Source of the DNA: Stenotrophomonas maltophilia
GTDB taxonomy: Bacteria; Pseudomonadota; Gammaproteobacteria; Xanthomonadales; Xanthomonadaceae
Assembly: GCF_023518235.1 (NCBI RefSeq)
Contig: NZ_CP090423.1
Coordinates: forward strand, 3,161,001 to 3,225,000
Direction: 5' to 3'
Length of the DNA stretch: 64,000 nucleotides
Part shown: in pieces, positions 1 to 64,000 of the stretch
Layout of the letters: each line of letters starts with the position of its first letter
How positions within the stretch are numbered: the stretch's first letter is position 1
Notes under the pieces: generated by a model
What the model was told of the DNA's origin: nothing
The model's database searches: none
The model's input: only the letters and a program-made list of their open reading frames with translations
Position numbers and translations under genes: made by a program

Positions 1-1
1 T

Positions 2-271
2 GGTTTTGTACTGCAGAGCAACCAGCCACCGGTGCGCGGGCGCAGTGCCATCGAGGCGGCGTATGCCGGCCAGGGCGGCAGCCCGTTGCGGTTGCGTGCG
101 CTGGCCTACGCCGTGGAAGAGAACACCGGTTACATCATCGGTGCCTACAGCTACGGCAACAACGCGGGCGATACCGGCAAGTTCACGCTCACGCTGAAGC
201 GCGTGGGTGATGGGCCGTGGTTGATTTTCTCGGACATGGACAACGGCAATGCGCCACCGCGTGCGCGCTGA
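2..271 (+). CDS. SnoaL/DUF4440-like protein, C-terminal part (5' end outside window)
   Basis: The reading frame is open from base 2 and ends at a TGA at 269-271, so only about 89 C-terminal residues are present. The visible part has the strand-rich layout of small NTF2/SnoaL-fold proteins: a helix (RSAIEAAYAG), then strands ending in FTLTLKRVGDGPWLIFSDM, the typical 'variable strand, W-x-I-x-x-D' finish of DUF4440-type proteins used for stress or small-molecule roles. No signal peptide can be judged because the start is missing. It is followed by a SMAG palindrome and a bidirectional terminator shared with gpsA. The fold assignment is by pattern only, and no function can be given. Confidence 0.6.
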   Translation, partial: GFVLQSNQPPVRGRSAIEAAYAGQGGSPLRLRALAYAVEENTGYIIGAYSYGNNAGDTGKFTLTLKRVGDGPWLIFSDMDNGNAPPRAR

Positions 272-280
272 TGGTTTCCG

Positions 281-301
281 CCGGGCATGGCCCGGCGCTA
301 C
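281..301 (-). repeat. SMAG palindrome
   Basis: Reads GTAGCGCCGGGCCATGCCCGG on the minus strand: GTAG head followed by a short hairpin. It lies just past the stop of the left-edge gene. The 3' tail of the element runs into the terminator. Confidence 0.7.
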
Positions 302-306
302 CGAAA

Positions 307-333
307 AAAACCCCGGCATGTGGCCGGGGTTTT
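307..333. terminator. bidirectional Rho-independent terminator (left-edge gene / gpsA)
   Basis: An 11-bp perfect stem, AAAACCCCGGC pairing with GCCGGGGTTTT, encloses a 5-nt loop. The A-run on one side and T-run on the other suit termination from both convergent genes. Confidence 0.85.
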
Positions 334-337
334 CGAT

Positions 338-1363
338 TTACTTGAACAGCGTGTCCGGATATTCCGGTTTCTGTTCCCGCGCCAGCAATGCGCGCAGACC
401 TTCTTCCGGCGTCTGCTCGCCGTGCAGCACGGCACGCACGCGGTCGGAGATCGGCAGGTCGATGCCATGCCGGCGTGCCTGTCGCATCACTTCGTCGGCG
501 GTCTGCACCGACTCGACCACCTGGCCGATTTCGCGCACGGCATCCTGCAGCGTCTGGCCACGGCCCAGGGCCAGGCCCAGGCGGCGGTTGCGCGACAGGT
601 CACCGGTGCAGGTCAGCACCAGATCGCCCAGGCCGGCCAGGCCCATCAGCGTTTCCGGCTTGGCACCGATCGCAGCGGCCAGGCGCAGCATCTCGTTCAG
701 ACCTCGGGTGATCAGGCCGGCACGGGCGTTGAGGCCCAGCTGCATGCCATCGGCCACGCCGGTGGCCACGGCCAGCACGTTCTTCATCGCGCCGCCCAGC
801 TCGGCGCCGACCATGTCGTCGCCGGTATAGGCGCGGAACGCCGGGCCGTGCATGGCCTCGGCCACCGTCTGCGCGAACTCGGGCACGTCGCCGTGCACGG
901 TGATCGCGGTCGGCAGGCCCTGGGTCACTTCCTTGGCGAACGACGGGCCGGTGACCACGGCCAGCGGCACGTCCTCGCCCAGCACCTCGCGCGCCACCTC
1001 ATGCAGGAAGCGGCCCGAGCCGGGTTCGAAGCCCTTGGTGGCCCAGGCCACGCCGGCACCGGCCGGACGCAGCGGCGCCAGCGCGCGCACGGTTTCACCG
1101 AAGGCGTGCGACGGGGTCACCACCAGGATCCAGGCCGCGCCCTGCACCGCCGACGCCAGGTCGGTGGTGGCACGCAGGCTGTCCGGCAGCGGGATGCCCG
1201 GCAGGTAGCGCGGGTTCTCGTGGCGCTGGTCGATGGCTTCGACCACGGCGGCATCGCGCCCCCACAGCACGGTCGGGTGACCGTGCCGTGCGAGCAGGCT
1301 GGCCAGCGCGGTTCCCCAGGAACCGGCGCCCAGCACGGCGATCTTGTCAGCGGTAGTGCTCAT
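338..1363 (-). CDS. gpsA: NAD(P)H-dependent glycerol-3-phosphate dehydrogenase
   Basis: Reduces dihydroxyacetone phosphate to sn-glycerol 3-phosphate in the cytoplasm, the backbone for phospholipid synthesis. The 341-residue product has the family's normal length. The N-terminal dinucleotide loop [10 protein letters not shown] (about 12-21) is intact. GPSFAKEV (about 137) and [14 protein letters not shown] (about 245) are the typical C-domain signatures, with the catalytic lysine in the GAMKNV segment. The gene starts 20 bp after the secB stop. The order yibN-secB-gpsA matches the enterobacterial yibN-grxC-secB-gpsA cluster without grxC, so cotranscription is likely. Identification is secure. 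Confidence 0.97.
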
Positions 1364-1383
1364 CCGTGACGTCGCAGCAGGGA

Positions 1384-1902
1384 TCAGGCGTTGCCGGCCG
1401 GCTCGGAGTCAGCCAGCGACGGTGCGTCGCCCTGCTCCTGGCGCTGGCGCAGGGTTTCTGCGTACAGGCCTTCGAAGTTGATCGGCTGCAGGAAGAACGG
1501 CGGGAAGCCACCGGCCTGGATCAGGTCGCTGATCAGCTGGCGCACGTACGGGAACAGGATGTTCGGGCACTGGGTGCCGAGCAGCACGTCGATCGACTGC
1601 GGGTCCAGGCCGACCAGGCCGAACACGCCGGCCTGCTTCACTTCGGCCACGTAGGCGGTGCGCTCACCGGCCTGGCAGGTCAGGGTCACGGCCAGCACGA
1701 CTTCGAAGGCGTTCTCACCCAGGCGCTGCACCTGCTGGTTCAGGTTCAGCTGCAGCTCCGGCTGCACCTGGTCATTGAAGATGGTCGGTGCGTTCGGCGA
1801 CTCGAAGGAGACGTCCTTGACGTAGATCTTCTCGACGGTGAAAGCGGGGCCGGTGGCGGCATCGACCGGCGCAGCGGCGCCGTTGGTGATCTCTTCGGAC
1901 AT
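1384..1902 (-). CDS. secB: protein-export chaperone SecB
   Basis: Tetrameric cytoplasmic chaperone that keeps preproteins unfolded and hands them to SecA. The 172-residue product carries the conserved core: [19 protein letters not shown], the LNLNQQ strand, the QAGVF/GLDP segment and the [10 protein letters not shown] stretch followed by [13 protein letters not shown]. The frame is open for 30 more codons upstream, but the ATG at 1902 was chosen because GGAGTTACTGGAA sits directly before it and the protein then begins MSEEITNG, as family members do. The C-terminal tail is acidic. Neighbours yibN and gpsA support the call. Confidence 0.97.
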
Positions 1903-2001
1903 TTCCAGTAACTCCAATGAATGCAATGAAAACGAGGGTCGAACTACTGCGATGGGGGCGGCATCAGGCCCATACAAGGCCAGATCCGCCACCTGCGACG
2001 A

Positions 2002-2439
2002 TCAGTTGCGGCCCTTGACCAGCGGCAGCTCGGCCTGCTGCCAGGCGGGGATGCCGCCGTCGAGTACATAGACCTTCTCGAAGCCGGCCTTCTTCAGCGC
2101 CTTGGCGGCGGTTTCCGAGGCGTTGCCGCTGCGGCACACCAGCACCACCGGCGACTGTTTGGCGTTGGCCACCAGCTTGTTGTCCGGGCCGAAGGCACTG
2201 GCCTGGGCGTTGCGGCTGCCGGCAATGTGGCCCTTTTCGAAGTCACCGCTGGCCGACAGGTCGACCACCACCGTGCCGCCCGCGTTCATCAGCTGGGTCA
2301 GTTCGGCGGGCTTGATGCCCTTGAAGCCCCGGAACAGGCGGCGGATTTCGGTGACGATGATGGCCACGGTCAGGCCGACCAGGGCCGCGGACAGCATCGG
2401 GTTTCGGCCTGCAAAGGCCAGCAACTCTTCGTAATTCAC
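2002..2439 (-). CDS. yibN: membrane-anchored rhodanese-like protein (YibN type)
   Basis: A 145-residue protein with one N-terminal membrane helix (about 16-33) followed by a rhodanese domain. The active-site loop CRSGNAS has the cysteine at about residue 102, so persulfide chemistry is possible. The DGGIPAWQQ finish is typical of single-domain rhodaneses. It starts with GTG. Size, membrane anchor and position just before secB-gpsA match E. coli YibN. The sulfur acceptor is unknown. The grxC gene that usually lies between yibN and secB is absent here. Confidence 0.9.
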   Translation of the reverse strand: MNYEELLAFAGRNPMLSAALVGLTVAIIVTEIRRLFRGFKGIKPAELTQLMNAGGTVVVDLSASGDFEKGHIAGSRNAQASAFGPDNKLVANAKQSPVVLVCRSGNASETAAKALKKAGFEKVYVLDGGIPAWQQAELPLVKGRN

Positions 2440-2496
2440 TCAGGTCACGGGTCGATTAAGCGGGCGCCGATTGTCGCACAAGCCGGACGCCGCCCG

Positions 2497-2922
2497 TCAC
2501 TGCCCCTTCCACAGGTCCGGCAGGCCGGCGGTCTGCCACCAGCGCTTGGCTTCCGGGTCCCAGCGCCAGCGCTCGACCACCACCACGGTGCGCTCGGCCT
2601 GGGTGTTCTGGTTGATCACCCCGATTTCGACCCGGCGCTCGACCACGCCGCCATCCAGCGAGGCACTGCTGCGCTCGCGGTAGGACGACACGCGCAGCTG
2701 CGCATAGCGGTTGAGCTCGAACTCGGTCGGCGGCCGCTCCTTGCGCAGCTTCGGGTCCAGGTAGCCGATGGCATCGTCCATGCTGCCCCAGCGGATGGTC
2801 GCGCCATAGGCGATCTGGGTCTCTTCCAGCAGCTTGCGCTGCTTGCGGCTGAGGTCATCGGCCGAGGCCACGGCGCTGGCCAGCAGCAGGGAACACAACA
2901 GGAACTGGATGAGGCGGCGCAT
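2497..2922 (-). CDS. small exported protein of unknown function
   Basis: The 141-residue product begins with a clear Sec signal peptide (MRRLIQFLLCSLLLASAVASA, cleavage near residue 21). The mature part is charged. It has a helix rich in Lys/Glu/Gln (LSRKQRKLLEETQIAYG), then paired strands (VVERRVEIGVINQNT, ERTVVVVERW) and a Trp-rich end, WRWDPEAKRWWQ. There are no cysteines after the signal. It lies between yibN and a thioesterase, all on the minus strand with gaps over 30 bp. I do not recognise the family and assign no function. Conservation in Xanthomonadaceae is expected but not tested. Confidence 0.8.
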   Translation of the reverse strand: MRRLIQFLLCSLLLASAVASADDLSRKQRKLLEETQIAYGATIRWGSMDDAIGYLDPKLRKERPPTEFELNRYAQLRVSSYRERSSASLDGGVVERRVEIGVINQNTQAERTVVVVERWRWDPEAKRWWQTAGLPDLWKGQ

Positions 2923-2954
2923 CGGTGGTTTCCGCAGGGCGTCAGCCTGCCATC

Positions 2955-3422
2955 CTAACCTTTGGCGAAGGCAACGAAGCGACCGCTGAACTCGGCAGCG
3001 GCCCGTCCGTCGGCACCGGGCTGGGTGGCGATGATGCTGATGCGGGCCTTGCGGCGCTGGCGGAAGGTGTTCAGGAAGGCGTCCCAGCCAGTGGCTTCGG
3101 CCGCTTCGGCATGCGCATGCAGGTCTTCGTACACCGGCGCCAGGTAGCGCAGGTTGCTGTCGGCCACGTAGACCTCGGCGTCATGGCCGGCCAGGCGCAG
3201 GCGCAGGCTGACCAGGGCCCAGCCGGACAGGGTGAGCACCGAGGCCAGGCTGCCGCCGAAGGCGTTGCCCTTGTCGTTGACGTTGGCGGCCAGCGGCGCG
3301 GTGATGCGCAGCACGCCATCGGCGTAGCCGTCCAGGCGGATCTGCATGGCACGCACCGCCGGCATGCAGTCCAGCACGTCCTGCAGGGAAGCCAACGAGG
3401 AAGTCAGGGCATCAACGGACAT
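2955..3422 (-). CDS. YiiD C-terminal-type hotdog thioesterase
   Basis: The 155-residue protein has a hotdog-fold thioesterase layout: central helix NDKGNAFGGSLASVLTLSGWALV followed by strands ending in RKARISI. The segment N-x-K-G-x-A-F-G-G-S matches the YiiD_C/thioesterase-like group, where the motif contacts the acyl-CoA thioester. The substrate is unknown. The ATG at 3422 (MSVDALTSS) was preferred over an upstream in-frame start at 3467, because the longer form would overlap the divergent hemD start and add a non-homologous hydrophobic stretch. The starts of this gene and hemD are only about 35 bp apart, so their promoters must overlap. Confidence 0.85.
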   Translation of the reverse strand: MSVDALTSSLASLQDVLDCMPAVRAMQIRLDGYADGVLRITAPLAANVNDKGNAFGGSLASVLTLSGWALVSLRLRLAGHDAEVYVADSNLRYLAPVYEDLHAHAEAAEATGWDAFLNTFRQRRKARISIIATQPGADGRAAAEFSGRFVAFAKG

Positions 3423-3457
3423 CGGAGCAGCGACCACGACAACGAAGGGCCCGCATA

Positions 3458-4267
3458 ATGCAGGCAATGGCCGACCATACGATACCCACTGGCGCCGCCG
3501 GTTCCGATGCGGGCTGGACCTTCATTTCACTGCGCCCGCAAGGGCAGCATGCGGCGCTGCGCCGCGCTGTTGCTGGGCTGGGCGGGCAGCTGCTGGCGCT
3601 GTCGCCCTGGCGGCTGCAGCGCCTGCATGGCACGCCCGTGCTGCGCCAGCTGCAACGCGCGCTGAACTGCGATCGGGTGGTGTTCACCAGTCCGGCCGCG
3701 GTAGCCGCCGCCGCCTCGCTGCTGCCCCTGGCCGATGCCCAGCGCAGCCCGTGGCTGACCGTGGGCGAGGGCACGGCGCGCGCGCTGCAGGCGCAGGGCG
3801 TGGCCGAGGTGCATGCACCGCAGCGGATGGACAGCGAAGGCTTGCTAGCGCTGCCGGTGCTGGCCGAGGTGCAGGGCCTGCGCATCGGCCTGGTCACCGC
3901 GCCCGGCGGACGTGGCCTGATTGCCGCCCGCTTGCAGGCCGCCGGTGCCACCATCGAGCGTGCCGATGTCTACCAGCGGCGCCTGCTGCGCCTGTCGCCG
4001 CGCGCGCGGACGCGATTGACGCATTCAGCCGCACCGTGGGTGCTGGCGGTAAGCAGTGGTGACGCGCTGGATCACGTCTGGCAGCAGCTTTCGCCGGCGT
4101 TGCGCCAGCGCCTGCAGGCCCACGCCCGCGTGGTGGTGGCCAGCGATCGGCTGGGCGAGCAGGCGCGCGGCCTTGGCCTGCAACATGTCGTGCGCAGCGC
4201 CGGGCCCACCGCTGAACAGTTGGTGGCGGCTGCACACGCCACGCTCACCGGCCCGGCAGCGACCTGA
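3458..4267 (+). CDS. hemD: uroporphyrinogen-III synthase
   Basis: Closes hydroxymethylbilane with inversion of ring D to give uroporphyrinogen III for haem and sirohaem. The 269-residue product is of normal length for this poorly conserved family. It shows two Rossmann-like halves: ISLRPQGQHAALRRAV at the start, VFTSPAAVAAAASLL (the family's 'T/S-S-x-x-A-V' loop), and LGLVTAPGGRG and AVSSGDALDHVW in the second half. A second ATG at 3467 is equally usable. hemX and hemY follow on the same strand as in E. coli hemCDXY. hemC is not adjacent. The call rests on motif plus operon context. Confidence 0.92.
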   Translation: MQAMADHTIPTGAAGSDAGWTFISLRPQGQHAALRRAVAGLGGQLLALSPWRLQRLHGTPVLRQLQRALNCDRVVFTSPAAVAAAASLLPLADAQRSPWLTVGEGTARALQAQGVAEVHAPQRMDSEGLLALPVLAEVQGLRIGLVTAPGGRGLIAARLQAAGATIERADVYQRRLLRLSPRARTRLTHSAAPWVLAVSSGDALDHVWQQLSPALRQRLQAHARVVVASDRLGEQARGLGLQHVVRSAGPTAEQLVAAAHATLTGPAAT

Positions 4268-4370
4268 ACAGGGACGGGCGTCACGCTTGCCGCTGTCGTC
4301 GGCAGCGGTGATGCTGTGCATAACGCGGCCTGCCGGAACCGACTGGCAACACAGCCGACAAGGAAGCCCG

Positions 4371-5348
4371 ATGAACGACACACCGCCCGTTGCCCCACCC
4401 CGTCGACCCCTGCGCTGGCTGCTGCCGCTGGCCGGCGTGGTTGTGCTTGGCGCGGGCGGCTATGCCGGCTGGTACCTCTGGCAGACGCAAAAGGACGCCC
4501 AGCACGCGCAGGCACAGACCACCGCCGTGCAGCTGCAGGGCCTGGAGGCCACGCTGGATGCGCTGCGCCGCGACCAGCGCGCCACCAGCCAGCGCCTGCA
4601 GGATGCGGCGGCCACCAACCGGGTGCTGCGCGACGAGATGCTGGGGCTGTCGCAGCGCAGCGCGTTGCTGGAAGAAAACCTGGCCAAGCTGGCCGACAGT
4701 GCCAACCAGGGCCGGCAAGCGGTGCAGCGCGATGAGGCCGAGCTGCTGCTGACCCAGGCCGCGCAGCGCCTGAACTACGCCGACGATGTGGAGGGCGCGC
4801 GCCGCCTGTACGCGCAGGCCGCCACCGTGCTGGCCGATCTGCCCGACAGCGAGGGCCTGAACCTGCGCCAGGCACTGGTGCAGGAGCGCGACGCGCTGGA
4901 TGCACTCGGTGCCGGCCCGCGGGTGCAGTCGCTGCAGCGCCTGGATGCGTTGGCCAAGGCGTTGCAGGGCCTGCCTTCACAGATCAGCGGCGATGCCGCG
5001 CCGCGCGCAGGCAAGCTGTGGTGGCAGGCCACGCTGGCGCCGTTCGTGGACATCACCCCGAGCCGCCAGAACGGCCCGTTGACGGCGGCCGAGCGACGCA
5101 ATGCCGATGATGCGCTGCAGCTGGAACTGACCCTGGCGCGTGCGGCGATCGAGCGCGGCGACCGCGCTGGCCGCGATACCGCATTGCAGCGCGTGGAGCA
5201 CTGGGCACAGCGGCGCTGGCCGGATTCACCGGCCCTGCGCGCGCAACGTGCTGAACTGAAGGCCTTGCGCGAGCTGCCGTTGCAGGCCAGCAACACCGTT
5301 CTTGGCAGCACCCTGCAGCAACTGCGCACCCAGACCGACCGGAGGTAA
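4371..5348 (+). CDS. hemX: HemX-like membrane protein
   Basis: A 325-residue inner-membrane protein with a Pro-rich cytoplasmic start, one membrane helix (about 14-37, WLLPLAGVVVLGAGGYAGWYLW) and a long coiled-coil (about 45-110) rich in Gln/Arg/Leu. The C-terminal helical domain includes KLWWQATLAPFVDITP, typical of the HemX family. The old name 'uroporphyrinogen-III C-methyltransferase' is a misannotation for this family, because no SAM-binding site is visible. The frame is open far upstream, but the ATG at 4371 has AGGAAG just before it. It ends 6 bp before hemY and is surely cotranscribed with it. Confidence 0.9.
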   Translation: MNDTPPVAPPRRPLRWLLPLAGVVVLGAGGYAGWYLWQTQKDAQHAQAQTTAVQLQGLEATLDALRRDQRATSQRLQDAAATNRVLRDEMLGLSQRSALLEENLAKLADSANQGRQAVQRDEAELLLTQAAQRLNYADDVEGARRLYAQAATVLADLPDSEGLNLRQALVQERDALDALGAGPRVQSLQRLDALAKALQGLPSQISGDAAPRAGKLWWQATLAPFVDITPSRQNGPLTAAERRNADDALQLELTLARAAIERGDRAGRDTALQRVEHWAQRRWPDSPALRAQRAELKALRELPLQASNTVLGSTLQQLRTQTDRR

Positions 5349-5354
5349 TCCCGC

Positions 5355-6650
5355 ATGAAACCCCTGCAATCCCTGGTCGTGCTGTTGCTGGCCGTGGCCA
5401 TCGGCGTGGTGGCCGCGCAATGGCTCGGCACCGATGATCTGAACCGCTACGGCGAAGTGACCCTGCGCTATGGCGGCTATGACTACCACAGCAACCTGCC
5501 CAAGGTGGCGCTTCTGAGCGTGATCGGCGTGCTGGTGCTGTGGCTGCTGTGGAGCCTGATCGCGGCGCCGTTCCGCGCCTGGGGCCGCTACCGCCGCAAG
5601 CAGGGCCGGGTGCGCCTGATCGATGGCCTGCAGGCCTATGAGCATGGCCAGTGGCAGCGTGCGGAAAAGCTGCTGGACGGTGCCGCCAAGGACCCGGAAG
5701 TGAGTGCAGTGGCATTGGCCAATGCGGTGCGCAGTGCGCAGGCGCGTGCCGACGGTGCCGCGGGCGACGCATTGCTGCAGCGCCTGGGCGAAAGCGATGC
5801 CACGCTGCAGGCGCTGCTGCGTGCCGAACAGCTGCTGGCGCGCGATCTGCCGGTGGATGCGATCAACGCCCTGGACGTGGCGGCCATCCAGCCGCTGCCG
5901 CCGCGTGGGCTGTGGCTGCGCACCGAAGCGCTGGCCCGTGCCGGCCGTGCCCACGAGGCCTATGGGCAACTGGGCGCACTGCGCCAGAGCAAGGTGCTGC
6001 CGGCCGACGCCAACGGCGAGCTGGAAGCGCGCCTGGCTGCACAGGCCCTGCTGGAAGCGGCCGACGTCAACGCGCTGGCCGCACAGTGGGAGGCCACACC
6101 GAAGGCACTGCGGCCGACGGTGGACGTGGTGGGCGCCTATGCCAGCCGCGCGGTGGCCCTGAACTGGGATGAGCCGGCGCTGCTGGCGCTGGAACACGCG
6201 CTGGATCAGCGCTGGGACGACGAACTGGTGGCGTTGTACGGACGCCTGCCGGCCGAGCGCCTGGCCACCCGCCAGGCCAATCTGGCGCGCTGGCGCAACG
6301 TGCACGACGGCTCGGCGGCGCTGCGCCTGGCCCAGGGCCGGGTGGCGCTGGCCCAGCAGCAATGGGAGGCCGCCGATGCGTTCCTGCACGAGGCGATCGC
6401 CGCCGGCGCCGGTGCACCGGCATGGGAAGCGCTGGGCGAGCTGTTCGCACAGCGTGGCGAGCATGCGCTGGCCGCGCAGTGCCTGGCCAATGCGCTGCGC
6501 CTGCAGCGTGGCGAGGACAGTGTGGAACTGGTGCGCGGCACCGAAGCGCCGGCACGTGCGACGGTGGAAGAGCAACCGCTTGCCGCGCAGCCGCCGGTGT
6601 ATGACGCCAACGAAGAGCGCGATGAATTCGGCAACCCGCGGTTGCCGTAA
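5355..6650 (+). CDS. hemY: HemY-like TPR membrane protein
   Basis: The 431-residue product has two N-terminal membrane helices (about 5-24 and 49-71) flanking a short periplasmic loop, then a long TPR-like helical region in the cytoplasm. This is the plan of proteobacterial HemY, a protein of the haem operon whose exact role is unsettled. It is not the oxygen-dependent protoporphyrinogen oxidase also called HemY in Bacillus. The start is fixed by GGAGG ten bases upstream. The tail ends in an acidic stretch, EERDEFGNPRLP. A SMAG element and a strong terminator follow. Confidence 0.92.
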   Translation: MKPLQSLVVLLLAVAIGVVAAQWLGTDDLNRYGEVTLRYGGYDYHSNLPKVALLSVIGVLVLWLLWSLIAAPFRAWGRYRRKQGRVRLIDGLQAYEHGQWQRAEKLLDGAAKDPEVSAVALANAVRSAQARADGAAGDALLQRLGESDATLQALLRAEQLLARDLPVDAINALDVAAIQPLPPRGLWLRTEALARAGRAHEAYGQLGALRQSKVLPADANGELEARLAAQALLEAADVNALAAQWEATPKALRPTVDVVGAYASRAVALNWDEPALLALEHALDQRWDDELVALYGRLPAERLATRQANLARWRNVHDGSAALRLAQGRVALAQQQWEAADAFLHEAIAAGAGAPAWEALGELFAQRGEHALAAQCLANALRLQRGEDSVELVRGTEAPARATVEEQPLAAQPPVYDANEERDEFGNPRLP

Positions 6651-6663
6651 GCATGGCTGGGGT

Positions 6664-6684
6664 GTGCCGACCAACGGTCGGCAC
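6664..6684. repeat. SMAG-like palindrome
   Basis: GTGCCGACC and GGTCGGCAC pair around a 3-nt loop. An identical 21-bp palindrome occurs at 15457-15477. Confidence 0.65.
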
Positions 6685-6695
6685 CCATCGGAGAA

Positions 6696-6726
6696 AAAAA
6701 ACGCCGCCCGATGGGCGGCGTTTTTT
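6696..6726. terminator. bidirectional terminator between hemY and fadI
   Basis: AAAAAACGCCGCCC pairs with GGGCGGCGTTTTTT around a 3-nt loop. The 14-bp stem with A/T runs on both flanks serves two convergent genes. Confidence 0.9.
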
Positions 6727-6744
6727 CTTGTTCGATGGATGCGA

Positions 6745-8025
6745 TCAGCGTTCTACGATCGCCACCACGCCCATGCCGCCGGCGGTGCAGATCGACACCA
6801 GCGCGCGACCACCGCCGCGTTCGGCCAGCTGCTTGGCCGCCGTGGCGATCACGCGTGCGCCGGTGGCGGCGAACGGGTGGCCGGTGGCCAGCGACGAGCC
6901 CAGCAGGTTGATCTTGTCCGGGTCGATGCGGCCCAGCGGTGCGTCCAGGCCCAGGCGGTTGCGGCAGTAATCCTCGCTCTCCCACGCACGCAGGGTGCAC
7001 AGCACCTGCGCGGCGAAGGCTTCGTGGATCTCGTAGATGTCGAAGTCCTGCAGGGTCAGGCCATTGCGCTTGAGCATCTCCGGTACGGCCACGGTCGGCG
7101 CCATCAGCAGGCCTTCGCCATGAACGAAGTCCACCGCCGACACGTGCGCGTCGCGCAGGTAGGCCTGCGGTTCGTGGCCGTGCGCGCGCGCCCATTCCTC
7201 GCTGGCCAGCAGCACCGCCGCGGCACCGTCGGTGAGCGGGGTGGAATTGGCAGCGGTCAGCGTGCCGCGGCCGGAGACCTTGTCGAACGCCGGCTTCAGC
7301 GTGGCCAGCTTTTCCAGCGAGGTATCCGGGCGCAGGATGTTGTCACGCTCGACGCCGCGGAACGGCGCGATCAGGTCGTTGAAGAAGCCACGCTCATAGG
7401 CGGCGGCCAGCTTCTTGTGCGAAGAGACGGCCCACTCGTCCTGCGAATCGCGCGAGATGTTCCATTCCTTGGCCATGTCCTCGCAGTGGTCGCCCATGCT
7501 CTTGCCGGTGCGCGGTTCGGCCACGCCGGGGAACTCGGGCTTGAGCTCGGAGAACTTGAAGCCGGAGGTGAGTGCGCGGATCTTGTCGCCGGTGCTCTTG
7601 GCGCGGTTGGCCGCGAGCAGGCGCGCGCGCAGCTTCTTGCCGTACACGATCGGCACGTCGGAGGTGGTATCCGAACCACCACCGATGCCCGATTCGATCT
7701 GGCCCAGCGCGATCTTGTTGGCCACGGTGATGATGCTGTCCAGCGAGGTACCGCAGGCGCGCTGCAGGGTGATGCCCGGGGTCAAAGGCGACAGGCCCGA
7801 AGACAGCGTGGCCTCGCGGCCCAGGTTCCAGTCGCTGGAGTGCTTGATCACCGCACCCATCGCCACTTCACCGAGCTGCTGGCCATGCAGGCCGAACCGT
7901 TCGACCAGCGCGCCCAGCGTACGGACCGACATGCCGAGGTTGCCGACATCCGAATACGCGGTGTTCTGGCGGCAGAACGGAATGCGGACGCCACCGAGGA
8001 TGGCGACGGGACGAGCGTTGGGCAT
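6745..8025 (-). CDS. fadI: acetyl-CoA C-acyltransferase (FadI-type thiolase)
   Basis: Catalyses the thiolytic last step of beta-oxidation. The 426-residue protein carries all catalytic groups of the thiolase family: nucleophilic Cys at about 91 (LQRACGTSLDS), His at about 334 (IHEAFAAQ, the FadI form of the usual NEAFA motif), His at about 383 (ATGHPFAATG) and Cys at about 413 (SICTAGGMG). Loop length and the HEAF variant favour FadI over biosynthetic PhaA/AtoB. The ATG at 8025 is chosen, and another ATG at 8040 in the same frame is possible. The gene stands alone, divergent from the next gene, with no fadJ partner in view. Confidence 0.92.
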   Translation of the reverse strand: MPNARPVAILGGVRIPFCRQNTAYSDVGNLGMSVRTLGALVERFGLHGQQLGEVAMGAVIKHSSDWNLGREATLSSGLSPLTPGITLQRACGTSLDSIITVANKIALGQIESGIGGGSDTTSDVPIVYGKKLRARLLAANRAKSTGDKIRALTSGFKFSELKPEFPGVAEPRTGKSMGDHCEDMAKEWNISRDSQDEWAVSSHKKLAAAYERGFFNDLIAPFRGVERDNILRPDTSLEKLATLKPAFDKVSGRGTLTAANSTPLTDGAAAVLLASEEWARAHGHEPQAYLRDAHVSAVDFVHGEGLLMAPTVAVPEMLKRNGLTLQDFDIYEIHEAFAAQVLCTLRAWESEDYCRNRLGLDAPLGRIDPDKINLLGSSLATGHPFAATGARVIATAAKQLAERGGGRALVSICTAGGMGVVAIVER

Positions 8026-8133
8026 GGAGATACCTGGCATGGATGAGGGTGTCTGCAACATGGCCTGCACGACGGAGCAGGCATAATGGAGCCAAGTGTA
8101 GCTGCCGCCCTGTGATGGGCCAACCGTGGAACC

Positions 8134-9021
8134 ATGAGCAAACCCGACCCCGCGATGAATGCCCTTGGCGTGCTGGCCCTGGAGCTGGCCGGCGGCGAAA
8201 TCCCCCGCCAGGCGGTACTCAGCGCCGAACAGGCCGGTGAACTGGCCGAACGCGTCGGCCGTGACCTGTCCAAGCTGGTGCCGCAGGTGGCCGAGCTGGA
8301 TCTGGTGTTCGCCGCCGCGCATTTCGACCCGGCCGAAGTACTGCGCCCGGGCTGGCCGATCCATCGCCGCCTGGAAGAACTGCAGATGCGCGCGCCGGGC
8401 CGCAGCCAGGGCCCGCGCCTGCTGGCCTTTGGTGCCGACGCCAAGGGCGATGTACCGCTGCCGTTCCAGGCCGATGCCAGCCTGGTGGGCGGCGGCCTGC
8501 GCGTGGTGCCGTTCCTGCTGACCGGCAGCAACGTGGCCACCACCCAGGCGGTGGCCGATGCACTGGAGGACACGCTGCTGGCCAACGGCATGGCCCACGC
8601 CGACACCGCGCTGATGGCACAGAACACCTTCGGTGCCCGCATCGAGCACGCGCGCTATTTCACCGTGAACGATCTGGCCGCGATGATGTCGATGCAGTAC
8701 GACAACCAAGGCCTGGCCGCGCTGTGGCCGCTGATCGAGACCGCGATCATGGCCCCCGGCCAGGACGAGTGGCTCAATGCCGCGCCCGAACCGCTGCTGC
8801 GCTACACCCATGGCGAGGCACGCATGGCCTTGTTCGATCCGGCCGGCTGGTGTGCGCACTACAACCACGGCAAGAACGACTGCGACCGCCTGAAGGGCAT
8901 CTACGAGCAGTTCCTGATGCGCCAGCGGCAGATGGCTGCAGTGCTGGAAGCGCACGGCGTGCCGGTGCTGTTCGTGCACTGCGAGGCCGGGCAGGACGCG
9001 CGCGAGCTGCTGGCGCGCTGA
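8134..9021 (+). CDS. conserved protein of unknown function
   Basis: A 295-residue soluble protein with no signal peptide or membrane segment. Visible features are an Ala/Glu-rich N-terminal helical part, a hydrophobic strand series (LRVVPFLLTGSNVATTQAV), a Met/Gln-rich helix (MMSMQYDNQG), and a C-terminal half with HYNHGKNDCDRLKGIYEQF, whose His/Cys/Asp cluster could bind metal. It ends with strand VPVLFVHCE. It lies divergent from fadI and convergent with sodC. I do not recognise the family. Normal codon use and a start with GGA spacing argue that it is real. Confidence 0.8.
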   Translation: MSKPDPAMNALGVLALELAGGEIPRQAVLSAEQAGELAERVGRDLSKLVPQVAELDLVFAAAHFDPAEVLRPGWPIHRRLEELQMRAPGRSQGPRLLAFGADAKGDVPLPFQADASLVGGGLRVVPFLLTGSNVATTQAVADALEDTLLANGMAHADTALMAQNTFGARIEHARYFTVNDLAAMMSMQYDNQGLAALWPLIETAIMAPGQDEWLNAAPEPLLRYTHGEARMALFDPAGWCAHYNHGKNDCDRLKGIYEQFLMRQRQMAAVLEAHGVPVLFVHCEAGQDARELLAR

Positions 9022-9027
9022 AAGCGG

Positions 9028-9054
9028 GTAATGCCGGCCAGCGGCCGGCATTAC
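9028..9054. repeat. SMAG palindrome
   Basis: GTAATGCCGGCC and GGCCGGCATTAC form a near-perfect inverted repeat with a 3-nt loop, with the GTAA head and matching tail. Confidence 0.75.
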
Positions 9055-9067
9055 CGACAAAGAAGAA

Positions 9068-9085
9068 CGCCGGCCTGCGCCGGCG
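9068..9085. terminator. stem-loop between convergent genes
   Basis: CGCCGGC pairs with GCCGGCG around CTGC. It is preceded by AAGAAGAA and followed by CTTCCTGTTTCTT, giving an A-rich and a T-rich flank. It probably terminates the 8134-9021 gene and sodC. Confidence 0.6.
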
Positions 9086-9096
9086 CTTCCTGTTTC

Positions 9097-9723
9097 TTAC
9101 GGAGCCTTCTGGATCACCGCGCAGGCCAGGCGCGCGCCGGCGTTGCCGGTCGGCTGGGTCTTGTAGTCGTCCGCATCGGCGTGGACGATCAGGCCGCGAC
9201 CGATGATGTCGAAGTCATCGCCCTTGCCGATGTTGACGTTGCTCGACACCGGGCCATCGATGGTGGCCACGCCCTTGTCGTCGGCCTTGATGTTGGGCAT
9301 GTCGCCGCCGTGGTGCGGATCGGTGGCGACGTTGCCGTGATCCTGCTTGCCCGGGTTGAAGTGGCCGCCGGCGCTCATGCCGTCCGGCGCGCTGCAGTCG
9401 CCCTTCTCGTGGATGTGGAAGCCGTGCTCGCTGCCCGGCTTCAGGCCGCTGATCTGGCCGGTCACGTGGACCTTGCCGTCAACCACCTTGAAGGTGACGC
9501 TGCCCTTGGCTTCGTTGCCCTGGGTCGGTGCCAGCTCGGCAGTGGCCGAAGCATCGGCGGCCGGCGCTGCAGCCGGTGCCGGTGCGGCCGCCGGTTCGGT
9601 GGGGGCCTCTGCGGCCGGGGCGGCCGGGGTGGTTTCCGCCTGCGGAGCGGCGGGCTGCTGGCCGCAGGCCGCCAGGCCCAGCGCGGTGATGGCGGCAAAC
9701 AGCGAAGTGTGGATCAGACGCAT
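9097..9723 (-). CDS. sodC: Cu/Zn superoxide dismutase lipoprotein, copy 1
   Basis: Dismutates superoxide in the envelope. The 208-residue precursor has a lipobox (LGLAACGQQ, lipidated Cys at about 20), then a 45-residue Pro/Ala linker that holds the enzyme off the membrane. Copper ligands are in GFHIHEKGDC (His 103 and 105) and HFNPGKQDHG, and zinc ligands are in the DPHHGGD stretch. IVHADADDY supplies the last copper His. The paired cysteines GDC and RLACAV form the usual disulfide. The ATG at 9723 has GGGAGAG before it. The second sodC copy lies directly upstream, so this is a tandem duplication. Confidence 0.95.
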   Translation of the reverse strand: MRLIHTSLFAAITALGLAACGQQPAAPQAETTPAAPAAEAPTEPAAAPAPAAAPAADASATAELAPTQGNEAKGSVTFKVVDGKVHVTGQISGLKPGSEHGFHIHEKGDCSAPDGMSAGGHFNPGKQDHGNVATDPHHGGDMPNIKADDKGVATIDGPVSSNVNIGKGDDFDIIGRGLIVHADADDYKTQPTGNAGARLACAVIQKAP

Positions 9724-9754
9724 GGATTCTCTCCCTGGATGAAGCCTGCAGTGA

Positions 9755-10324
9755 TCAGCGGACAACCCGGATCACGCCACAGGCAATGCGGACGCCGGCA
9801 TTGCCGGCGGGCTGGCTGCGATAGTCGTCGGCGTTGGCATGCACGACCAGTGCACGTCCGGCGATATCGGTGGCGGCGCCTCCGCCAAGGGTAACCCCCT
9901 TGAGGTGGATATCGACGTTGGCGCGGCCCTGGGCATCGGCACGCAGGTTGTCCATGTCGCCCAGGTGATGCTTGCCGGTACCGGCGCGGCCATGCGCGGC
10001 GCCACCGGGGTTGAAGTGGTTGCCGGCGCTGCTGGCGTCCACCGCGCTGCAGTCACCGCGCTCATGGATGTGGAAGCCCGCCTGCTGCATCGGCTGCAGG
10101 CCACCAATCAGGCCGGTGATGTGCAGGCCACCGGGTTCGGCCATCAGCGCCAGGCGGCCGCTGACAATGCTGGCCGACGCCGGCGACAGATTGGCCTCGG
10201 CCTGCTTGGCCGCGCTGACCACGGTGGGCGGCGGTGGGGTGGGTTCGGTCTTCTTCGGTGCGCTGCCACAGGCAGACAGCAGCACGGCGGCGGACAACGG
10301 CAGGATGGCAAAGGACAGACGCAT
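9755..10324 (-). CDS. sodC: Cu/Zn superoxide dismutase lipoprotein, copy 2
   Basis: A paralogue of the neighbouring sodC with the same plan but a shorter linker. It has 189 residues, lipobox LLSACGS (Cys at about 19) and a Lys/Pro-rich spacer. GFHIHERGDC (His 85 and 87), NHFNPGGAAHG, GKHHLGD and VVHANADDY keep every metal ligand, and the disulfide cysteines (GDC, RIACGV) are present, so it should be active. The ATG at 10324 follows AAGGAG. The two copies are 31 bp apart in the same direction and probably share a transcript. Sequence divergence outside the metal sites suggests an old duplication. Confidence 0.94.
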   Translation of the reverse strand: MRLSFAILPLSAAVLLSACGSAPKKTEPTPPPPTVVSAAKQAEANLSPASASIVSGRLALMAEPGGLHITGLIGGLQPMQQAGFHIHERGDCSAVDASSAGNHFNPGGAAHGRAGTGKHHLGDMDNLRADAQGRANVDIHLKGVTLGGGAATDIAGRALVVHANADDYRSQPAGNAGVRIACGVIRVVR

Positions 10325-10417
10325 CGAAGACTCCTTGCAGGTGACACTAGTGGTTGCATCGTCCATGAACGATCAACGGTTCGGCAAGCGGGCGCGAGGA
10401 TGGTGTGCAGGGACCGT

Positions 10418-11858
<1,441 letters not shown>

Positions 11859-11866
<8 letters not shown>

Positions 11867-12920
11867 CGCGCGGGGTCTCCTCGGCCGGTGCCGCGCCGTT
11901 GCCGATCGGCAGCAGCAGAGTGAACACGGTATGGCCCGGGCGCGAACGATAGGTCAGCGTGCCGCGATGTTCGCGCGCCACCTGCTGGGCCAGCGCCAGG
12001 CCCAGGCCGGTGCCTTCGGCACGGCCACTCACCAATGGCAGGAACAGGTGTTCGGCCAGTTCTTCGGGCACGCCGCGGCCGTCGTCGGCAATCTCCAGGC
12101 GCAGGGCCAGCGTGTGCAGCTGTTCGGCGATGCGCACGCCATGCTCCACGCGGGTACGCAGGGTGATGCTGCCGGCGCCGGCCTGGATCGCATTGCGCAC
12201 CAGGTTCCACACCGCCTGGGTGAGGCGGTCGGCATCGCCATGGAATTCGGGAATGCTGGGGTCGTAGTCGCGCTGCAGGCGTACCGCCCAGCCCGCCTCG
12301 TTCTCGGCCAGGCGCAGCACGCGCTCCAGCGCGGCATGGATGTTCAGTTCGGCGTGCGGCGCGGCCGGGGCCGGCGACAGCAGCTGGTCGAGCAGGCCGT
12401 TGAGGCGCTCGATTTCCGAACCGATCAGCTCGATCAGCTCGCGTTCGCTGGCGTCGCGCTGGGCGGCACGCCGGGCCAGCAGCTGCGCCGCGCCCTTCAG
12501 CCCGGCCAGCGGATTGCGCAGTTCGTGGGCCAGCCCCTTCAGCGCCGCGCTGAGGGCGCTGGGCAGCGCCTGGGTCGGGTCGAGCCCGGGGAATTCATCG
12601 ACCGGGTGCGCCTCCAGCAGCCAGCCACCGTCGTCGCGGCGGCTCATCCAGCCCTCGGCGAAGCGCGGCGCCTCGCCGGGCACCGCCAGCGCCAGCCGGT
12701 TCAGGCGCAGGCTGTCACGCTCATCGCGGGCCAGGAAATGCGCCAGCGCCTCGCCCTGCACTTCCAGTGCGGCCAGCGGCCGGCCCAGCAGGCGCCGGAC
12801 ACTGACACCCAGCCAGCGGGCAAAGGCCGGATTGCAGCCGGCAATGCAGCCATCGGCCCCGGCCCAGGCCAGCGGCGTGCCCAGGGCATCGAGGGACGGC
12901 GGGGGTGCGGGGTCGGACAT
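11859..12920 (-). CDS. ntrB: nitrogen sensor histidine kinase/phosphatase NtrB
   Basis: Soluble kinase that phosphorylates or dephosphorylates NtrC under control of PII. The 353-residue product has an N-terminal PAS domain (about 10-110), H-box GLAHELRNPLAG with phospho-His at about 132, the N-box (WNLVRNAIQAG) and G-boxes (DDGRGVP, GTGLGLAL). The ATG at 12920 (MSDPAP) is chosen over a TTG at 12938. No Shine-Dalgarno sequence is visible because an NtrC-type palindrome occupies the bases just before the ATG. This implies a leaderless or very short leader, or autoregulation at the start site. Confidence 0.95.
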
Positions 12921-12938
12921 TGCACCAATGTAGTGCAA
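12920..12938 (-). promoter_or_regulatory. NtrC-type binding site at the ntrB start
   Basis: On the minus strand this reads TTGCACTACATTGGTGCAA, an inverted repeat with TTGCAC/GTGCAA arms. It closely resembles the second NtrC site of the enteric glnA promoter as I recall it (AGCACTATATTGGTGCAA). It touches the first base of the ntrB ATG, so bound NtrC could repress ntrBC directly. Binding is inferred, not shown. Confidence 0.7.
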
Positions 12939-12949
12939 AACGTGGGTTC

Positions 12950-12989
12950 GGGGTCGGATCGCTTTCCGTCAGGAAAGGGCTCTTACCCC
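12950..12989. repeat. GGGGTC-type dispersed palindrome, copy 1
   Basis: A 40-bp palindrome beginning GGGGTCGGATC and ending TTACCCC, with an inner CTTTCC/GGAAAG hairpin. Two further copies lie at 37750-37790 and 50531-50570. It sits in the gap before ntrB. This copy is degenerate at the 3' arm. Confidence 0.75.
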
Positions 12990-13001
12990 GGCCGGGCAGC
13001 G

Positions 13002-13316
13002 TTACACCGGGTAGCCGGTGGCTTCCCTGGCCTTCTTCCAGGCGCTTTCGAATTCGCGCGCGGAGATTTCGTCGTCTTCGTCGAAATCCAGGAACGACAC
13101 CGGCTGGTCGGCCAGCAGGAAGCGGTCGTCGCTGTGGGCATGCTCATCGGCCCAGACCATCTTGGTGCCGTAGATTTCCACCTGGCGCACGATCTTCTCG
13201 CCACGCGCTTCCATCAGCACGTTGCCCTTGCCCAGGCCCGATTCGGCCCAGTGCTTGTAGTACTTCTTTGCGGCCGATTTCGCGCCGGATCTTGCGTTGT
13301 GCTTTGCGTAGGTCAT
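13002..13316 (-). CDS. small charged conserved protein of unknown function
   Basis: A 104-residue soluble protein without a signal. The first 20 residues are strongly basic (KHNARSGAKSAAKKYYKHW). The centre has strands RQVEIYGTKMVWADE, and the C-terminal third is acidic then helical (FLDFDEDDEISAREFESAWKK). That acidic segment looks like half of an EF-hand/calponin-type helix-loop, but the loop is too short to claim calcium binding. It lies between mltA and ntrB with 64 bp or more on each side, so it probably has its own transcript. The family is not recognised. Confidence 0.75.
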   Translation of the reverse strand: MTYAKHNARSGAKSAAKKYYKHWAESGLGKGNVLMEARGEKIVRQVEIYGTKMVWADEHAHSDDRFLLADQPVSFLDFDEDDEISAREFESAWKKAREATGYPV

Positions 13317-13388
13317 TGCAGGGGTCCTGGCCGCAGGCGCGGCCGGAAAGTTCGGAATGGCGCCATTATCAGGTATCCGGGGGCCAAC

Positions 13389-14555
13389 CTACTGCGGCAA
13401 CGCCACGCCCTTCGGCCACAGCATCCAGAGGTTGCCCTTCTGCTTCATGTCACCGGCCAGCTTGCCGGCGGCATCGCCGCTGCCCCAGTACAGGTCCGCG
13501 CGCACTTCGCCGGCAATGGCGCCGCCGGTATCCTGCGCGGCCACTGGGCGCACCACCGGGCTGCCGTCCGGGCGCGTGGTGGACAGCCACAGCAGGCTGC
13601 CCAGCGGCACCACGGTGCGGTCCACGGCCACGCTGTAGCCGGCGGTGAGCGGCACGTTCAGCGAGCCGCGCGGGCCCTCCGCGCTGTCCGGGTTGCGCAC
13701 GAAGAACACGTAGCTGGGGTTGCTGCGCAGCAGTTCCGGCACCCGCGCAGGATTGGCCCGGGCCCAGGCGCGGATCGCGTCCATGGTGACGTCTTCCTTC
13801 TTCAGCTGGCCCTGGTCGACCAGCCAACGGCCGATGGCGCGGTAGGGGTGTCCGTTCTGCTCGGCATAGGCCAGCCGCACCTGCGTGCCGTCGCCCAGGC
13901 GCACCCGGCCCGAGCCCTGGATCTGCAGCAGCTGCAGGTCCATCGGGTCGGTCAGCCAGGCCAGCACCGGTGCCTTGGCGCCCTTGGCCGCGATGGTGCC
14001 CGCGTCGTCATAGGGCTTGAGCACCTTGCCCTCGACGCGTCCACGCAGGCGCTTGCCCTTCAGTTCCGGGTACACGCTGTCCAGCTGTACCACGACCAGG
14101 TCATCCGGCGTGCCGTACACCGGCACCGTGGCCTTGTCCGTGCGGGTAAGACTGCCGGGGTAGATCGGCTCGTAGTAGCCGGTGATCAGCCCATCGGCCT
14201 GGTGACCGCCGGCGCGCAGTGCGTAGACCTCGAGGTCGCGCTGCAGGAACTGGCGGATCGCAGCCGGGTCCTTGTCGGACACGGTCAAGGCGGTGGCGCA
14301 TGGCCGGGCCCAGATCGCATCGTTGTTGAGCCGGGTGCAGCTGCTGCGCCAGGCTACGAAGCCGGCCTGCAGGTCGCTGTCGGAGACCGGCGGCAGTGCG
14401 TTCCATGCGACCTTGGCGTAGGTCGCCGCCGGCGGTGTGGCTGCCGTCGGCACTTCGGATCCGGTGCGGGGAGCGGTGGTGGAGCAGCCGGCGAGCACGG
14501 CCGCTGCCAACAGGGTCCAGTGCTTGCGCTTGAAGAAGGTGGCGGAATCGATCAT
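13389..14555 (-). CDS. mltA: membrane-bound lytic murein transglycosylase A
   Basis: Outer-membrane lipoprotein that cleaves the MurNAc-GlcNAc bond with formation of 1,6-anhydroMurNAc. The 388-residue precursor has lipobox VLAGCST (Cys at about 24). The MltA domain shows GLITGYYEPIYPGSL early and PLLWLSTTRPDG...AAQDTGGAI late, the double-psi barrel with the catalytic Asp in the QDTGGAI motif. The 3D domain follows (ADLYWGSGDAA). The ATG at 14555 gives the lipoprotein signal. The AmpD-like amidase gene immediately upstream acts on the same anhydro-muropeptides, which supports a shared cell-wall recycling role. Confidence 0.95.
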   Translation of the reverse strand: MIDSATFFKRKHWTLLAAAVLAGCSTTAPRTGSEVPTAATPPAATYAKVAWNALPPVSDSDLQAGFVAWRSSCTRLNNDAIWARPCATALTVSDKDPAAIRQFLQRDLEVYALRAGGHQADGLITGYYEPIYPGSLTRTDKATVPVYGTPDDLVVVQLDSVYPELKGKRLRGRVEGKVLKPYDDAGTIAAKGAKAPVLAWLTDPMDLQLLQIQGSGRVRLGDGTQVRLAYAEQNGHPYRAIGRWLVDQGQLKKEDVTMDAIRAWARANPARVPELLRSNPSYVFFVRNPDSAEGPRGSLNVPLTAGYSVAVDRTVVPLGSLLWLSTTRPDGSPVVRPVAAQDTGGAIAGEVRADLYWGSGDAAGKLAGDMKQKGNLWMLWPKGVALPQ

Positions 14556-14622
14556 GCCGCCATGGTGGAGCGCCGACCGCTGGGCGGCAACCCAGCGCCT
14601 GGTCAAGCGTTCATGCGCCGGC

Positions 14623-15369
14623 TCACGGGGTCTGCAGCAACAGTGAATGCAGGATGCGGGCGTCCTCGGCGTCGAGCACGGTCGGCAGATCGTCGCGGCC
14701 ACGGAAGCGGCGATGGAACGCGGCCACGGTGGCGTCGCGGTTGTCCAGCGGATAGCCGAAGCGGGCCAGCGCTGCCCACGCATCGAAGCCTTCCGGCGCG
14801 GCTCCGTCGGCGGCGCGCGGCCACACGCCAAACCCGGCCTCGGCCAACTGCTGCCATGGGAAGAACCGGCTCGGGTCCTGCTTGCGTGTTGGCGCCAGGT
14901 CGGCATGGCCGATCACCTGGCGCGGCGGGATGTTCAACCGCTCGCTGAGATCACCCAGCAGCACGATCAGCGATGCGATCTGTGCCGGAGCGAACGGGCT
15001 GCGTCCATCGTTGTCCAGCTCGATGCCGATCGAGGCCGAGTTGAGGTCGGTGATGGTGCCCCAGCGCCCGGCGCCGGCATGCCAGGCGCGGCGCTCATCG
15101 CTGACCAGCTGGTAACGATGGCCATCGGCACCGATCAGGTAGTGCGCGCTGACCCGACCACCGCTGTTGGCAGTGCGCAGTGTGTGCAGGCTCTGCTGCA
15201 CCGAGGTCTGCTCGGTGTGGTGCAGGACGATGATGACCGGCGTGCGCGCGTTCTGGTTGGGCGATGGCACCCAGGTGGCGAGCGGGTTGCGGGCTTCCGG
15301 CGGCGTGGACGCGCAGGCCGCCAGCAGCAGGCAGGCCGAGAGCATCAGGGACGTGCGGATCGGGTGCAT
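14623..15369 (-). CDS. N-acetylmuramoyl-L-alanine amidase, AmpDh-type lipoprotein
   Basis: Cleaves the MurNAc-L-Ala bond of peptidoglycan or anhydro-muropeptides in the envelope. The 248-residue precursor has lipobox LLLAACAS (Cys at about 19) and an amidase_2 domain. The zinc ligands are His at about 50 (IVLHHTEQ) and the GHADLAPTRKQDP motif near residue 150. The domain is followed by a peptidoglycan-binding-like helical tail of about 70 residues. The lipoprotein signal separates it from cytoplasmic AmpD and matches the AmpDh2/AmpDh3 style. In Stenotrophomonas, loss of AmpD-type amidases can induce L1/L2 beta-lactamases. Whether this paralogue does so cannot be told from sequence. Confidence 0.9.
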   Translation of the reverse strand: MHPIRTSLMLSACLLLAACASTPPEARNPLATWVPSPNQNARTPVIIVLHHTEQTSVQQSLHTLRTANSGGRVSAHYLIGADGHRYQLVSDERRAWHAGAGRWGTITDLNSASIGIELDNDGRSPFAPAQIASLIVLLGDLSERLNIPPRQVIGHADLAPTRKQDPSRFFPWQQLAEAGFGVWPRAADGAAPEGFDAWAALARFGYPLDNRDATVAAFHRRFRGRDDLPTVLDAEDARILHSLLLQTP

Positions 15370-15421
15370 GGCCTGATTGTGCGCGATCGGGCGCAAAGGT
15401 GCATGCCACAAGGAAGATTCT

Positions 15422-15444
15422 GTAGATCCACGCCATGCGTGGAT
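15422..15444 (+). repeat. SMAG palindrome
   Basis: GTAGATCCACGCCATGCGTGGAT, with the GTAG head. The same 23-mer occurs on the opposite strand at 32027-32049. Confidence 0.75.
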
Positions 15445-15456
15445 GGGTTATCGGCT

Positions 15457-15477
15457 GTGCCGACCAACGGTCGGCAC
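15457..15477. repeat. SMAG-like palindrome
   Basis: GTGCCGACC-AAC-GGTCGGCAC, identical to the element at 6664-6684. Confidence 0.65.
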
Positions 15478-15500
15478 CCACCAGAGCAGTCCCAGGCCCT

Positions 15501-15520
15501 GTGCCAAGCAAGCTTGGCAC
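15501..15520. repeat. SMAG-like palindrome
   Basis: GTGCCAAGCAAGCTTGGCAC, the third short palindrome in the 225-bp gap between the amidase and amtB. All three have different stems and the same flanking CACCCA. Confidence 0.6.
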
Positions 15521-15563
15521 CCATCAAGGCATCAAGGCTTCTGCAGCAATATCCAGCAAGCAG

Positions 15564-15585
15564 GGGCGGCCCCGCAGGGCCGCCC
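15564..15585 (-). terminator. stem-loop after amtB
   Basis: GGGCGGCCC and GGGCCGCCC pair around a 4-nt loop just past the amtB stop. There is no T-run on the amtB side, so termination is only probable. Confidence 0.45.
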
Positions 15586-15594
15586 GCCGCCACC

Positions 15595-17022
15595 TCAGGC
15601 CTCGTAGGCCGATTCGCCGTGCGAGGTGACATCCAGCCCGGTACGTTCGGCCTCTTCGGTCACGCGCAGGCCGACCACTACCTTTACCAGCAACAGGATG
15701 ACTGCGGTCACCACCGCCGACCACAGCACAGTCAGGCCAACACTGACCACCTGCACCCAGACCTGGTGCCCGATATCCAGATCGGCCTTGGTGCCGCCCA
15801 GCGACTGCGCACTGAACACGCCGGTGAGAATCGCGCCGACGATGCCGCCAACACCGTGCACACCGAACACGTCGGCGGTGTCGTCCACCTTCAGCAGGCG
15901 CTTGAGGCCGGTGACGCCCCACACGCAGACCACGCCGGCCACGAAACCGATCACGATCGCGCCGAGCGGGCCGACCGTGCCACATGCCGGCGTAATGCCG
16001 ACCAGGCCGGCCACCGCGCCCGAGGCCGCGCCCAGTGCCGACGGCTTGCCCTTGCTGATCGCTTCCACCAGCGTCCAGCCGAGCACCGCTGCGGCAGTGG
16101 CCAGCACGGTGTTGAGGAAGGCCAGCGAGGCCACGGTATCGGCCGCGGCCGCCGAACCGGCATTGAAGCCGAACCAGCCCACCCACAGCAGCATCGCGCC
16201 GATGTAGGTGAACGGCACGTTGTGCGGCTTCAGTGCGGTCTGGCCGTAACCCAGGCGCTTGCCGACGAACCATGCGGCGACCAGGCCGGCGACGCCGGCG
16301 TTGATGTGGACCACGGTGCCACCGGCGAAATCGATCGCGCCCAGCTCACCCAGGTAGCCGCCGCCCCAGACGATGTGCGCCATCGGGATGTAGCTGAGGG
16401 TGAACCACAGCGCCGAGAACAGCAGCACCGCGCGGAACTTGATGCGTTCGGCGAAGGCACCGACGATCAGCGCGGTGGTGATGCCGGCGAAGGTCGACTG
16501 GAAGGCGACGAACAGATAGTCCGGCAGGCCCTTGATCGGCGTGTTGCCCACCGACTCGGGGGTGAAGCCCTTGAGGAAGGCGAATTCGGTGAACGAGCCG
16601 AAGAACGGATTGCCGGCACTGAACACCGCGCTGTAGCCGTAGGCCACCCACAGCAGCAGCACCAGCGAGAACACCACCAGGATCTGGCTGAGCACCGACA
16701 GCACGTTCTTCGAGCGCACCAGGCCGCCGTAGAACAGCGCCAGGCCCGGCACCACCATCAGCAGCACCAGCAGGGTGGAGGTGAGCATCCAGGCCACGTC
16801 GCCGTGGTCGAACGCAGGCGCAGCTGCTTCAACGGCCGCCGGTGCGGCTGCGGCCGGGGCCTGCAGCGGTTCAACGGCCACGCTTTCGCTCGGCAGCGGC
16901 GAGACCTGGGCCTGGGCGTGGGCACTGCCCGGCCAGGCACCGGCGGCCAGCGCGCTGAGCAGCATCAACAGGCACACCAGGTGGAACCGGGCTTGCCACC
17001 CGGTGAGAAGGCGCATCTTCAT
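15595..17022 (-). CDS. amtB: ammonium transporter AmtB
   Basis: Trimeric inner-membrane channel for ammonium, gated by GlnK. The 475-residue product has a cleavable signal peptide (to about residue 36, AHA/QAQ), a Pro/Ala linker and eleven membrane segments. The pore histidines are in GGTVVHINAGV and FGVHGVGGIVG. The periplasmic FAFQ-type segment is DYLFVAFQSTFAGIT. The start is supported by GGAGACTCCCCC before ATGAAGATG. It lies 21 bp after glnK, the classic glnK-amtB operon. The linker between signal and first helix is longer than in E. coli. Confidence 0.96.
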   Translation of the reverse strand: MKMRLLTGWQARFHLVCLLMLLSALAAGAWPGSAHAQAQVSPLPSESVAVEPLQAPAAAAPAAVEAAAPAFDHGDVAWMLTSTLLVLLMVVPGLALFYGGLVRSKNVLSVLSQILVVFSLVLLLWVAYGYSAVFSAGNPFFGSFTEFAFLKGFTPESVGNTPIKGLPDYLFVAFQSTFAGITTALIVGAFAERIKFRAVLLFSALWFTLSYIPMAHIVWGGGYLGELGAIDFAGGTVVHINAGVAGLVAAWFVGKRLGYGQTALKPHNVPFTYIGAMLLWVGWFGFNAGSAAAADTVASLAFLNTVLATAAAVLGWTLVEAISKGKPSALGAASGAVAGLVGITPACGTVGPLGAIVIGFVAGVVCVWGVTGLKRLLKVDDTADVFGVHGVGGIVGAILTGVFSAQSLGGTKADLDIGHQVWVQVVSVGLTVLWSAVVTAVILLLVKVVVGLRVTEEAERTGLDVTSHGESAYEA

Positions 17023-17043
17023 GGGGGAGTCTCCGGAAGGGGG

Positions 17044-17580
<537 letters not shown>

Positions 17581-17605
17581 TCAGCGGACCAACGGTCCGC
17601 TCTAC
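17581..17605 (-). repeat. SMAG palindrome
   Basis: Minus strand begins GTAGAGCGGACC, then GTT, then GGTCCGCTGA. It has a GTAG head and a perfect 8-bp stem. Confidence 0.75.
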
Positions 17606-17655
17606 CAAGGCGGGCACACGGCCCGCCTCGCGGCTCCCCAGCCGCGAAAACCGAA

Positions 17656-17696
17656 GCGATGGCGGCGGGTGGGAGGGGGAAGCCCACCGCCATCGC
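17656..17696 (-). terminator. glnA terminator
   Basis: Starting 6 bp past the glnA stop, GCGATGGCGGTGGG pairs with CCCGCCGCCATCGC (one G-U pair) and is followed on the transcript by TTCGGTTTT. Confidence 0.7.
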
Positions 17697-17702
17697 GTCC
17701 GG

Positions 17703-19112
17703 TCAGCTGGCGTAGTACAGCTGGTATTCCAGCGGGTGGGTGGCCGCGCGGAACTTGGTCACTTCCTGCATCTTCAGCGCGATGTAGCCGTCGATGAAGT
17801 CATCGCTCATCACGCCACCGGCCTTGAGGAACTCGCGGTCCTTGTCCAGCGCTTCCAGCGCCTGGTCCAGCGAGGAGCAGACCTGCGGGATCAGCTTTTC
17901 TTCTTCCGGCGGCAGGTCGTACAGATCCTTGTCGCTCGGTGCGCCCGGGTCGATCTGGTTCTTGATGCCGTCCAGGCCGGCCATCATCAGCGCGGTGAAG
18001 GTCAGGTAGCCGGACTGGATCGGATCGGGGAAGCGCATTTCAATGCGGCGCGCCTTCGGGTTGGACACCCACGGAATGCGGCACGAGGCCGAGCGGTTGC
18101 GCGCCGAGTAGGCCAGCATCACCGGCGCTTCGAAGCCCGGCACCAGGCGCTTGTAGCTGTTGGTGCCCGAGTTGGCGAAGGCGTTGATCGCCTTGGCGTG
18201 CTTGAAGATGCCGCCGATGTACCACAGCGCCAGCTGGCTCAGGCCGCCGTAGCCGTCGCCGGAGAACAGGTTGGTGCCGCCCTTGGACAGCGACTGGTGC
18301 ACGTGCATGCCGCTGCCGTTGTCGCCGACGATCGGCTTGGGCATGAAGGTGACGGTCTTGCCGTTGCGGTGGGCGACGTTCTTGATGACGTACTTCATCC
18401 GCAGCAGTTCGTCGGCCTTCTGCACCAGGGTGCTGAACTTGGTGCCGATCTCGCACTGGCCGGCGGTGGCCACTTCGTGGTGCTGCACTTCCACTTCGAT
18501 GCCGACCTGTTCCAGGGTCTTGCACATTTCAGCGCGCAGGTCGTGCAGGGTGTCGGTCGGCGGCACCGGGAAGTAGCCGCCCTTCACGCCCGGACGGTAG
18601 CCGCTGTTGGCGCCGTCGTACTTGGCGCCGCTGTTCCAGGCAGCTTCTTCGGAATCGACCTTGAAGAAGGTGTTGCCCATTTCATTGGCGAAACGGACCG
18701 AATCGAAGATGAAGAATTCCGGCTCCGGGCCGAAGAACGCGGTTTCGGCGATGCCGGAGGACTTCAGGTAGGCCTCGGCGCGCTTGGCGATGCCGCGCGG
18801 GCAGCGGCCGTACGGCTGCATGGTGGCCGGGTCGAGGATGTCGCAGCTGATCACGATGGTCGGATCGGCGTAGAACGGATCGACGTAGGCGCTGGCCGGG
18901 TCCGGCAGCAGCACCATGTCCGACTCGTTGATGCCCTTCCAGCCGGCGATCGAGCTGCCATCGAACATCTTGCCTTCTTCGAACAGCGACGGCTCGATGA
19001 TGCTGACCGGGAAGGTCACGTGCTGCTCGACACCACGCATGTCGACAAAGCGCAGATCGACGAATTCGATCTGGTTGTCCTTGATCAGCTTCTCAACGTT
19101 TTCCACGGACAT
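17703..19112 (-). CDS. glnA: glutamine synthetase type I
   Basis: Dodecameric enzyme that makes glutamine from glutamate, ammonia and ATP. The 469-residue product has the GSI-beta length. Visible signatures are [17 protein letters not shown], the ATP-binding [10 protein letters not shown] segment, and DLYDLPPEE with the tyrosine that GlnE adenylylates, so activity is under adenylylation control. The ATG at 19112 ([12 protein letters not shown]) is preferred over an upstream TTG at 19169 because that one lies inside the sigma-54 promoter. The promoter region has one sigma-54 box and two NtrC palindromes. Together with glnK-amtB and ntrBC this forms the nitrogen-assimilation block. Confidence 0.98.
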
Positions 19113-19151
19113 CGGTACGACCTCGGATGGGGATGAATGCCTGCTGAGGTA

Positions 19152-19169
19152 CAGCAACGACCGTGCCAA
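19152..19169 (-). promoter_or_regulatory. sigma-54 promoter of glnA
   Basis: Minus strand TTGGCACGGTCGTTGCTG has invariant GG and GC exactly 12 bp apart and matches the TGGCAC-N5-TTGC consensus at all core bases. The predicted transcript start is near 19142, about 30 bp before the glnA ATG. Confidence 0.9.
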
Positions 19170-19232
19170 CTTTTCGCAGGCTGCAAGTCATTGATTTCAA
19201 AAAGGCCGCCCCGTGCGGGTGCGGAACGGTGC

Positions 19233-19247
19233 GCACCAAACGGGTGC
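19233..19247 (-). promoter_or_regulatory. NtrC site 1 of glnA
   Basis: GCACCAAACGGGTGC, a perfect GCACC-N5-GGTGC dyad centred near -98 relative to the predicted start. Confidence 0.85.
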
Positions 19248-19261
19248 AACCGCCTGTTCGC

Positions 19262-19276
19262 GCACCCGTTTGGTGC
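19262..19276 (-). promoter_or_regulatory. NtrC site 2 of glnA
   Basis: GCACCCGTTTGGTGC, the exact reverse complement of site 1, centred 29 bp further upstream (near -127). The spacing is close to three helical turns, as at the enteric glnA enhancer. Confidence 0.85.
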
Positions 19277-19336
19277 AGCATGGATCGTCTATCCTCTCGG
19301 CCTTCTTTCCTCCTGCCGCGCGTGCCCGCACCGTCC

Positions 19337-20131
19337 ATGTCCGACCTGCTCTCCGCCCTGCTGCTGGGCATCCTCGAAGGCCTCACCGAGTTCCTGCCGA
19401 TCTCCAGCACCGGCCACCTGCTCATCGCCCAGCACTGGCTGGGTGCCCGTTCGGACTTCTTCAACATCGTCATCCAGGCCGGCGCGATCGTGGCCGTGGT
19501 GCTGGTGTTCCGCCAGCGCCTGCTGCAGCTGGCCACCGGCTTCGGCCAACGCGAGAACCGCGACTACGTGTTCAAGCTGGGCGCCGCGTTCCTGGTCACC
19601 GCCGTGGTTGGCCTGGTGGTGCGCAAGGCGGGCTGGTCGCTGCCGGAAACGGTCAGTCCGGTCGCCTGGGCATTGATCATCGGGGGCGTCTGGATGCTGC
19701 TGGTGGAGGCCTACACCGCGCGCTTGCCCAACCGTGACCAGGTGACCTGGACGGTGGCGATCGGCGTGGGCCTGGCGCAGGTGGTGGCCGGCGTGTTCCC
19801 CGGCACCTCGCGCTCGGCCTCGGCGATCTTCCTGGCCATGCTGCTGGGCCTGAGCCGCCGCGCGGCCGCCGCCGAGTTCGTGTTCCTGGTCGGCATTCCC
19901 ACCATGTTCGCCGCCAGTGCCTACACCTTCCTGGAAATGGCCAAGGCCGGGCAGCTGGGCAGCGAGAACTGGACCGAAGTGGGCGTGGCCTTCCTTGCCG
20001 CAGCCGTCACCGGCTTCGTCGTAGTGAAGTGGCTGATGGGCTACATCAAGTCGCACAGGTTCACTGCCTTCGCCGTGTACCGCATCGCGCTGGGCGTGGC
20101 GCTGCTGCTGTGGTTGCCGTCCGGCAGCTGA
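19337..20131 (+). CDS. uppP: undecaprenyl-diphosphate phosphatase
   Basis: Dephosphorylates undecaprenyl diphosphate to recycle the lipid carrier of cell-wall synthesis. Overproduction gives bacitracin resistance in other bacteria. The 264-residue polytopic membrane protein carries both active-site signatures: EGLTEFLPISSTGHL at the N-terminus and GVFPGTSRSASAIF near residue 160. The ATG at 19337 begins MSDLLSALLLGILEG as in homologues. An in-frame ATG 57 bp upstream would add a non-homologous basic leader, and neither start has an obvious ribosome site. It is divergent from glnA, with the NtrC sites lying close upstream of it. Confidence 0.95.
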   Translation: MSDLLSALLLGILEGLTEFLPISSTGHLLIAQHWLGARSDFFNIVIQAGAIVAVVLVFRQRLLQLATGFGQRENRDYVFKLGAAFLVTAVVGLVVRKAGWSLPETVSPVAWALIIGGVWMLLVEAYTARLPNRDQVTWTVAIGVGLAQVVAGVFPGTSRSASAIFLAMLLGLSRRAAAAEFVFLVGIPTMFAASAYTFLEMAKAGQLGSENWTEVGVAFLAAAVTGFVVVKWLMGYIKSHRFTAFAVYRIALGVALLLWLPSGS

Positions 20132-20204
20132 ACCGCGCCGGGGCGCGGCAACCCCGTTGCCGGCCCCACCCCGTTTCCCCCACGGTTCCCCAAGGAGAAT
20201 CACC

Positions 20205-21029
20205 ATGAACCGCAAGCTCACCCTGCTCCTCCCGCTGGCCCTGATGGCCGCCTGCAGCCAGACCCCGGCCCCGGCCGGCAACGGCGGCGACGATCTGGCC
20301 CCGGCCGCGACCAAGGCAGCAGACCAGCAGACACTGGCGCACCTGGATGCGCAGCGCCTGCAGAGCCAGCACTGGTTGCTGCAGCAGGCCACCGGCGCCG
20401 ACGGCAAGCGCATCGATGCGCTGTTCGCCCGCGAAGACAAGCCGGTCACCCTGGACTTCGTTGACGGCCGCCTGTCGGTCAGCAACACCTGCAACCGCAT
20501 GGGCGGTGGCTACACCCTGGCCGACGGCACGCTGACGGTCAGTGCGATGGCCTCGACCATGATGGCCTGCACCGACAAGGCGCTGATGGCGCTGGACGAG
20601 GCCGTGTCGAGCCGCCTGCAGGGCGAGCTGAAGGCCGAGCAGGATGCCGATGGCAAGCTGACCCTGACCACCGCCAAGGGCGAGGTGCTGGTGTTCAACC
20701 CGGAGCCGACCGCTGAAACCCGCTACGGCGGTGCCGGCGAAACCGTGTTCCTGGAAGTGGCCGCCAAGACCGAGAAGTGCTCGCACCCGCTGATCCCGGA
20801 CTACCAGTGCCTGCAGGTGCGCGAAGTGAAGTTCGACGACAAGGGCCTGAAGCAGGGCGAGCCGGGCAAGTTCGAGAACTTCTACGGCAACATCGAGGGC
20901 TACACCCACGAAGACGGCGTGCGCAACGTGGTGCGCGTGAAGCGCTACGAAGTGAAGAACCCGCCGGCCGATGCGCCGTCGCAGGCGTACGTGCTGGACA
21001 TGGTGGTCGAGTCGGCCATCGAGAAGTGA
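20205..21029 (+). CDS. META-domain lipoprotein with DUF4377-like C-terminal domain
   Basis: The 274-residue precursor begins with a lipoprotein signal (MNRKLTLLLPLALMAACSQ, Cys at about 17). The META/HslJ-like domain spans about 50-165: WLLQQATGADGKRI, the LSVSNTCNRMGGGYTL strand pair and MASTMMACTDKALM. A second domain (about 180-270) contains KCSHPLIPDYQCLQVREVKFD and FYGNIEGYTHEDGV, matching DUF4377. Proteins with these domains are envelope stress or heat-shock associated, but the biochemical role is unknown. A good ribosome site (AAGGAG) precedes the ATG. It is followed by two SMAG elements flanking a strong terminator. Confidence 0.88.
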   Translation: MNRKLTLLLPLALMAACSQTPAPAGNGGDDLAPAATKAADQQTLAHLDAQRLQSQHWLLQQATGADGKRIDALFAREDKPVTLDFVDGRLSVSNTCNRMGGGYTLADGTLTVSAMASTMMACTDKALMALDEAVSSRLQGELKAEQDADGKLTLTTAKGEVLVFNPEPTAETRYGGAGETVFLEVAAKTEKCSHPLIPDYQCLQVREVKFDDKGLKQGEPGKFENFYGNIEGYTHEDGVRNVVRVKRYEVKNPPADAPSQAYVLDMVVESAIEK

Positions 21030-21030
21030 T

Positions 21031-21053
21031 GTAGAGCCGACTGTCAGTCGGCT
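21031..21053 (+). repeat. SMAG palindrome
   Basis: GTAGAGCCGACT-GTC-AGTCGGCT begins one base after the META-protein stop codon. Confidence 0.75.
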
Positions 21054-21059
21054 GACGTC

Positions 21060-21087
21060 AGAAGGGCGGCCGAAAGGCCGCCCTTCT
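21060..21087. terminator. bidirectional terminator
   Basis: AGAAGGGCGGCC and GGCCGCCCTTCT pair perfectly around a GAAA tetraloop, between the convergent META and PEBP genes. Confidence 0.85.
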
Positions 21088-21096
21088 TCGTTGGCG

Positions 21097-21123
21097 GTAG
21101 TGCCGGCCGCTGGCCGGCACTAC
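21097..21123. repeat. SMAG palindrome
   Basis: GTAGTGCCGGCC and GGCCGGCACTAC form a perfect 12-bp inverted repeat, GTAG/CTAC at the ends. Confidence 0.8.
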
Positions 21124-21136
21124 CGGGTAAGCAGCG

Positions 21137-21754
21137 TCAGCCCAGCGCCGGGTTCAACGTGTAGGTGCCGTGCAGCGCCGCTTCGGCCAGCACGTGGCCG
21201 TGCATGGCACGGTAGGCGTCGACGGCGGTGAAGCGCGCCGGCAGCTGCAGCGACGCCACATCCAGCGCGAACACCCGGAAGAAATAGCGGTGCAGGCGCT
21301 CGTCGTTGAACGGCGGGTACGGGCCGTCGTAGCCCAGGTAATCACCGGCCATGTCCGGGTTGCCGGCGAACCAGCCGGTGAAATCGTTCAGGCCCTGGCG
21401 GCTGCCGGCCGGGCCGGCCGGGGCGGTCTTGCCCTTCACCACGAAGCCGTCGCTGCAGCTGCCGGCGGCAATCTCCCGCACCGAGGCCGGGATGTCGGCC
21501 ATCACCCAGTGCACGAAGTCGCAGCGCGGCTGGTCGCGCGGCACGCTGATGTCACTGCGGCCGACCGTCTCCGGCACGGTCGGCACGTCCGGGTCCACGC
21601 ACACCAGCAGGAACGAACGGGTGCCGTCCGGCGCGCCGCTCCAGGCCAGGTGCGGATTGCGGTCCGGGGCGAAGCCTGCGGCATCGCCGGCGGCGAACGC
21701 GCGGTCGATCGGTGCGCCGTTGGTCAGGCTCTGGCTGCTCAGTTGCATCGTCAT
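21137..21754 (-). CDS. PEBP (YbhB/YbcL) family protein
   Basis: A 205-residue cytoplasmic protein of the phosphatidylethanolamine-binding-protein fold. The conserved anion pocket residues lie in NPHLAWSGAPDGTRSF, CVDPDVP and DFVHWVMADIP. Later come GYDGPYPPFNDERLHRYFFRVFALD and a helical end with MHGHVLAEA. Bacterial YbhB/YbcL proteins bind small acidic ligands or inhibit proteases, and the ligand here is unknown. The ATG at 21754 is fixed by GGAGGAG and lies 4 bp after the stop of the TPR-sulfotransferase gene, so the two are cotranscribed. Confidence 0.9.
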   Translation of the reverse strand: MTMQLSSQSLTNGAPIDRAFAAGDAAGFAPDRNPHLAWSGAPDGTRSFLLVCVDPDVPTVPETVGRSDISVPRDQPRCDFVHWVMADIPASVREIAAGSCSDGFVVKGKTAPAGPAGSRQGLNDFTGWFAGNPDMAGDYLGYDGPYPPFNDERLHRYFFRVFALDVASLQLPARFTAVDAYRAMHGHVLAEAALHGTYTLNPALG

Positions 21755-21758
21755 CGGT

Positions 21759-23828
21759 TCACTCCTCCGGATAACCCAGGCGCACCGCGATCGGGGTGAG
21801 CTTGGCAAAGGCGGCGCTCATCACGTCGCGGTAATTGCGCCAGTGGCCCGGCGGGAAGCGCGGTGCGCCCAGCTGTGCGGCCGGCGGCATCGGGCGTTCG
21901 AACAGGCGGCCCAGCAGGTCAGCCATGGCATGCGGATCGTTGCCGATCTGGTCGATGCGCAGCAGCACCTGCGGGTACAGGTCTTCCTCGTGCAGGGTGG
22001 CGACCTGGGCCAGCGCACGCGCCAGCCATTCACTGGCTTCGGCCAGCGAGGTCATCGCCAGCGGTGCGGCGGCACCGTAGGCCACCCAGTCCAGCAGCAT
22101 GTCGCGCGGGTCACGCAGCACCACCAGCAGGCGGCCCTGCGGCAACTGTGGGCGCAGCGCCCACAGCAGGGCATTGTCCCACCACAGCAGCCAGTCGATG
22201 ACCGCATCGCCCTGCACGCCGCGCGCGGGCAGCTGCTCGCGCCAGCGCTGCACCAGCCGCTCCGGCGTCAGCACGCCCGAAGCGAGGTCCTGCAGCGTGT
22301 GGTAGTTCTGGAAGGCATCGTCCGGCGGCGTGTTGGTGTACCGGTCGCTGCGCAGCACCGGGCTGGCGGCGGCCAGGCCGGTCGCCACACGCTCCACGCC
22401 CGAGCCCGGCGCGCCCCACAGGAAGATCGGCGCGGAGCTGGCCTCAGCGTCGATCTCGCCCTTGTCCGGCCAGCTCGGCGGCGCCTTGGCCTGCGGCGGC
22501 AGCGGCAGGCGCTGCGGTGCCTGCTCGGTCTGCAGTGCCAGCCACGTCTGCAAGGCCTGCTCGGGCTGCCCGGCGCGATCCTGGATCTCGCCCAGCCAGG
22601 TACGCAGGTCGGCGCGATGCGCTTCGGGCGCGCTGTCGATCAACGCCTGCACGCGCGCCACGGCCGCGGCCGGATCGCGTTGCAGCAGGCCTTCCACCAG
22701 GCGGGTTTCACCGCTGACGCGGCCCGGCTCGAGGCTGACGATGCGCTCGGCGATCGCTTCGGCCTGTTCGTGCTCACCCACCATGTCATGCAGGCGCAGG
22801 CGTGCTTCCAGTGCCGGCAGATGACCCGGCATCGCGTCCATCCAGCGCTCGACGGTCGCCGCGGCCGTCGGGCTGCCCACGTCTTCCACCGCCAGCCGGG
22901 CCAGCCACAGGTCGTGCAGCTGCGGCTGCTGTTCCAGCGCGGCGTCCAGGCGCGCGCGCGCCTCGTCATCGCGGCCCAGGCGCTGCCAGGACATCAGCAG
23001 CAGCTGCAGCACCTGGCGGTCGCCAGGCAGCAGTTCCAGCAGCGGCAGCAGGTGCTCCAGCGCCTGCAACGGCTGGCCGCTGGCCAGCGCCAGTTCGCCG
23101 GCCAGGCGCCGCATCGACGGCGTGTCCTGGCCGGGCTGCTGCAGGGCGACCTGCATGGCTTCGGCCGCCGCGTCCAGATTGCCCTGGCGCAATGCCAGCT
23201 GCACCACCAGGCCATGCAGCGAACCGATGGCCGGGTTCAACTCCAGCACACGCCGGAAGGCCTGCTCGGCAAAGGCCAGCATGTCCTTGCCCAGGTAGGC
23301 GAAGCCCAGTGCGTACAGCACGCGGATGTCGTTGGGCAGCGCCTTGTTGGCGGCGGCAAGCAGCGCCAGCGCACGGTCGGCATCATCGCGGCGCAGCGCG
23401 ATCATGCCATCGATGATCAGCAGTTCCGGATGCTCCGGTTCAACCCGCGCAGCCAGCGTGGAAAGGCGCTGGGCCTCGTCGAAATCGTTGCGGCCGATCG
23501 CCAGGTGGGCCTGCATCAGGTAGGCGGTGAAGGCGTTCGGGTCGAGCCCGGTGGTGCGCGACAACGCCTCGCCGGCCCCTTCGATCTGGTGCAACGCCAG
23601 CAGCAGGCCGGCATGCTGCAGGTGCAGCTGCGCATTGTCGGGGGCCAGCTGCAGGGCCAGCTGCAGGGCGTCCATCGCCTCGGCGGCATTGCCCTGCTGC
23701 TGCAGCGCAAGCGCCAGCCAGCGGTGGGCCTCGGCCTGGCCGGGTTCATCACGGGTCCACGCCTGGGCCAGCTGCACGGCCTGGCCGGTCTCGTTCTGGC
23801 GCAACGCTTGGATGATCTGGTCTTGCAT
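21759..23828 (-). CDS. TPR protein with sulfotransferase-like C-terminal domain
   Basis: The 689-residue protein has no signal. Residues about 1-440 are tandem TPR-like helices (repeats such as AHRWLALALQQQGNAAEAMD and ALGFAYLGKDMLAFAEQAFR). Residues about 455-689 resemble a sulfotransferase. FLWGAPGSGVERVATGL is like the 5'-phosphosulfate loop, LVVLRDPRDMLLDWVAYG is like the 3'-phosphate motif R-x-P-R-D, and the end has GHWRNYRDVM. The P-loop lysine/threonine of canonical PAPS sites is replaced by GVE, so catalysis is uncertain. Acceptor unknown. The ATG at 23828 was chosen because coding similarity to TPR starts there. It precedes the PEBP gene. Confidence 0.85.
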   Translation of the reverse strand: MQDQIIQALRQNETGQAVQLAQAWTRDEPGQAEAHRWLALALQQQGNAAEAMDALQLALQLAPDNAQLHLQHAGLLLALHQIEGAGEALSRTTGLDPNAFTAYLMQAHLAIGRNDFDEAQRLSTLAARVEPEHPELLIIDGMIALRRDDADRALALLAAANKALPNDIRVLYALGFAYLGKDMLAFAEQAFRRVLELNPAIGSLHGLVVQLALRQGNLDAAAEAMQVALQQPGQDTPSMRRLAGELALASGQPLQALEHLLPLLELLPGDRQVLQLLLMSWQRLGRDDEARARLDAALEQQPQLHDLWLARLAVEDVGSPTAAATVERWMDAMPGHLPALEARLRLHDMVGEHEQAEAIAERIVSLEPGRVSGETRLVEGLLQRDPAAAVARVQALIDSAPEAHRADLRTWLGEIQDRAGQPEQALQTWLALQTEQAPQRLPLPPQAKAPPSWPDKGEIDAEASSAPIFLWGAPGSGVERVATGLAAASPVLRSDRYTNTPPDDAFQNYHTLQDLASGVLTPERLVQRWREQLPARGVQGDAVIDWLLWWDNALLWALRPQLPQGRLLVVLRDPRDMLLDWVAYGAAAPLAMTSLAEASEWLARALAQVATLHEEDLYPQVLLRIDQIGNDPHAMADLLGRLFERPMPPAAQLGAPRFPPGHWRNYRDVMSAAFAKLTPIAVRLGYPEE

Positions 23829-23884
23829 GGCGGTCCGGTTCAAGGGCAAACCCGCATTGTAGCGGCCTGCGTGCCCGTGCCGGT

Positions 23885-24919
23885 TCAGCCGGGCAGCACC
23901 CGTTGCAGGCGTTGTGCCACCCAGCGTTCGGAGAAGCCGTCGCCACGCCAGTTTTCCAGGAAGCCGCAGTGCCCCCCCCAGCAGGCGGTCTCCAGGTGCG
24001 CATGGTGCGGCAGCTGCCAGCCGTTGAAGGTCGAGTACGGAATCACCGGGTCGTCCTGGGCCATCAGGATGTCGGCCGGCACCTGCAGGCCGGACAGGCG
24101 GTCTCCGGCAATCGAGTAGCCGTCGAAATAGGCCTGCAGCGAACCGAAGGTGGTGTGCCGTTCGACCAGCCAGGCGGTCAGCGCGCGGATGTCCAGCTTC
24201 AGGACGCGGTCGTCGCAGTCGCTGAGCTCGGGGAACAGGTCGCGCTTGCGGCGCAGCGAGCCGGCCCACTTGCGGCGGAAGTACCAGTCGTACATCGCCG
24301 GGCCGTTCTCGATGCTCTGCATGGTCAGCGCCGGATCCAGCACCGGGCATACCGAGGCCACGCGCAGCAGCGGCACACCGGCGGCCGGCGCACGCAGGGC
24401 CAGGCGCAGCACGAAGTTGCCGCCCAGCGAGTAGCCAGCCGCCACCAGCGGCAGCTGCGGCCAGCGCTGGGCGATATCGCCGGCGGCATGCACCACTTCG
24501 TCGATCAGGTTGGAGTGGAAGATGCCGCGGTTGAGATGGTGGGTATTGCCGTGATCGCGGAAGTTCAGCCGCACCACGTCGAAGCCCTGCTCGACCATGC
24601 GCGCAGCCGCCATGCGCATGTAGCTGGATTCGGCACTGCCTTCCCAGCCGTGCAGCAGCAGCGCCATGCCCTTGGGTTCGCGGCCTTCGATGTGGCTGTG
24701 CCAGCCCTGCAGGCGCACCCCTTCGCCACCGTCGAGAATCAGTTCCTCGCTGACCGCACCGGTGGCGGCCAGCAGCAGCAGCCCGCGCTGCAGGCGCATG
24801 CGGCTGGAGCTGAGCATCGACTGCAGATGCGGATTGCGCAGCCAGCGCGGCGGCTGGTAATCGGCCGCATGCAGCGTCGGCGTGCCGGCGTCCAGGACAG
24901 GTGGCGGAATCAGGGCCAC
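23885..24919 (-). CDS. YheT-type alpha/beta hydrolase
   Basis: The 344-residue cytoplasmic hydrolase matches the COG0429/YheT group: N-terminal PPRWLRNPHLQSML, oxyanion strand ALLLHGWEGSAESSY, nucleophile Ser at about 164 in AGYSLGGNF, Asp in AQDDPVIP (about 292) and His in WGGHCGFLENW (about 315). The full triad is therefore present, and the substrate (probably a small ester or lipid) is unknown. It starts with GTG after GTGAGGACGC and lies 7 bp after the acyltransferase stop, so the pair forms an operon. Confidence 0.9.
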   Translation of the reverse strand: MALIPPPVLDAGTPTLHAADYQPPRWLRNPHLQSMLSSSRMRLQRGLLLLAATGAVSEELILDGGEGVRLQGWHSHIEGREPKGMALLLHGWEGSAESSYMRMAAARMVEQGFDVVRLNFRDHGNTHHLNRGIFHSNLIDEVVHAAGDIAQRWPQLPLVAAGYSLGGNFVLRLALRAPAAGVPLLRVASVCPVLDPALTMQSIENGPAMYDWYFRRKWAGSLRRKRDLFPELSDCDDRVLKLDIRALTAWLVERHTTFGSLQAYFDGYSIAGDRLSGLQVPADILMAQDDPVIPYSTFNGWQLPHHAHLETACWGGHCGFLENWRGDGFSERWVAQRLQRVLPG

Positions 24920-24926
24920 CGCGTCC

Positions 24927-25718
24927 TCACCCGGTGCTCATGGCCGCCACGATGCGCGCGCGCGAGGTTTCCGCGATACGCCGACGGCCTTCCAGGTCCT
25001 GGGCGCCGATCGGCGCCAGGAAGTGCACTTCCGCACGTCGCGCCGGCTCACCGAGCAGGCGCAGGAAATTGGCGAAGAAACTCTCGCTCGGGCCGAAGGC
25101 GACAATCGTCTGCGCATCACCCTGCACGCCATACACCAGCGCCACCGGCTGCACCGGCACGCCGGTTTCCACTGCGGCCTGGAAGATGCGCGCATGGAAC
25201 GGGCCGACTTCATGGCCACCGCGGGTGCGGCCTTCCGGGAACACGCCCACGGCCTTGCCTTCGCGCAGGCGATCGGCCATCACCTGCATCACGCCACCCA
25301 GCGATTCGGTGTTGCCACGCTGATGGAAGATGGTCTGCCCGCGTGCGGCCAGCCAGCCCACCAGCGGCCAGCTGGCGATCTCGCGCTTGGCGACGAAGCC
25401 CATCATGCGCTGGCTGTGCAGGATGCAGATATCAACCCAGCTGACATGGTTGGCGACGAACAGCACGGCGCCCGGCAGCGGCTGGCCGACGCGCGACAGG
25501 CGGAAGCCGAACACCCACATCAGGCCGCCCTGCCACCAGTTCACCACCTTGGCACCGAGCCGGTCCTGGCCCACGCGCAGGTTCGCCCACGGCGCAAGCA
25601 TGCCGATCAGGGTCAGCGGCAGGAACACGATGATGTGGACCAACAGCAGCGGTACGCGGTACAGGTAACGGCACACACGCGCCACGCCGCCGCGGGGGGC
25701 CGGAGTGGGGGAAGTCAT
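24927..25718 (-). CDS. PlsC-type lysophospholipid acyltransferase
   Basis: A membrane-bound acyltransferase of 263 residues. One hydrophobic segment (about 20-45) is followed by the HX4D catalytic motif NHVSWVD (His 91, Asp 96), the KREIASWPLVGW segment and the phosphate-binding FPEGRTR motif (about 160). It could acylate lysophosphatidate or a related lysolipid such as lyso-ornithine lipid, and the sequence does not decide. The ATG at 25718 is preferred, with one at 25745 as an alternative. The alpha/beta hydrolase follows directly. Confidence 0.9.
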   Translation of the reverse strand: MTSPTPAPRGGVARVCRYLYRVPLLLVHIIVFLPLTLIGMLAPWANLRVGQDRLGAKVVNWWQGGLMWVFGFRLSRVGQPLPGAVLFVANHVSWVDICILHSQRMMGFVAKREIASWPLVGWLAARGQTIFHQRGNTESLGGVMQVMADRLREGKAVGVFPEGRTRGGHEVGPFHARIFQAAVETGVPVQPVALVYGVQGDAQTIVAFGPSESFFANFLRLLGEPARRAEVHFLAPIGAQDLEGRRRIAETSRARIVAAMSTG

Positions 25719-25837
25719 CCGCGCACGATACCGGAGGGCCGTCATCGCTGCCAGCCGATTTAGGCCATAAGCGTGATCGACCGGGGCAATCGGCGGGGAA
25801 CACTGGGTTCTGCCGCCGTCACCGGCCCGGCCGGGGC

Positions 25838-26272
25838 TCAGCCGTGGCCAGCGGCCACCACTGCCAGGGTCAGCCGCGAGATGCACACCAGGCGGCCCTG
25901 GTCGTCCTCGATGCGGATCTCCCACAGCTGGGTGCTGCGGCCCACATGCAGGGCGCGGGCGGTGCCGGTGACCGTGCCCGAGCGCACCGCACGCACATGG
26001 TTGGCGTTGATCTCCAGGCCCACGCAGATCTGCCTGGCAGTATCCACGCACAGGTTGCCGGCGCTGCTGCCCAGGGTCTCGGCCAGCACCACCGAGGCGC
26101 CGCCGTGCAGGATGCCGTACGGCTGGCGGGTGCGTTCGTCCACCGGCATGGTGGCCTGCAGCCAGTCCTCGCCGGCGGCGCTGAAGACGATGCCCAGCGA
26201 CTGGATCGCGGTGTTGTGGCTGAGCGCGTTGAGCTGCTCGATGGAAACGGCTTCGCGGAACACCTGGGTCAT
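25838..26272 (-). CDS. hotdog-fold acyl-CoA thioesterase (PaaI/MenI type)
   Basis: The 144-residue protein has the PaaI-family signature PYGILHGGASVVLAETLGS, with the catalytic Glu at about residue 65 and the conserved His at about 56. Its size and the start IEQLNALSHNTAIQSLGI match the YdiI/EntH group, hydrolases of dihydroxynaphthoyl-CoA or mischarged aryl carriers. Without menaquinone genes nearby the substrate is open. The gene starts 10 bp after the phospholipase-D-like gene and is likely cotranscribed. Confidence 0.9.
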   Translation of the reverse strand: MTQVFREAVSIEQLNALSHNTAIQSLGIVFSAAGEDWLQATMPVDERTRQPYGILHGGASVVLAETLGSSAGNLCVDTARQICVGLEINANHVRAVRSGTVTGTARALHVGRSTQLWEIRIEDDQGRLVCISRLTLAVVAAGHG

Positions 26273-26282
26273 GCGGGCACCT

Positions 26283-28328
26283 TCAGAGAATGGGAACGAG
26301 GCCGGCGCCGAATGCGGTCAGCATGCGTACCAGCAGCCACTTCGGGCCGACGTTGACCTCGGGGAAGTCACCGACGGCGACGTAGCAGCGGTGGAAATCC
26401 GGGCTCTGCCGCGGCAGCGGCTGCGGGCAGTCCGGGCCCGGCTTGAACTCGTAGTCAGTGGCATAGCGCCACGGCCAGAAGTCGAGAATCGGCAGGGCCT
26501 CGGAGGCCTTGCCGACGCTGTAGTTCAAGCCCGACAGCACCGGCGGCTTGGCCCGCGGCGCCACCGTCCACGCGTTCTGCGGATGGGTGTCGCGCAGGAT
26601 GCTCTGCGCCAGCTGCTCGGCAAACACGGGATCGTCGATGATCACCGCGCCTTCGGTGTTGTAGTTCTCGCTGCGCGGATCGAAGTTGTGCGTGCCGACC
26701 ACGCCGATGCGGCGATCGACCACCAGTGACTTGGCATGCAGGCCCATGCGCGCACCCTTGCGGGTGACCGGCAACGGCTTGTTGACCGCCTTGCTGCCCA
26801 GGAACGAGGGCCGCGTCTCGGTGCGCAGCAGGCGCGTTTCAACCTCGCTGCCGGCGGCGCGGCGGCGCTCGCGGGCATTCTGGTAGGCACTGCCGGTGCG
26901 CGGGTTCACCGGGCCCTTGGCGCTGGCCTCGGGCGCGGAGCCACCGCCGCCGCCGGCATTGCTGCCGGCCGCACTGCCGCCGATCAGCGGATTGCGGCCG
27001 TCCTCGTGGTCGGCCTCGGGCGCGGCGATCGGATCGGGCAGCAGGTTGCGGTAGTCGACCGGCGCATCCAGCGGGAACGGCTTGTACTCGAAGATGTTGA
27101 AGCCCAGTTCGCGCAGGTTGCGCCGCTTGTACTTGTAGGACAGCGCGTACACGATCGGGTTGTCGGTGGCCGCCAGGCTGTTGCTGGACACCACCACGCG
27201 CGGTGGCTCGGGGCGCTTGCGCAGCTCGCGGAACAGCGCCTGGGCCGGCTTGGACAGCACCAGGTAGGGCGTCTGCAGGATGACTTCGTGCTGCGCACCG
27301 GCAATCAGCGCATCCAGCTGCGGCTCGGTCACATGCTGCCCGGCCAGCGGCGCATCGGCCTGCTCGCGGCGGTGCTTGCGCGGCAGGTCGGCGACGTAGC
27401 GCACCGAAGCGACCGGCAGCGCGGTATCGACGAAGGAACGGGTGACGAAGTCCATGTCATTGGCTTCGGCACTGACCCGCTGCACCCGTTCCGGGCGGCG
27501 GAAGGTGGCCGGCGGCAGCGTTGGCACGCCCTCGCGCAGCAGGGTGCGGCCGACATCGTTCAGGCGTTCGGCCGGCACGCTGCGCTGGGCACGCCAGAAC
27601 GCATCGAAGTTGGCAGCCATGGCACGCGCCTCCGGCCCGGCGATCATCACGTCGCGGTCGCGGAAGTTGTACTCGCGGTCCCAGTCGTAATAGTCGTCCT
27701 GGTAATTGCGGCCACCGACCACGCCGATCGCATCATCGATCACCAGCAGCTTGTTGTGCATGCGCTGGTTGAAGCGGCGGAAGCAGCACAGCACGCTGCC
27801 GGCATAGTCGAAGTAGTTCAGCCGGGCCTTGCCGAAGGTCGGGTTGTAGACCCTCAGCTGGAAGTTCTGGTGGGCGCCGGACAACGCGCCGAGGATCTGC
27901 AGGTCGGAGATCGCCGAGAGCTGGTCGATCAGCACGCGCACCTTCACCCCCCGGCGCGAAGCGGCCAGCAGTTCGTCGATGACCAGCCGGGCGCTGTCGT
28001 CCTTGTCGAAGATGTAGGTCTGCAGGTCGATGCTGCGGGTGGCGCTGCGCAGCAGGTTCAGTCGCGCCACCAGCGCACCCTCGCCTTCGTCCAGCAGGGT
28101 GGCGTAATGGCGTGGATGTTCGGGGGTGGATTCGGTGAACGCGCGGCCGGCCAGCGCCCGCAGTGGTGAGTCCTGCGCGCAGCGGTCAGCCCGCGTGCAC
28201 TCGACCACGCTCGAGCGCGCCTGCACAGCGATCGCTTCGGCACGGTCACGCTCGGCATGCGACAGCGATGCGCAGCCGCTGCCCAGCAACACGGTTGCCA
28301 GCGCCAGTACACGCAGCAGCAGGTTCAC
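26283..28328 (-). CDS. phospholipase D-family lipoprotein (cardiolipin-synthase-like)
   Basis: The 681-residue precursor has lipobox LLGSGCAS (Cys at about 19) and two HKD active sites: HNKLLVIDDAIGVVGGRN (His 191, Lys 193, Asp 198) and HAKSLVVDRRIGVVGTHNFDPRS (near 545). Both are needed for phosphatidyl transfer or hydrolysis, so it may act as a ClsC-like cardiolipin synthase or a phospholipase. Between them is a low-complexity Gly/Ser/Ala insert (GGSAAGSNAGGGGGSAPEA). A lipoprotein anchor is unusual for ClsC. The GTG start overlaps the YceI stop (GTGA), so translation is coupled. Confidence 0.88.
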   Translation of the reverse strand: MNLLLRVLALATVLLGSGCASLSHAERDRAEAIAVQARSSVVECTRADRCAQDSPLRALAGRAFTESTPEHPRHYATLLDEGEGALVARLNLLRSATRSIDLQTYIFDKDDSARLVIDELLAASRRGVKVRVLIDQLSAISDLQILGALSGAHQNFQLRVYNPTFGKARLNYFDYAGSVLCCFRRFNQRMHNKLLVIDDAIGVVGGRNYQDDYYDWDREYNFRDRDVMIAGPEARAMAANFDAFWRAQRSVPAERLNDVGRTLLREGVPTLPPATFRRPERVQRVSAEANDMDFVTRSFVDTALPVASVRYVADLPRKHRREQADAPLAGQHVTEPQLDALIAGAQHEVILQTPYLVLSKPAQALFRELRKRPEPPRVVVSSNSLAATDNPIVYALSYKYKRRNLRELGFNIFEYKPFPLDAPVDYRNLLPDPIAAPEADHEDGRNPLIGGSAAGSNAGGGGGSAPEASAKGPVNPRTGSAYQNARERRRAAGSEVETRLLRTETRPSFLGSKAVNKPLPVTRKGARMGLHAKSLVVDRRIGVVGTHNFDPRSENYNTEGAVIIDDPVFAEQLAQSILRDTHPQNAWTVAPRAKPPVLSGLNYSVGKASEALPILDFWPWRYATDYEFKPGPDCPQPLPRQSPDFHRCYVAVGDFPEVNVGPKWLLVRMLTAFGAGLVPIL

Positions 28329-28942
28329 GGTTTCGGCGCCTCGCTCAGGCGCGCTCGCAATACGAAGGTCACTCGGTCACTCAAGGCAAGCTGCCAGCTG
28401 TCCATTCCATACCGGCCTCGCTGCACGGTACCGCGGCTGACGACGTCGCAATCATAGCCCGGCCGGGCGCAGTCCGCCTTCTCCACCCTCAGCGCCTCGG
28501 GGTGGCTGATGCCGCGCAGGGTCAGCCGGCCATTGATGTCCCCGCCCTGTTCCACGGTCTCGGGCCAGTACGGCAACGAGTCGAACTCGACCACCGGGTG
28601 GCGCCCGGCATCGAAGAACTCCTCGCCGCGCATCCAGCCGGTGTAGCGTGCCTTGCCCGGGATCTCCACCGAACGGGTGAACATCTTCAGATGCACCTGG
28701 TGACGGCCATCGGACAGGATCTCGATGCGCCCCTCGAAGTGCGGGAACACCCCTTCGATGCGCTGGCCGAAGCGGGTGCGCACCTCGAACCCGATCCGCG
28801 AACGCTCGGTATCCAGGCGCAGCACGCGCTGTGCCTCGGCCACCACCGGCGGCAACGGGGTTGGCGGGGACGTCGCCGCCCAGGCCGGCCCCCAGGCCAG
28901 CAGCGCGGGCAGCAGGAAGCGGCCGCGCCGCGCCAGGCTCAT
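28325..28942 (-). CDS. YceI-family exported protein
   Basis: The 205-residue precursor has a signal peptide (to about residue 23, AWA/ATS) and a YceI lipocalin-like barrel: VLRLDTERSRIGFEVRTRFG, then FEGRIEIL, then FFDAGRHPVVEFDSL and NGRLTLRGIS. The barrel binds isoprenoid or other amphiphiles in known members. A Cys pair (DCARPGYDC) is present. It starts 4 bp after the sixA stop and overlaps the phospholipase gene, so it lies inside a minus-strand operon. Confidence 0.88.
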   Translation of the reverse strand: MSLARRGRFLLPALLAWGPAWAATSPPTPLPPVVAEAQRVLRLDTERSRIGFEVRTRFGQRIEGVFPHFEGRIEILSDGRHQVHLKMFTRSVEIPGKARYTGWMRGEEFFDAGRHPVVEFDSLPYWPETVEQGGDINGRLTLRGISHPEALRVEKADCARPGYDCDVVSRGTVQRGRYGMDSWQLALSDRVTFVLRARLSEAPKP

Positions 28943-28946
28943 CGGA

Positions 28947-29423
28947 TCACGGCCACCAGAAGGCGTTCAGGCTGGCCACGCCCGGTTCGATCGAGGCCTC
29001 ACGCGGGAAGCCGAGCACGGCGATGCCGGCCGGCGGCATGCCGCGGTAGTCACTGCTGCTGCCTTCGGTCATCAGCGCCACCAGGCGCTCCAGGCCCGGG
29101 TTGTGGCCGACGATCAGCACGCGGTCGAGATCGCGGCGGTCGTCCACCAGCGCGGCCAGCGTGCCGGGCGTGGCCTCGTAGATACGGTCTTCCAGTCGCT
29201 TTTCCACGTAGCCGATGGTGGCCAGCACGGCTTCCAGGGTCTCGCGGGTGCGCCGCGCCGGCGAACACAGCACGCAGTCCGGCAGCAGCTTGTTTTCTTT
29301 CAGCCACTTGCCGGCGGCTTCGGCCTCGGCCAGCCCCACCGGCGACAACGGCCGGTCGAGGTCGGCCTGGCCGGGCGTGGCCGGTTCGGCATGGGCATGG
29401 CGCAGCAGGATCAGTTCACGCAT
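28947..29423 (-). CDS. sixA: phosphohistidine phosphatase SixA
   Basis: A 158-residue histidine phosphatase. The catalytic start LILLRHAHAE (His 9) and the late VGHNPGLE motif are both present, as is ARRTRETLE. In E. coli SixA removes phosphate from the HPt domain of ArcB or from nitrogen-PTS components. The partner here is unknown, but the linkage to nitrogen regulators elsewhere in the window is worth noting. The short length without a C-terminal extension is typical of SixA. It follows the ParA-like gene by about 50 bp. Confidence 0.9.
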   Translation of the reverse strand: MRELILLRHAHAEPATPGQADLDRPLSPVGLAEAEAAGKWLKENKLLPDCVLCSPARRTRETLEAVLATIGYVEKRLEDRIYEATPGTLAALVDDRRDLDRVLIVGHNPGLERLVALMTEGSSSDYRGMPPAGIAVLGFPREASIEPGVASLNAFWWP

Positions 29424-29472
29424 CGCGGGTTTCCATGGGAAGGAGGCTGCAGCAACAGGAGTGACGCACGCG

Positions 29473-31710
<2,238 letters not shown>

Positions 31711-31769
31711 GGTTTCCCGCGAACGGCGCAGCCCCTCGTGGCTGGTCGCTCAACGCAACAGCCGTGGTT

Positions 31770-31873
31770 GGCCGGGCGGGGTGAGTTCGCGGGGGACGCC
31801 GTAAACCCGTCCTTGGGGGCTTGGCCGCGGCATCCATGCCGCGGACACCCCCGCGAACCCACCCCGCCCGGCC
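31770..31873 (-). repeat. two-loop ANGGA element, copy A
   Basis: The outer stem pairs 31770-31795 with 31848-31873 (25 of 26 positions). The single mismatch becomes a G-U pair in minus-strand RNA. Inside are a hairpin at 31825-31844 with loop ATGGAT and one at 31806-31817 with loop AAGGAC, both read on the minus strand. See copies B, C and D. Confidence 0.8.
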
Positions 31874-31959
31874 TCTGACAATGTCCGAGTGCGTCCACCA
31901 CGGAAAAGAAAAAAGAAGAGCAAAAGCAAAGGCAAAATCAGGTCGGCTGGCCGCTTTTT

Positions 31960-31984
31960 GTAGAGCCGAGCCCACGCTCGGCTG
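31960..31984 (+). repeat. SMAG palindrome
   Basis: GTAGAGCCGAGC-CCAC-GCTCGGCTGC, GTAG head with a perfect 7-bp stem, between element copies A and B. Confidence 0.75.
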
Positions 31985-32026
31985 CTCTTCGATCAGATTT
32001 CCAGTATTCGATTCCGATGCGGATTC

Positions 32027-32049
32027 ATCCACGCATGGCGTGGATCTAC
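32027..32049 (-). repeat. SMAG palindrome
   Basis: The same 23-bp sequence as 15422-15444, in the opposite orientation. Confidence 0.75.
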
Positions 32050-32050
32050 C

Positions 32051-32074
32051 GTGTCGACCAAGGTCGACACCTAC
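32051..32074 (-). repeat. SMAG-like palindrome in the leader of element copy B
   Basis: GTGTCGACCAAGGTCGACAC plus CTAC. The equivalent GTGTCGACTAGGGTCGACAC precedes copy D at 37818-37837. Confidence 0.7.
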
Positions 32075-32098
32075 CAGCAGCCGCCGGAACCTGTCGAA

Positions 32099-32200
32099 GG
32101 CGGGGCACTGTGGGTTTGCGGGGTGTGAGCCGCATGGATGCGGCGACCAAGCCCCCATGGATGGGTTCACGGCGGCCCCGCAAACCCGCAGTGCCCCGCC
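32099..32200 (+). repeat. two-loop ANGGA element, copy B
   Basis: The outer stem pairs 32099-32123 with 32176-32200 (25 bp, one position a U-G pair in plus-strand RNA). Hairpin 1 is GCCGCATGGATGCGGC at 32129-32144. Hairpin 2 is CCC-ATGGAT-GGG at 32154-32165. The leader is shared with copy D. A TGCAA-loop hairpin follows at 32283-32299. Confidence 0.82.
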
Positions 32201-32217
32201 ATCCCACAGTAAACCCG

Positions 32218-32270
32218 CTGTTGCTGTTGCTTCGGCTGTTGCTTCGGCTGTTGCTGTTGCTTCGGCTGTC
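32218..32270. repeat. short tandem tract, (GTTGCT/TCGGCT)n
   Basis: Alternating GTTGCT and TCGGCT hexamers, about eight units, between copy B and its trailing hairpin. No reading frame of interest. Confidence 0.7.
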
Positions 32271-32282
32271 GCCTCTGCGGGT

Positions 32283-32299
32283 GCCGGGTGCAACCCGGC
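32283..32299 (+). repeat. TGCAA-loop hairpin following element copy B
   Basis: GCCGGGTGCAACCCGGC: a 6-bp stem closing the TGCAA loop. Copies C and D carry GCAGGGCTGCAAGCCCTGC at the equivalent place, so the stem changes while pairing is kept. Confidence 0.65.
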
Positions 32300-32312
32300 G
32301 CAACCGCCCCGC

Positions 32313-32948
32313 TCAGGGCCAGGCCGGCGGCGCTGCGGCCCAGGCCTGCTGCACTTCGGCCAGCGAGGCGCGCTCGTCATCACGCCACAGCGGCAGCAAC
32401 TGCGCATAGCGGCTGCTGTCGCTCCACTGCGCCGGCTCGGTACGCACCGCCGCGGCATACCACCGCACCGCCTCCTGCTTCTGGCCGGCCCGCCACAACG
32501 CCAGGGCGTAGGTGGGTGGCAACCAGGCCGGTTTGCTCAACGAGCCCCCGGCGGCGGCCTGCCATTGTTCCAGCGCGGCCTCGGCCTGGCCCTGGCGCAG
32601 CAGGTCCCAGCCGTAATTCCAGCGCACGCCACGGCCCAGGCTGCCCTGTACCGGCGCGTCCTTCAGCGCCTCGCGGTACAGCTGTTCGCCCAGTTCGGTA
32701 CGGCCCTGGGCGATCGCCACCGACGCCAGCTGTACGGTCGCCTCCACCACACGGCGGCCACGCTCGCGCTGCTTCAGCAGCTGCGCCACCAGCGTATCGC
32801 CCTCGGACTGGACCACGACCATCGGCACCGCGGCCGCATCGCTGTCGAAATAGAACTCCTGTGGTGCCGGCAGCGCCGGCGCGGCCCAGGCAGTGGCCGT
32901 TCCCGAGACCAGCAGCACGCTGGCCAGGATCTTTGCTGAAACTGACAT
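32313..32948 (-). CDS. exported TPR-like protein of unknown function
   Basis: The 211-residue precursor starts with a Sec signal peptide (MSVSAKILASVLLVSGTATAWA/AP). A short strand region (PQEFYFDSDAAAVPMVVVQSEG) is followed by about 150 residues of paired helices with TPR character (ELGEQLYREALKDAP, WNYGWDLLRQGQAEAALEQW, ALALWRAGQKQEAVRWYAAAV). Such proteins usually hold envelope complexes together. The ATG at 32948 has GGGGAGAAGGG upstream. It is divergent from the indolepyruvate oxidoreductase gene, with 170 bp between starts. The family is not named. Confidence 0.82.
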   Translation of the reverse strand: MSVSAKILASVLLVSGTATAWAAPALPAPQEFYFDSDAAAVPMVVVQSEGDTLVAQLLKQRERGRRVVEATVQLASVAIAQGRTELGEQLYREALKDAPVQGSLGRGVRWNYGWDLLRQGQAEAALEQWQAAAGGSLSKPAWLPPTYALALWRAGQKQEAVRWYAAAVRTEPAQWSDSSRYAQLLPLWRDDERASLAEVQQAWAAAPPAWP

Positions 32949-33117
32949 CCCTTCTCCCCAGGCTGCAACCGCAGCCTCCCTCTCTCTCCCCGATCCTAAC
33001 CGCAGCGCGGCCGCCGGCGCGAGTGCCGGGGGCTGCGGGGCCTCGCTGCTACAATTCGCGCCTTTCCCGTCGCGTGCCCGCACGCGGCCGGTGCCAGCCG
33101 ATCCTACCGGGCCAGCC

Positions 33118-36100
33118 ATGACCAGTACCGCGCAACTCACTTCGCCCTCTTCCGCCGACCTGATCGACCGCGAGTACTCGCTCGACCACAAGTACACCCG
33201 CAATGAGGGGCGGATCTACCTGAGCGGCGTGCAGGCGCTGGTGCGGCTGCCACTGATGCAGCGCCTGCGCGATGCCGCCGAAGGCATCGACAGCGCCGGC
33301 TTCGTCAGCGGCTACCGTGGCAGCCCGCTGGGCGGCTTCGACCTGGAGCTGTGGCGCGCGCGCAAGCACCTGGACGCGGCCAGAGTGAAGTTCACCCCCG
33401 GCCTGAACGAGGACCTGGGCGCCACCATGGTGTGGGGCACGCAGCAGACCAACCTGTTCCCCGGCGCCAACGTGCAGGGCGTGTTCGGCATGTGGTACGG
33501 CAAGGGCCCGGGCGTGGACCGCTGCGGCGATGTGTTCAAGCACGCCAATGCCGCGGGCACCTCCCGCTACGGTGGCGTGCTGGCGCTGGCCGCCGATGAC
33601 CATGCCTGCCGCAGCTCGACCCTGCCGCACGGCAGCGAAGACGAATTCGTCAGCGCGATGATGCCGGTGCTGAATCCGGCCGGCGTGCAGGACATCCTCG
33701 ACATGGGCCTGCTCGGCTGGGCGATGAGCCGCTATACCGGGCGCTGGGTCGGCTTCAAGACCATCGCCGAAACAGTGGAATCGTCGGCCTCGGTGCAGGT
33801 CGATCCGCTGGCGCGCCGCATCGTGCTGCCGGAGGACTTCGAGATGCCCGTCGGCGGCCTCAATATCCGCTGGCCGGACCCGCCCATGGACCAGGAGATG
33901 CGCCTGCACCGCTATGCGGTGAAGGCTGCGCAGGCCTTTGCCCGCGCCAACGGCATCGACAAGGTGGTGATGGACGCACCGCGCGCGCGGCTGGGCATCG
34001 TCACCACCGGCAAGAGCTACCTGGACGTGCTGCAGGCGCTGGAATACCTGGGCCTGGACGAAGCGGCCTGCGCCGACATCGGCATCCGCGTGTACAAGGT
34101 CGGCATGACCTGGCCGCTGGAGCCGCAGGGCATCGCGCGTTTCGCGCAGGGCCTGGAAGACATCATCGTGGTGGAGGAAAAGCGTGCCTTCATCGAGCGC
34201 CAGATGAAGGAACAGTTCTTCAACTGGCCGGCCAGCTGGGGCCAGCGCCCGTCCATCGTCGGCAAGTACGACGAGAGCGGCGAGTGGATCCTGCCGTCCA
34301 CCGGTGAACTGACCCCGGCCACCATCGCCGGCGTGATCGGCCGCCGCATCCAGAAGTTCTTCAACAACGAATCGATCGAGCAGCGCCTGCAGTGGATGCA
34401 GGAAAAGGAAGCCGAGCTTGCCCTGCCGCGCGCCAGCTTCCCGCGTGTACCGCACTACTGCTCGGGCTGCCCGCACAACACCTCCACCACCGTGCCGGAA
34501 GGCTCGCGTGCGCTGGCCGGCATCGGTTGCCATTACATGGTGACCTGGATGGATCGCAGCACCGACACCTTCACCCACATGGGCGGCGAAGGCGTGACCT
34601 GGGCCGGGCAGGCGCCGTTCACCGATACCCCGCACGTGTTCCAGAACCTGGGCGACGGCACCTATTTCCACAGTGGTTCGCTGGCGATCCGCCAGGCGGT
34701 CGCGGCCGGCGTCAACATCACCTACAAGATTCTCTACAACGATGCGGTGGCGATGACCGGCGGCCAGCCGGTGGACGGCCCGCTGAGCGTGCCCGACATC
34801 GCGCGGCAGATGCGCGCCGAAGGCATCCACACCATCGTGGTGCTGTCGGACAACATCGGCAAGTGGACCGGTCAGCGCGAGCACTTCCCCAGCGACGTGG
34901 AGTTCCACGACCGCAGCGAGCTGGACGCGGTGCAGAAGCGCCTGCGCGAAGTGAAGGGCGTCTCGATCCTGATCTACGAACAGACCTGTGCCACCGAGAA
35001 GCGCCGCCGCCGCAAGCGCGGCAAGCTGGAAGACCCGCAGAAGCGGGTGCTGATCAACTCGCTGGTGTGCGAAGGCTGCGGCGACTGCGGCAAGAAGAGT
35101 TTCTGCGTGTCGGTGCTGCCGAAGGAAACCGAGTTCGGGCGCAAGCGCGAGATCGACCAGTCCAACTGCAACAAGGACTATTCGTGTGTGAATGGCTTCT
35201 GCCCGAGCTTTGTCACCGTGCACGGCGGCCAGCCGCGCAAGGGCAGCAAGCGCGATGCCTCCACGCTGCTGGACAACCTGCCGGCACCCAGTGTGCGCAG
35301 CACGCTGGAACAGCCCTGGAACATCCTGATCACCGGCGTCGGCGGCACTGGCGTGGTGACCATCGGCGCGCTGCTGGGCATGGCTGGGCACCTGGAAGGC
35401 AAGGGCGCTTCGGTGCTGGACCAGACCGGCCTGGCGCAGAAGGGCGGTGCGGTGACCACGCACATCCGCATCGCGCAGCGCCCCGATGACATCCATGCCG
35501 TACGCATTGCCGCCGGTGAGGCCGACCTGGTGCTGGGCTGCGACATGGTGGTGGTGAATGACTACTGGGCACTGTCGAAGGTGCGCGCCGGCCGTTCGCA
35601 GGTGGTGCTGAACACCTATGAGGCGATGCCGGGTACCTTCACCACTCGCCCGGACATGCAGTTCCCGGCGGCCGACATCATTGCCGGCGTGCGCGTCGCG
35701 CTGGGCGGCCAGCAGCCGTTGCTGCTCGATGCTACCCAATTGGCCACCGCGCTGCTGGGCGACGCCATCGCCGCCAACCTGTTCATTCTGGGCTATGCCT
35801 GGCAGCAGGGCCTGGTGCCGCTGTCGTTCGACTCGCTGATGCGTGCCATCGAACTGAACGGCGCCGCCGTGGCGATGAACCAGCAGGCCTTCGCCTGGGG
35901 CCGCCTGGCCGCCGTCGATCCGCAGGCCGTGCAGCAGGCCGCCGGCCTGGTGCGCAACCGCCACACCGATACCGAATCCACCCCGGGCCCGCTGCACCCG
36001 CTGCCGCCGGGCGAGTGGGAAGGCAACGAGTGGGGCGCCACTGCGGCGCCGCGCAACACCGGCGACGAACGCGAACTGCGTGGCCTGCCCTCGCATGGCG

Positions 36101-36804
36101 GCGACGTGGCGTTCCTGCCACTGGACGACGCCCGTCTGTCGCGCTCGCTGGATGAAATGATCGAGCGCCGTGCAGCGTTCCTGGTGGAGTACCAGGACGC
36201 TGCCTACGCCAACCGTTACCGCAGCCTGGTCGAGCGCGTGCGCGCCGCCGAAGCCGAACGCATCGGCGGTTCCACTGCGCTGACCGAGACCGTGGCTCGC
36301 TACCTGTTCAAGCTGATGGCGTACAAGGACGAGTACGAAGTGGCCCGCCTGTACACCAGCGGCGACTTCCAGCGCCGCCTGCAGCAGCAGTTCGAGGGTG
36401 ACTACCAGCTGCGCTTCCACCTGGCGCCGCCGCTGTTTGCGAAGAAGGACGAGCAGGGCCGGCTGCTGAAGAAGGAGTATGGCCCGTGGATGTTCAAGGC
36501 GTTTGGTCTGCTGGCGAAGCTGAAGTTCCTGCGTGGCGGGCGCCTCGATGTGTTCGGCCGTACCGAGGAGCGCCGCATGGAGCGCCAGCTGATTGCCGAC
36601 TACGAGGCGACGGTGCAGGTGCTGCTGGACGGCCTGGAGGATGATCGTCTGTCGCTGGCGGTGGAGATCGCCAGCGTGCCCGAGCACATCCGTGGCTTCG
36701 GTCACGTCAAGGAAGCGCATTTCGCCCAGGCCAAGGCGCGGGAAGCGGCGCTGCTGGCGCAGTGGCGCAACCCGAAGGCGCTGCATATCGTGCAGGTCGC
36801 TTGA
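33118..36804 (+). CDS. indolepyruvate ferredoxin oxidoreductase, fused alpha-beta form
   Basis: Oxidatively decarboxylates aryl pyruvates to aryl-acetyl-CoA with thiamine diphosphate and Fe-S clusters. The 1228-residue fusion shows pyrimidine-binding VSGYRGSPLGGFD near the start, the TPP-binding part (CSGCPHNTSTT, AGIGCHYMVTWMDR, YNDAVAMTGGQPVDG), and a cysteine-rich segment near residues 650-695 (CEGCGDCGKKSFC, then CNKDYSCVNGFC). The gamma domain starts at ITGVGGTGVVTIG (about 737). Residues about 951-994 are an unusual Pro/Gly/Glu-rich linker. Stenotrophomonas may use it for aromatic amino acid breakdown. The ATG is at 33118. A longer in-frame start would overlap the divergent gene. Confidence 0.93.
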   Translation: MTSTAQLTSPSSADLIDREYSLDHKYTRNEGRIYLSGVQALVRLPLMQRLRDAAEGIDSAGFVSGYRGSPLGGFDLELWRARKHLDAARVKFTPGLNEDLGATMVWGTQQTNLFPGANVQGVFGMWYGKGPGVDRCGDVFKHANAAGTSRYGGVLALAADDHACRSSTLPHGSEDEFVSAMMPVLNPAGVQDILDMGLLGWAMSRYTGRWVGFKTIAETVESSASVQVDPLARRIVLPEDFEMPVGGLNIRWPDPPMDQEMRLHRYAVKAAQAFARANGIDKVVMDAPRARLGIVTTGKSYLDVLQALEYLGLDEAACADIGIRVYKVGMTWPLEPQGIARFAQGLEDIIVVEEKRAFIERQMKEQFFNWPASWGQRPSIVGKYDESGEWILPSTGELTPATIAGVIGRRIQKFFNNESIEQRLQWMQEKEAELALPRASFPRVPHYCSGCPHNTSTTVPEGSRALAGIGCHYMVTWMDRSTDTFTHMGGEGVTWAGQAPFTDTPHVFQNLGDGTYFHSGSLAIRQAVAAGVNITYKILYNDAVAMTGGQPVDGPLSVPDIARQMRAEGIHTIVVLSDNIGKWTGQREHFPSDVEFHDRSELDAVQKRLREVKGVSILIYEQTCATEKRRRRKRGKLEDPQKRVLINSLVCEGCGDCGKKSFCVSVLPKETEFGRKREIDQSNCNKDYSCVNGFCPSFVTVHGGQPRKGSKRDASTLLDNLPAPSVRSTLEQPWNILITGVGGTGVVTIGALLGMAGHLEGKGASVLDQTGLAQKGGAVTTHIRIAQRPDDIHAVRIAAGEADLVLGCDMVVVNDYWALSKVRAGRSQVVLNTYEAMPGTFTTRPDMQFPAADIIAGVRVALGGQQPLLLDATQLATALLGDAIAANLFILGYAWQQGLVPLSFDSLMRAIELNGAAVAMNQQAFAWGRLAAVDPQAVQQAAGLVRNRHTDTESTPGPLHPLPPGEWEGNEWGATAAPRNTGDERELRGLPSHGGDVAFLPLDDARLSRSLDEMIERRAAFLVEYQDAAYANRYRSLVERVRAAEAERIGGSTALTETVARYLFKLMAYKDEYEVARLYTSGDFQRRLQQQFEGDYQLRFHLAPPLFAKKDEQGRLLKKEYGPWMFKAFGLLAKLKFLRGGRLDVFGRTEERRMERQLIADYEATVQVLLDGLEDDRLSLAVEIASVPEHIRGFGHVKEAHFAQAKAREAALLAQWRNPKALHIVQVA

Positions 36805-36806
36805 AG

Positions 36807-36829
36807 GTGGTGCCGGCTGCTGGCCGGCC
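36807..36829 (+). repeat. SMAG palindrome
   Basis: GTGGTGCCGGCTGCTGGCCGGCC, 2 bp after the oxidoreductase stop. It faces an inverted copy at 36847, making a SMAG pair. Confidence 0.65.
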
Positions 36830-36846
36830 TGTTCCTGGCCATCGAT

Positions 36847-36869
36847 TGCCGGCCAGCGGCCGGCACTAC
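36847..36869 (-). repeat. SMAG palindrome
   Basis: Minus strand GTAGTGCCGGCCGCTGGCCGGCA. With the element at 36807 it can form a larger stem that may end transcription from both sides. Confidence 0.7.
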
Positions 36870-36876
36870 CGGCGGT

Positions 36877-37491
36877 TCAGCCCAGCCGCCACAGCAGCAG
36901 CCGGTTGTTGGCCGGCATCGCCACATCGCGCAGGCGGGTGAAGCCGTTGTCCGCGGCCAGCGCCTGCACAGCCTCGCTATCGCGGATGCCGCTGCGCGGG
37001 TCGCGCGCCTTCAGCCAGCCATCGAACTGCGCGTTGCTGTCGCTGGTGTAGTGGCCGCCGTAGTTGAACGGGCCGTACACCGCCAGCAGTGTGCCGTGGC
37101 GCAGCACCGGCGGCAGCGCGGCGAACAGCGCCTGTACGTGGTCCCAGCTCATGATGTGCAGCGTGTTGGCGCTGAACGCGGCGTCGAAGGTGCTGCCCTC
37201 GGGCAGCGACAGGCCGGGTGCCGGCGGCAGTTCCACCTGCAGCGCCAGCGGCGGCAGCAGGTTCAGCAATGCCGCTTCGGCACGCCACGCCTCGATGCCG
37301 GGCAGGTGGTCCGGGTGATCGCTGGGCTGCCAGCGCAGCCAGGGCCAGCGCTCGGCGAAGAAGGCCGCATGCTGGCCGGTGCCGCTGCCGATTTCCAGCA
37401 GCCGATGACGGTCGCCCATCCACGGGTCGAGTGCGGCGGCGATCGGCTCGCGGTTGCGCTCGCAGGCTTCTGAATACGGCTTGCTCGACAT
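36877..37491 (-). CDS. DUF938 SAM-dependent methyltransferase
   Basis: The 204-residue protein begins KPYSEACERNREPI, the DUF938 hallmark. The SAM-binding loop LLEIGSGTGQHAAFFA is at about 33-48, an acidic residue after strand 2 is in QPSDHPDHLPG, and the post-motif IV segment is AFSANTLHIMSW. The family is widespread in proteobacteria and its acceptor is unknown. The ATG at 37491 gives MSSKPYSEA. In-frame extension upstream would run into the repeat region. It is convergent with the oxidoreductase, separated by a SMAG pair. Confidence 0.9.
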   Translation of the reverse strand: MSSKPYSEACERNREPIAAALDPWMGDRHRLLEIGSGTGQHAAFFAERWPWLRWQPSDHPDHLPGIEAWRAEAALLNLLPPLALQVELPPAPGLSLPEGSTFDAAFSANTLHIMSWDHVQALFAALPPVLRHGTLLAVYGPFNYGGHYTSDSNAQFDGWLKARDPRSGIRDSEAVQALAADNGFTRLRDVAMPANNRLLLWRLG

Positions 37492-37545
37492 CAGGACGGG
37501 GTCCAGGCGGGGTCGGCCCCATTGTGCACGAGGGCGGATTGTTGG

Positions 37546-37564
37546 GCAGGGCTTGCAGCCCTGC
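37546..37564 (-). repeat. TGCAA-loop hairpin following element copy C
   Basis: Minus strand GCAGGGCTGCAAGCCCTGC, identical to the hairpin after copy D. It lies 47 bp past the copy C stem. Confidence 0.7.
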
Positions 37565-37611
37565 ACCCGCAGAAGCCGGAGCAACATAAAAAAGCTGGCA
37601 TTCCGTGGGTT

Positions 37612-37713
37612 GGCGGGGTGGGTCCGGTTGCGGGGGACGCTGCAAGTACGTCCATGTAAGCTCGGTCGCCGCATCCATGCGGCTCACGCCCCCGCAACCG
37701 GACCCACCCCGCC
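37612..37713 (-). repeat. two-loop ANGGA element, copy C
   Basis: The outer stem pairs 37612-37636 with 37689-37713, 25 of 25 bp. On the minus strand, hairpin 1 is GCCGCATGGATGCGGC (37668-37683) and hairpin 2 is TAC-ATGGAC-GTA (37647-37658). The sequence ACATGGACGT matches the CsrA/RsmE-type ACANGGANGU consensus exactly. A T-run follows the element 3' stem by about 25 bp. Confidence 0.82.
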
Positions 37714-37749
37714 TTCGACAGTTGGCTGCGTTCTGTCAGGACAGCTATT

Positions 37750-37790
37750 GGGGTCAGATCCGTTTTCCGAAGGAGAACGGATCTGACCCC
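37750..37790. repeat. GGGGTC-type dispersed palindrome, copy 2
   Basis: GGGGTCAGATCCGTT and AACGGATCTGACCCC pair almost perfectly around a short loop, followed by ATTTTTATG. This is the best-preserved of three copies and could act as a terminator. Confidence 0.8.
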
Positions 37791-37817
37791 ATTTTTATGT
37801 ATCGATATCTGACAGAT

Positions 37818-37837
37818 GTGTCGACTAGGGTCGACAC
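37818..37837. repeat. SMAG-like palindrome in the leader of element copy D
   Basis: GTGTCGACTAGGGTCGACAC, the counterpart of 32051-32070 before copy B. Confidence 0.65.
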
Positions 37838-37874
37838 CCACCAACAGCCACCCGGAATCTGTCAGAGGTGGGAC

Positions 37875-37962
37875 GGTGTGGGTGGGCAGGACCGTTGGCG
37901 CCATGGATGGCGCCATCGAGCCCCCATGGACGGGTTTACGGCGTGTCCTGCCCACCCACACC
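37875..37962 (+). repeat. two-loop ANGGA element, copy D
   Basis: The outer stem pairs 37875-37892 with 37945-37962, 18 of 18 bp, with a sequence unlike the other copies. Hairpin 1 is GGCGCCATGGATGGCGCC (37897-37914). Hairpin 2 is CCC-ATGGAC-GGG (37923-37934). Confidence 0.82.
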
Positions 37963-38023
37963 GCCCCGCCATCCCACGGATAGCCTGCTTTTGACGTTGA
38001 CGTTGCCCTGGCTTGAAGCAGGT

Positions 38024-38042
38024 GCAGGGCTGCAAGCCCTGC
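38024..38042 (+). repeat. TGCAA-loop hairpin following element copy D
   Basis: GCAGGGCTGCAAGCCCTGC, 61 bp past the copy D stem. It matches the hairpin after copy C base for base. Confidence 0.7.
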
Positions 38043-38168
38043 CGAAACCCTCCCCACCCATGACTGCAGTCACTTGCCCGGACGCCCCGCGCTGGCGAAA
38101 GTCGAGCAGTTGACGTGATCGGTCCGGCGCGTTGCCAACCGCGCGCAAGCGAGAGAGAGAGAAACGCT

Positions 38169-39800
38169 GTGCAACGACGTGAGTTCCTGGCTGTATCCGG
38201 TCTGGGCCTGGCGGGCCTGCTGCTGCCGCATTCCCGTGCCATCGCCGCCGAACAGCTGCTGGCCCCGGTCGACAGCGCCCAGCGCCGGCGCCTGGCCGAA
38301 GTCGCCCTTGCTGCCGCGCGCAGCGCCAAGGCGAGCTACTGCGATGTGCGCATCGGCCGCTACCTCAACCAGTCGGTCATCACCCGCGAGCACCAGGTCG
38401 GCAATGTGACCAACCGCGAATCGTCCGGCGTGGGCGTGCGGGTGATCGTCAACGGGGCCTGGGGCTTCGCCGCCACCCATCAGCAGAGCGAAGCCGCCGT
38501 GCGCGCCGCAGTCGAGCAGGCGGCCGCCATCGCGCGCGCCAACGCCGGTATCCAGACCCGGCCGGTGCAGCTGGCACCGACGCCTGCGGTAGGCGAGGTG
38601 CGCTGGCAGACGCCGGTGCGCAGGAACGCCATGGCGGTGCCGATCCAGGACAAGGTCGAGCTGCTGCTGGCACTCAATGCCGCCGCACTGAATGCGGGCG
38701 CCGACTACATCAATTCCACCCTGTTCCTGGTCAACGAGCAGAAGTACTTCGCCTCCAGCGACGGCTCGTTCATCGACCAGGACATCCACCGCATCTGGCT
38801 GCCGTTCACCGCCACCGCCATCGACAAGGCCAGCGGCAGGTTCCGCACCCGCGCCGGCCTGTCCTCGCCAATGGGCATGGGCTACGAATTCCTCGACGGT
38901 GATGCGCGCGGCAAGGTACAGCTGCCCGGCGGCATCACCGCCTACCGCGATTCCTATGATCCGGTCGAGGACGCCATCGCCGCCGCCCGCCACGCGCGCG
39001 AGAAGCTGAAGGCGCCGTCGGTGAAGCCGGGCAAGTACGACCTGGTGCTGGACCCGTCCAACCTGTTCCTGACCATCCACGAGAACGTCGGCCACCCGCT
39101 GGAGCTGGACCGCGTGCTCGGCTACGAAGCCAACTACGCCGGCACCAGCTTCGCCACGCTGGACAAGCGCGATGCCGGCTTCCGCTGGGGCAGCGACATC
39201 GTCACCTTCTTCGCCGACAAGACCCAGCCGGGCAGCCTCGGCGCGGTCGGCTACGACGATGAAGGGGTGAAGACGCAGCGCTGGGACCTGGTGCGCGACG
39301 GCATCCTGGTCGACTACCAGGCCACCCGCGATGAGGCCCATATCCTCGGCCGCGATGCATCGCACGGCTGCAGCTATGCCGATTCGTGGTCCAGCGTGCA
39401 GTTCCAGCGCATGGCCAACGTCTCGCTGGCACCGGGCCGGACGCCGCTCAGCGTGGAGGACATGATCAAGGACGTGGAGAACGGCATCTACATCCACGGC
39501 CGCGGTTCGTACTCGATCGACCAGCAACGCTACAACGCGCAGTTCGGCGGCCAGCTGTATTACCAGATCAAGGACGGAAAGATCGCCGGCATGGTCGAGG
39601 ATGCGGCCTACCAGATCCGCACGCCGGAGTTCTGGAACGCCTGTACCGCCATCTGCGACGAGCGCGATTTCCGCCTCGGCGGTTCGTTCTTCGATGGCAA
39701 GGGCCAGCCGGGCCAGGTCTCGGCGGTGTCGCACGGTTCGTCCACCACCCGCTTCAACGGCATCAACATCATCAACACCGCGCGCAGTCTCGGCGCATGA
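38169..39800 (+). CDS. Tat-exported TldD-family metallopeptidase, copy 1
   Basis: A 543-residue homologue of TldD with a twin-arginine signal (QRREFLAVSGLGLAGLLLP, cleavage near AIAA/EQ). The zinc motif HENVGH (His 304, His 309; HExxxH of the family) lies in LTIHENVGHPLELDRVLG. GQVSAVSHGSSTTRFNGI closes the barrel. E. coli TldD is cytoplasmic and pairs with TldE to trim microcin B17 and CcdA, so export by Tat is distinctive. It starts with GTG after a GAGAGAGAGA ribosome site. A paralogue follows 30 bp later. It is the first gene of a nine-gene operon. Confidence 0.9.
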   Translation: MQRREFLAVSGLGLAGLLLPHSRAIAAEQLLAPVDSAQRRRLAEVALAAARSAKASYCDVRIGRYLNQSVITREHQVGNVTNRESSGVGVRVIVNGAWGFAATHQQSEAAVRAAVEQAAAIARANAGIQTRPVQLAPTPAVGEVRWQTPVRRNAMAVPIQDKVELLLALNAAALNAGADYINSTLFLVNEQKYFASSDGSFIDQDIHRIWLPFTATAIDKASGRFRTRAGLSSPMGMGYEFLDGDARGKVQLPGGITAYRDSYDPVEDAIAAARHAREKLKAPSVKPGKYDLVLDPSNLFLTIHENVGHPLELDRVLGYEANYAGTSFATLDKRDAGFRWGSDIVTFFADKTQPGSLGAVGYDDEGVKTQRWDLVRDGILVDYQATRDEAHILGRDASHGCSYADSWSSVQFQRMANVSLAPGRTPLSVEDMIKDVENGIYIHGRGSYSIDQQRYNAQFGGQLYYQIKDGKIAGMVEDAAYQIRTPEFWNACTAICDERDFRLGGSFFDGKGQPGQVSAVSHGSSTTRFNGINIINTARSLGA

Positions 39801-39830
39801 GCCACCCATCCTTCGACATGGAGAGCAGCC

Positions 39831-41465
39831 TTGCAAAGACGTGACTTCCTGGCCCTGACCGGGCTTACCGCGGGCGGGCTGATCGTGCCCTCCTTCTTCG
39901 GCAAGGCGATTGCCGCCGAGCAGCTGCAGTCCACCCTCGACCCGGCGCTGAAGAAGCGCCTGGCCGGCGCCGCGCTGCAGGCCGCACGCAGCGCCGGCGC
40001 CACCTACTGCGATGTGCGCATCGGCCGCTACCTGCGCCAGTTCGTGATCACCCGCGAAGACAAGGTGCAGAACGTGGTGAACACCGAGTCGACCGGTGTG
40101 GGCATCCGCGTGATCGTCAACGGCGCGTGGGGCTTTGCTGCCACCAACGCGCTGAGCACCGCCGACGTGGCCCGCGCCGCGCAGCAGGCCGCGGCGATCG
40201 CCAAGGCCAATGCCGGCGTGCAGACCGCGCCGGTGCAGCTGGCCAAGGCGCCGGGCGTTGGCGAGGTGAGCTGGCGCACGCCGATCCGCAAGAATGCGAT
40301 GGAAGTGCCGATCAAGGACAAGGTCGGCCTGCTGCTGGACGTCAACGCCGCGGCGATGGGCGCCGGTGCCAGCTTCGTCAACTCGATGCTGTTCCTGGTC
40401 AACGAACAGAAGTACTTCGCCTCCACCGACGGCTCCTACATCGACCAGGACGTGCACCGCATCTGGGCGCCAATGACGGTCACCGCCATCGACAAGGCCA
40501 GCGGCAAGTTCCGCACCCGCGAAGGTCTGTCCGCGCCGATGGGCCTGGGCTACGAATACCTGGACGGCGCGGCCAGCGGCAAGGTGCTCACGCCCAACGG
40601 CGTGGTGAACTACGGTTCGTCCTACGACATGAAGGAGGACGCCATCGCAGCGGCCAAGCAGGCGCAGGAGAAGTTGAAGGCGCCGTCGGTCAAGCCCGGC
40701 AAATACGACCTGGTGCTCGACCCGTCGCATACCTGGCTGACCATTCACGAGTCGATCGGCCACCCGCTGGAGCTGGACCGCGTGCTCGGCTACGAGGCCA
40801 ACTACGCCGGCACCAGCTTCGCCACCCTGGACAAGCGCGAGCAGCATTTCCAGTACGGCAGCGAGCTGGTCAACATCTTCGCCGACAAGACCCAGCCGGG
40901 CAGCCTGGGCGCGGTCGCCTACGACGACGAAGGCGTGAAGTGCAAGCGCTGGGATCTGATCAGCGACGGCAAGCTGGTCGATTACCAGACCATCCGCGAC
41001 CAGGCCCACATCCTGGGCAAGACCGAGTCCGATGGCTGCTGCTACGCCGATTCGTGGTCCAGCGTGCAGTTCCAGCGCATGGCCAACGTGTCGATGGCGC
41101 CGGGCAAGAAGCCGCTTAGCGTGCCGGACCTGATCAAGGACGTGGAGAACGGCATCTACATCATCGGTGACGGCTCGTTCTCGATCGACCAGCAGCGCTA
41201 CAACGCGCAGTTCGGCGGCCAGCTGTTCTACGAGATCAAGAACGGCCAGATCACCCGCATGCTGGAAGACGTGGCCTACCAGATCCGCACACCGGAATTC
41301 TGGAATGCCTGCACCGCCGTGGCCGACGAGCGCGACTACCGCCTGGGCGGTTCGTTCTTCGACGGCAAGGGCCAGCCGGGCCAGGTCTCGGCGGTCTCGC
41401 ACGGTTCGTCGACCGCGCGCTTCAACGGCATCAACGTCATCAACACCGCACGCAGCCTCGGCTGA
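39831..41465 (+). CDS. Tat-exported TldD-family metallopeptidase, copy 2
   Basis: A 544-residue paralogue of the preceding gene, collinear throughout and nearly identical over many stretches (for example the last 30 residues). The Tat signal QRRDFLALTGLTAGGLIVP ends near AIAA/EQ. The zinc motif is HESIGH (His 306, His 311). It starts with TTG, an unusual start that implies low translation unless coupled. Both copies keep the metal ligands, so both may be active, perhaps as a heteromer with the TldE-like protein encoded next. The duplication is in direct tandem. Confidence 0.9.
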   Translation: MQRRDFLALTGLTAGGLIVPSFFGKAIAAEQLQSTLDPALKKRLAGAALQAARSAGATYCDVRIGRYLRQFVITREDKVQNVVNTESTGVGIRVIVNGAWGFAATNALSTADVARAAQQAAAIAKANAGVQTAPVQLAKAPGVGEVSWRTPIRKNAMEVPIKDKVGLLLDVNAAAMGAGASFVNSMLFLVNEQKYFASTDGSYIDQDVHRIWAPMTVTAIDKASGKFRTREGLSAPMGLGYEYLDGAASGKVLTPNGVVNYGSSYDMKEDAIAAAKQAQEKLKAPSVKPGKYDLVLDPSHTWLTIHESIGHPLELDRVLGYEANYAGTSFATLDKREQHFQYGSELVNIFADKTQPGSLGAVAYDDEGVKCKRWDLISDGKLVDYQTIRDQAHILGKTESDGCCYADSWSSVQFQRMANVSMAPGKKPLSVPDLIKDVENGIYIIGDGSFSIDQQRYNAQFGGQLFYEIKNGQITRMLEDVAYQIRTPEFWNACTAVADERDYRLGGSFFDGKGQPGQVSAVSHGSSTARFNGINVINTARSLG

Positions 41466-41486
41466 CCGGTCAGGAGCCCTTACACC

Positions 41487-42821
41487 ATGAGTATCTTCAC
41501 CGAAGCCCAGGCCAAGGCCATCCTCGACAAGGTCATCGCCCTGTCCAAGGCCGACGAGTGCACCGCCGTGCTGGCCGGCGCGATCAGCGGCAACATCCGT
41601 TTCGCGCTGAACAATGTTTCCACCAGCGGGATTGTCGACAACACCGAACTGGCCGTCACCGTGGCCTTCGGCAAGCGCGTGGGCACCGCCTCGATCAACG
41701 AGTTCGACGACGCCGCGCTGGAACGCGTGGTGCGCCGTGCCGAAGACCTGGCCCGCCTGGCGCCGGAAAACCCGGAGTTCATGCCCGCCATCGGCAAGCA
41801 GAGCTACCGCGCCAGCCCGACCTTCAGCGAATCCACCGCCGCGATCGATCCGGCCTTCCGCGCCAAGGTCGCCGCCGATTCAATCGCACCGTGCCGTGGC
41901 AACGGGCTCATTGCCGCCGGCTTCCTCGAAGACGGCCAGGGCTTCCAGGCCACCGCCAACAGCAACGGCAACTTCGCCTACCAGCGCACCACCAACTTCG
42001 ATTACACCTGCACCGTGCGCACCGAAGATGGTCGCGGCTCGGGCTGGGTCGGCCGCAACCTGAAGGACGCCGCCGACTTCAAGGCCGAGCAGGACATCCG
42101 CATCGCCATGCGCAAGGCCACCGAATCGGCCGAAGCCAAGGCGCTGGAACCGGGCAAGTACACGGTGATCCTGGAGCCGGCCGCGGCCGCCGGCCTGATC
42201 AGCTTCATGATGAATTTCTTCAGCGCCCGCTCGGCCGATGAAGGCCGCAGCTTCCTGTCGAAGAAGGGCGGCGGCAACAAGCTGGGCGAGCAGGTCTACG
42301 ATCCCCGCGTGACCATGTTCGCCGACCCGTGGCACCCGGATGCGCCGGTACTGCCGTGGGACAACGACGGCTTGCCGCGCGAACGCATGGCCATCATCGA
42401 GAACGGCAAGGTGGCCAACCTGGACTACTCGCGCTTCTGGGCACAGAAGCAGGGCAAGACCGCCAAGGCCTCGCCGGGCAACCTGCTGATGAGCGGTGGC
42501 GAGAAGAGCACCGCCGAGCTGGTGCGCGGCACCCAGAAGGGCATCCTGGTCACCCGCACCTGGTACATCCGCATGGTCGATCCGCAGACCGTGCTGCTGA
42601 CCGGCCTGACCCGCGACGGCACCTTCTACATCGAGAACGGCCAGATCAAGCACCCGGTGAAGAACTTCCGCTTCAACGAATCGCCGGTGATCATGCTCAA
42701 CAACATCGAAGAGCTGGGCAAGCCGGTGCGTGTGGCCGGTGATGAATCCAGCTACGTGATGATGATCCCGCCGATGAAGCTGCGCGATTTCACCTTCACC
42801 TCGCTGTCCGACGCGGTCTGA
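41487..42821 (+). CDS. TldE/PmbA-family protein
   Basis: The 444-residue partner type of TldD, which lacks the zinc motif. It starts MSIFTEAQAKAILDKVIALSKADEC, and the family segments TELAVTVAFGKRVGTASINEFD and FMMNFFSARSADEGRSFLSKK are visible. A C-terminal RGTQKGILVTRTWYIRMVD matches the late TldE fold. There is no Tat or Sec signal, unlike both TldD copies, so it must either stay inside or travel with a signal-bearing partner. AGGAGCCCTTACACC precedes the ATG. The stop overlaps the next start (TGATG). Confidence 0.9.
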   Translation: MSIFTEAQAKAILDKVIALSKADECTAVLAGAISGNIRFALNNVSTSGIVDNTELAVTVAFGKRVGTASINEFDDAALERVVRRAEDLARLAPENPEFMPAIGKQSYRASPTFSESTAAIDPAFRAKVAADSIAPCRGNGLIAAGFLEDGQGFQATANSNGNFAYQRTTNFDYTCTVRTEDGRGSGWVGRNLKDAADFKAEQDIRIAMRKATESAEAKALEPGKYTVILEPAAAAGLISFMMNFFSARSADEGRSFLSKKGGGNKLGEQVYDPRVTMFADPWHPDAPVLPWDNDGLPRERMAIIENGKVANLDYSRFWAQKQGKTAKASPGNLLMSGGEKSTAELVRGTQKGILVTRTWYIRMVDPQTVLLTGLTRDGTFYIENGQIKHPVKNFRFNESPVIMLNNIEELGKPVRVAGDESSYVMMIPPMKLRDFTFTSLSDAV

Positions 42822-43528
42822 TGGATCGCCGGGCCTGCCTGCGCTGGTTGGCTGCTGCCGCTTCGGCGGCGGCGCTGCCGGCCTGGGCGCAGGCAGGCCC
42901 GCGCAGTTCGCGCTACGACTTCTGGTTCACCCGCCTGCAGTACGACTCGGGCGACTGGGACGTGGACGCGCGCATGCCGTCCAACCTGATCACCTCGCTG
43001 ATCGACTACACCTCGCTGCGGGTGGACCCGCAGGAACATGTGGTGGCGCTGGCCGATCCGCGCATGCTGGAGGCGCCGTTCTGCTACCTGGCCGGGCACA
43101 CGCTGGTCGAGTTCAACGCCGCCGAACGGCAGAACTTCGTGCGCTACGTGCGCAACGGTGGCTTCGTCTTCGTCGATGACTGCAACCATGACATCGACGG
43201 CCTGTTCGCCACCTCGTTCGAGGCGCAGATGGGCCGCCTGTTCGGCCCGAAGGCATTGCAGAAGCTGCCCAACAGCCACGCGCTGTACCGCAGCTTCTTC
43301 CACTTCCCCGACGGCCCGCCCGCCACCAGCTTCGAGCTCAACGGCTGGGGCGACGACCTGGTGCACGACTACCTGAAGGGCATCGACGTCGATGGCCGCC
43401 TGGGCCTGCTCTACAGCAACAAGGACTACGGCTGCGAGTGGGACTACGACTGGCGCAACAAGCGTTTCCTGGCCGAAGACAACACCCGCTTCGGCGTCAA
43501 CATCGTGATGTACGCGTTGAACAATTGA
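42821..43528 (+). CDS. DUF4159 exported protein
   Basis: The 235-residue precursor has a short signal (MDRRACLRWLAAAASAAALPAWA/QA; an RR start hints at Tat). The DUF4159 domain contains FTRLQYDSGDWDVDARMPSN, a ThuA/glutamine-amidotransferase-like strand VRNGGFVFVDDCNHD, and CEWDYDWRNKRFLAEDNTRFGVNI. DUF4159 proteins often sit beside MoxR-DUF58 modules, as here. The start overlaps the TldE-like stop by one base, so they are translationally coupled. Enzymatic activity is unknown. Confidence 0.88.
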   Translation: MDRRACLRWLAAAASAAALPAWAQAGPRSSRYDFWFTRLQYDSGDWDVDARMPSNLITSLIDYTSLRVDPQEHVVALADPRMLEAPFCYLAGHTLVEFNAAERQNFVRYVRNGGFVFVDDCNHDIDGLFATSFEAQMGRLFGPKALQKLPNSHALYRSFFHFPDGPPATSFELNGWGDDLVHDYLKGIDVDGRLGLLYSNKDYGCEWDYDWRNKRFLAEDNTRFGVNIVMYALNN

Positions 43529-43544
43529 TAGGACCTGCACGCCC

Positions 43545-44528
<984 letters not shown>

Positions 44529-44535
44529 TCCACGC

Positions 44536-45428
44536 GTGAACGCAGGTGCCCCGCTGACGTTGCCACCGGAACTGCGCGCGCGCCTGCGCCTGCTGCGGTT
44601 GCGGCCGCGCCTGGCCAGCGGTGCCAGTGGCATCGGCCAGCACGCCAGCCGCAGCCGTGGTGCCGGCCTGGAATTCGCCCAGTACCGCGCCTATGAGCCC
44701 GGCGACGAACTGCGCCAGATCGACTGGAAGCTGTACGCGCGTTCGGACCGCTTCTTCGTGCGCGAATCCGAGCGCGAGAGCCCGATCACCCTCTGGCTGC
44801 TACTCGATGCCACCGCCTCGGCCGGCCAGGCTGATCGCGCGGCACCACAGCGCACGCGACTGGACCATATGCGTGGCGTGGCGGCGTGCCTGGTTGAACT
44901 GGCCCTGCAACAGGGTGATCGCTTCGGCCTGTTGGCCGTCAATGGCGACGGCCTGCAGCTGGTGCCGGCCGCGAGCGGTGCGCGCCAGCGCGACCGTGTG
45001 TATCTGCAATTGCAGGCGCTGCAGGCACGGGGCGGCTGGCCGCTGAGCGAGCGCCTGCGCCCACTGTGGGAACGCGTGCGCCCGGGCGACCTGCTGCTGG
45101 CCATCGGCGATGGCTTCGACGAGGCCGGTATCGTGCTGCTGGAGCAACTGGCCAGCGCCCGCCGCGAAGTGGCACTGCTGCAGATCCTGAGCGCCGACGA
45201 GCGCGACTTCCCGTTCGATGCCGGCCATCGCTTCCGCGACCCGGAGACCGGTGAGGAGCTGCTGGGCGATGGCGCAGCGATCCGCGCCGATTATCTGCAA
45301 CGGTTCGCCGGTGCGCGCAGCGCGCTGCAGGCGCGCCTGCAGGCCGGTGGCATCGCCAGCGCCACCGGCTGGCTCGACCAGCCGTTGGACCAGCCCCTGC
45401 AGGCCCTGTTCGGCCGCGGAGGCGGCGC

Positions 45429-45432
<4 letters not shown>
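44536..45432 (+). CDS. DUF58 protein (VWA-like), MoxR partner
   Basis: The 298-residue soluble protein shows the DUF58 signature GAGLEFAQYRAYEPGDELRQIDWK (about 43-65), then a VWA-like fold with LWLLLDATASAG in place of a canonical DxSxS MIDAS loop (DATAS), so metal binding is weakened. It starts with GTG, and the frame extends upstream into moxR. The stop overlaps the next start by 4 bp. With MoxR and a BatA-type membrane protein it forms the usual MoxR-DUF58-BatA trio. Confidence 0.9.
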
Positions 45433-46546
<1,114 letters not shown>

Positions 46547-46550
<4 letters not shown>

Positions 46551-48721
46551 GTACCCTGCAGCACGCCTGGCAGCGCGCACGACGACGACGCGCGCTCATC
46601 ACCCTGCTGCTGGGCCTGCCCTGGGCATTGGCCGCCACGGTGCTGGCCCTGCGCCTGGCCGGCTTCGACCTCGCCTGTGTGGTCGGCACGGTCAGCCTGC
46701 TTGCCTGCGCGGCGCTGGCCACTGCGCGCGCGCGCCGGCTGGACCGGCAGTGGCTGCAACGCCAGCTCGATGGCAGCGGTGCCAGTGAGGACAGTGCCGA
46801 TCTGCTGTTCGCCGACACCACCGCGCTCAATCCGCTGCAGCAGCGCCAGCGCACGCATGTGCTGGCGACGCTGCAACATGCCATGCCGGAGCTTCGCCCG
46901 CGCTGGCCGCGCACGGTGCTGGCCGTGAGCTGGATCGCAGGCCTGGCCATCGCGCTGCTGGCACTGGGTTGGCCACGCCCGGGCAACGGCCCCGGCGCGG
47001 CTGTCCCCGTGGTGCCAGGCACCTCCCTGCCCGCCGGCCCGTTGCGTCTGCAATCGAGCCGCCTGCGCATCGACGCACCGGCCTATACCGGCCAGGCCAC
47101 ACTCACCCAGAACGCGCTGGATGCCAAGGTGCCCGCCGACAGCCGCCTGTCCTGGTCGCTGCGCTTTGACCGTGCGCCGATCAGGGCGTGGTTGCAGTTC
47201 CACGATGGTCGCCGCCTGCCGCTGCGCGAGCAGGACGGCCAATGGCAGGCCCAGGACGTGGCACGCGCGCCGGTGCTGTATCGCGTGGTGAGCGAACCGG
47301 CACTGGCCGAAACCCGCCTGCATCGGCTGGACGTGGTGGCCGATCGCGCGCCCAGCGTGCGCGTGCTGGAACCGGCTGCCAGCCTGGTACTGGGCACGCC
47401 CGGGCAACGGCAATGGGCGCTGCGCTTCGAGGCCAACGACGATTACGGCGTGGCCGCACAGGCGACCCTGTCGATCACCACCACCCAGGGCAGCGGCGAG
47501 AACATCACCTTCCTCAAGCGCAGTGTCCGCCTCACCGGCAGTGGCGAGCCGAGCGCACGGCGCTTCGCGCATACCCTCGATCTGGCCGCGCTGGGTGCGC
47601 AGCCCGGCAACGATGTGATCGCCCAGCTGGAGGTGCGCGACAACCACGCACCGGTAGCGCAGGTGGGACGCAGCAGCAGCGTGATCCTGCGCCTGCCCAG
47701 TGCCGAAGTGGCACTCGGCGCCGAGCTGGAAGGCCGCATCAAGAAGACGCTGCCGGCCTACTTCCGCAGCCAGCGCCAGATCATCATCGACGCCGAGGCG
47801 TTGATCCGCCAGCAGCGCAGCCTGGGCGCCGAGGACTTCGTCAAACGCAGCGACGCTATCGGTGTCGACCAGCGCATCCTGCGCCTGCGCTATGGCCAGT
47901 TCCTGGGCGAGGAAAGTGAGGGCGCGCCCAGGCCACCGCCGACCAGCGACCTGCCCACCAGCGATACGCCTACCGCAGACCGCCATGACGACGATCACGA
48001 TCACGATCACGACCATGGCACAGACGCAGGCGCACACGACGAGCATGGCCACGATCATGGCGGCAGTGCCGGCAACGCCGATACGCCGCCGGTGTTCGGC
48101 AGTGCCACCGATGTGCTGTCCGAGTACGGCCACACCCACGACCACGCCGAGGCAGCCACCCTGCTCGACCCGCAGACGCGCGCCACACTGAAGGCGGCGC
48201 TGGACCAGATGTGGTCGGCCGAAGGCGAGCTGCGCCAGGGCCGCCCGCAGCAGGCACTGCCGTTCGCATACAAGGCGCTGGGCTTCATCAAGCAGGTGCA
48301 GCAGGCCGAACGCATCTACCTGGCGCGGGTCGGGCCGGAGCTGCCGCCGATCGATGAAAGCCGCCGGCTGGGCGGTGATCGCGCCGGACTGGCCAGCCGC
48401 GAACTGCCGTTGGCCGCACGCACGCCGCCGGATCCGGACATTGTTGAAGCCTGGCAGCGACTCGGCGACGACGCCGGCGCCCTTGATCTGGATGCACTGG
48501 CCGGCTGGCAGCAGCGCAACGCCGCCTACCTGCCCGACGCACTGGATCTGGCCGCCGCCATCGAACAGCTGCGCATCGAACCCGGCTGCGGCAACTGCCG
48601 TCAACGCCTGCGCGCGCAGCTGTGGCGTGCCCTGCAGCGACCGTTGCCACAGGTGATGCGGCGCAGCGCCGCCGATGCGATGGGGCAGCGCTATCTCGAC
48701 GCGCTGGAGGCGCAGCCATGA
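46547..48721 (+). CDS. DUF4175-like large membrane protein with a His-rich loop
   Basis: The 724-residue protein has two or three N-terminal membrane helices (about 19-37, 43-60 and 123-142), then a large exported part beginning with Ig-like strands (RLRIDAPAYTGQATLTQNAL). Residues about 478-505 are a His/Asp-rich segment (DDDHDHDHDHG, HDEHGHDHGG) likely to bind metal ions. C-terminal helices contain EGELRQGRPQQALPFAYKAL. Cys-x-x-Cys (CGNC) near the end could bind metal or be redox-active. It overlaps both neighbours by 4 bp. The family is assigned by plan rather than motif. Confidence 0.8.
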
Positions 48722-50526
48722 ACGCCTCCGGTTTGAACCTGTGGATTGCGCTGGCACTGGCCCTGGTCGTGGCCATCGCCAGCGTGCGCCAGTTGCGCGC
48801 ACGCACGGCGCATCGTGGTCGGCCGTGGATCATTGTTGGATTGCAGGTCGTGGCTGCAACGTTGCTGTACTTCTGCCTGCTGCCACCGAGCCATCAGCAG
48901 CCTGCGGCGGGCCTGGTGGTGCTCAGCGCCGAGGCCGACAACGCCGGCGCGCTGCCGGCCAGCGACAGCCCGCTGCTGCTGTTGCCGGAGGCGACCCATG
49001 TGGCGGGCGGCCAGCGCGTGCCCGATCTGGCCACCGCGCTGCGCCAGCATCCGGCGTCCACGCTGACCCTGGTCGGTGCCGGCCTCAGCGCGCGCGATCG
49101 CGACGCGGTGCTGCCCGGCGACGTGCGCTGGCAACCGGCGCCCGCACCGCGCGGCTGGATCGCACTGCAGCCCCCGGCCGATGTCGCCCCGGGCGCGCGC
49201 TTCGAGGTGCAGGCGCAGGCGCGCGGCGTGGCCAACGCCAAGGCCGAACTGCTGGACCCGGCCGACAGCGTGATTGATCGCGCGGATCTGCCCGGTGACG
49301 GTAGCGTGCGGCTCAGTGGCGTCGCCCGCGCTGAAGGCCGCAGTGTGTTCCGCCTGCGCCTGCTCGATGCCAGCGGTCACGTGGTGGACACCGTACCGGT
49401 GCCGCAGCAGACGCTGCCAGCCGCACCGCTGCGCCTGCTGGTACGCGCCAGTGCACCGGGGCCGGAGCTGAAGTATCTGCGCCGTTGGGCCACCGATGCG
49501 GGCATCCGTGTGCAGGTGCAGGCCGATACCGGCGCCGGTCTCAGCGTCGGCGATGGCGCGGTGTCGCTTGATGCGGCCTCGCTGGCCCGCGCTGACCTGC
49601 TGCTGCTGGACGAACGCAGCCTGGCGGCATTGAGTGCAGCCCAGATGGCCGGCGTGCGCCAGGCGCTGCGCGATGGACTGGGCGTGCTGGTCCGCAGTGC
49701 CGGCGCACCGTCGGCCGGGGCGCGCCAACGCCTGCATGATCTGGGCCTGCCGCTGCGGGGTGACGGCAGCAGCCGCGCCCTTGAACTTGCGGGCGATGGC
49801 GAAAGCGCGATGCTGGCCGCTCGGCGTGGCCCGCTGGCCGCCGGCACGTTGCCAACCCGCGACGGCGAGGACGCCGACCGCAGCTCGCACAGTGCCACCC
49901 TGCCCGCGCTGGAAGCACTGGTGCTGCAGGCACCGGGCAGCAACCCTCTGCTGCTGGACCGTGGCGGCAACACCGTCGGCGGCTGGCGCGCGGTCGGCAA
50001 GGGCCGCATCGGCCTGCTGCCAGTGACCGACAGCTGGCGCTGGGTGCTGGCCGGTCGCGATGATCGACATGGCGAACTGTGGAGCGGCGTGGTCGCCACG
50101 CTGGCGCGTGCGCAGGCCAGCGGTGATGCGCTGTGGTCACCGCAGTCGATCGCCTGGGCAGGTGAGCGGCAGGCGCTGTGTGGGGTGCAGGCGCCGCTGC
50201 AGGTCTTCAACCCGCGTGGTGACGGCGTGCCGCTGATCGTCGATGGTGCGACATCGGCCCTGCGCTGCGCCGGCTGGTGGCCGCGCGAAGCGGGCTGGCA
50301 GCGCCTGCGCTACGGCGACAGCACGGTCTGGCGTTATGTGTTCGACCCGAAGCAGGCGCCGGCGCTGCATCGGCAGGCGATGATCGATGCGACCACGCAG
50401 TCGCTGGCATCGCACACCTCGGCCGACACCTCGGTCATGCAGCCGGTAACCGGCTCACGCTGGCCCTGGTGGCTGGCCTTCGTGCTGTGCGCCGCGTTGT
50501 TGTGGTGGCTGGAGCGGCGGCGGTAA
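48718..50526 (+). CDS. membrane protein with glutamine-amidotransferase-like lumenal domain
   Basis: The 602-residue last gene of the operon has two N-terminal membrane helices (about 9-25 and 37-55), a long periplasmic part and one C-terminal helix (about 583-597) ending in WWLERRR. The soluble part has an Ig-like domain (FEVQAQARGVANAKAELLDPADSV) and a class-I amidotransferase-like fold (LLLDERSLAALSAAQMAGVRQAL, GLGVLVRS), but lacks the catalytic Cys. Such proteins occur at the end of MoxR-DUF58-BatA clusters. The start overlaps the previous gene (ATGA). A GGGGTC palindrome follows. Confidence 0.82.
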   Translation: MNASGLNLWIALALALVVAIASVRQLRARTAHRGRPWIIVGLQVVAATLLYFCLLPPSHQQPAAGLVVLSAEADNAGALPASDSPLLLLPEATHVAGGQRVPDLATALRQHPASTLTLVGAGLSARDRDAVLPGDVRWQPAPAPRGWIALQPPADVAPGARFEVQAQARGVANAKAELLDPADSVIDRADLPGDGSVRLSGVARAEGRSVFRLRLLDASGHVVDTVPVPQQTLPAAPLRLLVRASAPGPELKYLRRWATDAGIRVQVQADTGAGLSVGDGAVSLDAASLARADLLLLDERSLAALSAAQMAGVRQALRDGLGVLVRSAGAPSAGARQRLHDLGLPLRGDGSSRALELAGDGESAMLAARRGPLAAGTLPTRDGEDADRSSHSATLPALEALVLQAPGSNPLLLDRGGNTVGGWRAVGKGRIGLLPVTDSWRWVLAGRDDRHGELWSGVVATLARAQASGDALWSPQSIAWAGERQALCGVQAPLQVFNPRGDGVPLIVDGATSALRCAGWWPREAGWQRLRYGDSTVWRYVFDPKQAPALHRQAMIDATTQSLASHTSADTSVMQPVTGSRWPWWLAFVLCAALLWWLERRR

Positions 50527-50530
50527 TTCC

Positions 50531-50570
50531 GGGGTCGGATCCCTTTCGCCCGCGAAAGGGCTCTGACCCC
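50531..50570. repeat. GGGGTC-type dispersed palindrome, copy 3
   Basis: GGGGTCGGATCCCTTTCGC with GCGAAAGGGCTCTGACCCC, a near-perfect inverted repeat between the operon end and a convergent gene. It probably ends transcription. Confidence 0.8.
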
Positions 50571-50580
50571 ATCCATTGCA

Positions 50581-51267
50581 TCATCGTTTGTCCGCGCGCC
50601 GGTACACACCATTGAAGCGCACGTTCATGCCACCGCACTCTCCGTTGTCGGTCACGATCAGCACCTCGCCCAGCGAGTGCACGCGCACCCTGCAGGTGTC
50701 CTCGGCGAATTCCACATCGGCGCCGCGCGGCGTCGCACGCGCTTCCACCTGGCCCAGGTTCGGCCCATACGGGCGCTGCTCCGGCGTGGGATTGGCAGAG
50801 GGCCAGTAGGCGTCGCCTTCCACATGCAGTTGCCCCGCCTGCACCGAGATGCGCAGGCCGTTGTCGCCGTCCTTCCAGTCACCGGCCCAGTCCTGCAGCT
50901 TCGGCGTGGCCAACGGCAACGGCAACGGCAACGGCTGCAGCTTGCTGCGGTCCACCCAGCCCGCACTGCCGCCGAGCTTGTTCGGGAAGAATGCGCAGCG
51001 GTAACGACCCAGATCGCGACCGGTCACCACCGTATCGCCGTTGACCACGTAGCTGCGCTGGCGGCAGGCCGGTTCGCCCTTGGCGGGGCAACCGTCCATG
51101 TCGCCAAGCAGGTACAGGCGCGGTGCATCGACCACCCGCGCCAGCGCGAACCGGCTTTGTTCAGAGGGGAAGGCCCCGTTGCGGCAGCTGCCGTCATCGG
51201 CAATGTCCGAAGCGAAGGCGGAGGCCGGCAGTAGCGCGGCCAGCAGGCAGAACGTACGCAGGTACAT
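50581..51267 (-). CDS. exported protein of unknown function
   Basis: The precursor (228 residues from the ATG at 51267; an in-frame ATG lies five codons upstream) has a Sec signal ending ASAFA/SD. The mature part has Cys residues in SCRNGAF, DGCPAKGEPACRQRSY, YRCAFF, DTCRVR and ECGGMN, so disulfides are likely. YRCAFFPNKLGGSAGWV resembles an SH3-like strand pair. Residues LPLPLPLA come from a four-fold GGCAAC hexamer tract (about 50909-50936), which may vary in length. No family recognised. Confidence 0.8.
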   Translation of the reverse strand: MYLRTFCLLAALLPASAFASDIADDGSCRNGAFPSEQSRFALARVVDAPRLYLLGDMDGCPAKGEPACRQRSYVVNGDTVVTGRDLGRYRCAFFPNKLGGSAGWVDRSKLQPLPLPLPLATPKLQDWAGDWKDGDNGLRISVQAGQLHVEGDAYWPSANPTPEQRPYGPNLGQVEARATPRGADVEFAEDTCRVRVHSLGEVLIVTDNGECGGMNVRFNGVYRRADKR

Positions 51268-51306
51268 GGCAGTCACATCCATGGGGACGCCGGCAGGATA
51301 ACCGGG

Positions 51307-51774
51307 CTATCGGGATGGCGGCGCGGCGCAACCCTCCTGCGCCTGACAGAACTGCAGCGCGCGACGCTGTTGCTCGACACTCAGTTCCGGTGGCGGCCGT
51401 GCGATGGCCGACTGGATCTGGTCCGGCCCGCCGGTGAGCTTGTTCAACCCCCGGCCCGCCGCCAGCACGCCCTTGACCACGCCCATCATGATGTAGCCAC
51501 CGCCCAGGCTGACCTGTTCGGGCGACGGCGGCTCGCTCCAGTCCCGGCTGAAGCGGTTGTCGCCGAACTTCACCGGGTTCTTGAAGCGGTACAGGTCCAG
51601 CGGTTCGTCGTCGGGCTTGAGCGCACGCACTTCGCCGAGGGTGGTTACATTATCCTGCGGCAGGGCGGCAGCTGCCGGCGCGGGTGTGGCCTGGGGCGCA
51701 TCCTGTTGCGCCTGCGCAATGCCGGCCAGCAACAAGCTGGTCAGGAGTGCTCCCTGCGTTCCGAGTCGTGCCAC
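51307..51774 (-). CDS. small exported protein of unknown function
   Basis: The 155-residue product starts with GTG and has a signal peptide (to about residue 22, AQA/QQ). A Pro/Ala linker is followed by a conserved-looking core, NPVKFGDNRFSRDWSEPPSPEQVSLGGGYIMMGVVKGVLAAGRGLNKL, in which the middle is hydrophobic enough for a membrane helix or amphipathic insertion. It ends in a short Cys-containing tail (CQAQEGC). It lies divergent from mrfA. The family is not recognised. Confidence 0.78.
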   Translation of the reverse strand: MARLGTQGALLTSLLLAGIAQAQQDAPQATPAPAAAALPQDNVTTLGEVRALKPDDEPLDLYRFKNPVKFGDNRFSRDWSEPPSPEQVSLGGGYIMMGVVKGVLAAGRGLNKLTGGPDQIQSAIARPPPELSVEQQRRALQFCQAQEGCAAPPSR

Positions 51775-51983
51775 CGCTATCCACCCTGTTGGTTGCGTCC
51801 TGCGGCAAGAATACGGATGCGAGCTTCAGATTTCGTTGCCGGTGCGGCGACGGTTCAGCCTGCGGAGCAGCTGCGACGCCAGCGCACTGAACGGTTCACT
51901 CCGTCCCACGCCGGTGTCTCACATCCTGAGACGTGGATGTGGTGCCATGTGAGCCCTCGCAAACCGTCCCGGCTCCACCTTCC

Positions 51984-54473
51984 ATGGCTTACGAACTCGC
52001 CAAGCGCACCGCCGATGCGGAGCAGAAGCTCGCCACCCGCGACGGCCTGCCCGCCCGCGACGGTGCGCTGCTCAGTACGCGCCTGCAGCGCCGCTACCAG
52101 GACCGCATCACCGGCAGCTTCGCCATTCCGGGCCGCGAGGGCCGCTACGCGCCCATTCAGGATTCGGTGCCGCCGGCACTGGCGGCCGCGCTGAAGGCGC
52201 GCGGCATCGAGCAGCTCTACAGCCACCAGGCCGAGGCCTGGGAGGCCAGCCAGCGCGGCGAGCACGTGGCCATCGTCACCCCCACCGCCAGCGGCAAGTC
52301 GCTGTGCTACACCCTGCCGGTGGTCAGCGCGGCGATGCAGGACAAGGCCAAGGCGCTGTACCTGTTCCCGACCAAGGCGCTGGCCCAGGACCAGGTGGCC
52401 GAACTGCTGGACCTCAACCGCGCCGGCGATCTGGGCGTAAAGGCTTTCACCTTCGACGGCGACACCCCCGGCGATGCGCGCCAGGCCATCCGACTGCATG
52501 GCGACATCGTGGTGTCCAACCCGGACATGCTGCACCAGGCCATCCTGCCCCACCACACCAAGTGGGCGCAGTTCTTCGAGAACCTGCGCTACATCGTCAT
52601 CGACGAAGTGCATACCTACCGCGGTGTGTTCGGCAGCCATGTCACCAACGTGCTGCGCCGGCTCAAGCGCATCTGCGCGTTCTACGGCGTGCAACCGCAG
52701 TTCATCCTGTGCTCAGCCACCATCGGCAACCCGCAGGCACATGCCGAAGCGCTGATCGAGGCGCCGGTCACCGCCATCACCGAATCCGGCGCGCCCAGTG
52801 GGCCCAAGCAGGTGCTGCTGTGGAACCCGCCGGTGATCAACCCGGACCTGGGCCTGCGCGCGTCGGCACGTTCGCAGAGCAACCGCATCGCGCGCATCGC
52901 GATCAAATCCGGGCTGAAGACGCTGGTGTTCGCACAGACCCGGCTGATGGTGGAAGTGCTGACCAAGTACCTGAAGGACATCTTCGACCACGACCCGCGC
53001 AAACCACCGCGCATCCGCGCCTACCGCGGCGGCTACCTGCCCACCGAGCGACGCGAGACCGAACGTGCGATGCGTGCCGGCAACATCGACGGCATCGTCA
53101 GCACCTCGGCGCTGGAACTGGGCGTGGATATCGGCAGCCTGGACGTGGTGATCCTCAATGGCTACCCCGGCAGCGTGGCCGCCACCTGGCAGCGCTTCGG
53201 CCGCGCCGGTCGCCGCCAGCAGCCCGCACTCGGCGTGATGGTGGCCAGCTCGCAACCGCTGGACCAGTACGTGGTGCGCCATCCGGATTTCTTCGCCGAG
53301 GCCTCACCCGAACATGCGCGCATCGCGCCGGACCAGCCGTTGATCCTGTTCGACCATATCCGTTGCGCGGCGTTCGAGCTGCCGTTCCGGGTCGGCGATG
53401 GCTTCGGCCCGATCGATCCGGAAGTGTTCCTGGAGGCGCTGGCCGAGACCGAAGTGATCCACCGTGAAGGCGAACGCTGGGAATGGATCGCCGACAGCTA
53501 TCCGGCCAACGCGGTCAGCCTGCGCGCCGTGGCCGACGGCAACTTCGTGGTGGTCGACCGCAGCGATGGCCGCCAGCAGATCATCGCCGAAGTGGATTAC
53601 TCCGCCGCCGCACTCACCCTGTACGAAGGGGCGATCCACATGGTGCAGTCCACCCCGTACCAGGTGGAGACGCTGGACTGGGACGGGCGCAAGGCCTACG
53701 TCACCCGCACCCACGTGGACTACTACACCGACAGCATCGACTTCACCAAGCTCAAGGTGCTGGACCGTTTCGACGGCGGCGTGGCCGGCCGTGGCGATTC
53801 GCACCATGGCGAAGTGCACGTGGTGCGCCGCGTGGCCGGCTACAAGAAGATCCGCTACTACACCCACGAGAACATCGGCTACGGCCCGGTCAACCTGCCC
53901 GACCAGGAACTGCATACCACTGCGGTGTGGTGGCAGCTGCCGCAGGCGTTGCTGCTGCGCGCGTTCGCCAGCAAGCAGGATGCGCTGGATGGCTTCCTCG
54001 GTGCCGCCTACGCGCTGCACATCGTCGCCACCGTGGCGGTGATGGCCGATGCGCGCGACCTGCAGAAGTCAGTGGGCAACGGCGATGGTGCATGGTTTGC
54101 GATCGCCGACCAGAGCGGTCGTGGCCAACTGCGTGGCAGCAATGGCGACCCCGGCGTGGTCGAGCTGCTGCAGGAATTCGTGCCCACCGTGTACCTGTAC
54201 GACAACTTCCCCGGCGGCGTCGGCCTCAGCGAGCCGCTGTGGCAGCGCCAGGCCGAACTGGTGCAGCGCGCGCGCGAACTGGTGCAGCGCTGCGACTGCA
54301 AGGCCGGCTGCCCGGCCTGCGTCGGCCCGGTGCTGGCCGCGCAGGAAGTGGATGAAACCTCACCGCGCGCACTGGCGTTGCGCGTGCTGGACCTGTTCGA
54401 TGCGCAGGCCTGCCAGCACGTACCCGATGTGGTGATGAGCACGCGCGACCCGATGGAGCTGCTGGCACCGTGA
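51984..54473 (+). CDS. mrfA: MrfA-like DNA helicase with DUF1998 domain
   Basis: The 829-residue superfamily 2 helicase has Walker A TPTASGKS (about 99), DEVH box IVIDEVHTYRG (about 205), SAT motif LCSATIGNPQ and motif VI QRFGRAGRR. The C-terminal DUF1998 region ends with four zinc-type cysteines in CDCKAGCPACVGP (about 770). In Bacillus subtilis MrfA works with the exonuclease MrfB to repair mitomycin-C adducts. The next gene is an MrfB homologue that overlaps by 4 bp, so the pair is coupled. The ATG at 51984 begins MAYELAKRT. Confidence 0.92.
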   Translation: MAYELAKRTADAEQKLATRDGLPARDGALLSTRLQRRYQDRITGSFAIPGREGRYAPIQDSVPPALAAALKARGIEQLYSHQAEAWEASQRGEHVAIVTPTASGKSLCYTLPVVSAAMQDKAKALYLFPTKALAQDQVAELLDLNRAGDLGVKAFTFDGDTPGDARQAIRLHGDIVVSNPDMLHQAILPHHTKWAQFFENLRYIVIDEVHTYRGVFGSHVTNVLRRLKRICAFYGVQPQFILCSATIGNPQAHAEALIEAPVTAITESGAPSGPKQVLLWNPPVINPDLGLRASARSQSNRIARIAIKSGLKTLVFAQTRLMVEVLTKYLKDIFDHDPRKPPRIRAYRGGYLPTERRETERAMRAGNIDGIVSTSALELGVDIGSLDVVILNGYPGSVAATWQRFGRAGRRQQPALGVMVASSQPLDQYVVRHPDFFAEASPEHARIAPDQPLILFDHIRCAAFELPFRVGDGFGPIDPEVFLEALAETEVIHREGERWEWIADSYPANAVSLRAVADGNFVVVDRSDGRQQIIAEVDYSAAALTLYEGAIHMVQSTPYQVETLDWDGRKAYVTRTHVDYYTDSIDFTKLKVLDRFDGGVAGRGDSHHGEVHVVRRVAGYKKIRYYTHENIGYGPVNLPDQELHTTAVWWQLPQALLLRAFASKQDALDGFLGAAYALHIVATVAVMADARDLQKSVGNGDGAWFAIADQSGRGQLRGSNGDPGVVELLQEFVPTVYLYDNFPGGVGLSEPLWQRQAELVQRARELVQRCDCKAGCPACVGPVLAAQEVDETSPRALALRVLDLFDAQACQHVPDVVMSTRDPMELLAP

Positions 54474-55510
54474 GCCTGAGCCTGGACAAGCTGCGCCTGC
54501 TGCGCAAGCAGGCCGGCGACCCGAAGGCGAGCACGCCGCCCACGGTCGAGCCGCCGCCCGCAGCACCTGCCCCGGTGGCCGCCAACGATGCACGACAGCC
54601 ATCGGCTGAGCGTTCGGTATTCGCCTGGGTCGAGCAGGAGATCCGCCACAAGCCGACCGGCGCTGCGGCACCTGCCACGGCGCCGCCCGCGCTGCGTCGG
54701 CCCGAGGTGGGCAGCCTGCATCGCCTGCTCGGCCTGCGCACACGCGGTGGTAGCACCCCGGCACGCGCCAGCGCGCAGGATCGGCAACTGCCTGGCGAAG
54801 AAATCGCACCGGGCCTGTTCCTGATCGAGTCGCTGCAGCCGCAGCCGATTCCGGCGCAGCCGCTGTCGCTGGATTTCGCCCGTCGCGAAGGCCAGCACGT
54901 GGCCGCGCGCGACCTGCTGTTCTTCGATACCGAAACCACCGGCCTGGCCGGCGGCACCGGCACCCGTGCCTTCATGATCGGCGCCGCCGACTGGCATGCC
55001 TGCCCGCAACGCGGCGAAGGCCTGCGCATCCGCCAGCTGCTGATGTCCACGATGGCTGCCGAGGATGCGATGCTGGCCACCTTCGCCAGCTGGCTGCAGC
55101 CGTCCACCGTGTTCTGCAGCTACAACGGCCGCAGCTACGATGCGCCGCTGTTGAAGGCACGCTACCGGCTGGCCCGCCAGCCCGACCCGATCAGCGCATT
55201 GGACCATGTGGACCTGCTCTACCCCACCCGCCGCCGTTATCGTGGCAGCTGGGACAACTGCAAGCTGTCCACCATCGAGCGCCAGCTGCTGCGCGTGGTG
55301 CGCGAGGACGACCTGCCGGGGTCGGAGGCGCCCGGCGCATGGCTGCGCTTCCTGCGTGGCGGCGACGCGGTGAACCTGCGCCGGGTGGCCGAGCACAACC
55401 ACCAGGACGTGGTGACCCTGGCCCTGCTGCTGCAGCGGCTGATCCGCGAGGAGCAGCGCGAGCGCGAGACGCTGGCGCTGGTGCAGCCGCAGGGCGTTGA
55501 CATGCCCTGA
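54470..55510 (+). CDS. mrfB: MrfB-like DEDDh exonuclease
   Basis: The 346-residue protein has an unstructured Pro/Ala N-terminal third and a YprB-type RNase H-like fold. The acidic residues appear in order: FFDTETTG (about 151), CSYNGRSYDAPLL, DHVDLLYPTRR and the final HNHQDVVTLALLL. This is a complete DEDDh set. It starts with GTG overlapping the mrfA stop (GTGA). MrfAB removes interstrand cross-links and adducts in B. subtilis. Finding the pair here suggests the same repair route in Stenotrophomonas, independent of Uvr proteins. Confidence 0.9.
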   Translation: MSLSLDKLRLLRKQAGDPKASTPPTVEPPPAAPAPVAANDARQPSAERSVFAWVEQEIRHKPTGAAAPATAPPALRRPEVGSLHRLLGLRTRGGSTPARASAQDRQLPGEEIAPGLFLIESLQPQPIPAQPLSLDFARREGQHVAARDLLFFDTETTGLAGGTGTRAFMIGAADWHACPQRGEGLRIRQLLMSTMAAEDAMLATFASWLQPSTVFCSYNGRSYDAPLLKARYRLARQPDPISALDHVDLLYPTRRRYRGSWDNCKLSTIERQLLRVVREDDLPGSEAPGAWLRFLRGGDAVNLRRVAEHNHQDVVTLALLLQRLIREEQRERETLALVQPQGVDMP

Positions 55511-55559
55511 CGGTGGCAGCGGTGACACTGCCGCCACCATCCACGCCTGGAGCCCGACG

Positions 55560-55874
55560 ATGCGCCTCACTTCCCTGGTCCTGCTGGCCCTGCTGCCACT
55601 GGCCGCGTGCAGCCACGCCGGCAGCAGCGGCGCCCACGATTCCACCCCGCCGCCGGTGGCCGACGCTGCGCACGAATGCAAGCCGGAGACGCTCGAGGCC
55701 TTCACCGGCAAGACCGCCGACGAGGCCACCGTCAAGCAGCTGGTGAGCGCCAGCGGCGCGCGCAATGCGCGGGTGGTCAAGCCGGGCATGGCGGTCACCA
55801 TGGACTTCCGCCAGGACCGGGTGACCGTGCAGGTGGACGCGCAGAACAGGATCGAGCGCGCCAGCTGCGGTTGA
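55560..55874 (+). CDS. I78-family peptidase-inhibitor lipoprotein
   Basis: The 104-residue precursor has lipobox ALLPLAACSH (Cys at about 17) and an Inhibitor_I78 domain: TGKTADEATVKQLVSASGA, then ARVVKPGMAVTMDFRQDRV and the ending IERASCG, with the Cys pair CKPE/SCG. I78 proteins inhibit subtilisin-like serine proteases in the envelope. Two further I78-like lipoproteins occur in the window. It stands alone after mrfB. A SMAG element follows. Confidence 0.88.
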   Translation: MRLTSLVLLALLPLAACSHAGSSGAHDSTPPPVADAAHECKPETLEAFTGKTADEATVKQLVSASGARNARVVKPGMAVTMDFRQDRVTVQVDAQNRIERASCG

Positions 55875-55885
55875 TATCCCGCTGG

Positions 55886-55912
55886 GTAGCGCCGGGCCAT
55901 GCCCGGCGCTAC
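55886..55912. repeat. SMAG palindrome
   Basis: GTAGCGCCGGGC-CAT-GCCCGGCGCTAC, a perfect 12-bp inverted repeat with GTAG/CTAC ends. It shares its core with 281-301. Confidence 0.8.
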
Positions 55913-55919
55913 CGCCGTT

Positions 55920-57920
55920 TCAGAGGCGTTCGGCCTTGCCGCTGGCCAGGGCGCGCGCGATCACCTGCTGCGCCTGCTGTGATGCCTGCGTATGCAGGCG
56001 TGCCTGGCGTTCGCCCAGCGCGGCCTGCTGGCTGCCCAGCGCCGCCTGGCGGCTGGCCAGATCGGCCTGCTGGCTGGCCAGCCGGCTCATGTCGCGGGTA
56101 CGGGTGGACTGCGCGGCCTCGCTGCGGGCTTCCTGCATCGCACGACGCGCTTCGGCGGCGGCCTCGCGCGCGGCCTCGCGTGCAACGGCCGCATCGTTGG
56201 TCGCGCCGCGTGCCGCCTTTGCCGCTTCCGCCGCCGCTTCGCGATTGATGTCGTGCGCACTCATCGCACTGCGCGCAGCCTCAGCGGCGGCCATCGCCAT
56301 CCGGCGCGCCTCCTCGCCCTGCATCCGGCCCATCTCGCCCAGCTGCTGGCCGAGCTCGCTCTGCTGGCGCCCCAGCGCACTCTGCTGGCGGCCCAGTTCG
56401 CTCTGCTGGCGCCCCAGGTCCGCCGCACCGGCATAGGCGCGCTGCAACGACTGGATCAGCATCGGGTCGCGCACGATATAGCGCTTGTCACCCTGGCGGA
56501 ACCACAGTGCCGGGCCCTTGCCGAGCTGCTTGCGTGCCAGCGTCACATCGTCGATGCCACCGTTGGCGAAGGTCGAATCACCATCCACCAGCACGAACGC
56601 CTGCGACGGGGACTGGCCCAGATCCAGGCGGCCGTAGGTGGTGATGGACGACATGCGCGAGGTCGTGCGGTCAGCGTCCATGCCGGTGTCGACATCCACA
56701 TCGGCATCGACATCGACCGCCACATCCGCGTCATCGGGGCCGGAGACCTCTTCGGCGCCGGCAGGTGCGACCGGCGGAGCCGGCGCGACCGGAACGGCCG
56801 GCAAGCGCGCGGAGGACGGCGGCGCCGGCGGTGCCTTGGGCGCCTTCGGCGGCAGCGGCGGTGCTGCGGTCGGCGCCGCGGGCGGGGCGGGTGGTGCCGG
56901 CGGCACCGGCGCGGCCACCAGCCGCATCGGCGCCACGCCCACCACCACCACGGCGGCGGTCAACGCCATCGCCAGCAGGCGCGGGCAGGCCCTGCGCGGC
57001 TGCAGCGAAAGCAGGCGGCGTTTGAGGCTGGTGGTGCTCGGTGCGGCGCTGGCCACACCCAGGTGCGGCTGCGGTGCCACGCCCAGCTGCAGCAGCAGGC
57101 GGCCATAGGCCTGGCGGCTGGCGCCGTGCTGGCCGACCACCGCCGCATCCACCGCTTCCTCGCGGGCCTGGGCGTATTCACGCACCGACAGGCGCAGCAG
57201 CGGGTGGAAGAAGAACAGGTGCTGGGCCAGTGCGGGCAACAGGCCCCACTGCAGGTCACGACGCTGCAGGTGCTGCAGTTCGTGGGTCAGCGCCAGGTCC
57301 AGCGCGTCACCCTGCAGGGCGTTGTCGCCGGCCGGCAGCAGCAGCACCGGGCGGAACGGCCCGACCAGCTGCGGCGAGTCCACCTGCGTGCTCATCCACA
57401 GACGCGGTGCCGGGCGCACACCGTGCGCATCGGAGGCCAGCTGCAGCGCCTGCACCAGCGCCTCGTCCTGGCAGGGATAAGCCGCGGCGAGCAACGCGCG
57501 GCAGCGGCGCCACTCACCGAAGGTACGCAGCGCCATCAGCAGCACACCAGAAGCCCACAGCGCGGCCAGGACAACCGCCCACCACGCCACCGCCGGCACG
57601 TCGGCGGCCGGCATCGGCATCGCGGCCAGCAGCTGCGCCGAGGCCTCCGGGGCCAGCGGATGCAACGTCTCGGTCATCACTTCGGTGGCGGTCATCGCCA
57701 CGGCCTGCGGGGCCGGCAGCCAGGCCAGCTGCAACGGCTGGCTCCAGAACAGGCCCACGACCGCCTGCAGCGACACCAGCCACCACAGGCGGCAGCGCGT
57801 GGCCGCCGACAGCGACGGCAGCACGCGGCACAGGCCATACACCAGCGCCACCAGCAGCACGGTCTGCAGGCTGGTCCAGCCCAGCCGCTCCAACATCGGG
57901 ATCAGCATCGTGGTGTCCAT
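55920..57920 (-). CDS. M56-family membrane peptidase, BlaR1-like without a penicillin-binding sensor
   Basis: The 666-residue protein has about four membrane helices and a cytoplasmic-facing zinc protease motif, THELQHLQRRD (HExxH at about 213), as in BlaR1/MecR1. Where BlaR1 has a beta-lactam-binding domain, this protein has a Pro/Ala linker, an Asp-rich stretch (DADVAVDVDADVDVD), a short globular part (YGRLDLGQSPSQAFVLVDG) and a long Gln/Ala/Arg coiled-coil with tandem heptads LGRQQSE/LGRQQSA. The signal it senses is therefore something else. It starts 4 bp after the blaI stop and presumably cleaves that repressor. Confidence 0.88.
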   Translation of the reverse strand: MDTTMLIPMLERLGWTSLQTVLLVALVYGLCRVLPSLSAATRCRLWWLVSLQAVVGLFWSQPLQLAWLPAPQAVAMTATEVMTETLHPLAPEASAQLLAAMPMPAADVPAVAWWAVVLAALWASGVLLMALRTFGEWRRCRALLAAAYPCQDEALVQALQLASDAHGVRPAPRLWMSTQVDSPQLVGPFRPVLLLPAGDNALQGDALDLALTHELQHLQRRDLQWGLLPALAQHLFFFHPLLRLSVREYAQAREEAVDAAVVGQHGASRQAYGRLLLQLGVAPQPHLGVASAAPSTTSLKRRLLSLQPRRACPRLLAMALTAAVVVVGVAPMRLVAAPVPPAPPAPPAAPTAAPPLPPKAPKAPPAPPSSARLPAVPVAPAPPVAPAGAEEVSGPDDADVAVDVDADVDVDTGMDADRTTSRMSSITTYGRLDLGQSPSQAFVLVDGDSTFANGGIDDVTLARKQLGKGPALWFRQGDKRYIVRDPMLIQSLQRAYAGAADLGRQQSELGRQQSALGRQQSELGQQLGEMGRMQGEEARRMAMAAAEAARSAMSAHDINREAAAEAAKAARGATNDAAVAREAAREAAAEARRAMQEARSEAAQSTRTRDMSRLASQQADLASRQAALGSQQAALGERQARLHTQASQQAQQVIARALASGKAERL

Positions 57921-57923
57921 GGC

Positions 57924-58310
57924 TCAGCCCTCGTGGCGGCGCGATTGGAGTTGGGCGACCAGCGCTTCCAGTTCGGCCAGCTCGTTGTCGCTGACCTGCT
58001 GGCGCTGCGACAGATAGGCCACGAACGGCGACACCGAGCCTTGCAGGGTGTTGTCGACGAACTGGGCCACGGCGCCCTGCAGCACGCTCTGCGGGCCACG
58101 AGTGGCCTGGTAGCGGTAGATACCGTCCTGCTGCCTGCGCTGAAGATACCCCTTCGCCCGCAGGCGCTCCATCATGGTCAGCACGGTGGAACGGGCCAGG
58201 CCCCGGGCCTCGCCGTAACCACTGGCGACCTCGCCGACGCTGGCCGGCGCATGTTCATCGATGTACTGCAGCAGGGCCAGTTCCTGGTCCCCGATCGTCT
58301 TGCCACGCAT
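57924..58310 (-). CDS. BlaI/MecI-family repressor
   Basis: The 128-residue winged-helix repressor has the BlaI start MRGKTIGDQELALLQYI, recognition helix RSTVLTMMERLRAKGYLQRR and a C-terminal dimerisation half (FVAYLSQRQQVSDNELAELEAL). It would be inactivated by cleavage by the M56 peptidase. Two near-identical operators sit 15-57 bp upstream, so it controls itself and the divergent serine hydrolase. Whether this module affects beta-lactam tolerance is unknown. Stenotrophomonas L1/L2 control uses AmpR, not BlaI. Confidence 0.92.
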   Translation of the reverse strand: MRGKTIGDQELALLQYIDEHAPASVGEVASGYGEARGLARSTVLTMMERLRAKGYLQRRQQDGIYRYQATRGPQSVLQGAVAQFVDNTLQGSVSPFVAYLSQRQQVSDNELAELEALVAQLQSRRHEG

Positions 58311-58324
58311 GACACCACTCCCTT

Positions 58325-58340
58325 GACTACACGTGTCGCC
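58325..58340. promoter_or_regulatory. BlaI-type operator O1
   Basis: GACTACA-CG-TGTCGCC, matching the half-site ACTACA-N2-TGT of BlaI/MecI operators. It lies 15 bp before the blaI start and overlaps a possible TTGACT -35 box. Confidence 0.7.
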
Positions 58341-58351
58341 ACTGTCGGCGT

Positions 58352-58367
58352 GACGACATCTGTAGTC
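58352..58367. promoter_or_regulatory. BlaI-type operator O2
   Basis: Minus strand GACTACA-GA-TGTCGTC, almost the same as O1, in inverted orientation with centres 27 bp apart. Both operators lie in the shared promoter of blaI and the serine hydrolase. Confidence 0.7.
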
Positions 58368-58471
58368 AACCCCCCGGAAGTCATGGGCCGACGAACGGTA
58401 GGGGGCAGCCCGGCACTAAACCTTCTGCCCGTTGTGCGCATCCCACCCTGCACATCACTCCGGAGCACCGC

Positions 58472-59569
58472 ATGTACCGACCTACGTTGCCCTTGCTGCT
58501 GCTGTTGCTGGCCGCCCTGCCGGTGGCTGCCGCTGCGGCACCGCTCGACACCGCCAACGAGCAGACCCGCCGGCTGATCCGCCAGACCATGCAGGACGAG
58601 CGCATTCCCGGCCTGCAGGTGGCCGTGGTCAAGGACGGGCAGGTTGTGCTTTCCGAGGCCTTTGGCCTGGCCAATGTCGAGAACGGCGTTGCCGCCTCGC
58701 GCGACACCCGCTTCCCGCTGAACTCGGCCACCAAGGCCTTTACCGGCGTGGCGGCCGCACAGTTGGCGCAGCAGGGCAGGCTGGACCTGGATGCACCGTT
58801 GTCGCGCTATCTCGACGCCCTGCCGCAGCCCTGGCAGAGCGTACGTGTGCGCCAGCTGCTGGCGCACACCTCGGGCCTGCCGGACATCCTTGATGCGCAG
58901 GGGCTGGTCGGCGGTGGCACCGAGGCGCAGGCCTGGCAGGCCGTGACCGCGCGGCCGATGGACGCCGCTCCCGGCCAGCGCTTCGCCTACAACCAGACCA
59001 ACTACCTGCTGCTGGCGCGGATCATCGCGCGGCAATCGGGCATGCCCTACGAGCGCTTCCTCGCCGGCAGCCAGTTCGGCATCGCCGGCATGTCCCGCAC
59101 CACCTTCGGCGACAGCTACGACCTGGTACCCGATATGGCGACGATGTACAGCCTCGCCCCGCGCGTGACCGAAGCGGTCGACACGCCACCACGGCTGTCG
59201 CACTGGTTCTACGACGTTCCGCCTTCGCTGTGGGCCGGTGGCGGCATCCTCACCACCGCCGATGACACGGCACGCTGGTTGGCCGCACTCACCGACGGCC
59301 GCCTGCTGGGTGAGGCTGCGCGCGCGCGCATGTGGACAGCCGAGCCCCTTGCCGACGGTCGCGCCGGCCCCTGGGGCAGCGGCTGGCCGGTGCTGCAGAC
59401 GGTGCCGGACCGCCAGGTGGCCGGCATCGGCGGCGCGCGCTCGGCTTTCATCGTCTACCCCGACCGCGGTGTGGCAGTGGTGGTACTGACCAACCTGGTC
59501 GGTGCCAACCCGCAGCGGTTCATTCCGCGCATCGCCGATCTTTATGCGCCTGCTGCAACAGCGCCCTGA
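58472..59569 (+). CDS. exported serine hydrolase of the class C beta-lactamase/EstB fold
   Basis: The 365-residue precursor has a signal peptide (to about residue 23, AAA/APL). Catalytic SxxK is SATK (Ser 85, Lys 88) in FPLNSATKAFTG. The YxN position reads YNQ (Tyr 173), common in esterase-like members of the fold. LAHTSGLPD and GAGGILTTADDTARW type segments (here WAGGGILTTADD) complete the fold. Substitution of Asn by Gln and lack of KTG favour an esterase or D-aminopeptidase over a true beta-lactamase. It is divergent from blaI, with the two operators between them, so BlaI surely controls it. Confidence 0.9.
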   Translation: MYRPTLPLLLLLLAALPVAAAAAPLDTANEQTRRLIRQTMQDERIPGLQVAVVKDGQVVLSEAFGLANVENGVAASRDTRFPLNSATKAFTGVAAAQLAQQGRLDLDAPLSRYLDALPQPWQSVRVRQLLAHTSGLPDILDAQGLVGGGTEAQAWQAVTARPMDAAPGQRFAYNQTNYLLLARIIARQSGMPYERFLAGSQFGIAGMSRTTFGDSYDLVPDMATMYSLAPRVTEAVDTPPRLSHWFYDVPPSLWAGGGILTTADDTARWLAALTDGRLLGEAARARMWTAEPLADGRAGPWGSGWPVLQTVPDRQVAGIGGARSAFIVYPDRGVAVVVLTNLVGANPQRFIPRIADLYAPAATAP

Positions 59570-59687
59570 ACATCTGCAGGCACGCGTGCCCGGTCGGCCA
59601 CCCCAGCCACATGCAGCACCCGTGTGTGCGGCAGCTCCAGCGCAGGGCGCTGGGCAATGGCGCAGAACGCGCGCGCCGAGGATTGCT

Positions 59688-59711
59688 GCCGGCCAGTGAC
59701 CGGCTCTACCG
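59688..59711 (-). repeat. SMAG palindrome, imperfect
   Basis: Minus strand GTAGAGCCGGTCACTGGCCGGCAG: GTAG head with stem mismatches. It lies between the convergent serine hydrolase and SDR genes. Confidence 0.55.
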
Positions 59712-59716
59712 TCGGC

Positions 59717-60823
59717 TCAGCCCCGCGGGCCGCCCATCACCGGCAGGATCACCCCGCTGATGTAGCTGGCGCAGGCGGGCGAGGCCAGGAACACGTACGC
59801 CGGTGACAGCTCTTCCGGCTGCGCGGGCCGGCCCATGTCGCTGTCCTTGCCGAACTCGGCCACGTCCTGCGCCTGCTTGTCGGCGGGGTTCAACGGGGTC
59901 CACACCGGACCCGGCGCCACGCAGTTGACCCGGATGCCACGCGGCAGCAGCTGGCTGGCCAGCGCCTTGGTGAACGCATGGATCGCGCCCTTGGTGGCCG
60001 AGTAGTCGATCAGCGCCTTGCTGCCGAACAGCCCGGTCTCCGAGCCGGTGTTGATGATGCTGGCGCCCTCGCCCAGATGCGGCAGCACCGCGCGCGCCAT
60101 CTGGATGTAGCCGCCGATATTGGTCTGCAGCGTTTCCTGCAAATGGGCATCTTCAAGGTCTTCCAGGCGCTGGCAATGCAGCTGGAAGGCGGCGTTGTTG
60201 ACCAGGATGTCGATGCCGCCGAAGGCCTTGGCCACCTGCTTCACCGCCCGGTTGCAGAAGCGCGGATCGCGCACGTCGCCGGCAATCACCACGCAGCGGC
60301 CGCCTTCGCGCTCGACATGCTGGCGGGTGATGTCGGCATCCTCGGCTTCGTCCAGGTGCAGCACGGCCACGTCCGCTCCCTCGCGTGCGAACAGCACCGC
60401 CACCGCGCGGCCGATACCGGAATCGCCCCCGGTGATGATCGCGCGCATGCCCTGCAGCTTGCCGCTTCCAGCGTAGTCCGGCGCAAGGAAGCGTGGCGCC
60501 AGCTCAAGTTCGTGTTCATGCCCGGGCTTGGTCAGCTGCTGGGCGGGCATGACCTCAGGTTGCCTGCGCGCACCGGCCTGGGTGGCGGTCTTCTTCGTTG
60601 CCTTCTTCGCGGCGCGCGCGTCCTTGGCCTTCTCCTGATCCTGCAGGCGCCGCTGCCGCGAAGCCACGCGTGCCGCGCGCGGGTCGCTGGCGGCCGCCTT
60701 GCGGGTAGCGGTTTTCACAACGCGCGGGCGATCGTTGTCAGCAACCGGCTTCGTCTTGGTGCTGCTTTTGCGCACCTTGGGCGAGGCTTTGCGGCGGGTG
60801 GGGGTCTTTGCGGTGGTGGCCAT
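59717..60823 (-). CDS. short-chain dehydrogenase with a Lys/Ala-rich N-terminal tail
   Basis: The 368-residue product has two parts. Residues 1-95 are disordered and basic (ATRKAAASDPRAARVAS, KKATKKTATQ), resembling histone-H1-like tails. Residues about 96-368 form a classical SDR of the YghA group: IITGGDSGIGRA (NADP loop), NNAAFQ, the catalytic YSATK (Tyr/Lys) and GPVWTPLNP. The ATG at 60823 follows GAGGAGACACGC. YghA-type enzymes act on aldehydes or sugars. A basic tail fused to an SDR is unusual and could tether it to DNA or anionic membrane. The tail's repeats (KKAT, RKA) are AlgP/H1-like. Confidence 0.9.
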   Translation of the reverse strand: MATTAKTPTRRKASPKVRKSSTKTKPVADNDRPRVVKTATRKAAASDPRAARVASRQRRLQDQEKAKDARAAKKATKKTATQAGARRQPEVMPAQQLTKPGHEHELELAPRFLAPDYAGSGKLQGMRAIITGGDSGIGRAVAVLFAREGADVAVLHLDEAEDADITRQHVEREGGRCVVIAGDVRDPRFCNRAVKQVAKAFGGIDILVNNAAFQLHCQRLEDLEDAHLQETLQTNIGGYIQMARAVLPHLGEGASIINTGSETGLFGSKALIDYSATKGAIHAFTKALASQLLPRGIRVNCVAPGPVWTPLNPADKQAQDVAEFGKDSDMGRPAQPEELSPAYVFLASPACASYISGVILPVMGGPRG

Positions 60824-60845
60824 GCGTGTCTCCTCGGGGGGCAGG

Positions 60846-60870
60846 GTTGCCGGCCAGCGGCCGGCACTAC
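60846..60870 (-). repeat. SMAG palindrome
   Basis: Minus strand begins GTAGTGCCGGCC and closes GGCCGGCAAC, upstream of the SDR ribosome site. Confidence 0.75.
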
Positions 60871-61014
60871 CGGGGCGGCGTGCGCCGCTCGTGCAGTGTC
60901 TCTGCCCACGCTGTCGGCGGCAGTGAGCGCAGCGTGTCCACGGCGTGCACGGCATTCATTCCGCCACCACGCGCGTCGTCGCACCCTGCACGCAATCACA
61001 CGAGGAACGCCCGA

Positions 61015-61323
61015 ATGAAACATGCCATCGCCACCGCCGCCGTCTGCCTCGCCCTCGCCGCCTGCAGCAGCACGCCGATGGCCCAGGTGCAGCCGATCGA
61101 CGGGGTCATTTCCGGCCAGTGCCACAGCGACAGGGTGCGCGGTGCGGTGGGCCTGGCCGCGTCGGCCGCCACCGTTGAACGCGCGCGCGTGGACAGCGAC
61201 AGCCTGCGCGTGCAGGTACTGCGCCACGACGGCCCGCGCGTGCCGCCGGCCAGCGAAGGCGGCGACCGCCTGACCATCGAGAAGGGCCGTACCAACAACA
61301 TCACGGCGATCTACTGCGGATAA
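61015..61323 (+). CDS. small lipoprotein, divergent I78-like
   Basis: The 102-residue precursor has lipobox LALAACSS (Cys at about 16). The mature part GQCHSDRVRGAVGLAASAA...GGDRLTIEKGRTNNITAIYCG resembles the I78 inhibitor end (DRL-x-I-E...CG) but lacks the typical PG-x-x-V-T-M-D strand. The paired Cys (GQC, IYCG) are kept. The ATG at 61015 follows CGAGGAACG. It is convergent with the topoisomerase gene. Assignment to I78 is tentative. Confidence 0.7.
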   Translation: MKHAIATAAVCLALAACSSTPMAQVQPIDGVISGQCHSDRVRGAVGLAASAATVERARVDSDSLRVQVLRHDGPRVPPASEGGDRLTIEKGRTNNITAIYCG

Positions 61324-61325
61324 CT

Positions 61326-61349
61326 GCCGTCGAGCAGGCTCGACGCTAC
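61326..61349 (-). repeat. SMAG palindrome overlapping the topoisomerase stop
   Basis: Minus strand GTAGCGTCGAGCCTGCTCGACGGC. Its GTAG supplies the TAG stop of the topoisomerase gene. Confidence 0.65.
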
Positions 61350-62404
61350 GGCGCGCCGGCGCGCCGGGCCAGCCGGCGCGCCCTGCGCAGCACTCTCAAC
61401 GTGGCCTGCTCCCACTGGCGCGGCCCGCGCAGGCCCGCCAGCTTCGCCAGTTCGCCGCGTTCCCAGCCGACGAACACACAGGGGTCGATGTAGGCCTTGC
61501 GGCACACCGCCGGGGTATTGCCCAGCAGCGCTGCCACCTCGCACACCACCGCGCGCTGCGCCTGGGCCAGCGCGCGCTGGCTGGCCGGCTCCGGCAGCTC
61601 GGTGGCGGCCAACGCCTGCACCGCGGCCACGGTGCCGCCCCAAGTGCGGAAATCCTTGGCGGTGAAGTCCTCGCCCATCACCTCGCGCAAGTAATCGTTG
61701 ACCGCACCGGAATCGACCGGCTGGATGACACCGTCATCGTCACGGTACTGGAACAGGGCCTGGCCAGGCAGCTGCTGCACGCCGCGCACCAGCGTGCCCA
61801 GCCGGCGGTTACCGACCGTCACTTCATGCAGCTGCCCGGATTTGCCGCGGAAGCGCATGCGCACGCGCCCGCCGCGCAGCAGGTCCAGATGCCGGTTGCG
61901 CAGCGTGGTCAGGCCAAAGGATTTGTTTTCCCTGGCATAGGTTTCATTGCCTACCCGCACCAGGGTGTCGGCCAGCAGCGCGACCACCACCGCCAGCACT
62001 TTTTCGCGCGGGAAGCCGCTGCGTTTGAGATCGCGGCCGAGCCGGCGCCGCAGCCTGGGCAACGCTTCGCCAAAAGCGATCACCCGGTCGAACTTGCCGG
62101 CGTCGCGTACCGCGGCCCAGTCAGCGTGGTAGCGATACTGCTTGCGCCCACGCGCGTCGCGGCCGGTGGCCTGCAGATGGCCATTGGCCTGTGCACAGAT
62201 CCACACCGCGGTGTAGGCCGGTGGAATGGCCAGCGCACGGATCCGCTGCAGGGTGGCGGCATCGCGCACGGCACGCCCATCGGCATCGCGGTAGGCAAAG
62301 CCCTTGCCGGCGCGGCGGCGGCTGAGACCGGGCTGGGTGTCATCGACATAGCGCAGGCCGGCGGCGCGCGCGGCCTGTTGTTCGGGGGTGGGGGGCGTTG
62401 CCAT
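61346..62404 (-). CDS. type IB DNA topoisomerase
   Basis: The 352-residue poxvirus-like TopIB relaxes supercoils by forming a 3'-phosphotyrosine. The N-terminal part has AIPPAYTAVWICAQANGHLQATGRDARGRKQYRYH (the TopIB_N signature). The catalytic domain has LLADTLVRVGNETYARENKSFGLTTL (Arg), FRGKSGQLHEV (Lys), DFRTWGGT and the nucleophile tyrosine in CRKAYIDP (about 305). The ATG at 62404 was preferred over an upstream GTG-type start. The short gap between the Tyr and the end (about 47 residues) is basic. Confidence 0.93.
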   Translation of the reverse strand: MATPPTPEQQAARAAGLRYVDDTQPGLSRRRAGKGFAYRDADGRAVRDAATLQRIRALAIPPAYTAVWICAQANGHLQATGRDARGRKQYRYHADWAAVRDAGKFDRVIAFGEALPRLRRRLGRDLKRSGFPREKVLAVVVALLADTLVRVGNETYARENKSFGLTTLRNRHLDLLRGGRVRMRFRGKSGQLHEVTVGNRRLGTLVRGVQQLPGQALFQYRDDDGVIQPVDSGAVNDYLREVMGEDFTAKDFRTWGGTVAAVQALAATELPEPASQRALAQAQRAVVCEVAALLGNTPAVCRKAYIDPCVFVGWERGELAKLAGLRGPRQWEQATLRVLRRARRLARRAGAP

Positions 62405-62516
62405 ATCGGCCAGTGTCGCGGCTGCGGCGCAGTGATCCTGTCGATAACACAAGACAAACACGTGAGGGCCGGATCGCCGCTATGCTCGGGCTTTCACAAG
62501 CCCTTCCGGAGTCATG

Positions 62517-62906
62517 ATGTCGTTCCCGATTCGCGCCCGTTCGCTCTCCGCCCTGTTGCTGCCGGCCGTGCTGGCCCTGACCGCCTGCCAGGCGCCGGCG
62601 CTGGATGAACAGGATTCGGCCACGGCCCATGCGCAGCAGGCCGCCGAGGCCGCCAAGGCCCCCGCCGACGAAGCGGGCAAGGCCACCGAGGCACCGCCGG
62701 TCGGCAGCTGCGACGCCAGCCAGGTGCAGAGCCTGGTCGGCCAGGCCTACACCGATGCGCTGGGCAAGCAGGCCCAGGAAGATGCCGGCGCCAGCCAGGT
62801 ACGCGTGCTCAAGCCCAACGATGTGGCCACGATGGAGTTCCTGGGCGACCGCCTGAACATCGAAGTGGACGCCAAGGACCAGGTCAGCGGCGTGCGCTGC
62901 GGCTGA
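62517..62906 (+). CDS. I78-family peptidase-inhibitor lipoprotein
   Basis: The 129-residue precursor has lipobox VLALTACQ (Cys at about 24), an Ala/Lys/Glu-rich linker and an I78 domain: GSCDASQVQSLVGQAYTDAL, SQVRVLKPNDVATMEFLGDRL, and the ending VSGVRCG. Two in-frame ATG codons lie side by side (62514 and 62517). The second is better placed behind the CCGGAG ribosome site. The Cys pair fits the family disulfide. A terminator follows at 62917-62940. Confidence 0.88.
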   Translation: MSFPIRARSLSALLLPAVLALTACQAPALDEQDSATAHAQQAAEAAKAPADEAGKATEAPPVGSCDASQVQSLVGQAYTDALGKQAQEDAGASQVRVLKPNDVATMEFLGDRLNIEVDAKDQVSGVRCG

Positions 62907-62916
62907 GTTCGACCCC

Positions 62917-62940
62917 GCGCCGGCACAGGGTTGCCGGCGC
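62917..62940 (+). terminator. terminator after the I78 lipoprotein
   Basis: GCGCCGGCA pairs with TGCCGGCGC around a 6-nt loop, followed by a short T-run (TTTCC). Confidence 0.65.
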
Positions 62941-63081
62941 TTTCCGTTGCACCTGCAACCGTGTATTGCGGCGTTGCAGCAACCTGTGATCTAGTCGAGG
63001 CATCCGGTGGCCTCACGATGCGCTCCAGGGATTGGGCGGGCTTGAGTGTCCCCGTTCAATTCTTCCCGCATCGAGGTAGAG

Positions 63082-64000
63082 ATGGCCCCCCGCAACCGCC
63101 AAGGGCTTTACGACCCGCGCTCCGAGCGCGATGCCTGTGGATTCGGCATGGTCGCCCAGCTCGACGATCAACCCTCACGCCTGTTGGTTGATACCGCCAT
63201 TGCCGCGCTTTCGCGCATGACCCACCGTGGTGGCGTGGCCGCCGATGGCCTGACCGGCGATGGCTGCGGCCTGCTGCTGCGTCGCCCCGATGCGTTCCTG
63301 AAACTGCTGGCCAGCGAGGCCGGCATCACCGTCGGTGCGCGTTTTGCCGCCGGCCTGGTGTTCCTGCCGCACGCGGACGAGGCCGCGCAGGCCTGCCGCG
63401 TGCAGCTGCAGGCACAGGTGGAAGCGGTGGGCTGCAAGGTCGCCGGCTGGCGCGAGGTGCCCACCGACGACAGCGTCTGCGGCCAGCTTGCACGCGACAC
63501 GCTGCCACGCATCGAACAGGTGTTCGTCGATGCCGGTATCGGCCAGGACGACGCCGGCTTCGCGCTGGCCCTGTTCCTGGCCCGCCGCCGCAGCGAACAG
63601 CAGCTGCGCGGGCACGCCGATTTCTACGTCACCACCCTCACCCCGGATGCGATCAGTTACAAGGGCATGGTGCTGCCGGACAAGCTCAGCCGCTTCTTCC
63701 CGGACCTGCAGCGCCGCGAACTGGCCTCCAGTGCGATCGTGTTCCACCAGCGCTTTTCCACCAACACGCTGCCGCGCTGGCCGCTGGCGCACCCGTTCCG
63801 CATGCTCGCCCACAACGGCGAGATCAACACCATCGAGGGCAACCGGCGCTGGGCGCAGGCGCGCAGCAAGGTGTGGAAGACCCCGCGCTTTGACATCGCC
63901 GAGTTCGACCCGGTGATCTCCATGCACGGTTCGGACTCGCAGAGCCTGGACAACATGCTGGAGCTGATGGTCGCCGGTGGCATGGAACTGATCCAGGCGC
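63082..64000 (+). CDS. gltB: glutamate synthase large subunit, N-terminal part (cut by right edge)
   Basis: The first 306 residues of the NADPH-dependent glutamate synthase alpha chain, which makes two glutamates from glutamine and 2-oxoglutarate. The propeptide is short. The N-terminal nucleophile is Cys at about residue 19 (RDACGFGMVAQ), exposed after processing. The class-II amidotransferase fold continues with MTHRGGVAADGLTGDG, FHQRFSTNTLPRWPLAHPFRMLAHNGEINT and SDSQSLDN. The ATG at 63082 follows GAGGTAGAG. It couples to the glnA and ntrBC genes earlier in the window as the GOGAT half of the ammonium assimilation cycle. The rest lies beyond the edge. Confidence 0.95.
   Translation, partial: MAPRNRQGLYDPRSERDACGFGMVAQLDDQPSRLLVDTAIAALSRMTHRGGVAADGLTGDGCGLLLRRPDAFLKLLASEAGITVGARFAAGLVFLPHADEAAQACRVQLQAQVEAVGCKVAGWREVPTDDSVCGQLARDTLPRIEQVFVDAGIGQDDAGFALALFLARRRSEQQLRGHADFYVTTLTPDAISYKGMVLPDKLSRFFPDLQRRELASSAIVFHQRFSTNTLPRWPLAHPFRMLAHNGEINTIEGNRRWAQARSKVWKTPRFDIAEFDPVISMHGSDSQSLDNMLELMVAGGMELIQA

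Follow-up and report, generated by a model that had tools for sequence, protein, structure and literature searches.

A dispersed two-hairpin repeat of Stenotrophomonas maltophilia with ANGGA loops of the RsmA/CsrA type

Two divergent pairs in the window

Four copies of a structured element lie in the window, by which we mean the whole 64-kb stretch of Stenotrophomonas maltophilia DNA analysed here, and they are arranged as two divergent pairs. Copy A (31770..31873, minus strand) has an outer stem of 26 positions per side that encloses hairpin 1, with the loop ATGGAT (31832..31837, minus), and hairpin 2, with the loop AAGGAC (31809..31814, minus). Its partner, copy B (32099..32200, plus strand), is built alike, with 25 outer-stem positions and with ATGGAT in hairpin 1 (32134..32139, plus) as well as in hairpin 2 (32157..32162, plus). 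In the other pair, copy C (37612..37713, minus strand) has 25 outer-stem positions, ATGGAT in hairpin 1 (37673..37678, minus) and ATGGAC, within ACATGGACGT, in hairpin 2 (37650..37655, minus), and copy D (37867..37970, plus strand) has 26 positions, ATGGAT in hairpin 1 (37903..37908, plus) and ATGGAC in hairpin 2 (37926..37931, plus), all loops being read directly from the sequence. The covariance model R1, introduced below, matches the copies at 31765-31877 (A, 125.6 bits), 32095-32205 (B, 108.2 bits), 37607-37718 (C, 105.7 bits) and 37863-37975 (D, 128.8 bits). A preliminary description of this DNA had named four copies with eight ANGGAY loops, each closed by a C-G pair, and the letters confirm both points, with the element strand being minus for A and C and plus for B and D. 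Its limits for A, B and C equal the measured outer stems, and only those for D have to be moved, by a stem that runs about 8 bases further on each side.

The A/B spacer (31874..32098) contains REP-type palindromes, and the C/D spacer (37714..37866) contains one such palindrome together with another that begins GGGGTCAGATCCGTTTTCC. This latter palindrome (37749-37791) runs from GGGGTCAGATCCGTTTTCC to GGAGAACGGATCTGACCCC with a T tail and recurs in many pair spacers of the genome; at its start it agrees with the GGGGWSAS terminal repeats reported for tyrosine transposases, families of which are described in S. maltophilia (PMC3733652). The C/D cassette is edged by inverted GCAGGGCTGCAAGCCCTGC-type palindromes at 37545-37567 and 38020-38043, and on its right lies a GTTGACGTTGACG minisatellite, which gives the cassette a roughly symmetric layout. 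The element is not a plain terminator: the scan gave one terminator-like site in each of the A/B and C/D regions (32233-32250 and the palindrome 37749-37791), about the level of shuffled sequence (means 0.6 and 0.7), and neither is an element copy. Matches to microRNA and VA families all fell below cut-off and were taken as chance matches to long hairpins. A simple scan found no sigma-70-like promoter beside A/B or C/D.

All eight folds (four copies, both strands) are more stable than 200 shuffles, with z from -5.46 to -9.74. The common fold drawn in the preliminary description holds by covariation; as a lowest-energy fold of single sequences it does not always appear, since on the element strand A and D form hairpin 2 around an 8-base loop, and other inner folds are preferred by B and C. 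The six-base register of hairpin 2 is adopted here because covariation, and not single-sequence energy, supports it.

A family of more than one hundred copies

A strict sequence pattern finds 64 copies genome-wide and none in a reversed control. The model R1, for which 32 of the 33 distinct copies of the same genome served as seeds (one degenerate copy was left out), returned 139 matches, from which 13 antisense shadows were removed by hand, leaving at least 126 copies in the 4.92-Mb genome, a lower bound with 150 of 5485 candidates scored. Of these, 117 score at least 79 bits, and the 9 that score below 53 bits look decayed or interrupted. The element described as four-copy has four copies inside the window and, with these included, at least 126 in the genome as a whole. 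These copies fall at 76 sites, and the 50 two-copy clusters are almost uniform in layout, with 48 minus-plus, one minus-minus, one plus-plus and no plus-minus. The divergent pairs, whose 5' ends point inward, form intergenic cassettes, whose spacers in many cases contain the GGGGTCAGATCCG palindrome or palindromes of the SMAG type. Home-made gene calls place convergent genes around 31 of the 76 sites, codirectional genes around 36 and divergent genes around 9. Neighbours less than 1 kb apart in the loci of other genomes (n=28) comprise 16 minus-plus, 7 minus-minus, 4 plus-plus and one plus-minus pair, of which 5 of the 7 minus-minus pairs belong to one tandem array and 2 of the 16 minus-plus pairs come from other S. 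maltophilia strains. The family is a dispersed and probably mobile repeat of over 100 copies, and not a pair of small-RNA genes.

Some arrangements depart from this picture of single copies and pairs. At one locus of another genome (L201 in G581), six copies form a direct tandem array with a period of about 227 bp. Elsewhere the loop of hairpin 2 is split by a repeat of about 105-110 bp that starts with GGTGAGG (loci L230, L231 and L238, and near 2574353 and 3741667 in the genome of the window), and because some copies are interrupted at just this place, a second dispersed element seems to use the hairpin-2 loop as its target.

The outer stem has 25-28 positions in 102 of the 120 better own-genome copies, and its sequence varies freely with the arms remaining matched. 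It closes a three-way junction with the two hairpins, both of them capped by an ANGGAY hexaloop on a closing C-G pair. A five-base bulge, UUYAC (CUUGC in some copies), is conserved in hairpin 2, and at the base of hairpin 1 tandem G-A stands in for Watson-Crick pairs in roughly 30% of the copies of this genome. Standard pairs fill 94.0% of the pair cells in the seed set from this genome, where covariation scores 0.40 and shuffles give 0.12. In an alignment of 28 diverse sequences (21 from other genera and 7 own, taken from 35 listed) the score rises to 0.90, where shuffles reach 0.19 and slid partners no more than 0.15, and changes on both sides are seen at all 17 outer pairs and at 2 of the 3 upper pairs of hairpin 2. 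Covariation thus gives strong backing to the predicted outer stem, hairpin 1 and hairpin 2.

The pairs also carry information on which strand folds. The outer-stem cells of the 120 better own copies hold 2815 Watson-Crick pairs, 80 G-U, 30 A-C and 31 others, counted under a rule symmetric in G-U and A-C, and 70 G-U stand against 29 A-C when each distinct context is counted once. The corresponding figures are 56 to 7 in 75 copies from other genera and 130 to 23 in the pooled alignments A5 and A6, both obtained from alignments fitted by a model that prefers G-U, which is why the wobble argument rests on the symmetric own-genome count. A process that treats both DNA strands alike would give G-U and A-C equally; the bias therefore points to RNA or to single-stranded DNA of one strand, and we are nearly certain that it is the ANGGAY strand that folds, in one or other of these forms.

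The arms themselves are diverse. Among own copies there are 96 distinct arms, a figure that includes some of unequal length and a few whose stem has collapsed (7 of 120 have fewer than 21 positions). Outer stems might have been acquired from hairpins at the target: in 346 pairs of copies with an identical core, loops left out, the arms differ at 0-13 of 20 bases, while the equal scores of several copies in one genome (G288) suggest that arms can travel with the element. Within divergent pairs, near-identical arms are found in none of 42 pairs, against 4.1 expected (shuffle p 0.0045), and the mean arm difference of 9.4 of 20 bases, against 8.8, is not significantly raised (p 0.13).

R1 is positive in 23 of 41 relatives (best 92 candidates scored per genome) and in 65 of 369 genomes of the class, or 57 of 271 genera (best 10 scored). 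Scored copies range from none to at least 92 within a single genus, and five species of that genus (G004, G007, G024, G026 and G032) have no R1 match among their best 92 candidates each. G004 gave two weak matches to the Rfam family RF01731; it is the one of the five that was included in the CsrA search, and it has CsrA, so that the repeat is dispensable. A fixed pattern found the element, among the matches listed, in Marinobacter, Rheinheimera, Shewanella, Halopseudomonas and Methylotuvimicrobium.

At the C/D locus the matched flanks are 692 bp apart in the query and 125-162 bp apart in nine relatives, and no copy is present in any of these nine short-gap relatives. Because they lack the cassette at the orthologous place, the cassette has spread recently or is moving. 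Other repeats flank it, and its junction is unlike what the empty sites show. Copy C is intact in all four filled relatives read; D is intact only in G005. In G008 and G010 another repeat interrupts it, and in G009 (locus L229) its place is taken by a long run of G that is probably a sequencing or assembly failure at a stable hairpin. At A/B, among seven relatives read, B is intact in G010, A is intact and B interrupted in G025, G005 keeps a truncated remnant, and the other four have no copy detected by the loop-masked model R2 described below. Carriage on plasmids or phages was considered and rejected, with copy D unmatched in 72,556 plasmid and 50,697 phage records, and so was the RAYT/Y1 transposase as the mover, whose gene counts do not track the element: G004, G007 and G032 have the gene and no element, and G024 and G026 have neither.

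Loop conservation, CsrA and gene orientation

Both loops read ANGGAY in 107 of the 126 own copies and ANGGA in 113, where a random hexamer at a G+C of 0.66 would be ANGGAY with probability 0.0016. In hairpin 1 the loop is ATGGAT in 118 of 126 copies. That of hairpin 2 retains A and GGA, with Y in most cases, and has T63, G34, A19 and C4 at its second base (n=120). The R1 seeds had been picked by loop pattern, so that a fair examination of the loops is given by R2, rebuilt with both loops masked to N and run against 398 genomes of the phylum (best 12 candidates scored per genome). It was positive in 22 of the 398, all of the same genus or class. The loops were read in 75 distinct copies, which come from 11 other genera (18 genomes), one of the 75 being also a training sequence. 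ANGGA occupies the hairpin-2 loop in 74 of 75 and the hairpin-1 loop in 68 of 75, counts made by eye that include longer and shorter loops (a strict octamer script gives 73 and 54), and GGA is present in 74 and 73, respectively; the exceptions at hairpin 1 include a five-base AGGAN loop in 5 of 75 and a loop without GGA in 2 of 75. At the N position all four bases occur in both loops, as expected of a CsrA-type site. The loops of alignment A6, whose copies were picked by a pattern with ANGGA, were not counted.

Conservation of the loops through search bias alone was rejected on these figures, and they answer the refutation proposed with the preliminary description, namely that the loops would lose ANGGA in a wider alignment: with the loops masked, ANGGA is kept. 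The motif ACANGGANGU cited in that description occurs in 54 of the 75 other-genus copies and in 39 of the 120 from this genome. RNAs that sequester CsrA/RsmA present more than one GGA motif in their hairpin loops, and the element has two per copy; their distance of 23 nt is suited to a CsrA dimer. The loops have probably been selected as a CsrA/RsmA-type site. The idea of an RsmA/CsrA decoy survives in part, as a strand-specific fold with two CsrA/RsmA-type GGA hexaloops, and its bearer is a dispersed repeat rather than a pair of small-RNA genes.

A single CsrA/RsmA match is present in the genome of the window. Across the class, CsrA (PF02599) is found in 313 of 369 genomes, that is, in 60 of 65 with the element (read by eye) and in 253 of 304 without it (Fisher p 0.085, not significant), and in good assemblies in 55 of 56 against 225 of 258 (p 0.015), both comparisons being confounded by kinship; the well-assembled element genome without a CsrA match is G235. 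Orientation relative to genes gives no consistent signal: own copies that stand singly and are flanked by codirectional genes have the sense orientation in 10 of 13 cases, judged by eye, and this fails in the wider loci, mostly from other genera, where 15 are sense and 19 antisense under crude gene calls that left 38 of 100 copies unclassed. A consistent sense orientation was therefore rejected.

Explanations and known relatives

The copies belong to a family of dispersed non-coding repeats akin to YPAL and TwoAYGGAY, whose folded strand likely works as RNA, made mainly by read-through from neighbouring genes or from unrecognised promoters, and whose two loops likely bind an RsmA/CsrA dimer. 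That a dispersed repeat has an RNA fold whose loops bind RsmA/CsrA is the best explanation we can offer and a reasonably probable one; the pattern supports the predicted RsmA binding well, and binding in vivo is likewise rather probable. What such binding might achieve is less clear. RsmA could be titrated genome-wide, or brought to the transcripts that bear copies and so affect their stability or processing, or both, and the long stem might also serve as a substrate of RNase III. That titration is the main effect is a tentative suggestion, and a decoy role is a guess. The repeat may, at a stretch, act as a distributed RsmA/CsrA sponge, with over 100 copies, two GGA hairpins in each, and divergent pairs in which a read-through transcript from either side would possibly carry one sense copy. 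Copy number, rather than a dedicated small RNA, could then conceivably set the capacity for titration, from none found to more than 90 between species of one genus. What probability remains goes to transposition without an RNA role and to the stem acting by itself.

The element could instead be a mobile repeat at the level of DNA, like a MITE, with hairpins and ANGGA loops as transposase sites on one DNA strand and any RNA role incidental. High copy number with patchy occurrence inside one genus, the C/D cassette absent from all short-gap relatives read, divergent doublets that resemble REP doublets, pair members that are never near-identical in their arms and the target duplications reported for YPAL (PMC2229807) all fit such an origin, and single-stranded DNA of one polarity would yield the same wobble bias. 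We nevertheless think it unlikely as the whole account: what is conserved in the loops is the CsrA consensus, including the freedom at N, copy D is without a match in the plasmid and phage records, and Y1 transposase counts do not follow the element. If instead the long stem alone stabilised or processed 3' ends or blocked read-through, as a boundary hairpin of the REP/BIME type with irrelevant loops, the excess of convergent sites would be explained, 31 of 76 where the adjacent gene pairs of the fetched regions give 61 of 396 (home-made gene calls; the 396 include the sites, and Fisher p is 7e-10 after their subtraction), and effects on mRNA stability have been attributed to MITEs such as ERIC and YPAL (PMC2229807). 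A stem alone, however, leaves ANGGA in both loops across 11 genera unexplained when outer-stem positions all vary, and C/D lies between divergent genes, which makes this distinctly improbable.

RNA loops that bind some partner other than CsrA, be it a different protein, an RNA of complementary sequence or the partner copy's antisense loops, would account for conserved bulge and junction bases beyond the needs of a CsrA site and for pair members that are mutually antisense in a read-through transcript. The freedom at N and Y fits CsrA and would break strict loop-loop pairing, and the spacing of the two sites suits the CsrA dimer; such a partner is very unlikely. Should RsmA/CsrA titration by the repeat prove true, the genomic load of a repeat could tune a major regulator and tie mobile repeats to post-transcriptional control, a question that comparison of species can test because the range of copy number is so wide within one genus. 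Even without it, a widespread structured repeat has been missed by Rfam thresholds: at gathering, neither RF01731 nor RF02770 was reported in any of the 18 model-positive 8-kb stretches (of 80 given).

Xanthomonas is a genus related to Stenotrophomonas. From it comes RsmU, an RNA derived from an mRNA 3'-UTR that was tested and sequesters RsmA, from a single locus and described as limited to Xanthomonas, where no CsrB/RsmXYZ homologue is reported (PMC7694677); RsmU is a precedent for the CsrA-type reading. Alcanivorax RNAs (PMC9788540) were set aside as different CsrA RNAs, and no repeat was seen there. The SMAG/GTAG REP dimers of S. maltophilia are likewise dispersed intergenic inverted doublets, in part heterodimers (PMC3733652); REPs differ in being 20-40 bp long with a GTAG tag, whereas this element has about 100 nt and two inner hairpins, and its 5' flank, with a consensus near C.GgAA.CTGTCgaaGG, has no GTAG.

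Closer relatives carry Rfam names. TwoAYGGAY (RF01731; named in PMC2864571) has two hairpins with A-Y-GGA-Y loops inside an outer stem, differing in that the second loop base here is N and not Y; its binding by CsrA was predicted in 2014 with Clostridia in mind (PMC4333381). The best RF01731 match in this genome reaches 39.6 bits against a cut-off of 43, with none in the window at gathering, and the sub-threshold matches all fall on model-found copies (5 of 5), on the same strand and at full length. Loci L031 and L032, from two other families of the order, give RF01731 hits above cut-off that R2 does not recognise; these are relatives of another subtype, perhaps a second one of TwoAYGGAY. One hit of this type lies about 370 bp after an RNase P RNA. 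Ysr224 (RF02770), listed among the most abundant annotated small RNAs (PMC9029176), gives 58 matches at E <= 0.001, the best at 41.1 bits and below the cut-off of 70, and all 58 lie on copies and on the opposite strand, for which reason the Ysr224 loops read UCC.

The repeat is not new in kind: its core is that of YPAL/RU-2, it is antisense to Ysr224 and it overlaps TwoAYGGAY. The Yersinia repeat YPAL/RU-2 has long been known (PMC2759123, PMC2229807) and is reported to make target duplications, of 3-26 bp, on insertion. A literature search gave no paper with both words YPAL and CsrA. One device may recur across Gammaproteobacteria as YPAL, TwoAYGGAY, the antisense Ysr224 and the Stenotrophomonas repeat, a tentative unification, and the three separate names YPAL/RU-2, Ysr224 and TwoAYGGAY merit joint study. 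When the printed 168-nt RU-2 sequence was folded and compared by eye, its core had the same hairpin 1 (loop AAGGAT), linker, hairpin 2 of the form TAC-ATGGAT-GTA, bulge TTTAC, GGCG and closing stem. RU-2 differs from the Stenotrophomonas repeat in that its linker is longer by one base and its outer arms are less regular, and like the present family YPAL/RU-2 is a dispersed intergenic repeat with empty sites.
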